From assembly GCA_905182575.1 (NCBI GenBank), contig CAJJCA010000006.1:1-64000 (forward strand): 64,000 nt of DNA, given 5' to 3'. Source of the DNA: an uncultured Flavobacteriaceae bacterium. Lineage in GTDB: Bacteria > Bacteroidota > Bacteroidia > Flavobacteriales > Flavobacteriaceae. Under the pieces are notes generated by a model that was given only the letters and a program-made list of their open reading frames with translations, made no database searches and was not told where the DNA came from. Positions within the stretch are counted from its first letter, which is position 1, and each line of letters opens with the position of its first letter. Shown here piece by piece: positions 1 to 64,000 of this stretch. Position numbers and translations under genes: made by a program.

Positions 1-113
1 ATGCAATTTTAAAAGCTATTGATACAGATGATTTACCGAAAACAAAGGTTTTAGTTGAAAATAAATTAGATAACTTTATAGAGTTTATAATTAGTCAAGA
101 TGTTCAAAAATAA
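1..113 (+). CDS. C-terminal end of an unidentified protein (partial)
   Basis: An open frame enters the window in frame 3 and reads about 36 residues, ending in SQDVQK and a TAA at 111-113. It overlaps the next gene's ATG at 100 by 14 bases, so the two are probably translationally coupled in the polysaccharide operon. By position it could be a glycosyltransferase or another sugar gene, but the visible part has no diagnostic motif, so no function is assigned. Confidence 0.6.
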   Translation, partial: AILKAIDTDDLPKTKVLVENKLDNFIEFIISQDVQK

Positions 114-1086
114 AATACTTCTTATTACTGGTGGGACAGGTTCTTTTGGGAATGCTGTTTTAGATAGATTTTTAGATTCAGAAATAAAAGAGATTAGAAT
201 TTTTTCTAGGGATGAAAAAAAGCAACACGATATGAGAGTTGCTTATAATAATCCCAAGATTAAGTTCTACATAGGAGATGTAAGAGATTATAGAAGTATC
301 GATCAGGCTATGTTCAACGTAGATTATGTTTTTCATGCTGCTGCTTTGAAACAAGTTCCTTCTTGTGAATTTTATCCAATTGAGGCAGTTAAAACTAATG
401 TTTTAGGAACAGAGAATGTTTTAAATGCAGCCATTTCTAATGAGGTTGAAAAAGTAGTTTGCCTGAGTACAGATAAAGCAGTCTATCCTATTAATGCAAT
501 GGGAGTGTCAAAAGCAATGATGGAAAAAGTTTTTGTTGCAAAGTCTAGAAACTCAAAAAACACCATTATAACTGGAACACGATATGGAAATGTGATGGCT
601 TCTAGAGGTTCAGTAATTCCTCATTTTCACGATCAGATTATTAACGGTAAAAACATTACAGTTACTGAGCCAAATATGACCAGATTCATGATGACTTTAG
701 ATCATGCTGTTGAACTAGTTTTATTTGCTTTTAATAATGGTCAAAGCGGTGATATTTTTGTCCAAAAGTCACCAGCAAGTACCATAGGAGATTTAGCTAT
801 TGCTATGAAAGAGATTTATAATTCTGATGTAATCATTGAAAATATTGGAATTAGACATGCCGAGAAAATGCATGAAACATTACTTAGTGTTGAAGAACGG
901 ATGGTTAGTGAAGATTTAGGAGATTATTATAAAGTATCTGCAGATAATAGAGACCTGAATTATAATAAATATTTTTCTGAAGGGATTGATTCAAAAGCCG
1001 TCTTAGAAGAATACAATTCTTTTAACACCAATAGACTTAGCATTCAAGAATTAAAAGATTTATTGGGAACTGTAGGCTATAAATAA
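100..1086 (+). CDS. UDP-N-acetylglucosamine 4,6-dehydratase/epimerase, CapE/FnlA/WbjB family
   Basis: This is an extended short-chain dehydrogenase of 328 residues. It starts with the NAD(P)-binding GGTGSFG at residues 11-17 and carries LSTDKAVYP near residue 122, followed by an MGVSK segment in place of the usual YxxxK, as in the CapE/WbjB group. RYGNVMASRGSVIPHF and the C-terminal HAEKMHETL segment also fit. Known family members convert UDP-GlcNAc to 4-keto-6-deoxy sugars, the first step to UDP-L-FucNAc or UDP-L-QuiNAc. The stop overlaps the next gene's start (TAATG), and the reductase and 2-epimerase follow directly, which supports the pathway call. The exact final sugar is inferred. The enzyme is cytosolic. 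Confidence 0.88.
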   Translation: MFKNKILLITGGTGSFGNAVLDRFLDSEIKEIRIFSRDEKKQHDMRVAYNNPKIKFYIGDVRDYRSIDQAMFNVDYVFHAAALKQVPSCEFYPIEAVKTNVLGTENVLNAAISNEVEKVVCLSTDKAVYPINAMGVSKAMMEKVFVAKSRNSKNTIITGTRYGNVMASRGSVIPHFHDQIINGKNITVTEPNMTRFMMTLDHAVELVLFAFNNGQSGDIFVQKSPASTIGDLAIAMKEIYNSDVIIENIGIRHAEKMHETLLSVEERMVSEDLGDYYKVSADNRDLNYNKYFSEGIDSKAVLEEYNSFNTNRLSIQELKDLLGTVGYK

Positions 1087-1966
1087 TGAAAATCTTAATT
1101 CTTGGCGGGGATGGAATGATTGGGCATAAAATGGCTCAAGTTTTAAGTGTTCAAAATCACGAAATTGTTATTTCTATAAGAGAAAAAAAAGATTTGACTT
1201 TAAAAAGCATCTCATCAAAGTCAAAAGTATTTTTCAATGATTTTTTAAAGGACAACATCCTTGACTTTTTGGATAAAGTTAATCCAGATGTAATTATTAA
1301 TGCTATTGGAGTAACCATTAGAAGAGGGGCTGACTGAAAATATATCTGATACAATTTACCTTAACTCTTTATTTCCCCATCAGATATCTAATTGGGCCTT
1401 AGCATTCAAAAAAAGATTAATTCATTTTAGTACAGATTGTGTTTTTTCAGGTAGTGAAGGAAGTTATCTTAGAAGACGCAACCCCTGATGCTTTGGATTA
1501 TTATGGTAAAACAAAAGGTTTAGGAGAGATTAATTCTAAAAGCTCACTAACGATTAGATCTTCAATGATTGGTCCTGAATTATTTAATAAAACGGAACTT
1601 TTTGAATGGATAATAAATAATAAAGAGAAAGAAATTAATGGTTTCTCAAGAGTTATGTATTCAGGGGTGACAACAGTTTATATGGCGAGACTAGTAGCAG
1701 ATTTAATTGATAATCACAAGAATTTAAGTGGTATTTATAATGTAGCATCCAAACCAATTAGCAAATTCGAATTGCTACATTTAATAAATGATAACTTTGA
1801 TCTTGGATTAATTATTAATGATGACAAAACCGTAATATCCAATAAAACATTAAACGCTTCAAAAATAGAGAAAGAGATAGGCTTACAACCGCCTAGTTGG
1901 GATGAATTGATTTTTGAGTTAAAAAAAGACTATATGAATTTCATAGACTTGTATAAAACTATATAG
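1086..1966 (+). CDS. RmlD-like sugar-nucleotide reductase (WbvR type), frameshifted
   Basis: Two track ORFs (1086-1337 and 1439-1966), plus an untracked middle frame reading TENISDTIYLNSLFPHQISNWA, make one SDR of about 290 residues. It has LGGDGMIGHKM at the N-terminus, IHFSTDCVFSG in the middle and YYGKTKGLGE as the YxxxK active site. The frame moves by +1 near 1327-1335 and again near 1470-1476, so two extra bases would explain the split. There is no cupin domain, unlike CapF/WbjC. That fits the WbvR branch, which is known for UDP-L-QuiNAc, better than the FucNAc branch. It lies between the dehydratase and the 2-epimerase. A true pseudogene is possible, but sequence error is more likely. 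Confidence 0.75.
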
Positions 1967-1968
1967 AG

Positions 1969-3114
1969 ATGGCAACAAAAGTAATGACCATAGTAGGCAC
2001 TAGACCTGAAATCATCAAACTAAGCAGAGTTATTGCAGAGTTAGAAGAAAATGTAGAACATATATTAGTTCATACAGGTCAAAATTATGATTATGAGTTA
2101 AATGAAATATTTTTTAATGATCTAAGGGTTAAAAAGCCAGATCACTTTCTTAATTGTGTTGGAGATACTACTGCAGAAACTATTGCTAATATTATTTCTA
2201 AATCAGATAAAATTATTGAAGAAGTTCAACCAGATGCTGTTTTACTTTATGGAGACACCAATTCTTGTCTCTCAGTAATTTCGGCAAAAAAAAGACAGGT
2301 TCCAATATTTCATATGGAAGCTGGGAATAGATGTTTTGACCAGAGAGTTCCTGAAGAGTTAAACAGGAAAATAGTAGATCATTTAAGTGATATTAACATG
2401 CCACTTACAGAGCAAGCTAGAGGTTATTTAATTAGTGAAGGGATAAGACCTGAGACTATTATTAAGACAGGATCTTGCATGAAAGAAATTTTAAATTTTT
2501 ATAAATCTGAAATATCAGAAAGTCAGGTGTTAAAAAATTTAGAATTAAAAAAAGATAATTATTTTATTGTTTCCATTCATAGAGAAGAAAACGTAGATTA
2601 TAAAAACAATCTTGAAAACTTACTTCACTCATTAAATGCAGTTGCTGAAAAGCACCAACTTCCGGTAATAGTCAGTACACATCCAAGAACAAAAAATAGA
2701 ATTGAACAATTAGATGGAGATATAAAAGTCAATCCTTTGATCAACTTTATGAAACCAATGGGCTTTTTTGATTATATAAAATTACAGCAAGAGGCTAAGT
2801 GTGTTATTAGTGATAGTGGAACTATAACTGAAGAATCTTCAATTTTAGGTTTTCCAGCTATTATGATAAGGAAAGCTCATGAAAGACCTGAGGGAATGGA
2901 TGAAGGGACTTTGATCATGTCTGGATTAGAAAAAGAAAGAGTCCTTGAGGCCATTAATGTAATGGTAAGTCAGAACAAAAAATTTACTTCTAATATCATA
3001 AAAGATTATAATGTTGAGAATGTATCTATTAAAGTAACTCGTATTATTCTAAGTTATATTGATTATGTAAATAGAACTGTTTGGAAAAAAGATACAGTTA
3101 CTAAGACTTTTTAG
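1969..3114 (+). CDS. UDP-N-acetylglucosamine 2-epimerase, WbjD/FnlC/WecB family
   Basis: This 381-residue protein has the non-hydrolysing 2-epimerase signatures: VGTRPEIIKL near the N-terminus, HTGQNYDYELNEIFF, YGDTNSCLS, FHMEAGNRCFDQRVPEE, SIHREEN, STHPRT and SDSGTITEESSILGFP. The HMEAGNRCFDQRVPEE variant is typical of the WbjD/FnlC/CapG branch, which acts on the 6-deoxy intermediate, rather than of WecB. It starts two bases after the reductase stop and is followed four bases later by a glycosyltransferase, so this is one operon. It is the last predicted step of UDP-L-FucNAc or UDP-L-QuiNAc synthesis. Confidence 0.87.
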   Translation: MATKVMTIVGTRPEIIKLSRVIAELEENVEHILVHTGQNYDYELNEIFFNDLRVKKPDHFLNCVGDTTAETIANIISKSDKIIEEVQPDAVLLYGDTNSCLSVISAKKRQVPIFHMEAGNRCFDQRVPEELNRKIVDHLSDINMPLTEQARGYLISEGIRPETIIKTGSCMKEILNFYKSEISESQVLKNLELKKDNYFIVSIHREENVDYKNNLENLLHSLNAVAEKHQLPVIVSTHPRTKNRIEQLDGDIKVNPLINFMKPMGFFDYIKLQQEAKCVISDSGTITEESSILGFPAIMIRKAHERPEGMDEGTLIMSGLEKERVLEAINVMVSQNKKFTSNIIKDYNVENVSIKVTRIILSYIDYVNRTVWKKDTVTKTF

Positions 3115-3118
3115 AGCT

Positions 3119-4311
3119 ATGAATATTCTGGTTGTTTCTCAATATTTTTACCCAGAAAATTTTAAAATAAACGACCTTATTTTTTCTTTAAAAAAAAGAG
3201 GTCATCAAATTACTGTGCTTACTGGCAAGCCAAACTATTCAAAAACTCATTTTTTTGAAGGCTATGGATGGAAAAGTGATGATTTTGAAACTATAAATGA
3301 TATCCCTGTCTATAGAGCTAATTTATTCTCAAGGAGAAATGGAGGTGCCATCCGTCTATTTTTAAACTATATTTCGTTTGCGATATTAGCTCTTTTAAAG
3401 TTAGAAAAATCAAAGGCTCCTTTGATGCCATTTTTGTTTATCAAACATCACCTGTTACCGTCGGAATCCCGGCAATTTTTGCTAAAAAACTTTTTAAAAC
3501 TCCTATTTATTTTTGGGTTCAAGATCTCTGGCCTGAAAGTTTAACTGCTGCAGGAGGTGTAAAAAACAAGTTCATTTTAGGATTTTTTAATTCACTTACT
3601 AAATGGATTTATAATCAATCAAAAAAAGTTTTAATCCAGTCTGATGGTTTTAGAGAGTATATTTTAAATCAGGGAATTCCAAATGATAAAATCATCTTTT
3701 ATCCCAACCCCACTGAAGATTTCTATAAGCCACTCCAAGAGGTCAAAGAATATCAAGAGTTTTTTCAAAATGAATTTTTTAATATAGTTTTTGCTGGAAA
3801 TATTGGAGAAGCACAAAGTTTCAAAACAATTATAAAAGCTATTAATAATATTAAAGAGCTTCCTGTTAAGGTGATTGTTTTAGGAGATGGAAGGTATAAA
3901 GAAACTGCCTTAAGTCTAATAAAAGAAAAAGGGTTGGAGTCACATTTTAATTTTTTGGGATCTTTCCCCCCAACTGAAATGCCTAAATTCTTTTCACATG
4001 CAGACGCACTATTGGTTTCACTAAAAAAAGATAAGATCTTCTCACTCACAATACCGGCTAAAATTCAATCTTATTTAGCATGTGGAAAACCTATTATTGC
4101 TTCTATTGATGGAGAGGGAGCTAAAATAGTTAATGATGCTAAGTGCGGCGTAACTTCTCCTGCAGAAGATTCACTTGCTTTGAGTAAGAAGATTAAAGAA
4201 TTAATGGCTTTGGATAAATCTAAGCGCAGTGAAATGGGAAATAATGGAAGGGCCTACTACGAAAAAGAGTTTGACAGAAATAATCTTTTAGAAAAGCTGG
4301 AGGCATATTAA
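3119..4311 (+). CDS. Family 4 glycosyltransferase, WbuB-like, frameshifted
   Basis: The ORFs 3119-3544 and 3871-4311 belong to one GT4 enzyme of about 400 residues. The N-terminus (ILVVSQYFYPENFKIND, then TGKPNYS) is typical of WbuB-type transferases. The untracked middle frame reads FVYQTSPVTVGIPA and FWVQDLWPESL. The C-terminal half has SHADALLVSLKKDKIFSLTIPAKIQSYLACGKPI, the acceptor and nucleotide-sugar region. The frame changes near 3410-3425 and one missing base would repair it. WbuB-like enzymes usually transfer L-FucNAc or L-QuiNAc onto the growing O-unit, which matches the three genes upstream. Donor specificity is inferred. Confidence 0.8.
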
Positions 4312-4411
4312 ATCTAATAATACCATCTTTAAAGTTGGGAAAATTATTAACAATTGTTATTAATTCTTTATTACAAACAGAAAACCTTCTTATCTTTAAA
4401 AAAATTTACAC

Positions 4412-5309
4412 ATGAAAGCCATTCTCCTTGCCGGCGGTACAGGATCCAGACTCTTCCCAGTCACAATAGGTGTTTCTAAGCAGTTATTACCTGTCTATGA
4501 CAAACCTATGGTGTATTATCCCTTATCGGTACTTTTGCAGGCAGGGATTCGAGAAGTTTTAGTGATTAGTACTCCAGAAGATTTAGGGCAGTATGAACGC
4601 CTTTTGGGTGATGGAAGTCAATGGGGAATTAGTTTGCAATATAAAGTCCAGCAAAAACCGAATGGTTTAGCCGAAGCTTTTATTCTTAGGTGAAGAGTTT
4701 ATTGGAGATGATGCGGTATTGCTTTGACTAGGCGATAATATTTTTTATGGTGATGGGTTTTTCTCTTTAAAAACTGTTGCGTTCAACGGACAAGCTCTTC
4801 GCAAAAAGCTACCATTTTTGGCTATACCGTTAATGATCCACAGCGTTATGGTGTTATTGAATATGATATCATTGGAAAGCCATTTCTATTGAAGAAAAAC
4901 CAGAGCATCCCAAAAGTAATCAAGCCGTGGTAGGTTTATATTTTTATCCTAATTCTGTCGTTGAAATTGCAAAACAAATTAACCCTTCTGACCGGGGTGA
5001 ATTAGAAATAACCGCAGTAAATCAGTATTTTCTCGAAAAAGGAGAACTTCAAGTTGATTTACTTGGGGAGAGGTTTTGCTTGGTTGGATACAGGAACCCA
5101 TGAATCTTTATTGGAAGCGGGACAATTTATTCATACCATTGAAAAACGACAAGGACTTAAAGTGGCTGTGCTTGGAAGAGATCGCTTTTGAAAAAGGATT
5201 CATCACAAAGGAACAACTTTTGGAAGGCGCAGAAAAAATGAAACAAACCGAATACGGAACTTATTTAATTAAAAAATACAGTCTTAAATATAATTTAATT
5301 TTCAACTAA
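4412..5309 (+). CDS. rmlA: Glucose-1-phosphate thymidylyltransferase RmlA, multiply frameshifted
   Basis: The N-terminal ORF reads [16 protein letters not shown]...[20 protein letters not shown], the nucleotidyltransferase signature. Downstream, in shifting frames, are [65 protein letters not shown] and [20 protein letters not shown], the full RmlA profile. The known reaction is dTTP plus glucose-1-phosphate to dTDP-glucose. At least four single-base changes are needed (near 4688, 4806, 4875 and 5070), plus an in-frame TGA just before LGDNIF (about 4724). This is the most damaged gene in the window, either through several sequence errors or real decay. rmlC, rmlD and rmlB follow. Confidence 0.82.
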
Positions 5310-5319
5310 ACGATCCATC

Positions 5320-5891
5320 ATGAATATTAAAACCACTCCTTTCAAGGAGGTTTTTATTTTAAAGCCTAATACTTCATCTAGATGAACGGGGCTCCTTCAT
5401 GGAAAGTTTAATGCAAATGAATTTGAAAAAGCTACTGGGTTAAAAATAAATTTTTGCCAAGACAATCAGACGCGCTCCAAAAAAGGTGTTTTGCGCGGAT
5501 TGCATTACCAATTACCGCCCTTTAGTCAATCAAAGTTGGTTCGGGTAATTGAAGGAAAGGTTTTAGATATAATTGTTGACGTTCGAAAAGGATCGCCCAC
5601 TTTTGGGCAGCACTACGCTGTGAATTAAGCGCTGAAAATCAATTACAAATTTTTATTCCAAGAGGTTTTGCTCATGGATACATTACGCTAAGTGAATCTT
5701 CTATTTTTTCCTATAAAGTAGACAATTACTACAATAAAGAATCAGAGGCAAGTATTGCCTATGACGATCCCAAATTGGGCATTGATTGGATGCTAGAACC
5801 CTCCACTTTTTTAATGTCTGAAAAAGACAGGCTGCACCCTAATTTAGATCAAGCACAATGTTTTGATTTTAATAACCCACTTTATGATTAA
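5320..5891 (+). CDS. rmlC: dTDP-4-dehydrorhamnose 3,5-epimerase RmlC, frameshifted (not in ORF track)
   Basis: No intact ORF is listed, but translation across frames gives MNIKTTPFKEVFILKPN, DERGSFMES, QDNQTRSKKGVLRGLHYQ, LVRVIEGKVLDIIVDVRKGSPTFGQHY, IFIPRGFAHGYITLSESSIFSYKVDNYYN and AYDDPKLGIDW. These are the cupin-fold RmlC signatures, including the RGLHYQ segment with the catalytic His. Frame changes lie near 5382, 5410 and 5622, each repairable by one base. The gene ends at TAA 5889-5891, overlapping the rmlD start. It belongs to the dTDP-L-rhamnose pathway. A typical RmlC has about 185 residues, which matches the span. Confidence 0.82.
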
Positions 5892-6753
5892 AGTATTAGT
5901 TACCGGAGCCAACGGTCAATTGGGGCAATCATTTCGTTATTGGGCATCTCGGTTTCCGAAGTTTGAATTCACTTTTTCTGACCTTCCGGAATTGGATCTA
6001 ACCAATGACTTACAGCTCACCCATTATTTTGAAAAAAACACTACTGATTATGTTTTCAATTGTGCGGCTTACACAGAAGTAGACAAAGCAGAAGAAGAAA
6101 TTGTACTTGCGCACAAACTGAATGAACTGGCGGTTGAAAAATTATGTGAATTGGCTAAAAAACACAGATTTAGACTTGTTCATTTTTCAACCGATTATGT
6201 TTTTGATGGCACAAATGAAAACCCCTACAAAGAGACCCACCCACATGCTCCACAAAGTGTTTATGGTGCTTCAAAATCTAAAGGTGAGCGGGCCCTATTA
6301 AATGCCGACATTGACGCTTGGATTGTTCGTACTTCTTGGCTTTTTAGTCCTTATGGTAAAAACTTTGTCAAAACGATATTTTCATTACTTCAAAACAAAA
6401 CAGAAATTAATGTAGTTGCCGATCAAACGGGAGCACCCACCTATGCCATTGACCTTGCAAAGTCGGTTTTAGAAGCCGTAGCGCAACGATCTTTCGGTAA
6501 AGGAACAAGTGTTTATCACATTACAAACGAAGGCATCACTACTTGGCACGAGTTTGCCCTGAAAATCAAGGAATTAATCAATGCAGACTGTGAAATTAAA
6601 CCCGTGGCTACTGAAGATTACCCTACTTTGGCCAAACGTCCAAAATATTCTGTTTTAAGCAATGAAAAATTTAAAAAGGAATTTAAAATAAAATCAAGAT
6701 CTTGGGAATGGGTTTTGGCGGATTGTTTAAAAAAAATAAAATCTGAATCATGA
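5884..6753 (+). CDS. rmlD: dTDP-4-dehydrorhamnose reductase RmlD
   Basis: The track ORF starts at 5863, but the family start is the ATG at 5884 (MIKVLVTGANGQLGQSF), which overlaps the rmlC stop by 8 bases. The protein has about 289 residues. It shows the GANGQLGQ nucleotide-binding loop, VFNCAAYTEVDKAEE, HFSTDYVFDG with the catalytic Thr, and VYGASKSKGE as YxxxK. The known reaction is NADPH reduction of dTDP-4-keto-rhamnose to dTDP-L-rhamnose. The 3' end overlaps rmlB by four bases (ATGA), so the two are translationally coupled. No damage is seen in this gene. Confidence 0.93.
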   Translation: MIKVLVTGANGQLGQSFRYWASRFPKFEFTFSDLPELDLTNDLQLTHYFEKNTTDYVFNCAAYTEVDKAEEEIVLAHKLNELAVEKLCELAKKHRFRLVHFSTDYVFDGTNENPYKETHPHAPQSVYGASKSKGERALLNADIDAWIVRTSWLFSPYGKNFVKTIFSLLQNKTEINVVADQTGAPTYAIDLAKSVLEAVAQRSFGKGTSVYHITNEGITTWHEFALKIKELINADCEIKPVATEDYPTLAKRPKYSVLSNEKFKKEFKIKSRSWEWVLADCLKKIKSES

Positions 6754-7736
6754 GAAAATCAGTTTTAATAACTGGAGGGGCAGGCTTCATTGGCTCACAT
6801 CTTATTAGAAGATTGGTTAACCGATATCCTAATAGTGACTTTGTCAATCTTGATGCATTGACCTACGCAGGAGACTTAAAGAAACTAGAAGATGTTTCCG
6901 GTCTGAAAAACTATCAGTTTGTCGAAGGAGATATTTTAGATGCCTCACTTTTAAAATCTCTTTTTAAGGAATACCATTTTGATGGAGTGATCCACCTCGC
7001 TGCGGAATCTCATGTCGATCTATCGATAAAAGACCCCTTGAATTTTGCTCAAACCAACGTCATGGGTACTTTGACGATGTTGGAAGTTGCAAAACAAGCG
7101 TGGAAACCAGAGATGGAAGGGAAATTATTTTACCATGTGTCTACTGATGAGGTCTATGGAAGTTTGGGAGAAGAAGGGTTGTTTGAAGAAACCACACCTT
7201 ATGATCCTCGTTCACCTTACGCTGCTTCAAAGGCAGCATCTGATCATTTTGTTCGCGCTTATTATCACACCTATGGCCTGCCCGTTGTAATTTCTAATTG
7301 TTCTAATAATTATGGGCCAGACCAATTTCCTGAAAAATTAATTCCGTTAATTATAAAAAATATTGTGAATGAAAGTTCACTTCCAGTTTATGGAGACGGT
7401 CAGAACATAAGGGATTGGCTTTATGTAGAAGATCACGCGGAAGCGATCGATTTGATTTTTAATAAAGGGAAAATTGGAGCAACCTACAACGTGGGAGGGA
7501 ATAACGAAATTCGAAACATTGAAATTGTAAACCAACTCATTGAGGTGTGCGACCGCCAATTGAATCGCGCCAAAGGAAGTTCAGAAAAACTAATTGAGTT
7601 TGTTACGGATCGACTTGGGCACGACTATCGTTATGCGATTGACGCTTCAAAGCTGGAAAATGAATTGGGGTGGACACCCAAAACAAATTTTAAGGAAGGT
7701 CTAGACAAAACCGTTCGAAGTTATCTGAAATTATAA
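6750..7736 (+). CDS. rmlB: dTDP-glucose 4,6-dehydratase RmlB
   Basis: This 328-residue extended SDR has TGGAGFIGSHL at residues 8-18, DALTYAGDL, HLAAESHVD, the active-site VSTDEVYGSLG, SPYAASKAASDH as YxxxK, and NNYGPDQFPEKLIP. All are standard RmlB motifs. The enzyme converts dTDP-glucose to dTDP-4-keto-6-deoxyglucose. It is the last gene of the rmlA-C-D-B run and lies about 130 bases before the rplU start, where a separate promoter is visible. The C-terminus GWTPKTNFKEGLDKTVRSYL is complete. Confidence 0.94.
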   Translation: MRKSVLITGGAGFIGSHLIRRLVNRYPNSDFVNLDALTYAGDLKKLEDVSGLKNYQFVEGDILDASLLKSLFKEYHFDGVIHLAAESHVDLSIKDPLNFAQTNVMGTLTMLEVAKQAWKPEMEGKLFYHVSTDEVYGSLGEEGLFEETTPYDPRSPYAASKAASDHFVRAYYHTYGLPVVISNCSNNYGPDQFPEKLIPLIIKNIVNESSLPVYGDGQNIRDWLYVEDHAEAIDLIFNKGKIGATYNVGGNNEIRNIEIVNQLIEVCDRQLNRAKGSSEKLIEFVTDRLGHDYRYAIDASKLENELGWTPKTNFKEGLDKTVRSYLKL

Positions 7737-7815
7737 GTCAATACTTTTATTAAAAAAGTCAATCCGTTTTAAGAAATAGATTAGCACAAGGAATAAATAT
7801 AAAAATAGGCATCAC

Positions 7816-7845
7816 TTGTTTATATATTTAAATTAATTACCTTTG
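7816..7845 (+). promoter_or_regulatory. Bacteroidota-type promoter for rplU-rpmA
   Basis: TACCTTTG at 7838-7845 matches the TAnnTTTG -7 element exactly. A TTG at 7816-7818 lies 19 bases upstream, the spacing known for Bacteroidota -33/-7 promoters. The rplU ATG is 20 bases downstream of the -7 box. Confidence 0.7.
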
Positions 7846-7865
7846 CGGTTCGAAAAATATATACT

Positions 7866-8378
7866 ATGTACGCAATTGTAGAGATAGCAGGGCAGCAATT
7901 TAAAGTTGCAAAAGACCAAAGGCTTTTTGTACATCGTTTACAAGACAAAGAAGGAGCGAAGGTTTCTTTTGATAAAGTCTTTTTGTTAGATGATGGAAAA
8001 AAAGTAACTGTAGGCGCCCCGGCTATAACTGGAGCTTCAGTAGAAGCAAAAGTTTTAGGTCACCTTAAAGGTGACAAAGTAATCGTTTTTAAGAAGAAAC
8101 GACGAAAAGGATACCGTGTGAAAAACGGACACCGTCAATCTTTAACCCAACTGGTTGTTGAGCAAATCAACGAAAAAAGCAGCTCAAGAAAGCCTGCTGC
8201 GGCAAAAGCTGAAAAGCCTGTTGCTGAGAAAAAGGTTGCAACCAAGGCAGCTGCTGCAAAACCAGCCGCTAAAAAAGAAGCTCCTGCTAAAAAGGCTGCT
8301 CCTAAAAAAGCGACTACAGCTGAGAAAAAACCAGCTGTAAAGAAAGCACCAGCAAAAAAAACAACGACTAAAAAATAA
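7866..8378 (+). CDS. rplU: 50S ribosomal protein L21 with long Lys/Ala/Pro-rich tail
   Basis: Residues 1-103 are a normal L21: MYAIVEIAGQQFKVAKDQ at the start, then VIVFKKKRRKGYRVKNGHRQ, the conserved 23S rRNA-binding region. The usual family length is about 100-105 residues, but this protein has 170. The extra 65 or so residues are low-complexity repeats of KKAPAKK and AAKPAAKKEA type, resembling histone H1 or Alba-like tails. The tail is in frame with no stop or frame change, so it is real sequence. rpmA follows after 12 bases, the standard L21-L27 operon, driven by the promoter at 7816-7845. The tail's function is unknown; extra rRNA binding is an inference. Confidence 0.95.
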   Translation: MYAIVEIAGQQFKVAKDQRLFVHRLQDKEGAKVSFDKVFLLDDGKKVTVGAPAITGASVEAKVLGHLKGDKVIVFKKKRRKGYRVKNGHRQSLTQLVVEQINEKSSSRKPAAAKAEKPVAEKKVATKAAAAKPAAKKEAPAKKAAPKKATTAEKKPAVKKAPAKKTTTKK

Positions 8379-8390
8379 AAATTATATATC

Positions 8391-8651
8391 ATGGCACATA
8401 AAAAAGGAGTTGGTAGTTCTAAAAACGGTAGAGAGTCAGAATCTAAACGTCTAGGCGTAAAGATTTTTGGAGGTCAAGCTGCTAGAGCGGGTAATATCAT
8501 TATTCGTCAAAGAGGTACGGCACACAACCCAGGAGAAAATGTTTATTTAGGTAAAGATCACACCCTTCACGCAAGAGTGGATGGTTTGGTTAAGTTTACC
8601 AAAAAGAGAAACAATAAGTCTTATGTATCTATTGAGCCTTTTGAGGCATAG
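8391..8651 (+). CDS. rpmA: 50S ribosomal protein L27
   Basis: This 86-residue protein begins [24 protein letters not shown]. It carries the L27 signature [28 protein letters not shown] and ends in [12 protein letters not shown]27 sits at the peptidyl transferase centre and its N-terminal tail reaches the P-site tRNA. The start AHKKG is the mature type, without the Firmicutes-style cleaved extension. It is co-transcribed with rplU and followed 21 bases later by a strong hairpin terminator. Confidence 0.96.
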
Positions 8652-8672
8652 ATAGTTCAATGACAACGATAT

Positions 8673-8703
8673 AAAACCTATAGTGAAAACTATAGGTTTT
8701 TTT
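8673..8703. terminator. Hairpin terminator after rpmA, probably bidirectional
   Basis: AAAACCTATAGT, loop GAAA, then ACTATAGGTTTT and more T form a perfect 12-bp stem with a U tract. It separates rpmA (+) from the convergent serine hydrolase gene (-), whose stop overlaps the right end. The A run on the left lets it work on both strands. Confidence 0.85.
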
Positions 8704-9941
8704 ATGGGTTTAATAATGCACCGTAAATATTTTCTCGAAGTGCATTTCCATAATAATTACTATGAGGCAACATTTGCGTCATCCAAAGCCCTATTAATTG
8801 TTGCTCTGGATCAATGAAAAAGTGAGTTCTAAAATAGCCTCCCCAAGACAATTGCCTATTGTTTCCTGGTCCTTCCGCTTTGTCAGCATCTAAAATCACC
8901 TCAAACCCTAATCCAAAACCTTTTCCTGAACTTTGATACAAATCACCTACATGGTTTTGTGCCATTAAAGAAGACCGTTTCAGGTTTTAAAACCTGATGT
9001 TCTTTCCAAGTCCCTTTGTTTAAAAACATTTGACAAAAGTTTAAATAGTCCTTTGCTGTAGAATAAAGACCATGGGTTCCTCCGAATATTGTGTTTCCTG
9101 TTTTTGGAACTTGTATTTTACTGGTTTCCAATTTACCGTTTTCGTTAAACTCGTGTAAGGACATAACACGACCACTTTCCTTTTCCGGAATATTATATCC
9201 AGTATCCTTCATTTCAAGAGGATCAAAGATGTTTTCTTGAAGATAGTCTTGAATGTTTTGTTTAGAAACACGCTTTATAATGAGTGCCAAAAGATCACCG
9301 CCAGCACTATAATACCATTGCTTATCTGGCTGTCCAATCAATGGAACCGATAACAATGCTGCAACACGACTTTCTATGTTTTCATGTATTTTGTAATCCT
9401 CAGGTTGACCATAAAGCAATTGATAAAGTTGTGACTCCAACTTATTGTCTCCCAACCCATGAGAAAGTCCAGAGGTGTGGGTAAGTAAATGCCTTATTGT
9501 CAAGCTTTTTTCTAGGGGCATAGTAGAACCTTCCACACCTTGCTCAGGATCAATTGTAACCCTAAGGGTTTCAATTTCTGGTATAAACCTTGACACATCG
9601 TCTTCTAGGGAAAGCAATCCTTTTTCATGCAATTGCATGATGGCCGTACTGATGATTGGCTTGGTCATGGATTGAATGTAATAAATACTATTTTTTGCTA
9701 AATTTTTTTGTTTTGTAATATTGGCAAACCCTTGAGCTTCATGGAGTACGATTTTATTGTCTTTGGATATTAATACTTCTGCACCTGCTATTTTCCCTGC
9801 TTTTATTTCTTTTGAAATAAAATGTTTGAATTCAGCTATTTTTTTTGGGTCAAAGCTTTGTTGGTGTTTTGTCGCGGTTGGGTTACAAGCAATAAAACTC
9901 AAAATAGTTAAAAGAGAATAGACAAAACTATGAAATCGCAT
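8702..9941 (-). CDS. Serine hydrolase, class C beta-lactamase-like lipoprotein, frameshifted
   Basis: The two ORFs (9941-8943 and 8965-8702) make one protein of about 410 residues. The N-terminus MRFHSFVYSLLTILSFIACNP is a lipoprotein signal (lipobox FIAC). The catalytic SxxK is SMTK in YYIQSMTKPI near residue 92, and WYYSAGGDL near residue 210 is the YxS/N-like element. The late part reads GFGLGFEVILD and LSWGGYFRTHFFIDPEQQLIGLWMTQ, as in Beta-lactamase/EstB-type hydrolases. The frame change is near 8950-8965. The family includes esterases, peptidases and beta-lactamases, so the substrate is not predictable. It is likely membrane-anchored in the periplasm. Confidence 0.83.
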
Positions 9942-9978
9942 GAATTAGATAAATAATTAAAAACAGATTACCTAAAAT

Positions 9979-10004
9979 AAAAAAAGCCAGTTAAAAACTG
10001 GCTT
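9979..10004 (-). terminator. Hairpin terminator after ahcY
   Basis: AAGCCAGTT, loop AAA, AACTGGCTT form a perfect 9-bp stem flanked on the left by an A run, giving a U tract on the minus strand just past the ahcY stop at 10028. Confidence 0.75.
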
Positions 10005-10027
10005 ATAAAATCATTAAAATTTATTTT

Positions 10028-11351
10028 TTAGTACCTGTAATATTCTGGCTTGTAAGGCCCTTCGACGGTTACGCCAATGTACTCAGCCTGATCTGTTGAT
10101 AATGACTCTAATTCAACACCCAAATGATCTAAGGTGCAAAGCAGCTACTTTTTCATCAAGATGCTTAGGTAACATGTATACTTTATTTTCATACTTGTCA
10201 GTATGCAACCACAATTCAAGTTGTGCCAGTGTTTGGTTTGTAAACGAGTTACTCATCACAAAACTAGGGTGTCCCGTAGCACATCCTAAATTTACCAAAC
10301 GACCTTCAGCCAAAACGATTACTTCTTTTCCATCCTCAAGCGTGTATAGGTCTACTTGTGGCTTTATTTCAACCTTAGAGGCTCCATAGGTGTCGTTTAA
10401 CCAAGTCATGTCAATTTCATTGTCAAAATGTCCAATGTTAGCAACAATGGCTTTGTCTTTCATTGCCAAGAAATATTCTTTCTTGAGAATGTCTTTATTT
10501 CCGGTAGCAGTAACAACGATATCAGCATTTCCGATGACAGTGGCTAATTTTTTAACTTCAAAACCATCCATTGCAGCCTGAAGGGCACAGATTGGATCGA
10601 TTTCAGTAACGGTAACAATTGCGCCAGCTCCTTTAAAAGAAGCAGCAGTACCTTTTCCAACATCTCCATAACCAGCAACAACTACACGTTTACCAGCCAG
10701 CATTACATCAGTAGCTCTTCTGATTGCATCAACCGCACTTTCTTTACAACCATATTTGTTGTCAAATTTAGATTTAGTGACAGAATCATTAACGTTGATC
10801 GCAGGCATTGGAAGTGTTCCGTTTTTCATTCTTTCATAAAGACGGTGAACTCCAGTTGTTGTCTCTTCAGACAATCCTTTAATTTCATCAATTAATTCAG
10901 GAAAAGATCCAAAACCATATTGGTAAGATCTCCTCCATCATCTAAAATCATGTTCAAAGGCTCGCGATCTTCTCCGAAGAAAAGCGTTTGCTCAATACAC
11001 CATTCGAATTCTTCTTCATTCATTCCTTTCCATGCATAAACAGGAATTCCAGCCGCGGCAATTGCAGCAGCAGCATGATCTTGAGTAGAAAAAATATTAC
11101 AAGAACTCCAAGTAACATCGGCTCCCAAAGCAATTAGGGTTTCAATCAAAACAGCAGTTTGAATGGTCATGTGAAGACAACCTGCAATTCTGGCGCCTTT
11201 AAGGGGTTGCGAAGGGCCATATTCATGCCTTAAAGCCATTAAACCTGGCATTTCGGCTTCTGCCAATTGAATTTCTTTTCTCCCCCAGTCAGCCAAAGCG
11301 AATGTCTTTTACTTTGTAAGGCTGGTATGCAGCTGCAGTTTTTGTTTCCAT
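10028..11351 (-). CDS. ahcY: Adenosylhomocysteinase, frameshifted three times
   Basis: The full gene begins at the ATG 11351 ([17 protein letters not shown]) and ends KPEYYRY, the usual AhcY C-terminus, at 10028, giving about 440 residues. In between are [54 protein letters not shown], the NAD site [21 protein letters not shown], and [10 protein letters not shown]. The track shows only 11296-10892 and 10874-10113. Removing one base near 11301 (giving DIALADW) and near 10135 (giving [13 protein letters not shown]), and adding one near 10900, restores the whole frame. AhcY cleaves S-adenosylhomocysteine and is a near-essential step of the methyl cycle, so sequence error is more likely than loss. 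Confidence 0.92.
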
Positions 11352-11408
11352 AGTTGTATCTTTGAACGATTTAGGATGCAAAAATACGTACTTTAAAATT
11401 AAATTCAA

Positions 11409-12038
11409 ATGCCTTTAAGGGATCATATTTTTTTGGAAGGAAACATTCAAGTTTTTACCTGGCAGATTGAGGAATCTTTGGAAGACTTAAAGTCCAATAT
11501 GCTGCTTTCGACTGTAGATCAGAAAAGGCTGAATATGAGAAAAAGTGTGCACCACCAAAAAGGATTTTTAGCGACTCGAAAATTGATTTTGCATGCTGGA
11601 ATTGATTCAGCTACAGTAAAATATAATCCAAACGGAGCTCCTTTTTTAGACTCTGGTAAGCACCTCTCCATAACCCATTCTAAAACTCAAGCCGGCATTG
11701 CCGTTGGAGATCATTCTTTGGGATTTGACATTGAGGAGTATCATCTTAAAATCCAAAATATAGCACCAAAATTCTTACACAAAGATGAGTATTATGCCAT
11801 TGAATCCCTCAATCCTATTGAAACATTAACCAGAATTTGGACAGCTAAAGAAGCCCTATATAAAGCATTAAATATTCCTGGGATTTCATTCTCAAAACAA
11901 TTATTGATAACTCCTTTTCAAGCAGATCAAACTAAAGGTAATGCTGAAGTTAGGATGGGGGGCGAACTTCGTAAATTTTCTCTTGATTTTATTTTGAACA
12001 AAGATCATTGCGCAACTTTGGCAGTGGAAAACAAATAA
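11409..12038 (+). CDS. 4'-phosphopantetheinyl transferase, Sfp/AcpT superfamily
   Basis: This 209-residue protein has YNPNGAPFL and LSITHSKTQAGIAVGDHSLGFDIEEY, where the Asp and Glu of FDIE bind Mg2+ and CoA. It also has RIWTAKEALYKAL, the second signature (WxxKEA). These define the Sfp-type PPTase fold. It would transfer phosphopantetheine from CoA to an acyl or peptidyl carrier protein. It is divergent from ahcY, with 57 bases between starts, a pairing I recall as common in flavobacteria. The carrier-protein target is not in the window. Confidence 0.9.
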   Translation: MPLRDHIFLEGNIQVFTWQIEESLEDLKSNMLLSTVDQKRLNMRKSVHHQKGFLATRKLILHAGIDSATVKYNPNGAPFLDSGKHLSITHSKTQAGIAVGDHSLGFDIEEYHLKIQNIAPKFLHKDEYYAIESLNPIETLTRIWTAKEALYKALNIPGISFSKQLLITPFQADQTKGNAEVRMGGELRKFSLDFILNKDHCATLAVENK

Positions 12039-12074
12039 AAACAAGCTTATTATTTGGCATTTGTTTTTAATAAA

Positions 12075-12125
12075 TTAAAACCGATAACTAACAGTAAATC
12101 TTAAAACCGCTTTTCCAACAGGATC
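12075..12125 (-). pseudogene. 3' remnant of an outer-membrane beta-barrel gene
   Basis: On the minus strand a short open stretch reads DPVGKAVLRFTVSYRF and then TAA. A terminal beta strand ending in aromatic-Arg-Phe is the classic outer-membrane protein C-terminus. The frame is closed by a TAA immediately upstream, so only 16 codons remain. It is not in the ORF track and may be chance, but the alternating hydrophobic pattern and terminal Phe are suggestive. Confidence 0.4.
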
Positions 12126-12187
12126 TTATATCTGGGAAGTTTTTATTTATTAAATGTAAAAAATTTAATTTAATATTCGATTTCTCG

Positions 12188-12195
12188 TACCTTTG
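12188..12195 (+). promoter_or_regulatory. TAnnTTTG -7 promoter element
   Basis: TACCTTTG at 12188-12195 matches the Bacteroidota -7 consensus and lies 6 bases before an ATG at 12202. No clear TTG is seen at -33. It seems to be the promoter of a gene whose body has been lost. Confidence 0.5.
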
Positions 12196-12201
12196 TTCGT
12201 A

Positions 12202-12258
12202 ATGGATAAACAAACAAAATATGATCAGACTTATTTAAAAGGATTAGAAACAACATAA
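12202..12258 (+). pseudogene. 5' remnant, possibly of a dCMP deaminase gene
   Basis: The ATG at 12202, after a good -7 box, opens MDKQTKYDQTYLKGLETT and then hits TAA. The KYDxxYLK pattern resembles the start of Bacteroidota deoxycytidylate deaminases (KYDKAYLRMA...). After about 13 residues the similarity stops where the reverse-strand methyltransferase frame begins. The family call rests on memory of a short motif and is weak. Confidence 0.3.
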
Positions 12259-13043
12259 CCTACTGAAGATGGAATGCCTGTGATTTGAATAAACACAAAA
12301 TGATTCTGACTTTTATTTTCTAAAAATGATTTCATAATACCATAAGTCTTATTAAAAAAAAATTCTAATATTGAACATAAAAAACTATATGATGAAAAGG
12401 TTGGAACTAAGCGAAATATTTTAGGATGAAATTTAGATATTACTTTAGATTTTACGTTAAGTAATGATGATATTTCTTTAATATTTTTATGATCTTTCAA
12501 TTTAAATCTAAATGATAAATTATTAAAGGTGCTTCAATATTTAAATTTTTAAAAATAGCTGAAACAATGTTTTTTTGAAATTCTAAATTCTCTGTTCTAG
12601 TGAAAGGGTAGAACTCAATTGCATAACAAGCATCAAATTTCTTGTTTAATAAAAAGTTTTTGTCTATAACTTTTGAAATATAATTTGTTTTTGAATTATT
12701 ATTATATTTTTTTGCATAGTTGATTCCATCTTTTGAGATATCAATTCCTGTTATTTCACAATTATAAATCTCTGACAATGCAATTGTTTCGAAACCCAAC
12801 CCACATCCTAGATTTAATATCTTTTTGGCCAAACGACTTAATGGCATCTATATCATCAATTGATTTAATCTTTTCTTTGGGAATAATATCATTATGGTTG
12901 GTAATATTACTTTTTTCTATATCGCCTTCTTTTAGCATTAATTTATAGCTGCCAAAATCATTTAAATTATTAGGTATAACTTCATTTAATCTATACTTTT
13001 CTTCCTGTTTTTTTAATTCTTCTGGGCGAAACCATTCTTCCAT
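12231..13043 (-). CDS. SAM-dependent methyltransferase, class I, frameshifted
   Basis: Three overlapping minus-strand ORFs (13043-12762, 12847-12497 and 12500-12231) make one protein of about 270 residues. The N-terminal part (MEEWFRPEELKKQEEKYRLNEV) is followed by the SAM-binding motif I ILNLGCGLGFETIALSE, then EITGIDISKDGINYAKKYN as motif II. The C-terminal part is not recognisable. The coding sequence is visibly more AT-rich than its neighbours and ends inside the dCMP-deaminase-like remnant, which suggests an acquired or rearranged segment. Two frame changes, near 12770-12840 and 12497, are needed. The substrate cannot be predicted. Confidence 0.65.
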
Positions 13044-13314
13044 TTTTTAATAGTATTGTTTTTAATATTAGTTCAATGTACTTAAAATATAAATAGCTTT
13101 TAATAATGGGATGTCAGTTTCAGCAAGATCATAATCCTTAATTAAGGAAGTGTCTATCTAATTGTACTTATTTCAAAGCTAAAATCAGACATATCAGTTG
13201 TTTCTTCGATCGAGTCTAGGTGGGACTACCAGCAAATAATGGCGTTGAGCCTTAGCAATGAAGACATTAAGGAAAAGCAGGATAAATGATAATCTTCTCA
13301 TTTTACATGAGAAT
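13044..13314. other. Intergenic stretch with one unexplained coding-like fragment
   Basis: There is no track ORF here. From 13146 to about 13288 the plus strand is open for 46 codons, ending IESRWDYQQIMALSLSNEDIKEKQDK and TGA TAA. The stretch from 13205 is less AT-rich than the surrounding DNA and looks like the end of a protein, but I do not recognise the family. The rest is AT-rich, without a clear promoter or hairpin. Confidence 0.35.
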
Positions 13315-13764
13315 TTAATTAGAAATAAACAATTGATTGTTTGAACTTCTTACGCTATAAAACAACATGGGGTGGGGGTTTTTCGTTTTTCCATCAGAAT
13401 TTAATAGCTGACCCGTGGCAAGACTGTATTGATAATCTTCACAACTACATTCTGCTAGTACGCCAAAGATTTCCAGTTTAGAACAATCTTTAAGCGCATG
13501 ATTTGGACAAGAGGCATCCCAAGCCAGATAATCATTACCATTAAGATTAAACACTAAAACACCATTTACACCCCCCTGATTCAACCGCATGCTTCCGCCA
13601 GCAAAACGCAAGAGGTCATAGGAGGGTAGATTCAAATTAATCTGTAAATTGAATTTAACGTTTGTCAAATAAGGGTTTCTTTCCATTTTTTCTGAACTAC
13701 AAGAATTCAGTAGAAAAAGAATCAATGATATTTTAAGAATGAATGTTTTACAAAAAGCCGTCAA
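13315..13764 (-). CDS. Rieske-fold (2Fe-2S)-like lipoprotein with altered ligand set
   Basis: This 149-residue protein begins with a lipoprotein signal (LILFLLNSCSSE). The body carries DASCPNHALKDC and later AECSCEDYQYSLATGQLL. These sit where a Rieske protein has CxH and CxxH. The first box is CPNH and the second SCEDYQY lacks the His, so canonical 2Fe-2S binding is doubtful. Similar degenerate Rieske-like lipoproteins are common in flavobacteria. It is divergent from greA. It is probably periplasmic; its function is unknown. Confidence 0.7.
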   Translation of the reverse strand: MTAFCKTFILKISLILFLLNSCSSEKMERNPYLTNVKFNLQINLNLPSYDLLRFAGGSMRLNQGGVNGVLVFNLNGNDYLAWDASCPNHALKDCSKLEIFGVLAECSCEDYQYSLATGQLLNSDGKTKNPHPMLFYSVRSSNNQLFISN

Positions 13765-13769
13765 ATGTC

Positions 13770-13777
13770 TATATTTG
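13770..13777 (+). promoter_or_regulatory. -7 promoter element of greA
   Basis: TATATTTG at 13770-13777 is an exact TAnnTTTG match, 54 bases before the greA start codon and just outside the divergent Rieske-like gene. A -33 TTG is not obvious. Confidence 0.5.
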
Positions 13778-13831
13778 GTAAAACACCCTTAAATACGAAG
13801 GGTATTTTCTTTTTAAAGAAACGCAAAAAAA

Positions 13832-14308
13832 GTGAGTAAAGTATCTTATTACACAGAAGAAGGTTTAAAAAAGCTTCGTGAGGACCTTAATTTCCTAAAG
13901 GACATTGAGCGACCAAAAGCATCCCAAGCAATTGCCGAGGCAAGAGATAAGGGAGACCTTAGCGAAAATGCAGAATATGACGCAGCCAAAGAAGCACAAG
14001 GCTTACTTGAGCTTCATATCTCTAAAATGGAAGAGACTTTGTCCAATGCAAGGTTAATAGACGAATCTCAACTGGATACTTCTAAAGTTTTGGTTCATTC
14101 CAATGTGGAAGTTAAAAACAAAAGCAACGGAGCGCTAATGAAATACAAGTTGGTTGCACAAAGCGAGGCAGACATAAAAATAGGTAAGATTTCGGTGGAT
14201 TCCCCTATCGGCAAGGGTCTTTTAGGTAAAAAGACTGGAGAAATCGCTGAGATTTCCGTCCCCAATGGCATCATAGAATTGGAAATTATTTCAATAAGCA
14301 GAGATTAA
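13832..14308 (+). CDS. greA: Transcription elongation factor GreA
   Basis: This 158-residue protein reads VSYYTEEGLKKLREDLNFLK, then EARDKGDLSENAEYDAAKEAQ, which contains the acidic tip DLSENAEYDAAKE of the coiled-coil that enters the RNA polymerase secondary channel. The C-terminal FKBP-like domain has SPIGKGLLGKKTGE. GreA stimulates cleavage of backtracked transcripts. The start is GTG in an A-rich context; no ATG is available nearby. The gene is followed after two bases by the HIT gene, so they probably form an operon. Confidence 0.94.
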   Translation: MSKVSYYTEEGLKKLREDLNFLKDIERPKASQAIAEARDKGDLSENAEYDAAKEAQGLLELHISKMEETLSNARLIDESQLDTSKVLVHSNVEVKNKSNGALMKYKLVAQSEADIKIGKISVDSPIGKGLLGKKTGEIAEISVPNGIIELEIISISRD

Positions 14309-14310
14309 TT

Positions 14311-14700
14311 ATGTCAGGTATTTTTTCTAAGATAATTGCAGGCGAAATTCCTTCTCATAAAGTTTATGAGGACGAAAATCACTATGCTTTTCTTGATGTC
14401 AATCCAAATGCATTAGGACACACCTTGTGTGTTCCCAAAAAAGAGGTGGATAAAATATTTGATTTGTCAGAAGAAGACTACAACCAATTAATGAATTTTT
14501 CAAGAAAAGTTGCTCTATCGCTTCGAAAAGCAATTCCATGCAAGCGAATTGGCATGAGCGTTATTGGACTTGAAGTTCCCCATGCGCATGTTCATTTAAT
14601 TCCACTTCAAAACATGGCAGAAGCTACTTTTCAAAAAAAGGTAAAGCCAACACCTGAGAAATTTGAAAAAATTGCAAAAAAAATTCAAAGTTGCTTTTAA
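14311..14700 (+). CDS. HIT family nucleotide-binding protein
   Basis: This 129-residue protein starts with the typical IFSKIIAGEIPSHKVYEDENHYAFLDVNP. It ends with the histidine triad HAHVHLIPL near residues 91-99, the nucleotide-binding and catalytic loop of HIT hydrolases. Family members cleave AMP-linked phosphoramidates or dinucleotides; the exact substrate is unknown. It is coupled to greA and overlaps the end of the convergent histidine kinase gene by four bases. Confidence 0.92.
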   Translation: MSGIFSKIIAGEIPSHKVYEDENHYAFLDVNPNALGHTLCVPKKEVDKIFDLSEEDYNQLMNFSRKVALSLRKAIPCKRIGMSVIGLEVPHAHVHLIPLQNMAEATFQKKVKPTPEKFEKIAKKIQSCF

Positions 14701-15851
14701 GCAGTTTTCTTAAGGATTATTTCAAAAGTAGTTCCCTTTCCAACCCTAGAATTCTTTACACCTATTTTACCCTTGTGGTAGTCTGTAATGATTCTTTTGG
14801 CTAATGAAAGCCCCAAGCCCCAGCCTCTTTTTTTAGAAGTAAAACCTGGCGTAAAAATCTTTTTGTAAAATTCCTTTTTAATGCCCGATCCTGTATCACT
14901 AATCTCTAGCGCGACTTCATCTTCCTTTTCCAATATTTTAAGGGTTATTTCTCCCTTGCCCTTCATGGCATCGATTCCATTTTTAATTAAGTTTTCGAGT
15001 GTCCAACTGAACAATTGAGGGTTTAAGGGAATGTATATTTCCTCTTTAGGGAAGTCGACTTTAAACGCAACCAAATCTGAAGTTCTTTTCTCAAGATACT
15101 GAATGGTTTTACTGGCAGTGTCAATCAGCGCAACAGATTCTAATTCTGGTAGCGAGCCTACTTTCGAAAACCGCTCGGTGATTGTCTGTAAACGCTCTAC
15201 ATCTTTTTCCATCTCCAACAAAGGACCAAGATCTCTTTCCTGCTCCTTCATCAATGTTATCCAGCCAATCATTGAAGAGAGCGGTGTTCCAATTTGGTGT
15301 GCAGTTTCCTTTGCCATCCCCGCCCATAATCTGTTTTGATCTGATATTTTGGAGGTTTTAAAAACAAAATAAAGCACTGCACCGAATAGAAATATAATTA
15401 ACAACAGTGCCAGAGGATAGTATTGTAACTTTTTTAATAAGATCGAATCCCCATAATATAGTTTTTGGTTGATGTCCAAAATACTGTCCTGGTATCTGAT
15501 GAAAATTGGATTATTTTCTTTCTTAATATTTTTTAAAAGCTTAAAAATTTTAAGAGAATCTTCAGTTTCAGGCTCCCAATCTAAATTTTTATGTCCAATG
15601 ATTTCCCCAGAACCATCCACCAAAACCATAGGATTATTCCAAGTTTGTTGCAGTACTTTAAAAGTAAGGTTGCTTAAAACACTATTTTCGATGAATTCCT
15701 GTTGGGCCATTGCCCATAATTCCATCTTAGCACGTTCTTCTTTCTTGAGAATTTGAAAAAGAACATTGGTGTTCCACATGATGAGTGCAACGATAGCGAA
15801 GGCTCCTAAAAGCCAACTGTTTTTAAATCTATGTTTAATTTTGTCGAACAA
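14697..15851 (-). CDS. Membrane sensor histidine kinase
   Basis: This 384-residue protein has a transmembrane segment near residues 13-32 and another near 145-165, which flank a sensor region of about 110 residues. The H-box is AKETAHQIGTPLSSMIGW, with the phospho-accepting His. This HQIGTPLS form is common in Bacteroidota. The ATPase domain has the N-box NLIKNGIDAM, DTGSGI, and GWGLGLSLAKRI. The start is TTG at 15851 (MFDKIKHRF). No response regulator gene lies beside it, so it is an orphan here, and the signal is unknown. It is convergent to the HIT gene. Confidence 0.88.
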   Translation of the reverse strand: MFDKIKHRFKNSWLLGAFAIVALIMWNTNVLFQILKKEERAKMELWAMAQQEFIENSVLSNLTFKVLQQTWNNPMVLVDGSGEIIGHKNLDWEPETEDSLKIFKLLKNIKKENNPIFIRYQDSILDINQKLYYGDSILLKKLQYYPLALLLIIFLFGAVLYFVFKTSKISDQNRLWAGMAKETAHQIGTPLSSMIGWITLMKEQERDLGPLLEMEKDVERLQTITERFSKVGSLPELESVALIDTASKTIQYLEKRTSDLVAFKVDFPKEEIYIPLNPQLFSWTLENLIKNGIDAMKGKGEITLKILEKEDEVALEISDTGSGIKKEFYKKIFTPGFTSKKRGWGLGLSLAKRIITDYHKGKIGVKNSRVGKGTTFEIILKKTA

Positions 15852-15963
15852 ACTATAAAGACTCTGTTCACGAAGATACTCTAAATAAAAGAAAAGTGTT
15901 AACTAGCTATAATTGCCAAAAAACTTTTTATATTTTTGTTTTAACCGTATAAATAACTAAAAA

Positions 15964-16338
15964 ATGGAATTAGCAGGAAAAGTAAAGTGGTTAGATGAAA
16001 CCAAAGAATATGGAAGCAATGGTTTTCGAAAAAGAGAAGTAGTTGTTACAACGGAAGAACAATATCCTCAACATATTTTGGTTGAATTTGTTCAAGACAA
16101 GTGTGACTTATTAAACGCTTTTCAAGTTGGGCAAAATGTTAAGATAGGTATTAACTTAAGAGGTCGCGAATGGGTCAATCCTCAGGGAGAGACGAAGTAT
16201 TTCAATGCCATCCAAGGATGGAAGATTGAAGCAGGAACGGCAGCCGCTAATTCCGAAATGCCTCCAATTCCACCACCAGCAGCATTTGAGCCTGCAAAAG
16301 ATGCTGAAAATGAGATTGAAGACGATCTCCCTTTCTAA
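15964..16338 (+). CDS. DUF3127 OB-fold-like protein with SSB-like acidic tail
   Basis: This 124-residue protein reads MELAGKVKWLDETKEYGSNGFRKREVVVTTEEQYPQHILVEFVQDKC. It matches the DUF3127 family of Bacteroidota, thought to have an OB-fold like single-strand DNA-binding protein. Residues 95-119 are a Pro/Ala/acidic linker, and the last six are EDDLPF, closely resembling the SSB C-terminal tip (DDDIPF) that binds repair and replication partners. The gene stands alone, divergent from the kinase. It may bind single-stranded nucleic acid; this is inference from the fold and tail. Confidence 0.85.
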   Translation: MELAGKVKWLDETKEYGSNGFRKREVVVTTEEQYPQHILVEFVQDKCDLLNAFQVGQNVKIGINLRGREWVNPQGETKYFNAIQGWKIEAGTAAANSEMPPIPPPAAFEPAKDAENEIEDDLPF

Positions 16339-16416
16339 TTACAGAAGTTCTTTGTGACGAAAGTAAGTTACCAAATGGTCGTTGACCATTCCTGAAGCTA
16401 AGTTACTTTTGTCCAA

Positions 16417-16448
16417 AAAAAAAGCATTCCACTGGGAATGCTTTTTTT
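16417..16448. terminator. Bidirectional hairpin terminator between DUF3127 gene and tsf
   Basis: AAAAGCATTCC, loop ACTG, GGAATGCTTTTTTT form a strong stem with A runs on the left and T runs on the right. It can end transcripts from both convergent genes. Confidence 0.85.
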
Positions 16449-16464
16449 ATCTGATTAAAATAAA

Positions 16465-17280
16465 TTAACCCAATGCAACACGCTCAAAAGCGGTAACAAC
16501 CAAATCAGCATCTGCTGACTTAACGTATTGTGCAACTGATAGGGTATTGTCTTTTATAAAAACTTGATTTACAAGGGTATTGTCTTTAAAGAAACGTTTG
16601 ATTTTTCCTTTAGCAATATTGTCCAACATTGCTTCAGGTTTTCCTTCTTGACGCAACTGATCTTTTGCAATATTAATTTCTTTTTCAATTAAACTAGAAT
16701 CAACCGCATCTTCATTAAGAGCGATAGGATTCATTGCAGCAGCTTGCATTGCAACATTTTTAGAAATTGGAAATCCATCAATAACGTAAAGCGGTTCTAA
16801 AGTGGCAATTTTGTTACCTGAATGAATGTATGAACCTACAAAAGGAGCCGTTAATTTTCTAAATCCTCCGATTTCTATTTTTTCACCAATCACACCAGTT
16901 TGTTGTGTCAGTTTTTCTTCAACGGTCATTCCATCAAAGCTACTAGAAAGAAAATCCTCTTTAGTATCAAAATCAATTGCATGATTAGCCAGGGAGTGGG
17001 CCAATTCTAAATAAGAATCATTTTTTGCAACAAAATCGGTCTCACAGTTGATAGAAATTGCGATGCCAGCAGTTTTATCGGCATTGACAACTGCAAGTGC
17101 AGCGCCTTCCGTAGAATCTCGATCTGCTCTATTTGCTGCTACCTTTTGTCCTCTTTTTCTTAGAACTTCTACTGCTTTTTCAAAATCACCTTCGGATTCA
17201 ACCAATGCTTTTTTACAATCCATCATTCCAGCTCCAGTGGATTGACGCAGTTTATTAACTTCTGATGCTGTAATTTTCAC
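16465..17280 (-). CDS. tsf: Elongation factor Ts
   Basis: This 271-residue protein begins MKITASEVNKLRQSTGAGMMDCKKALVESEGDFEKAVEVLRKRG, the EF-Ts signature with its UBA-like N-terminal domain. The middle has INCETDFVAKND, the TDFV motif that contacts EF-Tu. It catalyses GDP/GTP exchange on EF-Tu. A segment near residues 160-172 (LEPLYVIDGFPISK) is unlike the usual TGLS-type loop and may hold a compensated indel. It lies 24 bases after rpsB, the standard rpsB-tsf pair. Confidence 0.94.
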   Translation of the reverse strand: MKITASEVNKLRQSTGAGMMDCKKALVESEGDFEKAVEVLRKRGQKVAANRADRDSTEGAALAVVNADKTAGIAISINCETDFVAKNDSYLELAHSLANHAIDFDTKEDFLSSSFDGMTVEEKLTQQTGVIGEKIEIGGFRKLTAPFVGSYIHSGNKIATLEPLYVIDGFPISKNVAMQAAAMNPIALNEDAVDSSLIEKEINIAKDQLRQEGKPEAMLDNIAKGKIKRFFKDNTLVNQVFIKDNTLSVAQYVKSADADLVVTAFERVALG

Positions 17281-17304
17281 GAGAAATATATTTATAGTTA
17301 TTTA

Positions 17305-18153
17305 TTATGCCTCTTTAGAACCTTCAACTGCATCAGTTGATGTTTCTTCTTTTGTTTCGGTTTTGACTTCAGGAGCCTTCTCAACTGGAGTTTCAGCCTT
17401 AGCTTCAACTGGTGCAGTAGCAGGAGCGACTTGTTCTTCGCTACCTTGTTGAACTTCTTTGTCTTTCTTACGTTCTTGAAGTCCTTCAGCCAATGCATCA
17501 GTAACAAGAGTCATGATTTTATCAATAGACTTAGTTGCATCATCATTAGATGGAATTACATATTCCACTTGTCTTGGGTCTGAATTGGTATCCACCATTG
17601 CGAAAATCGGAATTTTAAGCTTTTGCGCTTCTCTAATTGCAATGTGTTCTCTTTTGATATCAACGACAAACAACGCGCCTGGAAGACGAGTCATTTCGGT
17701 AATCGAACCTAAGTTTTTTTCCAATTTAGCACGAAGACGACTTACTTGAAGTTTCTCTTTTTTGGAAAGAGTTTCAAAAGTACCGTCTTTTTTCATACGG
17801 TCAATCGCAGCCATTTTTTTAACTGCTTTACGAATGGTAACAAAGTTTGTCAACATCCCACCAGGCCAGCGCTCAGTGATGTATGGCATGTTTACTTTAG
17901 CAGCAGATTTAGACACAATGTCTTTCGCTTGTTTTTTTGTAGCAACAAAAAGGATTTTTCTTCCAGATGCAGCAATTTTCTTGAGGGCTTCAGAAGCTTC
18001 CTCAATCTTTGCTACAGTTTTGTAAAGACTAATAATGTGAATTCCATTACGCTCCATATAGATATAAGGAGCCATGTTTGGATTCCATTTGCGGGTTAGA
18101 TGCCCAAAATGAACGCCTGCGTTAAGCAGGTCTTTTACAGTAGTTTGTGCCAT
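17305..18153 (-). CDS. rpsB: 30S ribosomal protein S2 with extended acidic/Ala tail
   Basis: The track ORF begins at 18186, but MAQTTVKDLLNAGVHFGHLTRKWNPNMAPYI at 18153 is the family start. The S2 signatures NPNMAPYI, RWPGGMLTNF and PGALFVVDIKREHIAIREAQKL are clear. Residues from about 225 to 282 are a low-complexity tail of Glu, Lys, Ala and Thr, beyond the usual core of about 230-250 residues. S2 joins the 30S subunit late. It is in the order rplM-rpsI-rpsB-tsf, with a 145-base gap after rpsI. Confidence 0.95.
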   Translation of the reverse strand: MAQTTVKDLLNAGVHFGHLTRKWNPNMAPYIYMERNGIHIISLYKTVAKIEEASEALKKIAASGRKILFVATKKQAKDIVSKSAAKVNMPYITERWPGGMLTNFVTIRKAVKKMAAIDRMKKDGTFETLSKKEKLQVSRLRAKLEKNLGSITEMTRLPGALFVVDIKREHIAIREAQKLKIPIFAMVDTNSDPRQVEYVIPSNDDATKSIDKIMTLVTDALAEGLQERKKDKEVQQGSEEQVAPATAPVEAKAETPVEKAPEVKTETKEETSTDAVEGSKEA

Positions 18154-18298
18154 AGTTGTTAGTTTACGTTCCCTTGTGTGTAGCAATAAACTCGAAAGTT
18201 TATTTAGATGCTAAACTAGTATCCGCCTTAGCGGTTTAAGCAACAGATTATTTAATAAATTAATGAACTGATTATCTTTCTTAAAACAAAAGTAATTT

Positions 18299-18685
18299 TT
18301 AACGTTTCGAGAATTGATACTTTTTTCTTGCCTTTTTCTGACCGAATTTCTTTCTTTCCACCATACGGGGATCACGAGTAAGCAATCCTTCTGGTTTAAG
18401 AACCAAACGGTGCTCTGCATCGATTTTACACAACGCTCTAGAAATTGCTAAACGAATTGCTTCAGCTTGACCATTTGTTCCACCACCTTTAACAGTGATT
18501 TTTAGATCGTAACTTCCTTCGTTTTCGGTTAATAAAAGAGGCTGGTTTACTTTATATTGTAATGTAGCTGTTGGAAAAAACTGTAAATAATCTTTTTTAT
18601 TTACTGTAATATTTCCTTTTCCCTCAGAGAGGAATAGACGAGCTACAGATGTTTTTCTTCTACCAATGGTGTGAATAACTTCCAT
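18299..18685 (-). CDS. rpsI: 30S ribosomal protein S9
   Basis: This 128-residue protein reads MEVIHTIGRRKTSVARLFLSEGKGNITVNKKDYLQFFP. It then has the S9 signature GGGTNGQAEAIRLAISRAL and ends in RKKFGQKKARKKYQFSKR, where the basic C-terminus reaches the P-site tRNA. The start shares one base with the rplM stop, so the two genes are tightly coupled. Confidence 0.96.
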   Translation of the reverse strand: MEVIHTIGRRKTSVARLFLSEGKGNITVNKKDYLQFFPTATLQYKVNQPLLLTENEGSYDLKITVKGGGTNGQAEAIRLAISRALCKIDAEHRLVLKPEGLLTRDPRMVERKKFGQKKARKKYQFSKR

Positions 18686-19140
18686 TATATGAGTTCGTTA
18701 ATGTTAATTGTCTTAGGTTTTTGTGCTTCGTGATTGTGCTCACTTCCGATAATTACTCTAAGGTTTCTGTATATTTCAGCTCCTAATTTGTTTTTTGGAA
18801 GCATTCCTTTAATCGCATGTTCAACCAACCTTCTTGCATCTTTCGCTTGAAGCTGTTCTGCATTAAGGAAACGTTGTCCACCAGGATATCCTGTGTGACG
18901 AACGTATTGTTTTTGCTTCCACTTATCACCAGATAGTAATACTTTTTCAGCATTGATAACAATAACATTGTCTCCACAATCTACGTGAGGAGTGAAATTT
19001 GTCTTGTGTTTTCCTCTTAAATAAATTGCTGCTATTGAAGCAGTTCTACCGAGTGGAAGGTTGCCTGCATCGATCACTACCCATTGTTTATCAACGGTTT
19101 GAGCATTTGCAGAGATTGTCTTATAACTTAATGTATTCAC
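18685..19140 (-). CDS. rplM: 50S ribosomal protein L13
   Basis: This 151-residue protein begins MNTLSYKTISANAQTVDKQWVVIDAGNLPLGRTASIAAIYLRGKHK. It has the L13 signature AEQLQAKDARRLVEHAIKGMLPKNKLG. It is the first gene of the L13-S9 operon, with an exact TAnnTTTG promoter 34 bases upstream. L13 is an early assembly protein that binds the 5' part of 23S rRNA. Confidence 0.96.
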   Translation of the reverse strand: MNTLSYKTISANAQTVDKQWVVIDAGNLPLGRTASIAAIYLRGKHKTNFTPHVDCGDNVIVINAEKVLLSGDKWKQKQYVRHTGYPGGQRFLNAEQLQAKDARRLVEHAIKGMLPKNKLGAEIYRNLRVIIGSEHNHEAQKPKTININELI

Positions 19141-19173
19141 AACTTTATGTTTTAATCATCCTTTTCAGGGGTG

Positions 19174-19203
19174 CAAATGTACAATTATTCCCTTTTTACC
19201 AAA
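19174..19203 (-). promoter_or_regulatory. Bacteroidota-type promoter for rplM-rpsI
   Basis: On the minus strand TTTG (19203-19200) is followed after 18 bases by TACATTTG (19181-19174), a perfect TAnnTTTG. The rplM start is 33 bases further. Confidence 0.7.
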
Positions 19204-19320
19204 AGTCTTTTTTGGTTTTTTTTTATAAAAGAATTATTTTTTAGCTTAATGATTTATATTTTGACTTATTTATTACTCAAAATTATATTGTTTTAACCCC
19301 TGCTTGAATAAAAATACCTA
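19204..19320. other. Intergenic between rplM promoter and polA end
   Basis: These 117 AT-rich bases separate two minus-strand genes. I see no ORF, hairpin with a clear stem, or RNA gene. Confidence 0.5.
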
Positions 19321-22148
19321 TCAATGGGCCTCTAACCAATCGTTTCCAAACCCGATGTCAACGACCAGGGGAATCAGAAAGTTTAAATGCATTTTCCATT
19401 TCAGATTTTATCATTTTTTCAAAACCTTCTTTTTCTGTTTTTAAAACATCAAAGACAAGTTCATCATGAACCTGTAGCAACATTCTTGATTTCCAATTTT
19501 CAGCTTTGATTTTCTTTTGAATTGAAATCATTGCAATTTTGATAATATCTGCTGGCGCTTCCTTGAATGGGAGCGTTTACAGCATTTCTTTCAGCGGCTC
19601 CTCGAACTACTGCATTTTGAGAATTGATGTCTCTCAAATAGCGCCTTCTTCCCAGTACGGTTTCAACATAGCCATTATCACGAGCAAAATTAATTTGACT
19701 GGCAATATATTCCCTAAGTTTAGGATAGCTTTCATAATAAGTTTCGATCAATTCTTTTGATTCACCCCGACTGAGATCGGTTTGCTGACTAAGACCAAAG
19801 GCCGATACGCCATAGACAATTCCAAAGTTGACTGTTTTTGCATTGCTTCTTTGTTCGCGTGTAACTTCTTCCAGCGGAACATTGAAGACACGAGAGGCAG
19901 TTGCAGCATGAATGTCTTCATTGTTTTTAAATGCATTAACCATTGAAGGATCTTCGCTTAAAGCGGCAATAATCCTTAACTCTATTTGCGAATAATCTGA
20001 TGCCATCAATACATGATCACTGTCTCTGGGAATAAAAGCTTTTCGCACTTCTTGCCCCCTGAGTGTTCTGATGGGAATATTTTGTAAATTAGGCTTGTTA
20101 CTGCTGAGCCTTCCGGTAGCAGCCACTGCTTGGTTATATATGGTGTGAATTCTTCCCGTTTGAGGATTAACTTCCTGTGGCAGGGCGGTTACATAAGTGC
20201 TTTGTAGCTTTTGTAAAGAACGCCATTCCGTAATCTCAGAAATTATCAGGTGGTCTTTGGCCAGGTAAGACAAAACATCCTCCGCAGTTGAATATTGACC
20301 TGTTTTCGTTTTCTTGGGTTTGTCAACCAGTTTGAGCTTTTCAAACAATACCACCCCCAACTGTTTTGGAGAAGCGAGGTTAAATTCTTCCCCAGCTTTT
20401 TCGAAAATACTTTTTTCTAGCCTTGCAATGTCTTCCGCCAAGACTTTAGAAAGTTTATCTAAAAATGCTACATTTAAATTAATTCCTTCTGCTTCCATTG
20501 CAGTCAGAACCTCCACCAAAGGCAGTTCAACATCCTTAAATAGTGAATGGGTATTTGCAGCTTCTAGTTCCTTTTCAAAATGGTGTTTAAGTTGCAGTGT
20601 GATGTCTGCATCTTCAACCGCATATTCGGTTTGTTTAATTAAATCAACATCACGCATGTTGCCCTGACCTTTCCCCTTTTTACCGATCAGATCCGTTATG
20701 GGTTGAGGACTATAGTTAAGATAAGTTTCTGACAAAACATCCATGTTGTGTCGCATGTCAGGATTGATCAAATAATGCGCGATCATGGTGTCGTATAAAG
20801 GACCCGAAACTTCAAGTTTGTATTTGCGTAATACTTTTAAGTCGTATTTAAGGTTATGCCCAACTTTTTCAATTTGGTCATTTTCAAAAAAGGGTCTAAA
20901 CTGTTCAATGATTTTTTGAGCCTCTTCAAAATCTTCAGGAAAGGCTACGTAATATCCCTTATGAATTTCCCAGCTAAAAGCAATCCCAACCAATTCGGCT
21001 TGAAGGGCATCGAGACCTGTGGTTTCAGTGTCGAAACAAACTGATTTTTGGGACAATAGTTTTTGTAATAATATGGACCTCCCAACATTAGAGTCAATCA
21101 ATTGATATTCATGCGCGATTGCATTTTGATCTTTTTTTGTTGCTTCCTCAGATTCAATGTTTCCTTGACCAGGAGGAGGATTAAACAAATCAAACTGAGG
21201 AGAAGCGGAAGCTTTAGGGGTCTTCTTTTCAACAAGCACCTCCTGAGTAACTTCAGCCGTACCCGAATTGAAAATCTTATTGATGCTCTCCTGCATTCGG
21301 CGAAACTCCAATTCTTCAAAAACAACACCCACTGCATTTAGGTCAGGAGTGGATAGTTCATAATCATTAGCATTAAATTGAACAGGAACATCAGTGATTA
21401 TGGTTGCTAATTTTTTTGAGAGAATACCAAGTTCTTTATTGGCTTCGATTTTCTCTTTTAATTTTCCTTTAACTTTGTCTACATTCTCTAAAAGGACTTC
21501 CATGCTTCCAAATTCTTTTAGAAATTTCTTGGCTGTTTTTTCTCCAACACCTGGTAAGCCAGGGATGTTGTCTACACTGTCGCCCATCATTCCCAAATAG
21601 TCGATTACCTGCTCGGGGCGATCTATTTCAAACTTGGCTTGAACTTCGGGAACTCCCCATATTTCAATACCATTTCCCATTCTCGCAGGTCGGTACATAA
21701 AAATATTTTCAGAAACTAATTGTGCAAAATCTTTATCTGGAGTAACCATAAAGGTTTTAAACCCTTCTTTTTCAGCTTGTTTGGCAAGGGTTCCAATAAC
21801 ATCATCTGCTTCAAATCCCTCTTTCACCACCACAGGAATGTGCATGGCATTTAATATTTTCTGAATGTAAGGAACAGCAATTGAAATTGCTTCAGGCGTT
21901 TCATCACGGTTGGCTTTATAGTCATCAAACATCTCTTTTCTGATGTGAGAACCTCCCTTGTCAAAACAAACCGCAAGATGATCTGGACGCTCTCTTTTAA
22001 TTACATCTAATAAGGAGTTCATAAAGCCCATAATGGCAGAAGTGTCCATCCCTTTGGAGTTGATCCTAGGGTTTTTAATAAAAGCATAATATCCTCTGAA
22101 AATCAGAGCGAAAGCATCGAGAAGAAATAGTCGTTTTTTAGAGCTCAT
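19321..22148 (-). CDS. polA: DNA polymerase I, frameshifted near the C-terminus
   Basis: The protein has about 940 residues in three domains. The 5'-3' exonuclease (RLFLLDAFALIFRGYYAF; FEADDVIGTLA) is followed by a 3'-5' exonuclease with CFDTETTGLDALQAELVGIAFSW, so the DxE motif is intact. The polymerase domain has SDYSQIELRIIAALS (motif A), RSNAKTVNFGIVYG (motif B) and QVHDELVFDV (motif C). The track ORF ends early at 19500. Removing one C near 19558 (restoring QGSAADIIKIAM) and one A near 19377 (restoring LSVPLVVDIGFGNDWLEAH) recovers the normal end at 19321. Pol I is a core repair and replication enzyme, so error is more likely than loss. Confidence 0.95.
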
Positions 22149-22207
22149 GGATATATTTGATTAAAAATAAACAAAGCCAGTGGATATAAAAATGCTGGAG
22201 GAAAGAT

Positions 22208-23965
22208 TTATAGTAAAGTCTTAATTTTTTTTGCAATTCCTTCGGCATCAAGTCCTAAATCCTTGAAGAGTTCAGGGGTTGTTCCATGAGAGATAAAGTC
22301 ATCTGGAATTCCCATAAGCACAGTCTTTACTTTATATTTATTGACTGAAGCAAATTCGAGAACGGCACTTCCGGCTCCGCCGCTAACGGCTCCATCTTCA
22401 ATAATAAGTATTGACTTGTATTTTTTAAAAACTTCGTGAAGCATTTTTTCGTCAAGTGGTTTTACGTAGGCTAAATCATAGTGAGCGATTCGAATCTTTT
22501 CGCTTATTAGATCAATGGCTTCTTTTACTTGTAAGGCGATTGTTCCCAAACTAATTATTCCAATTTCACTTCCCTCTTTTAAACATTTTCCTTTTCCAAA
22601 TTCAACTTTTTCGAAAGGGAGTTCCCAGTTTACGAGCTTTCCATATCCTCTGGGATATCGGATTGCTAAAGGCTGGTTCAGATCTAATTGCGCAGTATAC
22701 AATAAATTTCGTAAATCGATTTCATCTTTGGGTGCAGCAACAATAATGTTTGGAATACACCTCAAGTAAGCAATATCAAAAACACCGTGGTGAGAAGGCC
22801 CATCATTTCCTACCAAACCTGCGCGATCTACACAAAAAATAACGGCCAAATTTTGCAAAGCAACATCGTGTATGACTTGATCATAAGCACGTTGTAAAAA
22901 CGTGGAATAAATGGCACAAAACGGAACATATCCCTGAGTTGCCATTCCAGCAGCAAGCGTCACCGCATGTTGCTCGGCAATTCCCACATCAAAGCATCTT
23001 TCGGGAAACGCAGTCATCATCAGGTTCAACGAGCTTCCAGAGGGCATGGCTGGAGTGATGGCGACGATCTTATCATTTTTTGCAGCCAATGCTACCAGAG
23101 TTTTTCCAAAAACATCTTGGTATTTGCTTTCTCCCGTTGCAATTTTTTTATTTATTTTTCCAGTTAAAGGATCAAATTTTCCAGGTGCATGGTACTTTAC
23201 TTGATCTTGTTCTGCGAGTGGAAGTCCTTTTCCTTTTGTTGTGATCACATGAAGCAATCGAGGTCCTTTGATATTTTTTTGTTCTTCTAAAGAAATTTTT
23301 AAAGCAGCCAAATCATGTCCGTCTACAGGGCCACTAAAAGGAATGCTTAAGGCCTCGAAAAAATTTTGAACTGATTCCGATTCTTGTTTTACTTTTTCGA
23401 AATATTTTTTTAATGCACCTACACTTGGATCAATTCCAATGGCATTATCATTTAGAATCACCAAAACATTTGCATCTGTTGTGCCCAAATGATTTAGGGC
23501 CTCCAATGCCATACCTCCAGCAACCGAAGCGTCTCCAATAATGGCGATGTGATGGGTTTCGGTTTCTCCACTCAATTGGTTGGCCAATGCCATCCCTAAT
23601 GCAGCTGAGATTGAGGTCGAAGCGTGTCCTGTGCCAAAGGCATCATACTCGCTTTCATCTCTTTTTGGGAAACCGCTAATTCCATTTTTTTGCCGAAGTG
23701 TCTTAAAAGAATCTCTTCTTCCTGTTAATATTTTATGTCCATAGGCTTGGTGTCCAACATCCCAAATCAAAAGGTCTTTGGGGGTGTTAAAAACATAATG
23801 AAGTAATAAGGTCAGTTCGACTACTCCTAAGCTAGCGCCGAGATGTCCTTCGTTTTCAGAAACGACCCTGATGATGTATTCCCGCAACTCATCTGCCAAC
23901 CCATGGAGTTGGTCCAGCGATAGTTTACGCAAGTCTTTAGGACTTTGTATTTTGGACAAAAGCAT
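22208..23965 (-). CDS. dxs: 1-deoxy-D-xylulose-5-phosphate synthase
   Basis: This thiamine-diphosphate enzyme of about 585 residues joins pyruvate and glyceraldehyde-3-phosphate as the first MEP-pathway step. Seen motifs: EGHLGASLGVVELTLLLHYVF, WDVGHQAYGHKILTGRR, IGDASVAGGMALEALNHLG...NDNAIGID (the ThDP site), and DVGIAEQHAVTLAAGMA (the transketolase Glu). The track starts at a TTG at 23995, but MLLSKIQSPKDLRKL at the ATG 23965 matches the family start and lies just after a TAnnTTTG box. The MEP product feeds the polyprenyl synthase and lycopene cyclase found elsewhere in the window. Confidence 0.94.
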   Translation of the reverse strand: MLLSKIQSPKDLRKLSLDQLHGLADELREYIIRVVSENEGHLGASLGVVELTLLLHYVFNTPKDLLIWDVGHQAYGHKILTGRRDSFKTLRQKNGISGFPKRDESEYDAFGTGHASTSISAALGMALANQLSGETETHHIAIIGDASVAGGMALEALNHLGTTDANVLVILNDNAIGIDPSVGALKKYFEKVKQESESVQNFFEALSIPFSGPVDGHDLAALKISLEEQKNIKGPRLLHVITTKGKGLPLAEQDQVKYHAPGKFDPLTGKINKKIATGESKYQDVFGKTLVALAAKNDKIVAITPAMPSGSSLNLMMTAFPERCFDVGIAEQHAVTLAAGMATQGYVPFCAIYSTFLQRAYDQVIHDVALQNLAVIFCVDRAGLVGNDGPSHHGVFDIAYLRCIPNIIVAAPKDEIDLRNLLYTAQLDLNQPLAIRYPRGYGKLVNWELPFEKVEFGKGKCLKEGSEIGIISLGTIALQVKEAIDLISEKIRIAHYDLAYVKPLDEKMLHEVFKKYKSILIIEDGAVSGGAGSAVLEFASVNKYKVKTVLMGIPDDFISHGTTPELFKDLGLDAEGIAKKIKTLL

Positions 23966-23969
23966 TTCA

Positions 23970-23977
23970 CAAAGATA
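23970..23977 (-). promoter_or_regulatory. -7 promoter element only 4 bases from the dxs ATG
   Basis: TATCTTTG (minus strand, 23977-23970) matches TAnnTTTG and is four bases from the ATG at 23965. Transcription would start at or next to the start codon, implying a leaderless or nearly leaderless mRNA. Confidence 0.5.
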
Positions 23978-24021
23978 AGGTTTCGTTTGTTCCAACTTAC
24001 GGTGTTTTGTAAATTCACCTC

Positions 24022-24465
24022 ATGGAAATACGATTAGATGACAATTACTTTATGAAACAAGCACTCATTGAAGCTCAAAAGGCTTATGAATCTGACGAAG
24101 TTCCAGTAGGAGCAGTGGTGGTAGTTGATCAAAAAATAATTGCAAGAGCTCACAACCTGACCGAGCGATTGACAGATGTTACGGCACATGCTGAAATGCA
24201 AGCCATTACTTCAGCGGCAAATTTCTTGAATGGGAAATATTTGAAAGGATGTACTATTTATGTAACCCTTGAGCCATGTGTGATGTGCTTGGGTGCGCTC
24301 TATTGGTCACAATTGAGCCGTATTGTTTTTGGCGCATCCGATCCCAAACGGGGATTTCTTCAGGCGAATTTAAGTCCACACCCAAAAACGACAGTTGAGA
24401 AAGGAGTTATGGAAAATGAAGCTTCAGAGTTGTTAAATACTTTTTTTAGAAGTAAGCGGAAATAA
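24022..24465 (+). CDS. tadA: tRNA-specific adenosine deaminase TadA
   Basis: This 147-residue cytidine-deaminase-fold enzyme has DEVPVGAVVV, then THAEMQAI-like TAHAEMQAI (zinc His and catalytic Glu), and LEPCVMCLGAL (the two zinc Cys). The TadA-specific FGASDPKRGF follows. It makes inosine at wobble position 34 of tRNA-Arg(ACG). It is divergent from dxs, with 56 bases between the starts, so their promoters overlap. A weaker TAAATTCA box lies four bases before the ATG, mirroring dxs. Confidence 0.94.
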   Translation: MEIRLDDNYFMKQALIEAQKAYESDEVPVGAVVVVDQKIIARAHNLTERLTDVTAHAEMQAITSAANFLNGKYLKGCTIYVTLEPCVMCLGALYWSQLSRIVFGASDPKRGFLQANLSPHPKTTVEKGVMENEASELLNTFFRSKRK

Positions 24466-24513
24466 AAAAAGCCTTCCAATTGGAACCTTTGTGTTTGTAG
24501 TCTTAATGTATGA

Positions 24514-24705
24514 TTATAATAGAGCGATTTGAGAAGCTTGCTTCCCTTTATTACCCTCTTCTTCAACATATTCAACTTTATCACCCTCTTGGAGTGTTAG
24601 CCCATTAAGGGCAGAAACGTGAACAAATACATCCTCAGATGTTTCGTCGTTTGTAATGAAACCATAACCTTTGGATCCATTAAAAAATTTAACCGTACCA
24701 GTCAT
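24514..24705 (-). CDS. Cold-shock domain protein, CspA family
   Basis: The track ORF starts at 24735, but MTGTVKFFNGSKGYGFI at 24705 is the family start, giving 63 residues. RNP1 (KGYGFI) and RNP2 (DVFVHVSAL) are both present, the nucleic-acid binding face of the five-stranded OB-fold. It ends EEGNKGKQASQIALL. It is an RNA chaperone or cold-shock protein and a single small transcription unit. Confidence 0.92.
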   Translation of the reverse strand: MTGTVKFFNGSKGYGFITNDETSEDVFVHVSALNGLTLQEGDKVEYVEEEGNKGKQASQIALL

Positions 24706-24761
24706 ATAAAATATTAATTTTTTCAAGTTACGCATTTACCATAAATTAATATAAGATTTAT

Positions 24762-25004
24762 TTACTTTTTTTGTTGTTTACTACGTATTTTATCAAAATT
24801 TTTCTGAGTAAGTGTATAATCTTCAAGCTTTTTTCCTTGCCAACGGTGCTTTAAAAAGACAGGCATAAATAAAAAAGCTCCCGCCAATACTGTGATTCCA
24901 ACTATTTTATTTCCAAGTTCGTGATCTCCAGAATTTTTAAAATAATAACCCACAAAAAGACTGATTAAGAGCATTATAAACAAGATTCGAAGAAAATATT
25001 TCAT
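24762..25004 (-). CDS. Small two-helix membrane protein, function unknown
   Basis: This 80-residue protein has two hydrophobic segments, about residues 5-21 (FLRILFIMLLISLFVGYY) and 33-50 (KIVGITVLAGAFLFMPVFL). A basic C-terminus, KKLEDYTLTQKNFDKIRSKQQKK, follows. It lies between csp and aspS on the same strand. Small proteins of this form are widespread in flavobacteria. No catalytic motif is seen. Confidence 0.7.
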   Translation of the reverse strand: MKYFLRILFIMLLISLFVGYYFKNSGDHELGNKIVGITVLAGAFLFMPVFLKHRWQGKKLEDYTLTQKNFDKIRSKQQKK

Positions 25005-25053
25005 TTTTGATTGAATTATATTGTAGGAAAAACTTTACACATAATTGATGATT

Positions 25054-26808
25054 TTACTTTTTCGGCAATAATTTTAAATAAAGTTCTTTCAATTGACTTT
25101 CATCTAAAGCTGAAGGTGCATCAATCATAATGTCGCGACCACTATTGTTTTTAGGGAAAGCAATAAAATCTCGGATGGTTTCGCTTCCACCTAAAATAGC
25201 AACCAATCGATCTAATCCCAAGGCAATTCCGCCATGAGGTGGAGCGCCATATTGGAATGCTTTCATCAAAAAACCAAACTGACTCTCGGCCTCTTCAGCA
25301 CTGAATCCAAGAAGGGAGAATATTCTTTGCTGTAATTCGGCATCGTGAATTCGAATTGATCCTCCTCCAATTTCGTTACCGTTGAGAACCAAATCGTAGG
25401 CGTTTGCATTTACTTTTCCGGGTTCAGTTTCCAATAAATCCAGATGTTCTGGTTTTGGAGCAGTGAAAGGATGGTGCATTGCATGATAACGATTGGTTTC
25501 TTCGTCCCATTCTAACAAAGGAAAATCGGTGACCCACAATGGAGCAAATTCTTCGGGATTTCTCAGTCCTTTTCTTTCAGCAATTTCAAGGCGAAGTGCA
25601 CTCAATTGACTTCGAGTTGAATGAGCATCGCCTGCCAAAACCAAAATCAAATCTCCAGGTTTGGATTGTGTTGTGACTGCCCAATCGGAAAGGTCTTCGC
25701 TTGTGAAAAACTTGTCTACAGAAGATTTAAAACTTCCATCCTCGTTGTGCTTGACCCATACCATTCCCAGCGCACCAATTTGAGGTCTTCTAACCCAATC
25801 GATAAGTGCGTCGATTTCTTTTCGTGTATAAGCTGCCCCGCCCGTAACAGCAATTCCAACAACCAGTTCTTGGCTGTCAAAAACATTAAATCCTTTATTT
25901 TTTGCCAACGTATTGAGTTCTCCGAACTCCATGCCGAACCTAATGTCGGGTTTGTCATTTCCAAAACGTTTCATGGCTTCGGCATAGGTGATTCTTGGGA
26001 AAGCTTTTAACAAAACACCTTTTATTTTTTTTAATAGATGCTTAGTCAAAGCTTCAAATTGATTCAAGATATCTTCTTGCTCTACAAAGGACATTTCACA
26101 ATCGATTTGTGTAAATTCTGGCTGACGATCTGCCCTTAAATCTTCATCTCTAAAGCATTTTACAATTTGAAAATATTTGTCAAAACCTCCCACCATCAAC
26201 AATTGCTTAAAAGTCTGAGGAGATTGGGGCAGTGCATAAAATTCTCCAGAATTCATTCTAGAAGGAACGACAAAATCTCGTGCACCTTCGGGTGTTGATT
26301 TTATTAAATAAGGAGTTTCCACATCAATAAAACCTGCCTCTGAAAGAAAATTTCGTATTTCAAGACTGACCTTGTGACGGAAAATTAAATTTTCACGTAC
26401 CGGGTTTCTTCTTAAATCTAAATATCGGTATTGCATTCGCAATTCTTCTCCACCATCAGTTTTATTTTCAATGGTAAAAGGAGGGGTTTTGGAGGCATTC
26501 AAAAGCTGAAGTTTCTCAACCAAAATTTCTATATTCCCAGTATTAATATTTGGGTTTTTTGATTCGCGTTCAATGACTTTTCCTGAAACTCTAATGACGT
26601 CTTCTCGACCCAATTCGAGGGATTTTTTAAAAACATCAGCAGGAGTTCTTTCTTCATCAAATATCAATTGAGTAATCCCATATCGGTCTCGAATATCGAC
26701 CCATACAAGAAACCCTTTGTTCCGGACTTTCTGAACCCAACCGGCTAGAGTTATCGATTGATGTTGATGAGTTTCGCGAAGCTCGCCACAGTGATGTGTT
26801 CTTAACAT
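25054..26808 (-). CDS. aspS: Aspartyl-tRNA synthetase
   Basis: This 584-residue class II synthetase has the N-terminal OB anticodon-binding domain ([24 protein letters not shown]). Motif 2 is [26 protein letters not shown] bacterial-type GAD insertion sits near residues 290-410, and motif 3 is [15 protein letters not shown] near the C-terminus. It charges tRNA-Asp. The length and GAD domain are those of bacterial AspRS. It is a complete gene without frame problems. Confidence 0.96.
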
Positions 26809-26870
26809 TTTATTTGGATTAGGTACAAAGGTAATAAGAACCTACTTTTCTTTTAAGCCTTAATTACATT

Positions 26871-29800
26871 TTAAAGTTTCCCTTTTATTTTTAGTTTGAT
26901 TTGATAGGTGATTAAAAACGTTGCAGGGACAATAAATAGGGTTAAAAAAGTTGCAAAACTTAACCCGAAGATTACTGTTTTTGCCAATGGCCCCCAGAAG
27001 GAGACATTGTCACCTCCAATATATATTTGTGGATCCCAGTCAGAGAATAGTGCGAAAAAATCAATATTCAAACCAATCGCCAATGGAATCAACCCTAAAA
27101 TTGTTGTGATTGCAGTCAAAATCACTGGACGTAACCTTGCTGTTCCTCCCTCAATAATTGCTTCAATTGCTTTACTATTGGGCAGCATTTGTTCTTTTGG
27201 AATCTCTTCCTCAGATTTTTTTCTATCCAATAATAATTGTGTGTAATCCAATAATACAACACCATTATTCACCACTATTCCGGAAAGGGATATGATTCCC
27301 ATCATGGTCATTAAGATAACAAAAGGCAATTGGAAAATAATATTCCCAAGAAAAACACCAGTGAAACTTAAAAAAATAGAAATTAAAATAATGATGGGCT
27401 TAGAAATTGAATTGAACTGAAAAACCAAAAGCAACATAATCAACGCCAAAGCTGCAAGGAGTGCATTTGACAAAAAGTTCATATTTTTTTCTTGCTCCTC
27501 TATTTCTCCAGTGAACTTAATGCTTACTCCTTCTTCAATGGTGTAATTCAACAAGGCGTTTTTGACATTTTCGACCACTTCGTTGGCATTGTATCCTGCG
27601 AGAACTGCAGAATATAAAGTAACCAATCGAACAGATTTTCGATGCTTGATGGCACTAAAAGAAGATGACTTTTTTTCAGTGATCAAAGCAGCAATTGGAA
27701 TTTCTTTTGTTTTCCCTGTGGCTTGATCTCTAAAGATTATGTTTTGATTATACAAAGCATTATTGTCATAACGGTATTTTTCTTCAAAACGGACATTGAT
27801 GTCATAGTCCTCGCCATCTTTTTTGTAAACGCCTGCTTTTCCTCCAAACAAAGAAGTTCTTAGTTGTCGTCCAACCATGGATGCCGAAACACCGAGCTCT
27901 CCAGCCTTTTTTCGATCGACATGAAGTTCCGTTCCTGGCTTGTTTTTATTAACATCAATTTTTAAAGCTTCAACTCCTGAAATGTTTTCACGATCCAAAA
28001 AGTCTTTCATTTTTTTTGCGTTCAAAATGAGCTTTTCATAATCTCGTCCGCTTACTTCTATATTTACGGGGTATCCTACTGGAGGTCCTTTAGAATCTTT
28101 TTCGACAGAGATTAAAATTCCAGGGTACTTTCCTTTAAGGTTTCGTTGAATTTCACTTCGTAAAGACTCACTTGATGCGCCACGACGGTATTTAAATTCT
28201 CGAATGGTTAGGGTTATTTTTGCTTTATGAGGCATTTCATTGGTAACCCCATTGTCTGTTTCAGGGTTTCCTGCACCAGCCCCAACTTGAGCAACAGCAT
28301 CTTCTACTAAGAAGTTAAAACCATTGGATTGGTATTTTTCATTATCTAGAATCTCAAAAATATCAGCTTCAATACGTTTGGTGATTTTATTTGTTTTTCC
28401 AATGGCAGTTCCTTCCGGATATTCAATATAAGTTATGATTTGATTGGGTTGGTTTTCAGGGAAGAATTCTACTTTGGGAGGAAAAATCCCCATCAGGACA
28501 AAAGAGAAAATCAATAACATAAAAGTTCCTAACAACAAAGCATAAGGGCGATAGCCTCTGAGCAAAGAAGTAAGCAAGGATCGGTAGCTATTTTCGAGCC
28601 AGATTAAAAATGTATTTTGAAAACGTAATGCAAGGTTTTTTATGAAAAATTTATACGCCCAAAAAAGCCCCGTAATTAGGATCATTAAAGTTCCAATACC
28701 TCTTATTACTCCTTCGTTAAAAACTAACAGCAGCCCCAACCCACCGAGTATAAATGTTAACCTGAACAAGCCTTTGTTACTCATTTCTCGGTCGCTGATT
28801 TCCATGAATTGAGACACCAACATGGAATTAAAAAGCAATGCGACGACTAGCGAAGATCCCAACACAACGGAGAGGGTTATTGGGAAGTAAATCATAAACT
28901 CACCCATCAATCCTGGCCATGCTCCTAGGGGGACAAATGCAGCAATTGTCGTTGCGGTTGAGACAATAATGGGAAAGGCAATTTCTCCAATTCCAGCCTT
29001 TGCAGCTTCAATTCTGCTCATTCCTTCTTTCTCCATCAAACGATAAACGTTTTCGACGACCACAATTCCATTGTCCACCAGCATTCCAAGACCCATTACC
29101 AATCCAAATAGAGACCATCGTGTTCATTGTATATCCCAATAATGACATAATCATAAATGACATGAACATTGACATCGGGATTGCAAATCCAACAAATAAC
29201 GCATTACGGAAACCAAGGAAAAACATCAAAACAACCACAACTAAGATGACTCCAAAAATGATATTATTTACCAAGTCACTCACTTGATTTAGAGTGATTG
29301 TAGATTGGTCGTTGGATAGCTTTATGGTCAAGTCTTTAGGAAAGTGATTTTGACCTAATTCGCCAACCAGTTTTCTGATTTTTTGTGAAGCTTGAATTAA
29401 GTTTTTACCCCCTCTTTTTTTCACGTCCAATAACACTACTTTTTTTCCAAATGACCTAGCAAATGAGGTAATGTCTTTTTCTTTAAAACTAATTTTTGCA
29501 ATGATCACCAAGATAGGATATCCCTTTTTCGGTTTTGATTACAAAGTTTTTTAATTCCTGTGGGTCTTTAATTTCCCCAATGACTCGGAGGCTGCTTCTT
29601 TGCCCATCGGCAATTATATTTCCCGCTGATATGGTCGCATTTTCTCCTCCAATGGAATTCATGATGTCATTGAAACTTATTTTTGAGGCAGTCATTTTAT
29701 AGATGTCAACTGCGATTTCAACTTCAAAATCTTGAATCCCTCTAATGTCAACAGACTTAATTTCGGGAAGCTGTTCTATTCTGTTTTCTAGATATTCAGC

Positions 29801-30309
29801 ATGCATTTTTAGTTCTTCAATCGGATAATCTCCAATCAAACTCACACTTAAAATGGGCATTAACTCAGAAAAATCCATTTCAAAAATAGAAGGCTCTACT
29901 TTTGCATTGTTAAAAGTGGGCCAATCTGCACTTGAGATGACTCCATCAACTAAGATCTTTGGCTTTTTGTTTGGCCAAATCAATCGTAATGTCCTCATCA
30001 AATTCAATTGTAATTGCTCCAAAATCCTCTTCAGATGTAGAGGATCATGTCAACAAGATTAGGAACGCCTCTTAGGACTTCTTCCAGCGGATCAATAATC
30101 AGTCTCTCGATATCTTCTGCAGTGTTTCCTGGGAAAACAGCAGTAACAAAAATTCGTGTATCATTGATTTCAGGAAAACTTTCTCTGGGCATGACATTGT
30201 AGGACCGTATGCCGAGGAAGAAAAAGATCGCCATGATTACATAAATGACCGTCTTGTGATCAATTGCCCAACTGGATAAAGAAAATTCTTTGTAAGTATG
30301 TTTTTTCAT
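26871..30309 (-). CDS. RND efflux pump inner-membrane permease, frameshifted
   Basis: Four minus-strand ORFs (30309-30031, 30022-29489, 29511-29008 and 29102-26871) make one AcrB/HAE1-type protein of about 1,140 residues. The N-terminus has TM1 and MPRESFPEINDTRIFVTAVFPGNTAEDIERLI. The middle part has GYTMNTM and GMLVDNGIVVVENVYR, the TM4 region with the proton-relay Asp. The long ORF repeats the fold (GIVVNNGVVLLDY) and ends in TM helices. Three frame changes, near 30027, 29500 and 29105, split it. It is the pump of a tripartite system with the fusion protein and TolC-like genes that follow upstream in transcription order. The substrate is unknown. Confidence 0.9.
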
Positions 30310-30325
30310 TTTATGAATTCAGGGA

Positions 30326-31492
30326 TTATTCTATTGTTTTTACCCGTTGATTGTTTTCTACGATCGAGGCACCTTCGTCAACAATAAGGTCTCCAGCGTT
30401 TAATCCCTCAAGAACTTCAACCCTATCTTGAGTTTTCTTCCCTAGTTTTAAAAACACCTGATCAGTTAGATAAACACCCTCTTTTTGATCGGCTTTGAGT
30501 CTGTAAACATAGCTTTCGCTTTTTGCATTTTCTTTAATGATTCTTAAGGGAATTAATATTGCTTCTTGATTTGAATAATCTAGAATTTTCAATTTACTTG
30601 TCAAGTTGGGTTTTGTCAGGTTATCCGAATTGACCAAAGGAGCTTCTACTCTAAAACTTCTGTTATTCGGATTGATAAAGCTCCCCGTTTGTCTTATTCT
30701 ACTTTTATATTCTCGACCGAGCATTGGGATTTCAATAATTGCTTCTGTCCCAATTTTTATGGACTTCAGATAACGTTCTGGGACGTTTGCTTCGGTGTAC
30801 ATTTCATCAAGATTCACGATTCGCATTACAGCTGTTTTTCCTGGAATTAGGTTGGTTCCAGTATTTGCAGTGATCTCATCAATTGTTCCTGAAAACGGGG
30901 CGTGAATTTCTGTTTTCTCAATTTGCTTTTTTAACTGGGCAATGCTTTTTAATTTTGACTCATACATTGTTTTCGCTTCAAGCATATTTATTTCGGCTCC
31001 TATTTTTTGATCCCAAAGTCTTTGGATTCTCTCTAATTTAGTTTTGGAAAGCGCTGTTTGAATTTCAAGTTGTTCCAATTGACTCCTCAAACCGGCATCG
31101 TCAATATGCGCCAAAAGCATTCCTTTTTTAACTTTCTGACCTTCCTTAACATATATTTTCTTGAGAATTCCATTAAATTCCGGATAAAGCAAAACATTTT
31201 TTCTGGTTTTAATACTCGCTTGAAACTCAATAAAATGATTAAACTTTTCTGAGCTTAGATTGATTGCGGTGATCAACGGTAAGTTTTCATTAGGATCAAG
31301 GCTCGCAATGGCAGCATTGATTTTATTTAACTCAATTTTAAGCGAATTAAATGTTTTAGTTTTTGCATCTTTTTCAGTCCTCAAACCTTTAAGGTTATCA
31401 GAGGCGATCAGCTCAGAAACACTTGGTTTTTTTTCACTTTTACAAGCAACAATAACTGAAAATAATGAAACTATAATTAATAATTTTTTCAT
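30326..31492 (-). CDS. RND efflux periplasmic adaptor (membrane fusion) lipoprotein
   Basis: This 388-residue protein has a lipoprotein signal MKKLLIIVSLFSVIVACKSE. A coiled-coil hairpin follows (about residues 34-60 and 135-185). The biotinyl-lipoyl-like half motifs are GILKKIYVKEGQKVKKGMLLAHIDD and IHAPFSGTIDEITANTGTNLIPG. The beta-barrel region follows. It links the inner-membrane pump to the TolC-like channel. It is 17 bases from the pump gene and 5 bases from the TolC-like gene, so they are one operon. Confidence 0.92.
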   Translation of the reverse strand: MKKLLIIVSLFSVIVACKSEKKPSVSELIASDNLKGLRTEKDAKTKTFNSLKIELNKINAAIASLDPNENLPLITAINLSSEKFNHFIEFQASIKTRKNVLLYPEFNGILKKIYVKEGQKVKKGMLLAHIDDAGLRSQLEQLEIQTALSKTKLERIQRLWDQKIGAEINMLEAKTMYESKLKSIAQLKKQIEKTEIHAPFSGTIDEITANTGTNLIPGKTAVMRIVNLDEMYTEANVPERYLKSIKIGTEAIIEIPMLGREYKSRIRQTGSFINPNNRSFRVEAPLVNSDNLTKPNLTSKLKILDYSNQEAILIPLRIIKENAKSESYVYRLKADQKEGVYLTDQVFLKLGKKTQDRVEVLEGLNAGDLIVDEGASIVENNQRVKTIE

Positions 31493-31496
31493 GGTT

Positions 31497-32837
31497 TTAA
31501 GGATTAGGTGTATTTAAAAGAGTTTCTAACTCTATTTTTTTAGTGATTACGTTATTAATGGAATTCAAAAAGCTGCTTTGAATCGTATAAAGTTGCAACT
31601 GGGCTTGTCTTAACTCAAAAGAACTGACCATTCCTTCAAAATATTTTGTTTGGTTCTTCTTTTCAATACGTTCGGCCAATCTTAAGTTTTCCTTTTCCGT
31701 AAAATAATTTTCAATGGCCAATTGATAGTCGTTTAGGGCTGCATTTACCTCTATTTGAACTCTGTTTTGAACTTCATTAAGATTTGTTTTGGCCTGTTCT
31801 AGGGTTATTTTTGCTTTTTGAGTGTTTGCAGATCTTCCCAGCGAACTGAAAATAGGAATATTGAGTTTCACCCCCACCAAGGACGAGCCAAACCATTTTT
31901 GAGAATTCTCTGTAAAAGTGAACTCATTGCTATTACCCGTATAAGTCCCATTAATAAAAGCCATAAGCTTTGGCAAACTTTTTGATTTTTCTAATTTAAA
32001 AAGAAGCGCGTCAGATTTCATTTTATTTTCAGCAATCTGAATATCAATATTGTTAATGATAATAACAGCGTCAGGTTTATCAGTCAACAGGCTGGCCTCG
32101 CTAAAAATATCTTCCACACCACTCGAAAGAACTAGCTTTTGATCTAAAGGATAACCAATGACGAACTTGAGTATTTCCTCAGTGATTTTAATAAAGTTTT
32201 TAGCATATTTTAATTGAGAATTGATGTTGGATAAGGTCAAATGAATTTGCTCCACGCTTTCCTCTTCTTCAAAACCGTTTTTAAAAAGTTGATGAACCTC
32301 GGTCAAATTGTCCTCCAGTTTTGCGATATTTTTTTCTAAAAAATTCACATTGTATTCTGCTAGCAATACAGATGTATAGGTCGTTACCGTAAGCTTTTTT
32401 ACCTCCAAAGTAGTTTTCTTAAACAGGTTTTCAGAAATGTTTAAATAAACCTTAATTGCTTCCAACCCGACCAAGTAGGATCCATCAAAAATGAGTTGTT
32501 CTAACTTTACCGTCCCAATTAAGTTTTGCTTCGTTCCAAAGGTAAGTTCAGAAAACTCCCCTGGGATTCCGCCAAAAAATTCAGCTGGAACTAATGAAAC
32601 AGGTCTTTCTAGGAAGTTTTGATAATTGGCTTCAGCGCTAATTTGCGGTAGACCAATGGCAATGGTTTTCCACTTCTCTTTGTAGGCCTTTTGGATTTCT
32701 AAATCAGCATTGATAATTGCGCTATTGTTTTTTAATCCAAAAGTAATGGCCTCTTCCAGGGTCAAAGATTCGGGAAGATCTTGCCCCCTAGCGAAGCTCG
32801 TCAGGAGTGTCAAGATCAAAAATAAATTAATTTTCAT
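31497..32837 (-). CDS. TolC-family outer-membrane efflux channel
   Basis: This 446-residue protein starts with a signal peptide (MKINLFLILTLLTSFARG, then QDLPESLTLEEAI). It has the two OEP repeats of long amphipathic helices, including AQLQLYTIQSSFLNSINN near the end. LTLEEAITFGLKNNSAI is the usual N-terminal OEP motif. It forms the exit duct of the pump. Its start overlaps the end of the TetR gene by 11 bases, which suggests coupled translation. Confidence 0.9.
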   Translation of the reverse strand: MKINLFLILTLLTSFARGQDLPESLTLEEAITFGLKNNSAIINADLEIQKAYKEKWKTIAIGLPQISAEANYQNFLERPVSLVPAEFFGGIPGEFSELTFGTKQNLIGTVKLEQLIFDGSYLVGLEAIKVYLNISENLFKKTTLEVKKLTVTTYTSVLLAEYNVNFLEKNIAKLEDNLTEVHQLFKNGFEEEESVEQIHLTLSNINSQLKYAKNFIKITEEILKFVIGYPLDQKLVLSSGVEDIFSEASLLTDKPDAVIIINNIDIQIAENKMKSDALLFKLEKSKSLPKLMAFINGTYTGNSNEFTFTENSQKWFGSSLVGVKLNIPIFSSLGRSANTQKAKITLEQAKTNLNEVQNRVQIEVNAALNDYQLAIENYFTEKENLRLAERIEKKNQTKYFEGMVSSFELRQAQLQLYTIQSSFLNSINNVITKKIELETLLNTPNP

Positions 32838-33438
32838 GGTTTTTATTTGAGTTATAACTTTTTAAAAACGACAAACCTTTGGAAGTTACGATTGCCCTCA
32901 GATGATAGTCGATGTATTGATCTATTAATTGATCAATTTTATAGTCTTTAGGAGAAAACAACTTTATGTTTCGAATGCCAGCAAATCCGTTAAAGTAAAT
33001 ACGAGTTATAAATTGAGGATCTATAGAAGCTCTAAAAAGTCCTTTCTCTATTCCTTTATTTATGCTTTTTTCAAAACTTGCTCCTAAGGTGTCTAATTCC
33101 ATTTCCCTTAATTCATCATGAATTTTTGGATAATATTTTTGAAGTTGATATTGTACAGAACTGTCTTTTTTTGCTAAAACCTGAACCGCGATTTTTTTAA
33201 TCTCATAAATCGCAATGATGGAGTTTTCAGATTCATCTTGAATTTTAAATATTTGAGATTTGACTTGATCAAAGATTTGAAAAACAGCAGCCCTAACGAG
33301 CGAGGGCTTGTCTTCAAAATGAGAATAAATTGTTTTTTTAGAAATGTGCATTCGCTCAGCGATGTCATCCATTGTGACACTCTTTGTTCCGTACTCAAGA
33401 AACATTAGGGCGGATTGATTTATAATTTCTTTTTTCAC
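32827..33438 (-). CDS. TetR/AcrR family transcriptional regulator
   Basis: The N-terminal helix-turn-helix reads ALMFLEYGTKSVTMDDIAERMHISKKTIYSHFEDKPSLV, the TetR signature. The rest is the ligand-binding domain. The track start is TTG at 33465, while GTG at 33438 gives VKKEIINQSALMF, the usual distance to the HTH. A TATTTTTG box (33446-33439) lies directly before the GTG, so the transcript may begin within the N-terminal codons and the true start may be an ATG further in. It is the first gene of the efflux operon and probably its repressor. Confidence 0.88.
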   Translation of the reverse strand: MKKEIINQSALMFLEYGTKSVTMDDIAERMHISKKTIYSHFEDKPSLVRAAVFQIFDQVKSQIFKIQDESENSIIAIYEIKKIAVQVLAKKDSSVQYQLQKYYPKIHDELREMELDTLGASFEKSINKGIEKGLFRASIDPQFITRIYFNGFAGIRNIKLFSPKDYKIDQLIDQYIDYHLRAIVTSKGLSFLKSYNSNKNHEN

Positions 33439-33561
33439 CAAAAATATTTCTGTAAAATTAATCAAGAAAACTTTTAATACCTAAAAAGTTTCCAAAGTTT
33501 TTCCGTTTTTTTTCTTAGGTTTAACACTCGTGCTGTATTTTTACAAAAAACTTATTTTTAG

Positions 33562-34539
33562 ATGGAAATTTTCAAGCAGTATAACGAACTTTTGAATCCC
33601 TTTCTTGAAGATTTTAAAATCACAAAATCACCACAAAATCTTTACCTCCCCATTGATTATATCCTAGAGTTAGGAGGCAAAAGAATCCGTCCTTTTTTAA
33701 CCCTAATGGCGGCTGAAAGTTTTGGTGCAAACCCTAAAGAAGCATTGCCTGCTGCGCTTTCCGTTGAAGTTTTTCACAATTTTACCCTGATGCATGATGA
33801 CATTATGGACGACGCACCCTTGCGCCGAGGAAAGACCACTGTTCATGAAAAATGGGACATCAATACTGCCATACTTTCTGGTGATGCAATGTTGATTAGG
33901 GCCTATCAGTTACTTGAAAATTATCCAGCTCAGATGTTTGTAAAGCTCAATCAATTGCTCAGTAGGACTGCGCTTGAAGTTTGCGAAGGACAACAATATG
34001 ACATTGATTTTGAAACTTTAAATAATGTAAGTCAAGAAGATTATATTGAAATGATCAGATTGAAAACAGCCGTATTGGTCGGTTGTGCACTGAAAATGGG
34101 AGCTGCTGTAGCCCAAGCTTCTGAGGTAGATTGTCAGCTTTTCTATGATTTTGGGATTCAGTTGGGATTGGCTTTTCAATTACAAGACGACTATTTAGAT
34201 GCTTTTGGAAACCCCGAAACTTTTGGTAAGCAAGTAGGAGGTGACATTTTGGAAAACAAAAAAACCATTTTATACCACCTTGCTTTAAAAAACGGGAATA
34301 AATTACAGCAAGACCGTCTCAACGAACTCCTAAACAGTGAAGATGAAATAGCGGCAAACCAAAAAATCACAGAAGTTAAAGCACTCTTTGAAATTACAGA
34401 AGCGAGAAGCGCAACTCGAGACTTGATTTCCCATTACATGAAAAAGGCAGATGAAAAACTAGGGGCTATCTCCATTTCTGAGGAACAAAAGCAAAAGTTT
34501 GTTTCACTTAAGCAATGGTTGATGAACCGAGATCATTAA
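33562..34539 (+). CDS. Polyprenyl diphosphate synthase (FPP/GGPP type)
   Basis: This 325-residue all-helical prenyltransferase has GGKRIRPFLTLM, the first Asp-rich motif LMHDDIMDDAPLRRG, and the second QLQDDYLDAFG followed by GKQVGGDI. It condenses isopentenyl diphosphate with allylic substrates. FARM residues upstream of DDIMD (NFTL) give no firm chain length; GGPP or FPP is likely because lycopene cyclase is adjacent. It is convergent with the cyclase gene and overlaps it by four bases. Confidence 0.9.
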   Translation: MEIFKQYNELLNPFLEDFKITKSPQNLYLPIDYILELGGKRIRPFLTLMAAESFGANPKEALPAALSVEVFHNFTLMHDDIMDDAPLRRGKTTVHEKWDINTAILSGDAMLIRAYQLLENYPAQMFVKLNQLLSRTALEVCEGQQYDIDFETLNNVSQEDYIEMIRLKTAVLVGCALKMGAAVAQASEVDCQLFYDFGIQLGLAFQLQDDYLDAFGNPETFGKQVGGDILENKKTILYHLALKNGNKLQQDRLNELLNSEDEIAANQKITEVKALFEITEARSATRDLISHYMKKADEKLGAISISEEQKQKFVSLKQWLMNRDH

Positions 34540-35668
34540 AATAAACGTTTCGCTAAGGCTTTTATAAATTGGGTTACTTTAAAGGAGCGCATAATTTTTA
34601 ATTCCTCCCAATAGTTGCTTTTTTCATCCAAGAATTTGAAGATGGTTTGTGTGGTGTTGTTTTTAAACATTCGCATAAAAAGATCAGCACCTTCGGCATT
34701 GTTGTTTGCAAGTACATCAATAAAAAGTAAATCGTAAAACCAAAACCGGTTTCTGTTTCCAAACTGATCTAGAGGTTTGTTTTGTTTTAAATGTTGAATC
34801 AATTCCTTGGTCTTTTCATTGATCCTTTGAAAGGTAAAGCCCGTGCTTGGCTTAGTCCATCCGCCTGCAGTGCCAATGTGAAGTAAACGTTCTGTATTGT
34901 TAAGGTCAAATCGATAACATGTCATAGGAATTTGCCCTTCTTCTTGTTCAAGGATTTTATATCCTTGGGTGGGTATTTCACTAAGAAATGTTTCGATTTC
35001 AGCAATATATTCCTCCTTCTCCAAAAGGTCTTTTGAGAAAAGCGTGTATTCGACCAAAGCTTTGGTTGGAGAAAAAGGGAGTAAATACATAAAGCGAGTA
35101 TTCCCTTTCTGGGGAATATCAAAATTCATAAACTCTATTTTATCAGGATCAAAACAAGGCGCATTTGTTTCGATGACCTGTCCAACGAAATGTTGTTGAA
35201 GCACTGGATACTTTGACTGATTGTAAAGTAAACTTGGATCATAAATGCTAGAAAAAATCAGATCCGCTTCATATTGATTTTTAGCTGTTTTTACGCTGTT
35301 GACTTGGTGATCAATCTCAACTATGTTTTCTTGAGTCTGTTCAAGTTGAGCATAAGACTTGAGTTTCTCATTAACTAAAAGATAAAAATCAATACTTCTG
35401 ATCATTTTATATTGAAAGGGTTTTAGCGGAAAATCCATTTCAAAACCTTCGGCAGCAGGGTCGCTCATAGGTCGTTAATTCATTCCTCAACTCTCCGGTA
35501 TCTTTCCTCCCAAAAACACCAAGTTCTGTCGTTCGTTGTTTTTGATTCCCTCTCTATTAATAGGATAGACTTGTTTTTAAAATAAGGATCCATACAGATA
35601 CGGGAAACAAGTAATAACCCGGATGCGCCTCCTCCACAAATAATATAGTCGTATTTCTTATTTTTCAT
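34536..35668 (-). CDS. crtY: Lycopene cyclase, CrtY/CrtL type, frameshifted
   Basis: The gene starts at MKNKKYDYIICGGGASGLLL (35668), with the FAD/NAD-binding GGGASG. ESKTTNDRTWCFWEE is the lycopene cyclase signature after the Rossmann fold. A frame change near 35500 gives DTGELRNEL, and another near 35475 restores FPLKPFQYKMIRSIDFY. Later LLHIGTAGGWTKPSTGFTFQ is the conserved substrate-region motif. The full length is about 380 residues, normal for the family. It cyclises lycopene to beta-carotene and supports a pigmented cell. The two close frame changes are probably sequence errors. Confidence 0.88.
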
Positions 35669-35725
35669 CAGACAATCCAAAAGTAATGAATCCAAGTTAG
35701 AGCAGATTAAAATGTTTTAAATTTA

Positions 35726-35733
35726 TATATTTG
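35726..35733 (+). promoter_or_regulatory. -7 promoter element for the ZIP transporter gene
   Basis: TATATTTG at 35726-35733 is a perfect TAnnTTTG, 22 bases before the ATG at 35756. The -33 region has no exact TTG. Confidence 0.55.
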
Positions 35734-35755
35734 CAATCTTATTCGTTATTGATTT

Positions 35756-36574
35756 ATGGATGAAATTATTGAATACTTTGGTAGTATAAGCCCAATAAGG
35801 GGAGCTCTTTATGCTACTATTTTTACATGGTTTTTGACCGCTTTGGGTGCCTCATTTGTTTTTTTCTTTAAAACATTGCACAGAGGCTTTTTGGACGGAA
35901 TGTTGGGTTTCACCGGAGGGGTGATGGTTGCCGCCAGTTTTTGGAGCTTGCTTGCCCCGGGAATAGAAATGAGTGAAGGGGAGGGGTTTGTAAAAGTAAT
36001 GCCCGCTGCCATAGGATTTGCTTTAGGTGCGTTATTTATTTTTGCATTAGATAAAGTTTTGCCACACATTCATATAAACTTTAAAGAAACAGAAGGGATT
36101 AAAACCCCTTGGCACCGGACAACACTTTTGGTTTTGGCCATTACATTACACAACATTCCTGAAGGCTTGGCTGTTGGTGTATTATTTGGAGGAGTTGCCA
36201 CCGGAATTCCTGAAGCTTCTATTGCTGGAGCAGTCGTTTTAGCGCTTGGTATTGGAATTCAAAACTTTCCAGAGGGAATGGCAGTTTCGATGCCCTTAAG
36301 AAGACAAGGGGTGAGTCGTTTTAAAAGTTTTTGGTATGGACAATTGTCCGCAGTCGTTGAACCCATAGCTGGAGTTTTGGGTGCAGTAGCAGTAACATTT
36401 TTCACTCCAATTTTGCCTTATGCACTCGCTTTTGCCGCGGGCGCAATGATCTTTGTTGTTGTAGAAGAAGTGATTCCTGAAACCCAACAGGATAAATATA
36501 CAGATATAGCAACGCTTGGATTTATTGGAGGATTTATTGTTATGATGTGCTTAGATGTCGGTCTAGGGGGCTAG
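35756..36574 (+). CDS. ZIP family metal transporter
   Basis: This 272-residue protein has about eight transmembrane segments. The metal-binding TM4 motif is LHNIPEGLAVGVLFGG, and TM5 carries QNFPEGMAVS, both typical of ZupT-like ZIP transporters. A short His-containing loop (PHIHINFKE) lies before TM4. It imports Zn2+ or other divalent metals. The promoter is upstream, and the gene is convergent with thiL, five bases away. Confidence 0.92.
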   Translation: MDEIIEYFGSISPIRGALYATIFTWFLTALGASFVFFFKTLHRGFLDGMLGFTGGVMVAASFWSLLAPGIEMSEGEGFVKVMPAAIGFALGALFIFALDKVLPHIHINFKETEGIKTPWHRTTLLVLAITLHNIPEGLAVGVLFGGVATGIPEASIAGAVVLALGIGIQNFPEGMAVSMPLRRQGVSRFKSFWYGQLSAVVEPIAGVLGAVAVTFFTPILPYALAFAAGAMIFVVVEEVIPETQQDKYTDIATLGFIGGFIVMMCLDVGLGG

Positions 36575-36579
36575 ATAAA

Positions 36580-37629
36580 CTACTCTTTATCAAAATTCTT
36601 CCAACCTTGTGCCTCCATTTTTATGGATTGCCCTAAGCCAGTAATTAAATTACAAGAGTCGTTCTTTTCAGTAAAGTGACCGATGGGCGTTAATAGAGGA
36701 TGGTTTTTTATTTTATCAAAATCAGACTGTTTGATTGCCATTAAAAGTTCGTAGTCTTCTCCACCGTTTAATACCGCCGTAGTGCTGTTCATCTTGAACT
36801 CTTCGGCAGTTGAAAGTGCCTGAGGGTCAATGGGTAGTTTTTCTTCAAAAACTTGACATCCCAAATTAGAAGACTTACACAGGTGATGTATTTCAGAGGA
36901 AAGCCCATCACTGATATCGATCATTGCATTGGGAACAATTTCCAAATCTTTTAGAAGTTCAACAATATCTTTTCTAGCTTCTGGTTTTAATTGTCGCTCA
37001 ACACAATAAGCATAATTAGATAAATCGGGTTGTGCATTTGGATTGACCTGAAAAACAGCTTTTTCACGCTCTAAGACTTGAAGTCCTAGATAAGCTCCCC
37101 CAAGATCACCGCTTACCACCAATATGTCATTCGGCTGAGCCCCTGATCGGTAGGTTGTTTTTTCTTTAGCGACCTGTCCCAAAGCAGTAACTGAAATAAT
37201 CAGTCCAGTGGTGCTGCTCGAAGTATCTCCGCCCACCAAATCAATTTTATAATTTTTACAAGCCAAAGCGATTCCGGCATACAATTCCTCAACAGCTTCT
37301 AGCGTAAAGCGATTAGAAACTGCAATGGAAACAGTAATTTGAGTGGCTTCTGCGTTCATTGCATAAACATCCGAAAGGTTGACCATAACCGCCTTATATC
37401 CTAAATGTTTTAAAGGCATGTAACTCAAATCAAAATGAACCCCTTCAACCAATAAATCTGTTGTTACTACTGTTTGATTTTTATTTAGTTTCAAAACTGC
37501 GGCATCATCGCCCACTCCCTTTATGCTGGTTTTGTGCAATAAAGAAAATGTTTTTGTTAGGTGCTCAATCAATTGGAATTCTCCCATTTGAGATAAGGGC
37601 GTACGACTTTGGTTTTTGTTTTCAAACAT
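36580..37629 (-). CDS. thiL: Thiamine-monophosphate kinase
   Basis: The track ORF is 381 residues from 37725, but MFENKNQSRTPLSQMGEFQLIEHL at 37629 fits the family start and gives 349 residues. Motifs: KGVGDDAAVL (Mg-ATP site), VTTDLLVEGVHFD, GYKAVMVNLSDVYAM, LVGGDTSSS and DISDGLSSEI. It phosphorylates thiamine monophosphate to the diphosphate cofactor, which dxs also needs. A TAnnTTTG box is only four bases from the ATG. Confidence 0.93.
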   Translation of the reverse strand: MFENKNQSRTPLSQMGEFQLIEHLTKTFSLLHKTSIKGVGDDAAVLKLNKNQTVVTTDLLVEGVHFDLSYMPLKHLGYKAVMVNLSDVYAMNAEATQITVSIAVSNRFTLEAVEELYAGIALACKNYKIDLVGGDTSSSTTGLIISVTALGQVAKEKTTYRSGAQPNDILVVSGDLGGAYLGLQVLEREKAVFQVNPNAQPDLSNYAYCVERQLKPEARKDIVELLKDLEIVPNAMIDISDGLSSEIHHLCKSSNLGCQVFEEKLPIDPQALSTAEEFKMNSTTAVLNGGEDYELLMAIKQSDFDKIKNHPLLTPIGHFTEKNDSCNLITGLGQSIKMEAQGWKNFDKE

Positions 37630-37633
37630 ATTG

Positions 37634-37641
37634 CAAAAATA
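37634..37641 (-). promoter_or_regulatory. -7 promoter element only 4 bases from the thiL ATG
   Basis: TATTTTTG (minus strand, 37641-37634) matches TAnnTTTG. The four bases to the ATG imply a leaderless or nearly leaderless mRNA, the same spacing as at dxs. Confidence 0.5.
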
Positions 37642-37725
37642 AGAGGATTTAATCAGATTCGCATCAAGCTTTAAATTTTGTGTAAAATAAAATGAAAAGA
37701 ATACCTTTATATAAATATATCCCAA

Positions 37726-38996
37726 ATGAGATTTACAATTATTGGTCTTGGACTTCTCTTTTTATTTGTTTTCTATTCTTGCGAACCTGAGCAGACTTCT
37801 AGCGGTTTTCCGGATCTAGAATATCCATTGGTTGATGTGCCTAAAACGCCTATCGATTTCACAGATACAGAAACAACAACAAAAGCCCTTTGCATTAATG
37901 GTTTTGCAGGGGGGTATCCTTGTCTTGGATACGATTTAATGGCGCGGATCCCGCTCTCTAGATTTAAAAGTGCTGAAGCCAATGACAGTTGGGGTTGGAC
38001 AGATTCAGATACAGCCAAAGAATATGCCATCATTGGGCTAGATGACGGTACTGGTTTTGTAGACATATCCGACCCAATAAATCCAGTATATTTGGGGAAA
38101 CTTCCCACGGCGACTGAATCTAGTTCATGGCGAGACATAAAGGTCTACAAGAACCATGCTTATATCGTCAGTGAAGCCAAAGAACATGGCGTTCAAATTT
38201 TTGATTTAACAAAACTTCGTGGACTAGAATCTGAGCAAAACTTTACTTCAGATGGTGTTTTAAATACCGTCAATACGGCGCACAATATTTTTATAAATGA
38301 AGAAAGCGGCTTTGGTTATGTGGTCGGAACTAATCGTGAAAATGAATACGAAGGTGGCGTTTATTTTTTAGACTTAGCGGACCCACTAAATCCAGTTGTT
38401 GTTGGGGGTTATGGAGAACAGGGCTATACGCATGACGCCCAAGTAGTAAACTACAAAGGCCCTGATACTGATTATTTAGGAAAGGAAATTTACATTGGAT
38501 CAAATGAATCCAATCTTTTCCTCTTGATGTAACAGATAAAAAAAATCCAATCTTTATTGCTTCTGCCGTTTACCCAAACCTTGTCTATACCCACCAAGGG
38601 TGGTTTACAGAAGACCAACGTTTTTTGATCCTGGGTGATGAAGGAGATGAGTATACTTTTGGAGGAAGAACCCGTTCTCTGGTCTTTGACTTGGAGGACT
38701 TGGACAATCCTGTTTTACACTTTAGCTATATGGGCGCAACCAATGCCATTGACCACAATGGGTATGTCATCAATGATTTACTTTATTTGGCAAATTATAC
38801 CGCAGGAATAAGAGTCATTGACGTCAAAAACATTGAAAACAAACAAATGTCAGAGGTGGGATTTTTTGACACTTATCCAAAAGATAATTCAGGTATTTTT
38901 GCTGGAGTTTGGAATGTCTATCCGTTTTTTGAAAGCGGGGTGATCCTAATAAGTGATTTAAATAAGGGTTTATTTTTAGTTAAAAAATCAGAATAG
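37726..38996 (+). CDS. Choice-of-anchor B family (LVIVD-repeat-like) lipoprotein, frameshifted
   Basis: MRFTIIGLGLLFLFVFYSCEPE is a lipoprotein signal. The body reads FVDISDPINPVYLGKL, DIKVYKNHAYIVSEA, FLDLADPLNPVVVGGYG, THQGWFTEDQRFLILGDEGDE and YTAGIRVIDVKN. These repeats, with DPxNPxxxG units, match the choice-of-anchor B family of secreted beta-propeller-like proteins. The track splits it at 38532; one missing T near 38520 restores SNLFPLDVTDKKNPIF. It is surface or periplasmic; the role is unknown. It is about 420 residues in total. Confidence 0.8.
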
Positions 38997-39094
38997 TGTT
39001 TAGAAAAGTTATTATTTTAATCTAATATTTCTTTTACAAATTCAATGTTATCTATATTCCCAATTGGATAGTTCCAGTACCCTTTAAGGGAGAA

Positions 39095-40332
39095 TTGGCA
39101 TGGGTTAAAGTCTATGGAGGTAGTAATGAAGACATTGCAAAATCCATCATCAGTCTATCCGAAGGAGGTTTTGCAGTCATTGGAAACTCTAACAGTACAG
39201 ATGGAGATTTTTCTGAAAAAACGAGCACTGATCGTGATTTGTTTTTGATGAAATTGAAAGATGACGGTTCGCTTTTATGGAAAAAAATCTATGGAGGCTC
39301 GGGAGACGATCTCGGGAATTCACTTTTGCAAACTCCAGATGGCGGTTTTGTATTGTTGGGTTACAGAAGCAGTCATGACGGAGACGTCAACCCCACCAAA
39401 GGATTTCATGACAATTGGATTTTGAAAGTAGATAAATCAGGAAATATAGAATGGCAAAACACTTATGGGTTTGAAGGTCACGACCATGCATATAATGTGA
39501 TTTCAACTACTGATGGGGGTTATTTTTTCAATGGTTTTTTAGATGTTACCGCTTCTGGTGGTGAAGGGAACGACGGAAGAAGTGCCAGTAGAAACAGGCA
39601 TGGCGTTGGAGAGTTTTGGTGCCACAAGCTAGATCCAACGGCAACCTCGAATGGCGGCGCTATTTTGGAGGAACCAACAATGACAGATCCTACGATGCAC
39701 TTCAGACGACTGATGGGAATTTTTTGATGGTTGGAGTTTCAGAAAGTGATGATGTTGATATTTCTAATAACAAAGGAAGTTATGATGTCTGGGCAGTGAT
39801 GATCAATGAAGAAGGAGAAATGCTGTGGGAAAAATCTTTTGGCGGAGATTTAATTGATGAGGCTTCGGGAGTTATTGAAGATTTTGAAGGTAATTTTAAA
39901 ATTATCGGAAATAGTTTTAGTCAGGATCAAGACATTAAAAACCCCAAAGGAGAATCCGATGTTTTACAACTCACAATTGATAGCTCGGGAAATTTGATTC
40001 GGTCTTTAAACTTTGGTGGATCTGAATTTGATTTGGGAAAGTCATTGGTCGAAGGCTATGATGGATATTTGTTTTTAACGGGTTACTCAAGAAGTTCTGA
40101 TGGAGATTTTTCTTTAAATGCTGGAGAAAATGATATTTTTTTGATGCAAATTCATCCCAATGGTACCGTTATGAAATCCATTACATTGGGAGGGAATGGA
40201 GAGGATTTTGCAAATGATTTATTAAAAACAAAAAGCGGCAGTGTCTTGGTCGTGGGTCAGAGTAACAGTCTTGACAATCCCCTCATAAACAACAAAGGAA
40301 ACACAGATATTGTCATTGCTAAATGGGAATAG
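39095..40332 (+). CDS. Secreted repeat protein with YGG-DG beta-propeller-like repeats, frameshifted
   Basis: There are about seven repeats of roughly 50-55 residues, such as KVYGGSNEDIAKSI...GGFAVIGNSNSTDGDF, KKIYGGSGDDLGNSLLQTPDGGFVLLGY and RRYFGGTNNDRSYDALQTTDGNFLMVG. They resemble the repeat regions of large surface proteins in Bacteroidota. One missing A near 39632 joins the two ORFs (HKLDPNGNLEWRRYFGG). The first listed start is a TTG inside the first repeat, and no signal peptide is seen in frame, so the true N-terminus is probably lost to another frame change around 39025-39090. It lies after the choice-of-anchor B gene. The function is unknown. Confidence 0.65.
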
Positions 40333-40396
40333 ATTTTTAATAATTTCACTATCAATAGAATTGATAATTAATCTAAATAAATATAATCAAATTGGC

Positions 40397-40404
40397 TATA
40401 TTTG
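40397..40404 (+). promoter_or_regulatory. -7 promoter element of the SUF operon
   Basis: TATATTTG at 40397-40404 is a perfect TAnnTTTG, 27 bases before the sufA-like ATG. No closely spaced hairpin follows and the operon genes are compactly arranged, so it probably drives all the genes to DUF2480. Confidence 0.6.
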
Positions 40405-40431
40405 TAATGGTTATAAATAATTTATTATCTC

Positions 40432-40761
40432 ATGATCAAAGTTTCAAAAAGCGCTCGTAAAAAAGTCTCTCAATTAATGGAGGAAGACGGCTATAGCCCG
40501 GTACAAGATTTTGTTCGTGTTGGGGTTAAGAGTGGCGGATGTTCCGGACTTTCTTATGACCTCACTTTCGATAAATCTAAAGCCGAAGAAGACCGTCTTT
40601 TCGAAGACAATAAAGTCAAGATTTTAGTTGACAAAAAAAGCCTTTTGTACCTATTGGGGACTACGTTAGAATACTCAGGAGGATTAAACGGAAAAGGATT
40701 TGTATTTAACAATCCAAACGCACAGAGAACCTGTGGGTGCGGAGAAAGTTTTTCTTTGTAA
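40432..40761 (+). CDS. HesB/IscA-type iron-sulfur carrier (SufA-like)
   Basis: This 109-residue A-type carrier has the three conserved Cys: SGGCSGLSYDL and RTCGCGESFSL. These bind an Fe-S cluster or iron. It starts MIKVSKSARKKVSQLM. It is the first gene of the SUF operon, 18 bases before sufB, behind its own promoter. It probably hands clusters from SufBCD to apo-proteins. Confidence 0.92.
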   Translation: MIKVSKSARKKVSQLMEEDGYSPVQDFVRVGVKSGGCSGLSYDLTFDKSKAEEDRLFEDNKVKILVDKKSLLYLLGTTLEYSGGLNGKGFVFNNPNAQRTCGCGESFSL

Positions 40762-40779
40762 AAACAAAACAAAAAAAGG

Positions 40780-42226
40780 ATGGCTTATACTGAGGAAGAA
40801 CTCAAGAAAGAACTAGAGACCAAAGAATATGAATATGGTTTCTATACGGACATTGACTCCGAAACTTTTCCGATTGGATTAAGTGAAGAGATTGTCGAAA
40901 GAATATCTGCTAAAAAAAATGAGCCAGAATGGATGACCCAATGGCGTTTGGAAGCATTCCGAGCATGGAAAAAAATGGACGAACCCGATTGGGCAAACGT
41001 TCATTATAAAAAGCCGGACTTCCAAGCAATATCCTATTATTCGGCACCCTTAAAAAAAGATAAATACGAAAGTATTGATGAAGTTGATCCCGAACTACTC
41101 GCCACTTTTGAAAAGTTAGGGATTTCCTCTAGACGAGCAAAAGAAATTGGCAGGAGTTGCTGTGGATATCGTTGTAGACTCAGTTTCTGTAGCAACTACT
41201 TTTAAAAAGACGTTGGGCGAAAAAGGAATTATATTTTGCTCAATTTCAGAAGCGATTCAGGACCATCCTGAATTGGTGAAAAAGTACATTGGAAGTGTGG
41301 TTCCTGTTAAGGATAATTTTTATGCAGCGCTTAATTCGGCAGTATTCTCCGACGGTTCTTTCTGTTATATCCCAAAAGGAGTGCGTTGCCCGATGGAATT
41401 GTCCACTTATTTCAGGATAAATCAGGCCGGTACCGGACAATTTGAAAGAACTTTGGTTATCGCAGATGAATCGAGTTATGTAAGTTATCTTGAAGGGTGT
41501 ACTGCTCCTTCTAGAGATGAAAATCAGTTACATGCTGCTGTGGTAGAGCTCGTTGCTTTGGATCATTCCGAAATAAAATATTCAACCGTTCAGAACTGGT
41601 ACCCTGGCGGAAAAGATGGTGTTGGAGGGGTTTACAATTTTGTAACTAAAAGAGGTATTTGCCACACCCATTCTAAAATATCTTGGACGCAGGTTGAAAC
41701 AGGTTCAGCGGTTACTTGGAAATATCCTTCTTGTATACTCAAAGGGGATCATTCTACAGGAGAATTTTATTCTATCGCATTGACCAATAATTATCAACAA
41801 GCTGATACTGGAACCAAAATGATTCACCTTGGTAAAAACACAAAAAGTACAATCATTTCTAAAGGGATTTCTGCTGGGAAATCTCAGAATAGCTATAGAG
41901 GTTTAGTACAGGTGCATCCTCGCGCAACCAATGCTCGAAATTTTTCGCAGTGTGATTCCCTATTAATGGGGAATGATTGTGGTGCACACACTTTTCCTTA
42001 CATAGAGGTGAGAAACAACTCTGCTCAAATCGAGCACGAAGCGACTACTAGTAAAATCGGTGAAGACCAAGTTTTTTATTGCAACCAAAGAGGAATTGAT
42101 CCTGAAAAGGCAATTGCTTTGATTGTAAATGGTTTTAGTAAAGAAGTATTAAATAAGCTGCCCATGGAATTTGCCGTGGAAGCACAAAAATTATTAGAAA
42201 TCTCATTAGAGGGATCCGTAGGATAA
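40780..42226 (+). CDS. sufB: Fe-S assembly scaffold SufB, frameshifted
   Basis: About 480 residues, in ORFs 40780-41205 and 41147-42226. Removing one T near 41130 turns [12 protein letters not shown] into [14 protein letters not shown] and restores the frame. Later motifs are [58 protein letters not shown] and [21 protein letters not shown], typical of SufB with the cluster-binding Cys/Glu region. It forms the SufBC2D scaffold. As a key gene of an otherwise intact operon, the frame change is most likely an error. Confidence 0.94.
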
Positions 42227-42236
42227 ATCAAAAAGT

Positions 42237-42983
42237 ATGATCACAATTGAAAACCTTCATGCTCAAGTAGAAGGCAAAAAAATATTAAATGGAATTGATC
42301 TTGATGTAAAGCCAGGAGAAGTTCACGCAATCATGGGACCAAATGGTTCTGGAAAAAGCACACTTTCTTCTGTAATTGCAGGTCACCATGACTATGAAGT
42401 AACAGAAGGTACGATGCTGTTAGAAGGCGAAGACCTCTCCGAGATGAGTGCAGAAGAGCGCGCTCACAAAGGAATTTTTCTTTCCTTTCAATACCCAGTG
42501 GAAATCCCTGGCGTAAGTGTTACCAACTTTATCAAAACAGCCATCAATGCAAATCGAAAAGCGCATGGATTAGAAAACATGCCGGCGAATGAAATGCTTA
42601 AAAAAATTAGAGAAAAATCAGCATTACTTGAAATTGATTCTCGTTTTCTTTCACGTTCTTTAAATGAAGGTTTTTCAGGAGGAGAGAAAAAAAGAAATGA
42701 AATTTTTCAGATGGCCATGCTAGAGCCAAAGCTTTCAATACTTGATGAAACCGACTCTGGATTAGACATTGATGCCTTAAAAATTGTCGCCAATGGCGTC
42801 AATAAATTAAGGAGTAAAGACAATGCAATTGTTGTAATCACTCACTATCAAAGACTATTAGAATATATCGTCCCTGATTTTGTACACGTCATTTTTGACG
42901 GTAAAATTGTGAAATCGGGAACTAAAGATTTGGCACTAGAATTAGAAGCCAAAGGATATGATTGGATAAAAGAATTGGCATAA
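42237..42983 (+). CDS. sufC: Fe-S assembly ATPase SufC
   Basis: This 248-residue ABC-type ATPase has Walker [13 protein letters not shown], the Q-loop [12 protein letters not shown], the signature [15 protein letters not shown], Walker [16 protein letters not shown] and the H-loop VVITHYQR. The [10 protein letters not shown] signature and the DETDSGLD Walker B are SufC-specific. It powers SufB and SufD in cluster assembly. It starts 10 bases after sufB and is complete. Confidence 0.96.
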
Positions 42984-42988
42984 TCTCT

Positions 42989-44306
42989 ATGGATTTTCAA
43001 GAAAAACTATTAGCATCACACATTGCGTTTGAAGAAGAAATTGATCTTACTGATCCCATTCATCAAGTGCGAATAGATTCCTTAAAGACTTTTGAGGAAA
43101 AAAGGTTTTCCTACAAAAAAAGATGAAGCTTGGAAATATACTTCTCTCAATACTTTAATTCGAAAGGATTATGCGTTGTTTCCAAAAGCGGAAACAAGCA
43201 TAGATTTACAAAAGGTCAAGAAATATTTTCTTTATGAGATCGACACCTACAAGGTGGTTTTTATTGATGGTGTTTACAGCCCATTTCTTTCAAATACAAC
43301 TCATGATGGATTGGATGTATGCTTAATGTCAGCGGCGCTTACAAAGGCAAAGTACAGAGATTTAATTAATACTTATTTTAATAAAATTGCCAACCAAGAG
43401 GACAGTCTCACTTCCTTAAACACCTCCTATACGCGAGAAGGAGCCTATGTTTATATTCCAAAAGGCACGGTGGCTGAAAAGCCAATTGAAATCATACATT
43501 TTTCTACAGGAGAAGAAAAATCACTTTGGTTGCAACCTAGGAATTTGATTGTTGTCGATCAAAATGCTCAGGTTCAAATTATAGAGCGCCATCAGAGCCT
43601 TAAGGAACACGATGTTGTTACCAACTCGGTTACTGAAATATATGCGCATCAGGATACCCTTCTTGATTATTACAAAATTCAGAATGATTTAACTTCTGCC
43701 GCTTTGATTGATAATACTTATATTTCTCAAGATAGAAACAGTAATGTTAAAGTACATACCTTTTCATTAGGCGGAAAATTGATTCGTAACAATCTCAATT
43801 TCCACCACAAAGGAGAGCATTGCGACTCGACGTTAAAAGGGATTACCATTCTTGAAGACAAACAACATGTCGATCACTTTACTTTAGTAGACCATTCTCA
43901 GCCCAATTGTGAAAGTCACCAAGATTACAAAGGCGTTTTTGCAGGAGAATCTAAAGGTGTTTTTAACGGAAAAATATTTGTTGATAGATTGGCACAAAAA
44001 ACAAATGCTTTCCAGCAGAATAACAACATTCTTTTGGATGATAAAGCTACAGTAAACACTAAGCCTCAGCTCGAAATATTCGCTGACGATGTCAAATGTT
44101 CTCATGGATGTACTGTGGGCCAACTAGACAATGATGCTTTATTCTATTTACGTTCTCGAGGGATTCCTGAGAAAGAAGCCAAAGCTTTGATGACTTATGC
44201 TTTTGCAAATAATGTATTGGAGAGTGTAGAAATTCCAATTCTTAAAAAAAGGATTAACCTTTTGATTGCTAAAAAATTAGGAGTTAATTTAGGATTAGGT
44301 TTATAA
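42989..44306 (+). CDS. sufD: Fe-S assembly protein SufD, frameshifted near the N-terminus
   Basis: The gene starts at the ATG 42989 (MDFQEKLLASHIAFEEEIDLTDP), six bases after sufC. An extra A in the run near 43098-43104 shifts the frame; without it FEEKGFPTKKDEAWKYTSLNTL is continuous with the track ORF at 43092. The C-terminal beta-helix core has CESHQDYKGVFAGESKGVFNGKIFVDRLAQKTNAFQQN and KCSHGCTVGQLDNDALFYLRSRGI, the SufD signature. It is about 438 residues, the normal length. It is the partner of SufB and SufC. Confidence 0.93.
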
Positions 44307-45521
44307 ATGATAGATGTAAAAAAAATAAGAAAAGACTTCCCCATTCTTGAGCGACAAGTAAATGGCTATCCTTTGGTTTATTTTGATAATGCAGCTACGT
44401 CTCAAACCCCAGTTCAAGTAATCGACACCATTGTTGATTATTATAAAAACTATAACGCAAATATCCACCGTGGGGTGCACAGCCTTAGTCAAGAAGCAAC
44501 GGATGCATATGAAGCGGCCAGACAAAAAATCCAGTCTCATTTTAATGCCGCTCACCCTTATGAGATTATTTTCACCTCAGGAACAACCCACAGCATCAAT
44601 ATTATTGCCAGTGGATATTCTGAGCTATTAAAAGCAGGAGACGAACTTCTTGTTTCTGCTTTAGAACACCACTCAAATATTGTTCCTTGGCAAATGCTTT
44701 GCGAGCGAACGGGTGCAATTCTGAAAGTGATTCCAATGGATGAGCAAGGTGTTTTAATCCTTGACGAACTAGATAAATTACTTTCTGATAAAACCAAACT
44801 GGTTTTTGTAAATCATGTTTCCAATGCGTTGGGAACGGTCAATCCCATTGCTGAAATCATTGAAAAAGTACATGCAGTAGGTGCTGAGGTTTTAGTTGAT
44901 GGTGCGCAAGCATCTCCACACATTCAAGCGGATGTTCAGTCCTTAAACGTCGATTATTATGTCACTTCTGCTCATAAACTGTGTGGCCCTACTGGAGTCG
45001 GTATGCTTTTCGGAAAACAAGTAGCATTGGAGAAACTACCACCCTATCAAGGAGGGGGAGAGATGATCGCTGAGGTTACTTTTGAAAAGACCACCTATGC
45101 CGGTTTGCCTCACAAATTTGAAGCAGGAACGCCAAACATTTCTGGTGTAATTGCTTTTGGAGCTGCCTTAGACTATATGAACAGTATTGGGATGGAAAAT
45201 ATAGCAGCCTATGAAGAAGAGTTACTGGTTCATGGAACCAAAGAACTTATGAAAATCCCGGGTTTAAAAATATATGGAGAGGCTGCTCATAAAACCGCAG
45301 TAATCTCTTTTAATGTTGGAGCGATTCATCCCTATGACATTGGAAGTATTCTAGACAAAATGGGGATCGCTGTCAGAACGGGACATCACTGCGCTCAACC
45401 GATAATGGATTTTTATAAAATCCCTGGAACAGTTCGAGCTTCCTTTTCTTTTTACAATACTTTCGAAGAAATTGATTTGATGGTTGTTGCCTTAAAAAAG
45501 GCGATTACCATGTTACAATAA
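44307..45521 (+). CDS. sufS: Cysteine desulfurase SufS
   Basis: This 404-residue PLP enzyme has YFDNAATSQTP near the start, LLVSALEHHSNIVPW, TSAHKLCGPTGVGMLFG with the PLP Lys, and RTGHHCAQPIMDFY with the catalytic Cys of the SufS group. It takes sulfur from cysteine and passes it to SufE. It starts directly after the sufD stop with no gap, so the two genes are coupled. Confidence 0.95.
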   Translation: MIDVKKIRKDFPILERQVNGYPLVYFDNAATSQTPVQVIDTIVDYYKNYNANIHRGVHSLSQEATDAYEAARQKIQSHFNAAHPYEIIFTSGTTHSINIIASGYSELLKAGDELLVSALEHHSNIVPWQMLCERTGAILKVIPMDEQGVLILDELDKLLSDKTKLVFVNHVSNALGTVNPIAEIIEKVHAVGAEVLVDGAQASPHIQADVQSLNVDYYVTSAHKLCGPTGVGMLFGKQVALEKLPPYQGGGEMIAEVTFEKTTYAGLPHKFEAGTPNISGVIAFGAALDYMNSIGMENIAAYEEELLVHGTKELMKIPGLKIYGEAAHKTAVISFNVGAIHPYDIGSILDKMGIAVRTGHHCAQPIMDFYKIPGTVRASFSFYNTFEEIDLMVVALKKAITMLQ

Positions 45522-45537
45522 ATTATTAATTTTGATT

Positions 45538-45963
45538 ATGGAGACGATTAAAGCAGTTCAAAACGATATTATAGAAGAGTTTTCAATGTTTGATGATTGG
45601 ATGCAGCGGTATGAATACATGATCGAATTGGGAAAATCCTTACCCCTGATTGCTTCTAAATTTAAGAGCGACGATTACATCATTAAAGGATGTCAAAGTA
45701 AGGTTTGGGTGCATGCTGATCTTCAGGGAACAAAATTGATATTTACGGCTGACAGTGATGCCATCATAACCAAAGGAATTATTGCAATTTTAATTCGTGC
45801 TTATTCTAACCAACATCCAGACGAGATTTTAAATGCAAATAATGATTTCATTGATAAAATTGGATTAAAGGAACACCTTTCCCCCACAAGAGCGAATGGT
45901 TTGGTCTCGATGATAAAACAAATGAAAATGTATGCCTTGGCATTCAAAACACAATTAAACTAA
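45538..45963 (+). CDS. sufE: Sulfur acceptor SufE
   Basis: The track begins at a TTG at 45532; the ATG at 45538 gives METIKAVQNDIIEEFSMFDDWMQRYEYMIELGKSLPLI, the usual SufE start. The active Cys is in YIIKGCQSKVWVHA. The protein has about 141 residues. It accepts persulfide sulfur from SufS and delivers it to SufB. It lies 16 bases after sufS and 10 bases before the sufT-like gene. Confidence 0.94.
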   Translation: METIKAVQNDIIEEFSMFDDWMQRYEYMIELGKSLPLIASKFKSDDYIIKGCQSKVWVHADLQGTKLIFTADSDAIITKGIIAILIRAYSNQHPDEILNANNDFIDKIGLKEHLSPTRANGLVSMIKQMKMYALAFKTQLN

Positions 45964-45973
45964 CATTAAAATT

Positions 45974-46300
45974 ATGTCAGAAGAAACAATCAGTACGACT
46001 GAATTAGGGGATAAAATTTTGTTAGTACTTAAAACCATTTATGACCCTGAAATTCCAGTAGATATATATGAGTTAGGATTAATCTATGACGTTTTTGTTA
46101 ACGAAGACTTTGATGTTAAAATATTAATGACTTTGACAACGCCCAATTGTCCTGTGGCCGAAACCTTACCCCGAGAAGTTGAGGAAAAGGTAAAATCACT
46201 CAATGAAGTCAAAGACGCTGAGGTTGAAATCACCTTCGATCCCCCTTGGACTAGAGAATTGATGAGTGAAGAGGCAAAATTAGAACTCGGATTTTTATAA
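45974..46300 (+). CDS. MIP18/DUF59 family Fe-S assembly protein (SufT-like)
   Basis: This 108-residue DUF59 protein reads LKTIYDPEIPVDIYELGLIYDVFVNED, MTLTTPNCPVAETLP, and FDPPWTRELMSEEAKLELGFL, the standard DUF59/SufT motifs. The conserved Cys in NCPVAE is present. Family members help mature Fe-S proteins. It lies in the SUF operon between sufE and the DUF2480 gene, separated from the latter by one base. Confidence 0.93.
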   Translation: MSEETISTTELGDKILLVLKTIYDPEIPVDIYELGLIYDVFVNEDFDVKILMTLTTPNCPVAETLPREVEEKVKSLNEVKDAEVEITFDPPWTRELMSEEAKLELGFL

Positions 46301-46301
46301 A

Positions 46302-46808
46302 ATGGCTGAGGATATTGTCAATAGAGTTGCTGAAAGTAAATTAATAACAATTGATCTTGAAGATTTTTATCCCAATGGGCAACGACATTTTTTTGACATA
46401 AGCCAGTGGCTAGATCAAGGGATTATTCTTAGAGAAAAAGATTTTAGACAGCAAGCCAAAAATCACAATTGGGAACAGTATCAGGACAGTTATGTTGCCA
46501 TTGGATGTACTACTGACGCAATCCTTCCTGCATGGGCATCACTTTTAATCGCGACACACCTTAATCTCATTGCAAAAGATGTTTTTTTAGGAGATAAATC
46601 TGATTTAGAAAACCATATTTTCCTTAAAGTGATTGAAGATTTAGACGTTTCTTCTTTTGAAGGTAAGCCCATTATTGTTAAAGGATGTAGTGAAAAACAA
46701 ATCCCCCAAAACGCTTATATTCAGTTGTTAGCAAAGCTGCAAGGGGTAGCCAAAAGTATTTTCTATGGGGAAGCCTGTTCTTCGGTTCCGCTTTGGAAAA
46801 AAAAGTAA
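46302..46808 (+). CDS. DUF2480 family protein, last gene of the SUF operon
   Basis: This 168-residue protein has NRVAESKLITIDLEDFYPNGQRHFFDISQWLDQGIILREKDFR and ends GEACSSVPLWKKK, matching the DUF2480 family of Bacteroidota. Cys occur at three spaced sites: VAIGCTTDAILP, IVKGCSEKQIPQ and GEACSSVPL. They might bind metal or a cluster, but this is inference. One base after sufT, it is clearly part of the SUF operon, so a role in Fe-S assembly or in sensing it is plausible. No biochemical function is known to me. Confidence 0.85.
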   Translation: MAEDIVNRVAESKLITIDLEDFYPNGQRHFFDISQWLDQGIILREKDFRQQAKNHNWEQYQDSYVAIGCTTDAILPAWASLLIATHLNLIAKDVFLGDKSDLENHIFLKVIEDLDVSSFEGKPIIVKGCSEKQIPQNAYIQLLAKLQGVAKSIFYGEACSSVPLWKKK

Positions 46809-46856
46809 TCTAATCGTTAATTTCAAAAGGATTATTTTAGAGAATAATTTTAGCCA

Positions 46857-48128
46857 TTGAAATCCAATAAGAAAGTTTTAATTTTTACTTATTACTGGCC
46901 TCCCTCCGGAGGATCGGGAGTTCAACGCTGGATGTATTTTGCCAAATATTTAAAAAAAATAGGCTTTAATAAAGGCGATAGAGCTTCCTATCCTGTTTGG
47001 GACGAAACCTTGTTGGAAGAAGTAGCAGACATTAGGGTAATCAAAACAACTACCCGCGAACCCTTGCGATGGTATTCTCTGCTTACTTCAGGAAACTCTC
47101 AAAAAGGATTGCCACAAGGAGAAGTAAAACGCCAGAGCTTGTTGGGAAAACTAGCCGCCTACATTCGCGGGAACTATTTTATCCCCGATGCTCGAAAAGG
47201 CTGGGTATCTTTTGCCGTAAAAGCAGCTCAAAAAGTATTAAAAGAAGAATCCATTTCCCATTTAATTTCGACGGGTCCTCCCCATTCTACACACTTGGTA
47301 GGACTTCAACTGAAAGCTCAATTTGACTTAAACTGGTGGGTCGATTTTCGTGATCCGTGGACAGAAATTTTTTATAGCAAGGATTTATATCGTTCTCAAA
47401 AAGCAATTCAAAAAGATGCGCTTTTGGAAAATAAAGTACTCCAAACTGCAGATGGCGTTTTGACCACTGTAGGTGGCGCACTTCACAATCAACTTAGCGT
47501 CAAAGCTCCGAATCAAAACTTTGTTTCTATACCCAACGGCTATGATGTCCAATTGATGCAAGAAGTTCAAGCAACAAAACCCAAGGAGGTATTCCATGTT
47601 GTTTACACGGGTTTATTGACCCAAAATCAAGCCTATGATTCGGTACTCCATGCTTTAAATAATATAGCCGATCAACAGGCTATCCGATTTTCTTTAGCCG
47701 GAAAGATCGCTCCAGAAATTATTTCAAACATTCGAGCTGCCCTTCCGAAAGTTGAGGTGGTTTATCAAGGTTATTTGTCCCATAAAGAAGCCATTGGTTT
47801 GATGAAAAGCGCGCATCTTTTGTTAAACTTTATTTTTACGGGGGCTCAAACTCAGATGATTTCTGGAAAATTACTAGAGTATATGGCGACTCATGTTCCT
47901 GTATTATCCATCGGTGATCCAAATTCAGAGGCAGGAAAATTTATTTCCAAGGGGTCTTTTGCCAAAATGTTGGATGCTAACGATCGAGATGGAATTCAAA
48001 CATTTGTCAGTCAGCTTGCTGCTAAAAAAGAAACACTACGAAATGACTTTCCAAACATTGAATCTTGGAGTCGAGAAGTCTTGACCCAGCGACTGGTAAA
48101 GGAAGTGTTTTTGGAGACTAAGTATTGA
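46857..48128 (+). CDS. Family 4 glycosyltransferase
   Basis: This protein of about 423 residues starts at a TTG (KSNKKVLIFTYYWPPSGGSGVQRWMYFAKYLKK). It has the N-terminal acceptor domain, STGPPHSTHLVG and WWVDFRDPWTEI. The C-terminal donor domain has VYTGLLTQNQAY, VVYQGYLSHKEAIGLMKSAHLLL and ISGKLLEYMATHVPVLSIG. It is typical of Bacteroidota GT4 enzymes acting in surface polysaccharide synthesis. Residues about 37-48 (FNKGDRASYPVWDE) are shorter than I expect, so an in-frame loss or a compensated indel is possible. It stands apart from the capsule genes at 1-7.7 kb. Donor and acceptor are unknown. Confidence 0.82.
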   Translation: MKSNKKVLIFTYYWPPSGGSGVQRWMYFAKYLKKIGFNKGDRASYPVWDETLLEEVADIRVIKTTTREPLRWYSLLTSGNSQKGLPQGEVKRQSLLGKLAAYIRGNYFIPDARKGWVSFAVKAAQKVLKEESISHLISTGPPHSTHLVGLQLKAQFDLNWWVDFRDPWTEIFYSKDLYRSQKAIQKDALLENKVLQTADGVLTTVGGALHNQLSVKAPNQNFVSIPNGYDVQLMQEVQATKPKEVFHVVYTGLLTQNQAYDSVLHALNNIADQQAIRFSLAGKIAPEIISNIRAALPKVEVVYQGYLSHKEAIGLMKSAHLLLNFIFTGAQTQMISGKLLEYMATHVPVLSIGDPNSEAGKFISKGSFAKMLDANDRDGIQTFVSQLAAKKETLRNDFPNIESWSREVLTQRLVKEVFLETKY

Positions 48129-48145
48129 TAGTTTAATTCCCTTTT

Positions 48146-48274
48146 TTAGGACACCAACCCCAATAAGGTGTCCAGTAATATTCCGAGGAGGATACAACTA
48201 ACAAAAAAGAGTGGTTTTGTTCTTTGAAAACATAATCCTAGACCAATACAAATTGAAACTAAAGTTCGTTTGTT
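48146..48274 (-). pseudogene. Hydrophobic 42-codon remnant, membrane-protein-like
   Basis: In the gap before nadD the minus strand is open and reads NKRTLVSICIGLGLCF...FFVSCILLGILLDTLLGLVS and TAA, two predicted helices. It has no start codon or promoter and is closed by TAG upstream. It looks like the end of a small permease gene, but I cannot name the family. Confidence 0.35.
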
Positions 48275-48310
48275 CTAGTTTTCTATTATCAAAATAAAAG
48301 GAACAACAAA

Positions 48311-48892
48311 TTATTTATAAAAACTATTTTTCTGTAAGTATACCCAGCTGGCATGTGGCATTAAGGATTTAACGGATTCACCCTCCTGTAGGATTTTTCT
48401 GATATTTTTTGAGGCAAAGTCCAATTTTGGAGCATTGACCAACTGTATTTTCTCATGATGTAGCAAGTTCTCTGGAAATCCAATTTCATGCGTTCTCGGG
48501 TAGACATATATTTGAACGAGATCTAAAATCCGTCGGTATTCTTTCCACTGATCAAAATGAATCAGATTATCTTCTCCCATAAGTAACACAAATTGATCAT
48601 TGGGATGGTTTTCATAAAAATATTCTAAAGTGTCAATCGTATAATTTGGGGTAGGAAGTAAAAACTCAACATCAATTACTTTTAAACGGGATTGATTCTC
48701 CATAGCAAGGCGAACCATTTCCAATCGATGCTGGCCCTCTAGCAAGACTTCATTCACTTTAAAAGGATTTTGCGGGCTAACTACAAACCAAACTTCATCG
48801 AGAGATGTCTGCTGTGAAAAATAATTTCCCAAGCTGAGATGTCCTTTATGGATTGGATTAAACGACCCAAAATAAAGCCCAATTTTTTTCAT
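48311..48892 (-). CDS. nadD: Nicotinate-nucleotide adenylyltransferase
   Basis: This 193-residue nucleotidyltransferase has LYFGSFNPIHKGHL (the HxGH-containing ATP site), FVLLMGEDNLIHFDQWKEY, and FASKNIRKILQEGESVKSLMP, where the SxNIR element replaces the more common STxIR. It adenylates nicotinate mononucleotide for NAD synthesis. The start overlaps the gmk stop by one base, and the order yicC-gmk-nadD is common in flavobacteria. Confidence 0.93.
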   Translation of the reverse strand: MKKIGLYFGSFNPIHKGHLSLGNYFSQQTSLDEVWFVVSPQNPFKVNEVLLEGQHRLEMVRLAMENQSRLKVIDVEFLLPTPNYTIDTLEYFYENHPNDQFVLLMGEDNLIHFDQWKEYRRILDLVQIYVYPRTHEIGFPENLLHHEKIQLVNAPKLDFASKNIRKILQEGESVKSLMPHASWVYLQKNSFYK

Positions 48893-49461
48893 TAGGATTT
48901 TAAAAAGTGCTCTGCTTTTTCACAAACCTCCTTGATTGCCAAATCCAAATCATTGTTAATGACAATACTGTCAAATTTCGGAGCAGCATTAAGTTCTTTT
49001 TCTGCCTTTGCAACACGCTCTTGTATTTCGGCTTCACTCTCAGTACCTCTCGAACGCAATCGCTCTTCCAATACTGCTTTATTGGGTGGCTGAATAAAAA
49101 GAGCCAGTGTTTCCTGCGGATATTGGGATTTGATGTTCAATCCTCCCATCACGTCAATGTCAAAAATCACATGCTTTCCTGCCTCCCAATTTCTTTCTAT
49201 TTCAGATTTAAGGGTGCCATAATATTGATCGGCATAGACTTCTTCAAATTCAACAAACTCTTCCCGATCAATCTTATTTTTAAAGTCTTCTGAGCCTAAG
49301 AAATAATAATCCTTTCCGTCAACCTCGCCCGCTCTGGGTTTTCTAGAAGTAGTGGAAATGGAAAAAGATAGGGGTAGGTTTTTTTGCAAAAGCGCCTTAA
49401 CAAGTGTTGTTTTACCACTTCCAGAAGGGGCCGAAAAAACAATCAGTTTTCCTTTTTTCAA
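48892..49461 (-). CDS. gmk: Guanylate kinase
   Basis: This 189-residue protein has KLIVFSAPSGSGKTTLVKALL (P-loop), STTSRKPRAGEVDGKDYYFL for GMP binding, and DIDVMGGLNIK. It phosphorylates GMP to GDP. It begins directly after yicC (49462 is the yicC end) and its stop overlaps the nadD start by one base, a tight three-gene unit. Confidence 0.95.
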   Translation of the reverse strand: MKKGKLIVFSAPSGSGKTTLVKALLQKNLPLSFSISTTSRKPRAGEVDGKDYYFLGSEDFKNKIDREEFVEFEEVYADQYYGTLKSEIERNWEAGKHVIFDIDVMGGLNIKSQYPQETLALFIQPPNKAVLEERLRSRGTESEAEIQERVAKAEKELNAAPKFDSIVINNDLDLAIKEVCEKAEHFLKS

Positions 49462-50319
49462 TTATAAAACGTTGAGTAATTGTTCTTTTATTTTTTCCAA
49501 TTCATCTTTCATCTGCACCACAACTTTTTGAAGTGCGACATGGTTGGCTTTTGATCCAATGGTGTTGATTTCTCGACCCATTTCTTGAGCTATGAAACCT
49601 AACTTCTTACCACTCGAAACAGAAGCATCAAGCGTTTCTTTAAAGTAATCGATATGTGTTTTCAATCGAACTTTTTCCTCCGTAATGTCATACTTTTCAA
49701 GATAGTATATCAACTCTTGTTCAAAGCGATTTTGGTCGATTTCTACTTTCAAGTCATTTAAATTATCCTTGAGTCTATCACTCACTTTTTGAGTTCTTTC
49801 GGGATCAATTTCCTCGGCTTCAGCCAATAAATTTCTCAGTGCTTCTAAGCGTTTTAAGAATTCAATTTCAAGAGTTTTCCCTTCGTCAAGACGGTGCGAG
49901 TTTAGATGCTTCACAGCGACATTCAACAAATCTTTAATAGCAATCACCTCCAAATCATTCAGATCTTCAAGGTCAGTTTTTAAGACATCTGGAAGTCGCA
50001 TGGCAACTTTTAAAAGCTCGAACCGATTTCCCTCTTGTATCTGACTGAGCTGGTCAATGTATTGATTAACAGTATTGACGTTAATCGTCTTTGCATTGGA
50101 CAGGTTTGTATTTTCAATATGTAATGACAGGTCCACCTTCCCTCTTACGAGGGCTTCTCCTATCGTCTTTTTTAATTGATTTTCAATCTCTTTAAGATGA
50201 TAAGGAAGCCTTGTATTAAGGTCTAAACTTTTACTGTTTAAAGACCTTAATACTACAGAAATATTTTTATTGTCGAATTGCTTTTCGGCTTTTCCGAAGC
50301 CAGTCATTGATTGAATCAT
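49462..50319 (-). CDS. YicC/YloC family endoribonuclease
   Basis: This 285-residue protein opens with MIQSMTGFGKAEKQF, the YicC start, and closes with GKKLGFIAQEMGREINTIGSKANHV, the DUF1732 C-terminal motif. The middle is helical. E. coli YicC degrades a regulatory RNA; the role in Bacteroidota is less clear. It is the first gene of the yicC-gmk-nadD unit, seven bases from the DUF1080 gene. Confidence 0.92.
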   Translation of the reverse strand: MIQSMTGFGKAEKQFDNKNISVVLRSLNSKSLDLNTRLPYHLKEIENQLKKTIGEALVRGKVDLSLHIENTNLSNAKTINVNTVNQYIDQLSQIQEGNRFELLKVAMRLPDVLKTDLEDLNDLEVIAIKDLLNVAVKHLNSHRLDEGKTLEIEFLKRLEALRNLLAEAEEIDPERTQKVSDRLKDNLNDLKVEIDQNRFEQELIYYLEKYDITEEKVRLKTHIDYFKETLDASVSSGKKLGFIAQEMGREINTIGSKANHVALQKVVVQMKDELEKIKEQLLNVL

Positions 50320-50325
50320 GTGTGT

Positions 50326-51066
50326 TTAAAGTTCTCTAATTTTAATATTTCTATAAGAAACCACATCTCCATGATCTTGAAGACCAATTTTTCCAGTTTT
50401 GAATTTAGCAAAGTATTCCCAGTCAGAAAATTTTGAATTGGCAACTAAGTTGTCCCAACCCTCACCAGAAACAGGAAAGGTAACGATCTCAACACCGTTT
50501 TGAGTAACACTTCCTTGGTTGGTTTTGTGATTGATCATCACAACAATATGATTCCATTCTCCGGCAACTTTACAAACATCCTTAGTCGGTTGTACCATAT
50601 CGTATAAGGCACCCGCTTGGTGAAATTTAGGATTGGCCAAAGCATCAGGGTGACGCTCGTTGTCCAAGACCTGGATTTCTGGACCAGTTGAATAAGGTTT
50701 TCCATAAGCTTCTCCTTCATTAACCGCCCAAAAGATTCCACTGTTTCCTCCTTCTGAAATGTTCCACTCTAGAGAAAGCTCAAAACTGGTAAACTCCTTG
50801 TTAGTAACGATATCATCATTTTCTTTTTTACTTGATTTAAGCGCTGGGTCGAAAACCATTGCACCATCGACAATTGACCAAGCAGCACTCATCACCGTGC
50901 TATTGTATTTGTGCCATCCGTCAAAAGATTTGCCGTCAAAAAGGCTTGTCCATTCTGGTATCGCTTCCACTATTGGAGCTTCAATAAAATCAACTGATTT
51001 TTTCTTTGGTGCCTGCTTGCAAGCGAATAATAATGCAACTGTACTGATTAATAATAACTTTTTCAT
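50326..51066 (-). CDS. DUF1080 (3-keto-disaccharide hydrolase family) lipoprotein
   Basis: This 246-residue protein has a lipoprotein signal (MKKLLLISTVALLFACKQ). The DUF1080 motifs are WTSLFDGKSFDGWHKY, FELSLEWNISEGGNSGIFWAVNEG, GPEIQVLDNERHPDA, GEWNHIVVMINH and GKIGLQDHGDVVSYRNIKIREL. Characterised Bacteroidota relatives cleave 3-keto-glycosides after oxidation of the sugar C3. It is a concanavalin-like fold and here probably faces the periplasm or surface. It begins the minus-strand block that includes the isomerase and Gfo/Idh genes. Confidence 0.92.
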   Translation of the reverse strand: MKKLLLISTVALLFACKQAPKKKSVDFIEAPIVEAIPEWTSLFDGKSFDGWHKYNSTVMSAAWSIVDGAMVFDPALKSSKKENDDIVTNKEFTSFELSLEWNISEGGNSGIFWAVNEGEAYGKPYSTGPEIQVLDNERHPDALANPKFHQAGALYDMVQPTKDVCKVAGEWNHIVVMINHKTNQGSVTQNGVEIVTFPVSGEGWDNLVANSKFSDWEYFAKFKTGKIGLQDHGDVVSYRNIKIREL

Positions 51067-51077
51067 TTAATTAGTTT

Positions 51078-52125
51078 TTAAAGGTTTAATATTTTTTTAA
51101 GGTGTTTTTCATCAATTTCAGAACCTGCAAAATCATCGAAAGTTTTTTGAGTAGCTTCAATAATATGCGACTGAATGAAAGGCGCTCCTTCGCGGGCTCC
51201 TTGTTCGGGACTTTTTATACAGCACTCCCATTCCATCACTGCCCAAACATCACATCCATATTCTGTGAGTTTCGTAAAAATACTTTTAAAGTCAATCTGA
51301 CCATCGCCCAGTGATCGATATCTTCCAGCGCGATCAATCCAATCTCCATAACCTCCAAAAGCTCCTTTCTTTCCATTTGGTCGGAACTCAGAATCTTTTA
51401 CGTGAAAGGATTTTATGAATTCGTGATAGTGATCGATATATTCTAGATAATCTAATTGTTGTAATACAAAATGACTGGGGTCATAAAGGATGTTTACACG
51501 TTTGTGATTTCCAGTTTCTTTTAAAAATTCAAAAGTCACCCCATCATGGGTTCTCTCCTGGGTGAATTTCATAACAAACATCTACTCCGTTTTCATCAAA
51601 AGTGTCTAGTATGGGCAACCATCTTTTTGCCAATTCTTTAAATCCCATTTCAACCAAACCCACAGGCCTTTGAGGCCAAGGATGCCAAGTGTGCCAGAGT
51701 AGTGCCCCCGAAAACGTTGCATGTGCATTCAGACCTAATCGGCGAGAAGCAATCGCTGCATTTTTTAAGGTTTTAATGGCCCATTCGGTTCTGGCTTTAG
51801 GATTGTTTTTATAAGCATCAGGCGCAAAATTATCAAACATCAAATCATAGGCTGGGTGAACAGCAACCAACTGACCTTGAAGGTGGGTTGACAGTTCTGT
51901 GATTTCAAGTCCATAGGAATTGACTTTACCTTTGAGTTCATCACAATAAGTTTGACTTTCAGCGGCCTTGTCTAGGTCAATAAGAAAGGTTTCCCATGTT
52001 GGAATTTGAATTCCTTTATATCCTAGATCGGCAGCCCATTTGCACATACCATCAAGGGTGTTGAAAGGAGCTTCTTTGTCGACAAACTGCGCTAAAAAAA
52101 CCGCTGGCCCTTTTATTGTTTTCAT
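51078..52125 (-). CDS. Sugar phosphate isomerase/epimerase family TIM barrel, frameshifted
   Basis: The start is the ATG at 52125 (MKTIKGPAVFLAQFVDKEAPFNTLDGMCKWAADLGYKGIQIPTWE), overlapping the upstream Gfo/Idh stop by ATGA. The ORFs 52146-51544 and 51581-51078 are joined by a change near 51555-51560. The AP endonuclease 2-like TIM-barrel pattern is clear: GLEITELSTHLQGQL, WLPILDTFDENGVDVCYEIHPGE, NILYDPSHFVLQQLDYLEYI, SFHVKDSE, AVMEWECCIKSPEQGAREGAPFI. Without a signal peptide it is probably cytosolic. It likely acts on a keto sugar; relatives occur beside GMC and Gfo/Idh enzymes. It is about 350 residues. Confidence 0.87.
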
Positions 52126-53261
52126 TGATTTTCCATGCTGACCCATACGTTTCCATTTTTATTTGATTCAACAACTTTTTCGATAAATAGCATTCCACGG
52201 ACACCATCTTTCATGGTTGGAAATTCTCCATCATAAAAATCTTCTCCTCGAATCGCCTTGGCGACTCCTTTGTAAATATTACCCATAGCATCAAAAATTC
52301 CTTCGGGGTGTCCACCAGGCAATTTTGTTCCGTCAGCTCCAATCTCAGAGACATATGCGTTTCCAGGCTTGATTACCCTTCTTGGCTCGTCATCCTTTAA
52401 ATGGTACAAGTAATTTGGGTTTTCTTGCTCCCATCTGAAAGCGCCTTTTTTACCGTAAATGGCGACTGTGATGTTATTTTCATCTCCAGTAGCGATTTGA
52501 CTTGCACGAAGGACTCCTTTAAATTTATCAGAAAAACGAATTAAAACTGTTCCATCTATGTCTAAAGTATTGTCTTCATACAAATTATTTAAATCAGAAA
52601 GCAATGATTTGATTTCCATTCCAGTAAGATATTCGGCCATTTGAAAAGCGTGTGTTCCTATGTCTCCCATACAAGAACTGATTCCTGCTTTTTTGGGATC
52701 TAATCTCCAGACAGTTTTACGCATCTCAGGATCGTGAATTACCAGGATTGATCCAGCCTTGGTAATATTGAACATCTATTTTATGTATTTCTCCCAACTC
52801 TCCAGCCGCAATCATATGTTTCATATGACGAACCAACGGATAGCCCGTATAGGTGTAGGTGACAGCAAAAATGGCGTTGTACTTTTTCTGAAGTGACTCG
52901 AGTTCTTTAGCTTCCTCATAGGAAGTAGTCAAAGGCTTTTCGCAAATAACATTAAAACCATTTTCCAAAAGCTTTTTAGCCATAGTGAAATGCAAAAAAT
53001 TGGAGTTAGAACAGAAACAACTTCTATTCGCTCATCCGAAGGCTTACTCATTTCAGCTTCAATAAATTGATTAAAATTTTTGTAAACACGATCAGTATTT
53101 ATCCCAATATGTTTAGCGAATTTTATATTTTCCTCATAGTCGGGATTAAAAACACCCCCCACAATTTCATAACGATCAAACATGTAGGAAGCCACACGAT
53201 GTAATATCCCGATTAGGGAATCGCCCCCCCCTCCAAGAATACCAAGTCTAATTTTATTCAT
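52122..53261 (-). CDS. Gfo/Idh/MocA family oxidoreductase, frameshifted
   Basis: Three ORFs (53261-52929, 52995-52726 and 52775-52122) form one protein of about 380 residues. It starts MNKIRLGILGGGGDSLIGILHRVASYM, with the GGGG...HR glycine motif of the ThuB-like sugar oxidoreductases. Later are NGFNVICEKPLTTSYEEAKEL, the CEKP motif with the catalytic Lys, and SSCMGDIGTHAFQMAEYLTG. The frame changes are near 52985 and 52760. It is NAD(P)-linked and probably cytosolic, oxidising or reducing a (keto)sugar. It precedes the isomerase with an ATGA overlap, in one operon. Confidence 0.88.
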
Positions 53262-53356
53262 ATTTATTTTTTAGCTATCTCTAAATTTATTTAAAATATG
53301 ATTTTTTTTTGAACCAAAGTCACTAAAGACCCCTAAGTTGCATTCAGAAGAGTAGG

Positions 53357-54325
53357 TTACATTAACTTTAAAAGTAAATCCCGTGTCGCCAATATTCCTT
53401 CTTCTTCACTGAGGCGGCTTCCTTCATATTCTATTCCGATGTACTGGTCATATCCATTACTTTTGACAATAGAAATCAACCTTTGATAATCCAAAGTAGT
53501 TTCATTTCCTTCACCATCAAAGTCATATGATTTGGCACTAACCGCAAATGCTTTGGGCATCATTTCGGCGACTCCTTTGTAATTGTCATAAGATTCAATG
53601 CATGGGGCATCCCAAAGTTCATTATTTTCTCGTTTTAAACAAAAATTTCCAAAATCAGGAAGCGTGCCACAGTTTTTCATATTTACTTCATTGATGAGTT
53701 CCATTAAAAGGGCTGCATTGGAAGATAAATAACCATGATTTTCTACGATAATATTTACATTCAATGGAAGTGCATATTCAGACAGTTTAATTAGACTGAG
53801 TTTAGAATAACTTTTCCAAAGCTCAGGATCAGTCTCGCCAAACAAGTTGATTCTGATTGAATGGCAACCCATCGCTGCCGCTGCATTGATCCATTTTTTA
53901 TGATTTTCTATTGCAATTAGCCTCTCCTCTTCGTTTTGAGTTGCTAAATTCCCTTCCTCATCAACCATAATCAAAATATTTTTCAATCCAAATTTAGCCG
54001 AAAGCTCATTATTTTTTTGAATAAATATTTTGATCGCTGCCTCTGGATCATCACTTTTGGTGACATCAGTATATAACTGACTTACATACTCCAAGCCTTC
54101 AAAACCCCATTTGCTTGCCAAAGACGCAAATTCATAAGGGGAAATCTTATCTTCTCTGATCATCTTATTGATTGACCATTGTGCCAAAGATATTTTATAG
54201 GCTGGTGCTTCAACTTCAGTTGTCTTTTTAGCCGATATATTTTTACAAGAACTCAGGCTAAACAAAATTACTCCAACTCCAACTCCAATCGAAAGAACTG
54301 TTGTCAGTCTAATTTTTTTAATCAT
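53357..54325 (-). CDS. Periplasmic TIM-barrel sugar isomerase/epimerase-like lipoprotein
   Basis: This 322-residue protein has a lipoprotein signal (VLSIGVGVGVILFSLSSCKN). The rest is an AP endonuclease 2-like TIM barrel: SLAQWSINKMIREDKISPYEFASLASKWGFEGLEYVSQLY, MGCHSIRINLFGE, VNIIVENHGYLSSN, PDFGNFC, AVSAKSYDFDGEG and YIGIEYEGSRLSEEEGI. His, Asp and Glu residues expected for metal binding are present. It is exported, unlike the homologue at 51078. It is divergent from the GMC gene and likely belongs to the same locus. It may process the keto sugar in the periplasm; this is inference. Confidence 0.85.
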   Translation of the reverse strand: MIKKIRLTTVLSIGVGVGVILFSLSSCKNISAKKTTEVEAPAYKISLAQWSINKMIREDKISPYEFASLASKWGFEGLEYVSQLYTDVTKSDDPEAAIKIFIQKNNELSAKFGLKNILIMVDEEGNLATQNEEERLIAIENHKKWINAAAAMGCHSIRINLFGETDPELWKSYSKLSLIKLSEYALPLNVNIIVENHGYLSSNAALLMELINEVNMKNCGTLPDFGNFCLKRENNELWDAPCIESYDNYKGVAEMMPKAFAVSAKSYDFDGEGNETTLDYQRLISIVKSNGYDQYIGIEYEGSRLSEEEGILATRDLLLKLM

Positions 54326-54406
54326 AATGTTTTTTTTAAATTAAAAAGACAAAGTACGATAAAAAATATATACTTTTATTTCGCAAAAAATACAATAAAT
54401 TGATTT

Positions 54407-56098
54407 ATGGAAAACACATACGATGCAATTGTCGTTGGGACAGGCATAAGTGGTGGCTGGGCAGCAAAAGAACTTTGTGAGAAGGGTCTTAAAACATTGG
54501 TGCTAGAAAGAGGAAGAATGCTCAAGCATGTTGAGGACTATACAACCGCACATAAAGATCCCTGGGATTATAAAGCAGGGGATAAGATTACCAAAGAAAT
54601 TCGCAAGAAGCAACCCAAACAAAGTCGAACGAACTATGTCAACACTGAGTCATCATCACATTTATTTGTTGATGACAATGAGCATCCTTATAATGAGGTA
54701 AAAAGATTTGATTGGATTCGAGGCTATCACCTTGGCGGTAGATCGCTCATGTGGGGAAGACAAAGTTATCGTTTGAGTGATTTTGATTTTGGAGCAAATG
54801 CAAAAGATGGTGTCGCTGTGGATTGGCCCATTAGATATAAAGACTTATCTCCCTGGTATGATTATGTTGAAGAATATGTGGGAATAAGCGGAGAAAAGCT
54901 AGGTCTACCACAATTGCCAGATGGTAAATTTCTAAAACCGATGGAGATGAATTGTGTTGAAAATTCATTTAAAAACTCCATTGCAGAAAAATATGATGAT
55001 CGAGTGATTACCATGGGCCGAGTTGCTAATATTACTGAGGGAACAAAACCTGGATTAGGAAGAATGACATGCCAATACCGGAACCGATGCAGAAGAGGGT
55101 GTCCGTTTGGAGCATATTTCAGTAGCAACTCATCCACGCTCCCTGCTGCAGAGGCAACAGGAAATATGACGTTAAGAACGAATTCTGTTGTTTACGAAGT
55201 GATGTATGATGTTGATAATAAAAGAGCTACAGGGGTTAAAGTAATTGATTCTGAAACGAATCAAACCTATGAGTTTAAAGCCAAAGTAATTTTCTTGTGT
55301 GCCTCGACAATTGCCTCAACATCAATATTAATGCAATCGACCTCTGATCGTTTTCCTAATGGAATGGGGAATGATTCTGGAGAGTTGGGACATAATTTGA
55401 TGGACCATCACTTTCGTTTGGGTGCTTCTGCAACCTATGATGGTTTTAAAGATAAATACTATACTGGAAGAAGACCCAATGGAATATACATCCCTAGATT
55501 TAGAAACCTGGGAGGAAGTACCAACCAAAAAGAATTCATAAGAGGTTATGGTTATCAAGGAGGTGCAAGTAGATCGGACTGGAGTGAGAATATCAAAGAA
55601 ATGGCTTATGGTGCTGATTTGAAAAAAACAATAATGGAGCCTGGAGACTGGAAGATGGGCATGACTGGTTTTGGCGAAACACTCCCTTATCATGAGAATA
55701 AAATGTATTTAGATAATGAGAAGAAAGACAAATGGGGCTTACCTACTGTCACTTTTGATGCAGAATTTAAGGAAAACGAATTCGCAATGCGTAAAGACAT
55801 AAAACAGCAAGCCGCTGAAATGTTGGAAGCTGCAGGATTTAAAAATGTTAATGAATTTGATAAAGGATCTACCCTTGGTTTAGGAATTCACGAAATGGGT
55901 ACAGCCAGAATGGGGCACGATCCCAAAACATCTGTATTAAACAGAAATAATCAACTTCATACTGTTCCCAATGTATATGTTACCGATGGGGCGGCAATGA
56001 CCTCGGCTGGAAATCAAAATCCTTCCCTGACCTATATGGCTTTGACTGCCAGGGCTGCAAACCATGCTGTTGAAGAATTAAAAAAAATGAATATTTAA
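54407..56098 (+). CDS. GMC-family FAD-dependent sugar dehydrogenase, large subunit
   Basis: This 563-residue protein begins MENTYDAIVVGTGISGGWAAKELCEKGLKTLVLERG, with the FAD-binding GTGISGG. It has GYHLGGRSLMWGRQSYR, CRRGCPFGAYFSSNSSTLPAA, and at the end GLGIHEMGTARMGHDPKTSVLNRNNQLHTVPNVYVTDGAAMTSAGNQNPSLTYMAL, with the GMC His and Asn region. It lacks its own signal peptide. It pairs with the small subunit (10 bases downstream), which has a Tat-type signal, so export as a complex is likely. Relatives oxidise sugars at C3 or gluconate and pass electrons to cytochrome c. Confidence 0.93.
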   Translation: MENTYDAIVVGTGISGGWAAKELCEKGLKTLVLERGRMLKHVEDYTTAHKDPWDYKAGDKITKEIRKKQPKQSRTNYVNTESSSHLFVDDNEHPYNEVKRFDWIRGYHLGGRSLMWGRQSYRLSDFDFGANAKDGVAVDWPIRYKDLSPWYDYVEEYVGISGEKLGLPQLPDGKFLKPMEMNCVENSFKNSIAEKYDDRVITMGRVANITEGTKPGLGRMTCQYRNRCRRGCPFGAYFSSNSSTLPAAEATGNMTLRTNSVVYEVMYDVDNKRATGVKVIDSETNQTYEFKAKVIFLCASTIASTSILMQSTSDRFPNGMGNDSGELGHNLMDHHFRLGASATYDGFKDKYYTGRRPNGIYIPRFRNLGGSTNQKEFIRGYGYQGGASRSDWSENIKEMAYGADLKKTIMEPGDWKMGMTGFGETLPYHENKMYLDNEKKDKWGLPTVTFDAEFKENEFAMRKDIKQQAAEMLEAAGFKNVNEFDKGSTLGLGIHEMGTARMGHDPKTSVLNRNNQLHTVPNVYVTDGAAMTSAGNQNPSLTYMALTARAANHAVEELKKMNI

Positions 56099-56108
56099 TC
56101 AATTAAAG

Positions 56109-56753
56109 ATGAATAGAAGAAAAGCTTTAAAAAATATTGGAATGGGATTTGGCGCTATAACTGCCACACCCGCAGTTGTTGGTCTTTTTCAAAGTTGTCA
56201 GACTGCTGCTCCTAATTGGAAGCCAATTCATTTTACGCAAGACCAGTTTGGTGTCGTTTCAAAACTAATGGACATTATCATTCCAACTACAGATATTCCA
56301 GGAGCAATCGAATTGAAACTCCCAGAATTTTTAGATGGTTATGTGGATGCAATAATCAATACGAAAGGTCAAGAATCTTTGATTTTAGGACTGAATCAAT
56401 ACATTGCTATAGCTCTTGAGGAAAAGGGAGATGATGATGCAGGTGATCTAACCTCCGAGGAACTTGAAGTGCCATTATCAAAGTACCTTCGAGGGGATGA
56501 AGTGCAACAAAAAAATTGGTCAAAAGCAGTTTCGGCCTATAAAGCAGCTGTGAAAAAGGACAGTGCTGCCTCCATTCCAAAAGAAGCGTTGGCCTATGAG
56601 TTTGCTGTTCAACTTAGGTCAATGACCATCACCGCGTTTAAAACCAACGAGTACATTGGTGAAAACATATTGGCCTATGTGCCGATACCAGGGCAACAAA
56701 AAGGTTGTGTTGATTTAATGGAAGCTACAGGAGGAAAAGCCTATTCTTTATAG
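56109..56753 (+). CDS. Gluconate 2-dehydrogenase subunit 3-like small subunit
   Basis: This 214-residue protein starts MNRRKALKNIGMGFGAITATPAVVGLFQSC, a Tat-like twin-Arg signal with a lipobox-like Cys. The body includes VVSKLMDIIIPTTDIPGAIELKLPEFLDGYVDAI, the gluconate 2-dehydrogenase subunit 3 domain, and ENILAYVPIPGQQKGCVDL. It partners the GMC subunit directly upstream. Its last bases overlap the convergent cytochrome c gene. It may chaperone and export the FAD subunit by the Tat route. Confidence 0.9.
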   Translation: MNRRKALKNIGMGFGAITATPAVVGLFQSCQTAAPNWKPIHFTQDQFGVVSKLMDIIIPTTDIPGAIELKLPEFLDGYVDAIINTKGQESLILGLNQYIAIALEEKGDDDAGDLTSEELEVPLSKYLRGDEVQQKNWSKAVSAYKAAVKKDSAASIPKEALAYEFAVQLRSMTITAFKTNEYIGENILAYVPIPGQQKGCVDLMEATGGKAYSL

Positions 56754-57227
56754 ACTTCTAAAATATTCTGCAATAGCTCGAGTCTCGTCTTCTGTTAAAT
56801 TTTGATTTAACATCATGACGTTATTGTATTCTTTAAGCAATGATATTGCAGTAGGATCTTTTTGCAACATTTCTGTAGGGTTTAGAATCATATTCATAAC
56901 CCATGCTGGATTTCTACGTTCATAAATCCCTTTCATTGCAGGTCCGATGAGTTTTCTTTCTGCCATGTGACAAGCCGTACATTTTTGTTTAAATGCTGCC
57001 GCACCTGTTTCAACAAGTTTATCATCTATTTTAGCATCAAATTTCATTGAGCTTATGGGGCCAATACCTTTATTGGAAAGATCAATTGCAGTTTTTCCAG
57101 CAGCAATATTTTTAACAGGAGCTTCTTTTTGAGTTCTGTTGTATTCAAATCCTTTTTTCTTTTCAGTTTTTGAGCCACAGCTAATCAAAAGTATTGAAGT
57201 GAACAGAATAAAGAGCAATTTTCTCAT
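56748..57227 (-). CDS. Class I cytochrome c lipoprotein
   Basis: This 159-residue protein has a lipoprotein signal (LFILFTSILLISCGSK, Cys17). Heme is bound by CTACH at residues 83-87. A Met-containing distal region (NVMMLNQNLTEDETRAIAEYFRSL) provides the axial ligand. It is convergent with the dehydrogenase small subunit and overlaps it by six bases. It is the likely electron acceptor for the GMC dehydrogenase, as in known glucoside 3-dehydrogenase systems. Confidence 0.92.
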   Translation of the reverse strand: MRKLLFILFTSILLISCGSKTEKKKGFEYNRTQKEAPVKNIAAGKTAIDLSNKGIGPISSMKFDAKIDDKLVETGAAAFKQKCTACHMAERKLIGPAMKGIYERRNPAWVMNMILNPTEMLQKDPTAISLLKEYNNVMMLNQNLTEDETRAIAEYFRSL

Positions 57228-57325
57228 AAGTGATTTTAAATTTCAAAAATAGAAAAGAAAATTAGATTCACAATTAAGGTTTAAATATATTTTAATAGAA
57301 TAATAAAAATTAAATTTTGAGTCTC

Positions 57326-58216
57326 TTATCTTAAGGAAGGTTTTTTCGAAACCAGAAAAACCCCAGATAAAGTCAAAATACAGGCGACAATTTTTATTGT
57401 ATCAATAAAGTCATTCCCTGAAGCAACCGCATAGGAAATCGCGATGAGGGGTTGCGCATAGGCAAAAACACCAAAAGTTGAAGCTTGTAAAGTTTTTAGG
57501 GCATAAAAAGAAAGAAGATAAGTCATGAAGGTTGTCCCGACAATTACAAATCCAATTCTCCAAATGGCATCAAAAGGAAGGCTGGGGAAATCGATTTCAT
57601 TAAACTCGCTAATGGAAAGCGGAAATGTGATAATGAATCCCGAAAGAAACATCCACTTCATGATGGTGACAGTGCTGTATTTTTGGGTTAAGGGCTTAAT
57701 TACAATTACATAGGCAGCATAAAAACTAGAGTTCACCATGAATAGAATATTTCCCAGTACGATATTTGGCGCGTTTGGGGTATTCTCTTTCACTGATATC
57801 ACTAATAAGAGGGCGCCTAGAAAGCCTAATAAAACTCCGTATACTTTTCTCTTACTTATTTTTTCACCGAGAAATATGTAAGAAAGCACCAATATCATAA
57901 TCGGGACAAGGGTGGCGAAAATCCCACTGTTTACTGGAGTTGAAAGCTGAAGGCCTTTGAAGAAGGACAACATGTTAATGCACATTCCCAAGAGCGATCC
58001 AATAAATATTTTCATGAAATCTCCCCGATCAATTTTTTCTTTTTTCAAGAATAAACTGATCAGCCAAAAAAGGATTGCCGCTCCAGAAAGGCGCATGAAA
58101 ACAAATCCAAACGCACCAACATAATGCGGCATGATTACTTTCGCAACGGTATGGTTTAAACCATAAATAGTGGCGGTACCCGTAGCGGCCAAAAGCGCCC
58201 AAAATCTACTGCTCAT
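57326..58216 (-). CDS. EamA/DMT family transporter
   Basis: About 296 residues if it starts at MSSRFWALLAATGTATIYGLNHTVAKVI (58216); the track start at 58261 adds residues of unlikely origin. There are ten hydrophobic helices in two EamA repeats: FGFVFMRLSGAAILFWLIS, SGIFATLVPIMILVLSYIFLGEKISKRKVYGVLLGFLGALLL, and in the second half FAYAQPLIAISYA. It probably exports a metabolite; the substrate is unknown. The start overlaps the end of the ArsC-like gene by 11 bases, so the two are probably co-transcribed. Confidence 0.88.
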   Translation of the reverse strand: MSSRFWALLAATGTATIYGLNHTVAKVIMPHYVGAFGFVFMRLSGAAILFWLISLFLKKEKIDRGDFMKIFIGSLLGMCINMLSFFKGLQLSTPVNSGIFATLVPIMILVLSYIFLGEKISKRKVYGVLLGFLGALLLVISVKENTPNAPNIVLGNILFMVNSSFYAAYVIVIKPLTQKYSTVTIMKWMFLSGFIITFPLSISEFNEIDFPSLPFDAIWRIGFVIVGTTFMTYLLSFYALKTLQASTFGVFAYAQPLIAISYAVASGNDFIDTIKIVACILTLSGVFLVSKKPSLR

Positions 58217-58562
58217 TGATCCAGTTTCTAGCTTGTTCAACCGTATTTTTACTGTTACCAATAAAATATTTATTTTTGTAAACCAATACAGGGCGTTTTA
58301 AAAAAGTATAATGATCTAGTAAAAGATCGCGATAATCATCTTCGGTTAATTCTTTGTCCTTGAGGTGAGGTTGCTTTAACAGCTGCGCCCTTTTGTTTAT
58401 TAAAGACTCATAGCTTCCCGCAGCTTCGTATAATCGTGATAATTGTTCGGAGTTAAGCGGGTGTTTTTTGATATCAATAAGCGCTATTTCATGGGGGAGA
58501 TTTAACTCTTTTTGTATTCTTTTACAAGTATCACAACTGCTTAAATAGAGAAAAAAATTCAT
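58206..58562 (-). CDS. ArsC/Spx-family thioredoxin-fold protein
   Basis: This 118-residue protein begins MNFFLYLSSCDTCKRIQKELNL with a CxxC active site (CDTC). It has SYESLINKRAQLLKQPHLKDKELTEDDYRDLLLDHYTFLKRPVLVYKNKYFIGNSKNTVEQ, the ArsC/Spx/YffB pattern. The family includes arsenate reductases and RNA polymerase-binding Spx. No arsenic operon is nearby, so a redox role is at least as likely. It is in front of the DMT transporter gene. Confidence 0.88.
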   Translation of the reverse strand: MNFFLYLSSCDTCKRIQKELNLPHEIALIDIKKHPLNSEQLSRLYEAAGSYESLINKRAQLLKQPHLKDKELTEDDYRDLLLDHYTFLKRPVLVYKNKYFIGNSKNTVEQARNWINEQ

Positions 58563-58631
58563 TTTAATTGATTGACATTACAAAGTAATATCATTTTTAT
58601 TTAATTGAAGACAAATTACTTTAAAATCCAA

Positions 58632-58639
58632 TACCTTTG
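58632..58639 (+). promoter_or_regulatory. -7 promoter element for the cystathionine gamma-synthase-type gene
   Basis: TACCTTTG at 58632-58639 is a perfect TAnnTTTG, 24 bases before the ATG at 58664. A TTG at 58605-58607 is 24 bases upstream, longer than the usual 19-21. Confidence 0.55.
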
Positions 58640-58663
58640 TAGTACTTATAAAAACTCGTTTTG

Positions 58664-59813
58664 ATGAAGAAGAAGCTTAGATTTAATAGCGCGACAATAC
58701 ACGGAGGTCAAACTCCTGATCCTGCATATGGAGCAGTAATGCCTCCCATTTATCAAACCTCTACCTATGCACAAAGCAGCCCAGGAGATCATAAAGGTTT
58801 TGAATACAGCCGAACGCACAACCCCACACGGTCAGCTTTGGAGCGATCAATAGCCAGTATTGAAAATGGTCAACATGGCTTGACTTATGCCTCAGGACTT
58901 GCCGCTATGGATGCAGTAATGAAGCTATTTAGCCCTGGGGATGAGGTTATCTCTACAAATGATTTATACGGAGGCTCTTATCGTCTTTTCACTAAAATAT
59001 TTGAGAATTACGGACTAAAATTCCATTTTGTAGACATGCAAGATCCAAACCATGTTGCAGAATATGTAAATAAAAACACAAAACTTATTTGGGTAGAAAC
59101 TCCAACCAATCCGATGATGAATATCATCGATATCAAAGGAATGGCTGCCCTAGCAAAGTTAAAGAATGTTCTTTTAGCGGTGGACAATACATTCGCTTCT
59201 CCTTATCTTCAACAACCACTAGATTTGGGAGCCGATATTGTAATGCATTCTGCAACAAAATATTGCAGGTCACAGTGATGTGGTTCTTGGATTGTTGGTC
59301 GTAAACGATGATGAATTACAAGAAAAACTTGCCTTTATACAGAATGCCAGTGGAGCGATTCCAGGACCGATGGATAGTTTTTTAACCCTTAGGGGAATCA
59401 AGACTTTACACGTCAGAATGCAAAGACATTCTGAAAATGGAGCTGCAATTGCCAACTATTTAAACCAACATTCTAAAATTGAAAAAGTATATTGGCCAGG
59501 TTTTGAATCCCATCCAAACCATCAAATTGCTAAAGACCAAATGAATGATTTTGGTGGGATGATTTCCTTTGTTCCTAAAGGAGGCGACCGTGCTACTGCA
59601 ATAAAAATTGTTGAAAAAATGGAAGTTTTCACGCTTGCCGAATCCTTAGGTGGTGTGGAGAGTTTGGCTGGGCATCCTGCCAGTATGACGCATGCTTCTA
59701 TTCCAAAAGAGGAACGAGAAAAAAGTGGTGTTGTTGACGGATTAATTAGATTAAGTGTCGGAATTGAGGATGCGCAGGACTTGATTGAAGACCTAGAACA
59801 AGCCATCGGGTAA
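58664..59813 (+). CDS. Cystathionine gamma-synthase/lyase-type PLP enzyme, frameshifted
   Basis: About 383 residues, in ORFs 58661-59278 and 59280-59813. Motifs: NSATIHGGQTPDPAYGAVMPPIYQTSTYAQ, FEYSRTHNPTRSALERSIASIENG, GGSYRLF, WVETPTNPMMNIIDI, LAVDNTFASPYLQQPLDLGADIVMHSATKY with the PLP Lys, and ESLGGVESLAGHPASMTHASIPKEER. Two bases seem missing near 59261 (restoring KYIAGHSDVVLG). The fold class includes MetB, MetC and MGL, so the reaction is gamma-replacement or elimination on sulfur amino acids. A separate promoter drives it. The neighbours are unrelated. Confidence 0.9.
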
Positions 59814-59834
59814 TAATTTCCAGACGTGTTAAAA

Positions 59835-60597
59835 ATGGAACTCCAAAATAACAAAAAAATATATTTTTCTTCTGACAATCACTTGGGAGCGCCCAACAAT
59901 GAGGAAAGTCGCTTAAGAGAGAAAAAATTTATTTCATTGGTTAGAGCATGTCCGAAAAGATGCTCAAGCAATTTATTTATTAGGAGATCTTTTTGATTTT
60001 TGGTTTGAATACAAAACAGTAGTCCCAAAAGGCTTTGTCAGGGTTTTCAGTAAGCTTGCTGAAATTGTAGATTCAGGAATCCCGATTGTTTTTTTTGTGG
60101 GAAATCACGACATGTGGATGGACGATTATTTCCAAAAAGAATTGGGCATAACAGTACACTTCAAACCCATCGAGTTAACCATAGATAAAACCTCTTTTTT
60201 TATTGGACATGGAGACGGTTTGGGACCTGGAGATAAAGGGTACAAAAGAATGAAAAGAGTATTTACGAATTCTTTTGCAAAAAGGCTTTACCGGTGGATA
60301 CATCCTGATTTGGGGATGCGTCTTGGAAAACGACTTTCCATTAAAAATAAACTCATTACAAAAAAAGAAGATATTAAGTTTTTAGTGGAGGAAAAAGAAT
60401 GGTTGGTAATCTATAGTAGGAGAAAGCTCAAAGAAAAGCATTTCGACTATTTTATTTTTGGTCACCGCCATTTACCTTTAGAAATCGAATTAGAAAAAAA
60501 CTCAAAATATATAAATCTTGGCGATTGGATTACTTACTTTACCTATGGAGTTTTCGATGGCAATTCAGTGGAACTAAAAACTTGGAAAAACAACTAA
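59835..60597 (+). CDS. UDP-2,3-diacylglucosamine diphosphatase (LpxH-like), frameshifted
   Basis: The gene starts at the ATG 59835 (MELQNNKKIYFSSDNHLGAPNNEESRLREKKFI). Removing one T near 59932 restores HWLEHVRKDAQAIYLLGDLFDFWFEYK, which joins the track ORF from 60097. Metal-binding calcineurin-fold motifs are SDNHLG, GDLFDFW, GNHDMW, HGDGLG and GHRHLP. The protein has about 253 residues. LpxH cleaves UDP-diacylglucosamine in lipid A synthesis. It lies 21 bases after the PLP enzyme gene and 4 bases before hflX, so it may share their transcript. Confidence 0.9.
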
Positions 60598-60601
60598 TTC
60601 T

Positions 60602-61817
60602 ATGATTGAAGAAAAATCTTTTGAGTTAGAAAAAACAGTCTTAGTAGGAATTATAAACAGTAGTCAAGACGAGGTTAAATCAAAAGAATACTTAGACGAA
60701 CTGGAGTTTTTGGTTCACACCGCGGGCGGCGAAGTATTAAAAAGATTTGTTCAAAAAATGCAATCCTCCAACCCCAAAACGTTTATTGGGTCGGGTAAAA
60801 TTAGAGATGTAGAAGCTTATGGTGATGAAAACGAAATCACGACAGTCGTTTTTGATGACGAACTGACCCCAGCCCAACAAGGAAACATCGAAAAAATATT
60901 ACGATGCAAGGTTCTTGATCGTACCGGTCTTATCCTAGATATTTTTGCTCAAAGAGCCCAAACTAGCTATGCCAGAACACAGGTTGAGTTGGCGCAATAC
61001 CAGTATTTACTTCCTCGCCTCAAGGGACTTTGGACGCACCTTGAAAGACAAAAAGGAGGAATTGGAATGCGAGGACCTGGAGAAACTGAAATTGAGACTG
61101 ATAGAAGAATTGTTCGGGATAAGATTACATTATTAAAAAAGAAATTGGTCACCATTGACCGTCAAATGTCAACTCAAAGAGGAAACCGAGGCGCCTTGGT
61201 TCGGGTAGCTTTGGTGGGGTATACTAATGTTGGAAAATCTACCTTAATGAATGTCATCGCTAAGAGTGATGTCTTTGCAGAAAACAAACTTTTTGCGACG
61301 CTAGACACCACCGTTAGAAAAGTTGTCATTGGAAATCTCCCTTTTCTTTTGAGTGACACCGTTGGGTTTATCCGCAAACTTCCCACCCAATTGGTGGAAT
61401 CTTTTAAAGGCACTTTGGATGAGGTTAAGGAAGCTGACCTACTCCTTCATGTAGTGGACATTTCGCACCCTAATTTTGAAGAGCATATTGAGTCAGTAAA
61501 TCAGATTTTGAGTGAACATTAAAAGTTTTGATAAACCTACGTTGATGGTTTTCAATAAGATTGACGCTTATAATGCTGCTCCTTGGGATGATGCAGAATT
61601 GATAGAACAACGCTCTGAAAAACACTATTCTCTAGAAGAGTGGCAAAAAACTTGGATGCATAAGGTTAATGGAAATGCTGTTTTTATTTCCGCTTTAAGC
61701 AAAGAAAATCTTGAACAGTTTAGGAAACGAGTTTATGCCGATATTCGGGACATTCACGTTACCCGATTCCCCTACAACCAGTTCCTCTATCCCGAAGGAT
61801 TGGACGAGATGCAATAG
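60602..61817 (+). CDS. hflX: GTPase HflX, frameshifted
   Basis: About 405 residues, in ORFs 60602-61522 and 61512-61817. Removing one A near 61518 turns SEH into SDIKSFDKPTLMVFNKID and rejoins the frame. Motifs: GGEVLKRFVQ, the HflX N-terminal domain with LDRTGLILDIFAQRAQT and GGIGMRGPGETEIE, then the G1 GYTNVGKST, G3 DTVGFIRKLP and G4 NKID. HflX is a ribosome-associated GTPase that splits stalled ribosomes. It lies after the LpxH-like gene; a promoter of its own is not evident. Confidence 0.94.
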
Positions 61818-61972
61818 ATTCTTTCTTGAAAATTATTTTTTATCAACCACTGCCTAACAAATTCTTTAGATAACTTTTAATTTAAAAATGTAAGTTCTAT
61901 TCCCACACTATTTTTATATTTTTTAATACATTGTATGAATATCAAATAAACCTTGTTTTAATTAATCAAAAA

Positions 61973-63339
61973 ATGAAAAAGATAATTCTCCTTATCGCTA
62001 TTTATTTGGTTTCAAACGGAATAAATGCGCAACAGAAAAAGATTTGGGATGAAACCAAAGAAGAAAAAACGGAACGCCTTGCCTGGTGGACTAACGATCG
62101 TTTTGGAATGTTTATTCATTGGGGATCTTATTCTTTAGCGAGCAGACACGAATGGGTTAAGAAACACGAAGTAATTGATGATGTAACCTATAAGAAGTAC
62201 TTTGATAATTTCAATCCAGATTTATACAATCCCAGAGAATGGGCAAAATTGGCCAAAGCTGCCGGAATGAAGTATGCGGTAATCACAACTAAACACCATG
62301 AAGGTTTTACCTTGTTTGATTCTGATTTCACAGAATATAATGTAACAAACACTCCTTATGGAAAAGATGCTCTCAAAGAATGGGTCGATGCTTTTAGAGA
62401 AGAAGGTTTGAAAATCGGGTTTTATTATTCATTGATTGATTGGCATCATCCCGAATATACAATCGACAGGGTTCACCCCTTAAAGCCAAAAAACAAAGAA
62501 GATTATAAGGCGCTAAATAAAGAAAGGGACATGTCCGTTTATCGAGAATACTTGATGAACCAGGTGACGGAAATATTGACCAATTATGGAAAGGTTGACA
62601 TGTTATGGTTAGACTATTCCTTTCCCGATTATGTAAAGTCAAGTTTACGCAGATTTGTTCAATTAAACTCATAAAAAAGGTTCGAAAGCTTCAGCCTGAG
62701 ATCATCGTAAACGACAGACTTGATTTAAAAGAATATTGGGGTGGATGGGATTTCACAACGCCTGAACAGTTTAAAGTCAAAGAATGGCCCACCTTCGAAG
62801 GAGAAAAAATCCCTTGGGAAACTTGTCAAACTTTTAGTGGTTCTTGGGGGTATTATCGAGATGAACTTAAATGGAAGGACAACAAACAATTGTTGGTTTT
62901 GTTGATAGAATCGGTAAGTAAAGGAGGTAATCTTTTGCTGAATGTAGGCCCTACTGGAAGAGGGACCATCGACTATCGCGCAGAAAATGCATTATCTGAA
63001 ATTGGCGACTGGATGAGGTTCAATAATAGGGCCATTTACGGTTGTACTCAGGCGCCTGAAGCTTTTGAGGTTCCAGACAATTCATTGCTGACTTATAATC
63101 CTGAGACAAACAGGCTCTACATTCATTTGCTAGATTATCCGCTTCAGAATTTCACCTTGAAAGGAATGAAAGGAAAAATTAAATATATACAGTTCTTACA
63201 TGATGCTTCAGAAATAAAAATCTCAAATCCAGTGGGACATTGGATTAAGGAGGAAGTGGCTGAAGGAGATGTAAATTTAGTTTTACCGGTTACCAAGCCT
63301 CCAGTTGAAGTGCCTGTAATAGAGGTGTTTTTAAAATAA
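61973..63339 (+). CDS. Alpha-L-fucosidase, GH29, frameshifted
   Basis: The start is MKKIILLIAIYLVSNGINAQQKK at 61973, a signal peptide, so the enzyme is periplasmic or secreted. GH29 signatures: RFGMFIHWGSYSLASRHEW, EWAKLAKAAGMKYAVITTKHHEGFTLFDS, GFYYSLIDWHHPEY, VDMLWLDYSFPDY (the probable nucleophile region), ESVSKGGNLLLNVGPTGRGTI. The frame changes near 62640. About 455 residues in total. It removes terminal L-fucose from glycans. No SusC/SusD pair, transporter or regulator is adjacent, so its polysaccharide target is open. Confidence 0.9.
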
Positions 63340-63371
63340 ATTGATTTTAAACATTGGGTTGAAGTAAATGA

Positions 63372-63713
63372 TCGGAATATCCTCTTAAAATCCCTGGAGG
63401 AATTTCCTATCAAGATTTAAATGCATTATTAGATAATGCAATGTATGGAAATTATAAATTTTTGTATTTATCTCCTGAAAGGTTGCAGCAAGAATTAGTG
63501 CAGAATTGCATCAAGCAAATGAATGTAAATTTAATCGCGATTGATGAGGCACATTGTATTTCTCAATGGGGAAACGATTTTAGGCCAGCTTATAAAAACT
63601 GCAACATCCTAAGAACATTTTTTCCATTAGTGCCTATGATCGCTTTAACTGCCTCTGCGACGCCAGAAGTAGTAGCGGATACTGTTCTCCAATTAAAATT
63701 AGATTTGGATTAA
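63372..63713 (+). pseudogene. RecQ DNA helicase internal fragment
   Basis: An open stretch reads GGISYQDLNALLDNAMYGNYKFLYLSPERLQQ, IAIDEAHCISQWGNDFRPAYKN and LVPMIALTASATPEVVADTVLQL, the RecQ region from motif Ib to motif III, including the DEAH box. The Walker A (motif I) part, the second RecA domain and the RQC/HRDC domains are absent. A stop lies at 63711-63713 after LKLDLD. It is truncated at both ends, about 110 codons of more than 600, so it is a degraded copy rather than a frameshift case. Confidence 0.85.
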
Positions 63714-63800
63714 CCAAACATATACCAAACCTTACGATAGTTGGGGAACAATTGTGTTAAATAAATCTATAAATAGAGTTTCATTTTAAACACCTAATGT

Positions 63801-64000
63801 TTATGGCATTCGGTGACCCTGACTGGCTACCAAAAGAGAAAACCAATCAATTTCATCCAAAACAATATCAACAGCTCTTAAAGATTTTTTAATTCTTTCC
63901 ACTTTTGTTGTCCCAATGACAGGATGAATGCCAGCAGGATGCCGCATCAGCCAGGCTAAAATCAACTCATCCTCATCGGCATCATATTTCTTTAGAAGTG
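63801..64000 (-). CDS. Aldo/keto reductase C-terminal part (runs off the window)
   Basis: On the minus strand a frame enters from the window end and reads LKKYDADEDELILAWLMRHPAGIHPVIGTTKVERIKKSLRAVDIVLDEIDWFSLLVASQGHRMP and TAA at 63801-63803. HPAGIHPVIGTTKVERI is the end motif of YdhF-like aldo/keto reductases, where the 2'-phosphate of NADP binds. Only about 66 residues lie in the window. The substrate is unknown. Confidence 0.82.
   Translation of the reverse strand, partial: LLKKYDADEDELILAWLMRHPAGIHPVIGTTKVERIKKSLRAVDIVLDEIDWFSLLVASQGHRMP

Follow-up and report, generated by a model that had tools for sequence, protein, structure and literature searches.

The question raised by this locus is whether a flavoprotein dehydrogenase complex, a DUF1080 lipoprotein and several sugar-converting enzymes, encoded side by side in an uncultured marine Flavobacteriaceae bacterium, belong to one pathway of glycoside cleavage and, if so, to which kind. 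The original prediction for the window (the whole stretch of 64,000 nucleotides that was analysed) was an oxidation-first route, in which an exported GMC complex forms a 3-keto-glycoside, an exported DUF1080 protein cleaves it, and the product is isomerised and then reduced or oxidised inside the cell. The homologies and export signals described below support the exported, oxidation-first part of this outline. The later part reads differently: we consider it likely that the locus encodes a non-hydrolytic glycoside cleavage that proceeds via oxidation, beta-elimination, hydration and reduction.

Gene set and arrangement

All seven predicted protein types were recovered by Pfam between positions 50326 and 57227, a span of 6.9 kb rather than the eight kilobases first given. 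The genes form two divergent arms separated by an intergenic region of 81 bp (54326..54406). From the ORF coordinates, the leftward arm carries the genes for a TIM-barrel lipoprotein, a Gfo/Idh/MocA oxidoreductase, a predicted sugar isomerase and the DUF1080 lipoprotein, in this order, the Gfo/Idh gene overlapping the next by 25 bp; the rightward arm carries the GMC gene and that of its subunit 3.

Two of the genes, those of the "isomerase" (51078..52146, minus strand) and of the Gfo/Idh protein (52122..53261, minus strand), are frameshifted in the draft genome. Relative to the sister genome G020, in which both are intact (357 and 379 amino acids), there are indels of 2 bp near 51548 in the former and of 1 bp each near 52744 and 53001 in the latter. 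Since the assembly is 70.7% complete and contains further split genes, these frameshifts are probably assembly errors.

The DUF1080 and TIM-barrel proteins and the cytochrome carry lipobox-like motifs, as do their relatives; neither a twin-arginine nor a lipobox-like motif was found on the "isomerase" and Gfo/Idh proteins. The window's locus contains no transporter gene; an inner-membrane transporter is usual in the operon of the relatives and is absent in the window's genus. That no glycosidase stands beside the genes is true of the immediate locus only, 4.7 kb from which there is a broken alpha-L-fucosidase gene (at 61931). This gene was considered as a member of the locus and rejected, since no more than one context has even a weak match to it.

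Oxidation, hydration and reduction

The GMC FAD dehydrogenase (54407..56098, plus strand) has both the N- and the C-terminal Pfam domain, and its Cys222, Cys228, Cys232, His495 and Asn538 are invariant in 15 relatives. Its best solved matches are fructose dehydrogenase and FAD glucose dehydrogenase; the three Cys are aligned in these matches, all five residues align with fructose dehydrogenase, and the protein thus has the Cys cluster and the His/Asn pair of three-subunit FAD sugar dehydrogenases. The small subunit (56109..56753, plus strand) belongs to the gluconate 2-dehydrogenase subunit 3 family (PF13618, 2.3e-19) and has a twin-arginine signal (NRRKALKN), a Tat-like motif being present in 107 of 113 relatives. 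A GMC protein lacking a signal of its own next to a PF13618 subunit with a Tat signal is the combination expected of the LacABC and GlycDH complexes (see below), and the small subunit probably co-exports the GMC subunit. From these features the GMC protein is the probable catalytic subunit of a glycoside 3-dehydrogenase; it is placed beside LacA and beside the A. tumefaciens GlycDH by gene set.

Convergent to the small subunit gene is that of a cytochrome c lipoprotein (56748..57227, minus strand; PF00034, 3.7e-09), the probable electron acceptor judging from its domain and position. A cytochrome c is likewise expected of a LacABC or GlycDH complex; a homologue is at the locus in only 18 of 120 contexts, and in other lineages an azurin-like copper protein takes its place. 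We infer that the dehydrogenase, exported on its Tat-signal subunit, would oxidise C3 of a glycoside, the presumed substrate, outside the inner membrane, the cytochrome c lipoprotein receiving the electrons from FAD, probably by way of an iron-sulphur cluster.

Pfam finds two PF01261 TIM barrels in the locus. One is the cytosolic protein predicted to isomerise the product and usually labelled "sugar phosphate isomerase/epimerase". Its intact G020 orthologue matches PDB 8ro4 over residues 8-356 (546 bits, E 3.8e-163), and the motifs YE.HPGE, YDPSH, FHVKD and EWE are kept in nearly all of 79 relatives. By sequence the protein, although the window's own copy is frameshifted, is homologous over its full length to a solved 2-hydroxy-3-keto-glucal hydratase, presumably that of Agrobacterium, and the label of this core gene is to be corrected to hydratase. 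With a hydratase homologue in place of the isomerase, hydration of an elimination product is to be expected, and the predicted outline becomes the known four-step route.

The cytosolic Gfo/Idh protein has Gfo/Idh/MocA C-terminal domains (Pfam) and its orthologue matches PDB 3v5n with 301 bits, which makes it a probable 3-keto-sugar reductase. Inside the cell the hydratase would hydrate the product, after which the Gfo/Idh enzyme would reduce it to the free hexose; the direction of this last step we infer as well.

Two exported candidates for the elimination

The DUF1080 lipoprotein (50326..51066, minus strand) consists of a single PF06439 domain (1.7e-48) behind its lipobox-like motif and has the QDHGD motif, as expected of a DUF1080 3-keto-glycoside lyase. 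It matches PDB 8rr2, 8tda, 9fbe and 3osd (1e-32 to 4e-33), all of which share QDHG(D), and the His of the motif is invariant in 18 aligned relatives. It thus resembles the 3-keto enzymes of the Bacteroides thetaiotaomicron type, in which QDHG is kept. Cleavage had originally been understood as hydrolysis; PMC13273386 describes the 3-keto-O-glycoside enzyme of B. thetaiotaomicron as a lyase that acts by elimination, and the window's protein is a probable beta-eliminating 3-keto-glycoside lyase.

The second candidate is the TIM-barrel lipoprotein (53357..54325, minus strand; PF01261, 3.7e-19), a member of the 4ovx family. A profile search yielded 4ovx with 355 bits and, in addition, CGE/DgpC subunits. 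In an AlphaFold model (pLDDT 90), built from an alignment of the window and loci sequences from which plasmid-derived rows were left out, Foldseek ranks the 3-keto-C-glycoside lyases DgpC/CGE as structurally close. The protein keeps the beta-5 Glu-x-His, the beta-6 Asp and the beta-8 Glu of the Mn-dependent AtOGE/CGE lyases, and among its relatives ENHG is present in 89 of 89, LPDFG or LADFG in 87 and an EYEG-type motif in 86. These similarities, together with its presence in 89 of 120 contexts, which among the GMC neighbours only the small subunit exceeds, and with six long contexts in which TIM lipoprotein, hydratase and Gfo/Idh protein are kept and no DUF1080 homologue was detected, speak for the same chemistry with exchanged roles, the TIM-barrel lipoprotein being the main lyase and the DUF1080 protein an accessory lyase or a hydratase for other linkages. 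Against this reading, which we regard as unlikely, Ser stands at the position of the beta-7 metal-binding His in about 83 of the 88 readable members, 2 others retaining His, and loss of the equivalent His lowers the activity of A. tumefaciens OGE to below 0.1% (PMC10628242). Moreover, two loci whose DUF1080 and Gfo/Idh proteins are among the closest to those of the window (L049 and L060) retain DUF1080 and lack the TIM gene.

Because of the missing beta-7 His the TIM-barrel lipoprotein is not assigned to the Mn-dependent AtOGE/CGE family. Rather tentatively, it may represent a class of its own, a 3-keto-glycoside lyase (or epimerase) that is exported, has a metal site rebuilt with Ser instead of His and acts beside DUF1080. 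If so, one operon would encode two unrelated exported lyases, e.g., for different anomers; this conserved protein is the one whose role invites study. Its fold also matches E. coli YcjR, a 3-keto-glucoside 4-epimerase, and tagatose 3-epimerases, as would be expected if after oxidation at C3 it epimerised the 3-keto-glycoside, which would then be re-reduced without any bond cleavage. As the main function of the locus this is very improbable because of the hydratase, which like the DUF1080 lyase homologue would be left without a role; furthermore, oxidation is by an exported flavoprotein whereas reduction is cytosolic.

In the preferred route the DUF1080 lipoprotein, possibly aided by the TIM-barrel lipoprotein, would beta-eliminate the aglycone or second sugar. 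The resulting 2-hydroxy-3-keto-glucal or, once hydrated, 3-keto-glucose would be taken up via a transporter of the kind normally encoded in the operon.

Known systems and recurrence in relatives

In A. tumefaciens a four-enzyme operon, GlycDH-TAT-OGE-HYD-Gfo, catalyzes oxidation, elimination, hydration and reduction (PMC10628242). Operon and window have in common the flavoprotein dehydrogenase, the Tat small subunit, a TIM-barrel protein that is a lyase or resembles one, the hydratase and Gfo; the window adds the DUF1080 protein, and its TIM protein differs in being an exported lipoprotein with an altered metal site. PMC13273386 cites a follow-up study (doi 10.1002/anie.202410681). Plasmid matches from Rhizobium and Agrobacterium were rejected as the GlycDH operon, being other GMC clusters.

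For Caulobacter, the section on LacABC in PMC9007349 describes, with fitness data, a route for lactose and related glycosides by LacABC plus DUF1080, with oxidation and cleavage proposed to be periplasmic and with clusters in Pedobacter, Algoriphagus and Indibacter. Shared with the window, as far as this section goes, are a three-part dehydrogenase adjoining DUF1080, epimerase-like proteins and a reductase; the LacABC clusters carry a transporter, which the window's locus lacks, and the section assigns no hydratase, of which the window has a homologue. The paper also gives B. thetaiotaomicron BT2157 as a 3-ketotrehalose hydrolase (PMC9007349). BT2157 is a DUF1080 enzyme of the same family as the window's. 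In its system oxidation is catalyzed by Gfo/Idh enzymes, and a GMC-cytochrome complex is not known to take part.

Because the route and Bacteroidota LacABC-DUF1080 clusters are already published, the division into exported and cytosolic parts, once taken to set the locus apart, is not unusual; almost every relative shows it, and the same layout has been published (PMC9007349). The window is a well-supported new example, not a new kind. Searching the literature gave no report of exactly this gene set in Flavobacteriaceae.

The core recurs in fixed order in 120 contexts fetched around the same GMC gene, some of them from one organism twice: GMC in 119, subunit 3 in 113, the TIM lipoprotein in 89, Gfo/Idh in 87, DUF1080 in 84, the hydratase in 80 and an MFS transporter in 73. 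Hydratase, Gfo/Idh, DUF1080, TIM lipoprotein and subunit 3 are together in 62 of 79 hydratase contexts. Elsewhere the hydratase-Gfo pair accompanies ABC importers, the vicinity being free of GMC genes, or occurs with no GMC within the stretch shown. Co-occurrence in related genomes had been set beforehand as a test of the prediction, and the genes do co-occur: among 151 genomes of the family, 71 have both GMC and "isomerase" and 70 neither, 8 and 2 being discordant (Fisher p ~5e-31, a value that overstates independence because the genomes are related).

The GMC complex might instead oxidise another sugar or a polyol for energy, its neighbours forming a separate route linked by position only. 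Its fructose and glucose dehydrogenase matches would fit this, as would 14 of 83 long GMC contexts without any of DUF1080, TIM lipoprotein, hydratase and Gfo/Idh, from which it follows that the GMC family has other associations. This explanation is nevertheless improbable in view of the strong co-occurrence of GMC and hydratase, the mere 81 bp between the arms and the occurrence of such a gene set on plasmids of Hymenobacter, Croceicoccus (without an annotated DUF1080) and Pseudoalteromonas, whose GMC is more distant. Conserved synteny and genome-level co-occurrence indicate that the gene set is not due to chance. The oxidise-eliminate-hydrate-reduce route is probably common in Flavobacteriaceae as a conserved chromosomal locus, small-genome uncultured lineages included, which gives roughly half of the family genomes sampled a route of glycoside cleavage that is open to testing and is overlooked by glycosidase searches.

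Gene order and recurrence of the set

The genes at window positions 50326-57227 form two divergent arms whose starts are 81 bp apart. The leftward arm (- strand) encodes a TIM-barrel lipoprotein (53357-54325), a Gfo/Idh/MocA oxidoreductase (Gfo, 52122-53261), a PF01261 "sugar isomerase" (51078-52146), hereafter called hydratase, and a DUF1080 lipoprotein (50326-51066); the rightward arm (+ strand) encodes a GMC dehydrogenase (54407-56098) and then a subunit-3 family small subunit (56109-56753), beyond which a cytochrome c lipoprotein is encoded convergently. Both arms and the cytochrome c being confirmed, the gene set of the original prediction stands. Small indels split the Gfo and hydratase genes in the window; both are intact in a sister genome of the same genus (G020), and the GMC proteins of the window and this genome share 97% identity. 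These splits are likely assembly errors, because the genome of the window (G000) is only 70.7% complete and hflX-like, cystathionine synthase-like and fucosidase genes in the window are split too. The alpha-L-fucosidase gene (61931-63339), in two reading frames, lies 4.7 kb off the locus.

In 120 GMC contexts, drawn from a scan of named genomes and family genomes, the co-occurrence proposed as a check was examined, and the core recurred: GMC (119/120), small subunit (113/120), TIM lipoprotein (89/120), Gfo (87/120), DUF1080 (84/120), hydratase (80/120) and a nucleoside-symporter-family MFS transporter (73/120). The commonest order is DUF1080, hydratase, Gfo, MFS and TIM, with GMC and small subunit on the opposite strand. 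Across 151 family genomes strong GMC and hydratase matches were both present in 71, both missing in 70 and discordant in 10 (Fisher p ~5e-31, only indicative because the genomes are related and a few contexts duplicated). The set extends beyond the family: on a Hymenobacter plasmid the entire set is accompanied by a c-type cytochrome, and close variants are found on plasmids of Pseudoalteromonas and Croceicoccus. Since several Proteobacteria have the hydratase and Gfo genes without GMC alongside, twice adjoining ABC sugar importers, the two seem to form a cytosolic module that can be reused. Leftward, in the stretch 48311-51066, yicC-, gmk- and nadD-like genes lie a few bases past DUF1080; a yicC or gmk homologue occurs in about 30-38 of the 120 contexts.

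Enzyme identities and proposed route

Along its full length the intact "isomerase" matched PDB 8ro4, an entry titled 2-hydroxy-3-keto-glucal hydratase, at 546 bits, against 143 bits for the second-best solved structure. The match assigns the protein to the four-step route described in Agrobacterium tumefaciens: GlycDH oxidizes C3, elimination of the aglycone by a lyase yields 2-hydroxy-3-keto-glucal, a hydratase converts this to 3-keto-glucose and a Gfo enzyme reduces the latter to glucose (PMC10628242). The solved structure closest to the Gfo protein is 3v5n. The DUF1080 protein retains the QDHG motif and has matches to solved BT2157-type 3-keto-disaccharide enzymes; a 3-keto-O-glycoside enzyme from B. 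thetaiotaomicron, presumably the DUF1080 protein BT2157, was reported to be an eliminating lyase whose hydration activity is separable (PMC13273386).

The TIM lipoprotein is a member of the 4ovx family, after which DgpC-type 3-keto-C-glycoside lyases are closest to its model (pLDDT 90). It and its homologues in 89 contexts form a family that retains the Glu-x-His pair, Asp and Glu of the lyase site; at the position of the beta-7 metal His of 3-keto-glycoside lyases, about 83 of 88 readable TIM lipoproteins have Ser. In AtOGE the equivalent His-to-Ala change lowers activity to <0.1% (PMC10628242).

An exported GMC complex would oxidize the glycoside, exported cleavage would proceed by elimination, and the product would be hydrated and further processed in the cytosol. 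The oxidation-first outline of the original prediction is retained, with hydration replacing isomerization, given the 8ro4 match, and elimination replacing hydrolysis. We infer all reactions, the direction of Gfo, the electron path and the substrate at the locus. Specificity of GMC for C3 is suggested by its neighbors and the published systems.

Compartments, electron acceptor and transport

Export signals were scored by simple motif rules rather than a trained predictor. Of 113 relatives of the small subunit, 107 have a Tat-like motif, most DUF1080 and cytochrome c proteins among relatives have lipoboxes, and by these rules no signal was found among the related hydratases; the hydrophobic start of Gfo is its glycine-rich nucleotide-binding segment. 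Since the signals agree across relatives, the rule among them is predicted to be oxidation and cleavage by exported proteins, with later processing in the cytosol. A like layout, with periplasmic oxidation and cleavage, had been proposed earlier in both Caulobacter and Bacteroidota, for LacABC together with DUF1080 (PMC9007349). The split between exported and cytosolic parts, once thought to make the locus unusual, does not do so; the locus is a further example of an already published kind of system.

Cytochrome c of the window type occurs in 18 contexts and an azurin-like cupredoxin in 23, both together in only one; the electron carrier seems exchangeable between the two. Azurin/plastocyanin-type cupredoxins lie near GMC, e.g., at L073:18470-18985, in contexts nearly all devoid of cytochrome c.

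This locus lacks the MFS transporter common in the other contexts, and searches of G000 and of G020, which is 99% complete, did not find it; four control relatives do have it. Its normal slot lies between Gfo and TIM, where it is missing at window 53262-53356 and in the G020 context (L129); the fetched contexts L049, L060, L097 and L128 likewise contain no MFS gene. In 16 contexts a different MFS protein is found, often occupying the same slot. This type, homologues of which are encoded elsewhere in both G000 and G020, the G000 copy adjoining another DUF1080 gene, is a plausible replacement for the missing transporter.

G000 also contains a second close GMC copy (C28:4534-6217, context L179), about 65-70% identical and frameshifted, away from the remaining module genes. 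A second, distant GMC and subunit 3 pair lies near a broken DUF1080 gene (C5:27000-46999, context L013), together with beta-hexosaminidase-like and NagB-like genes, and may belong to a parallel amino-sugar route.
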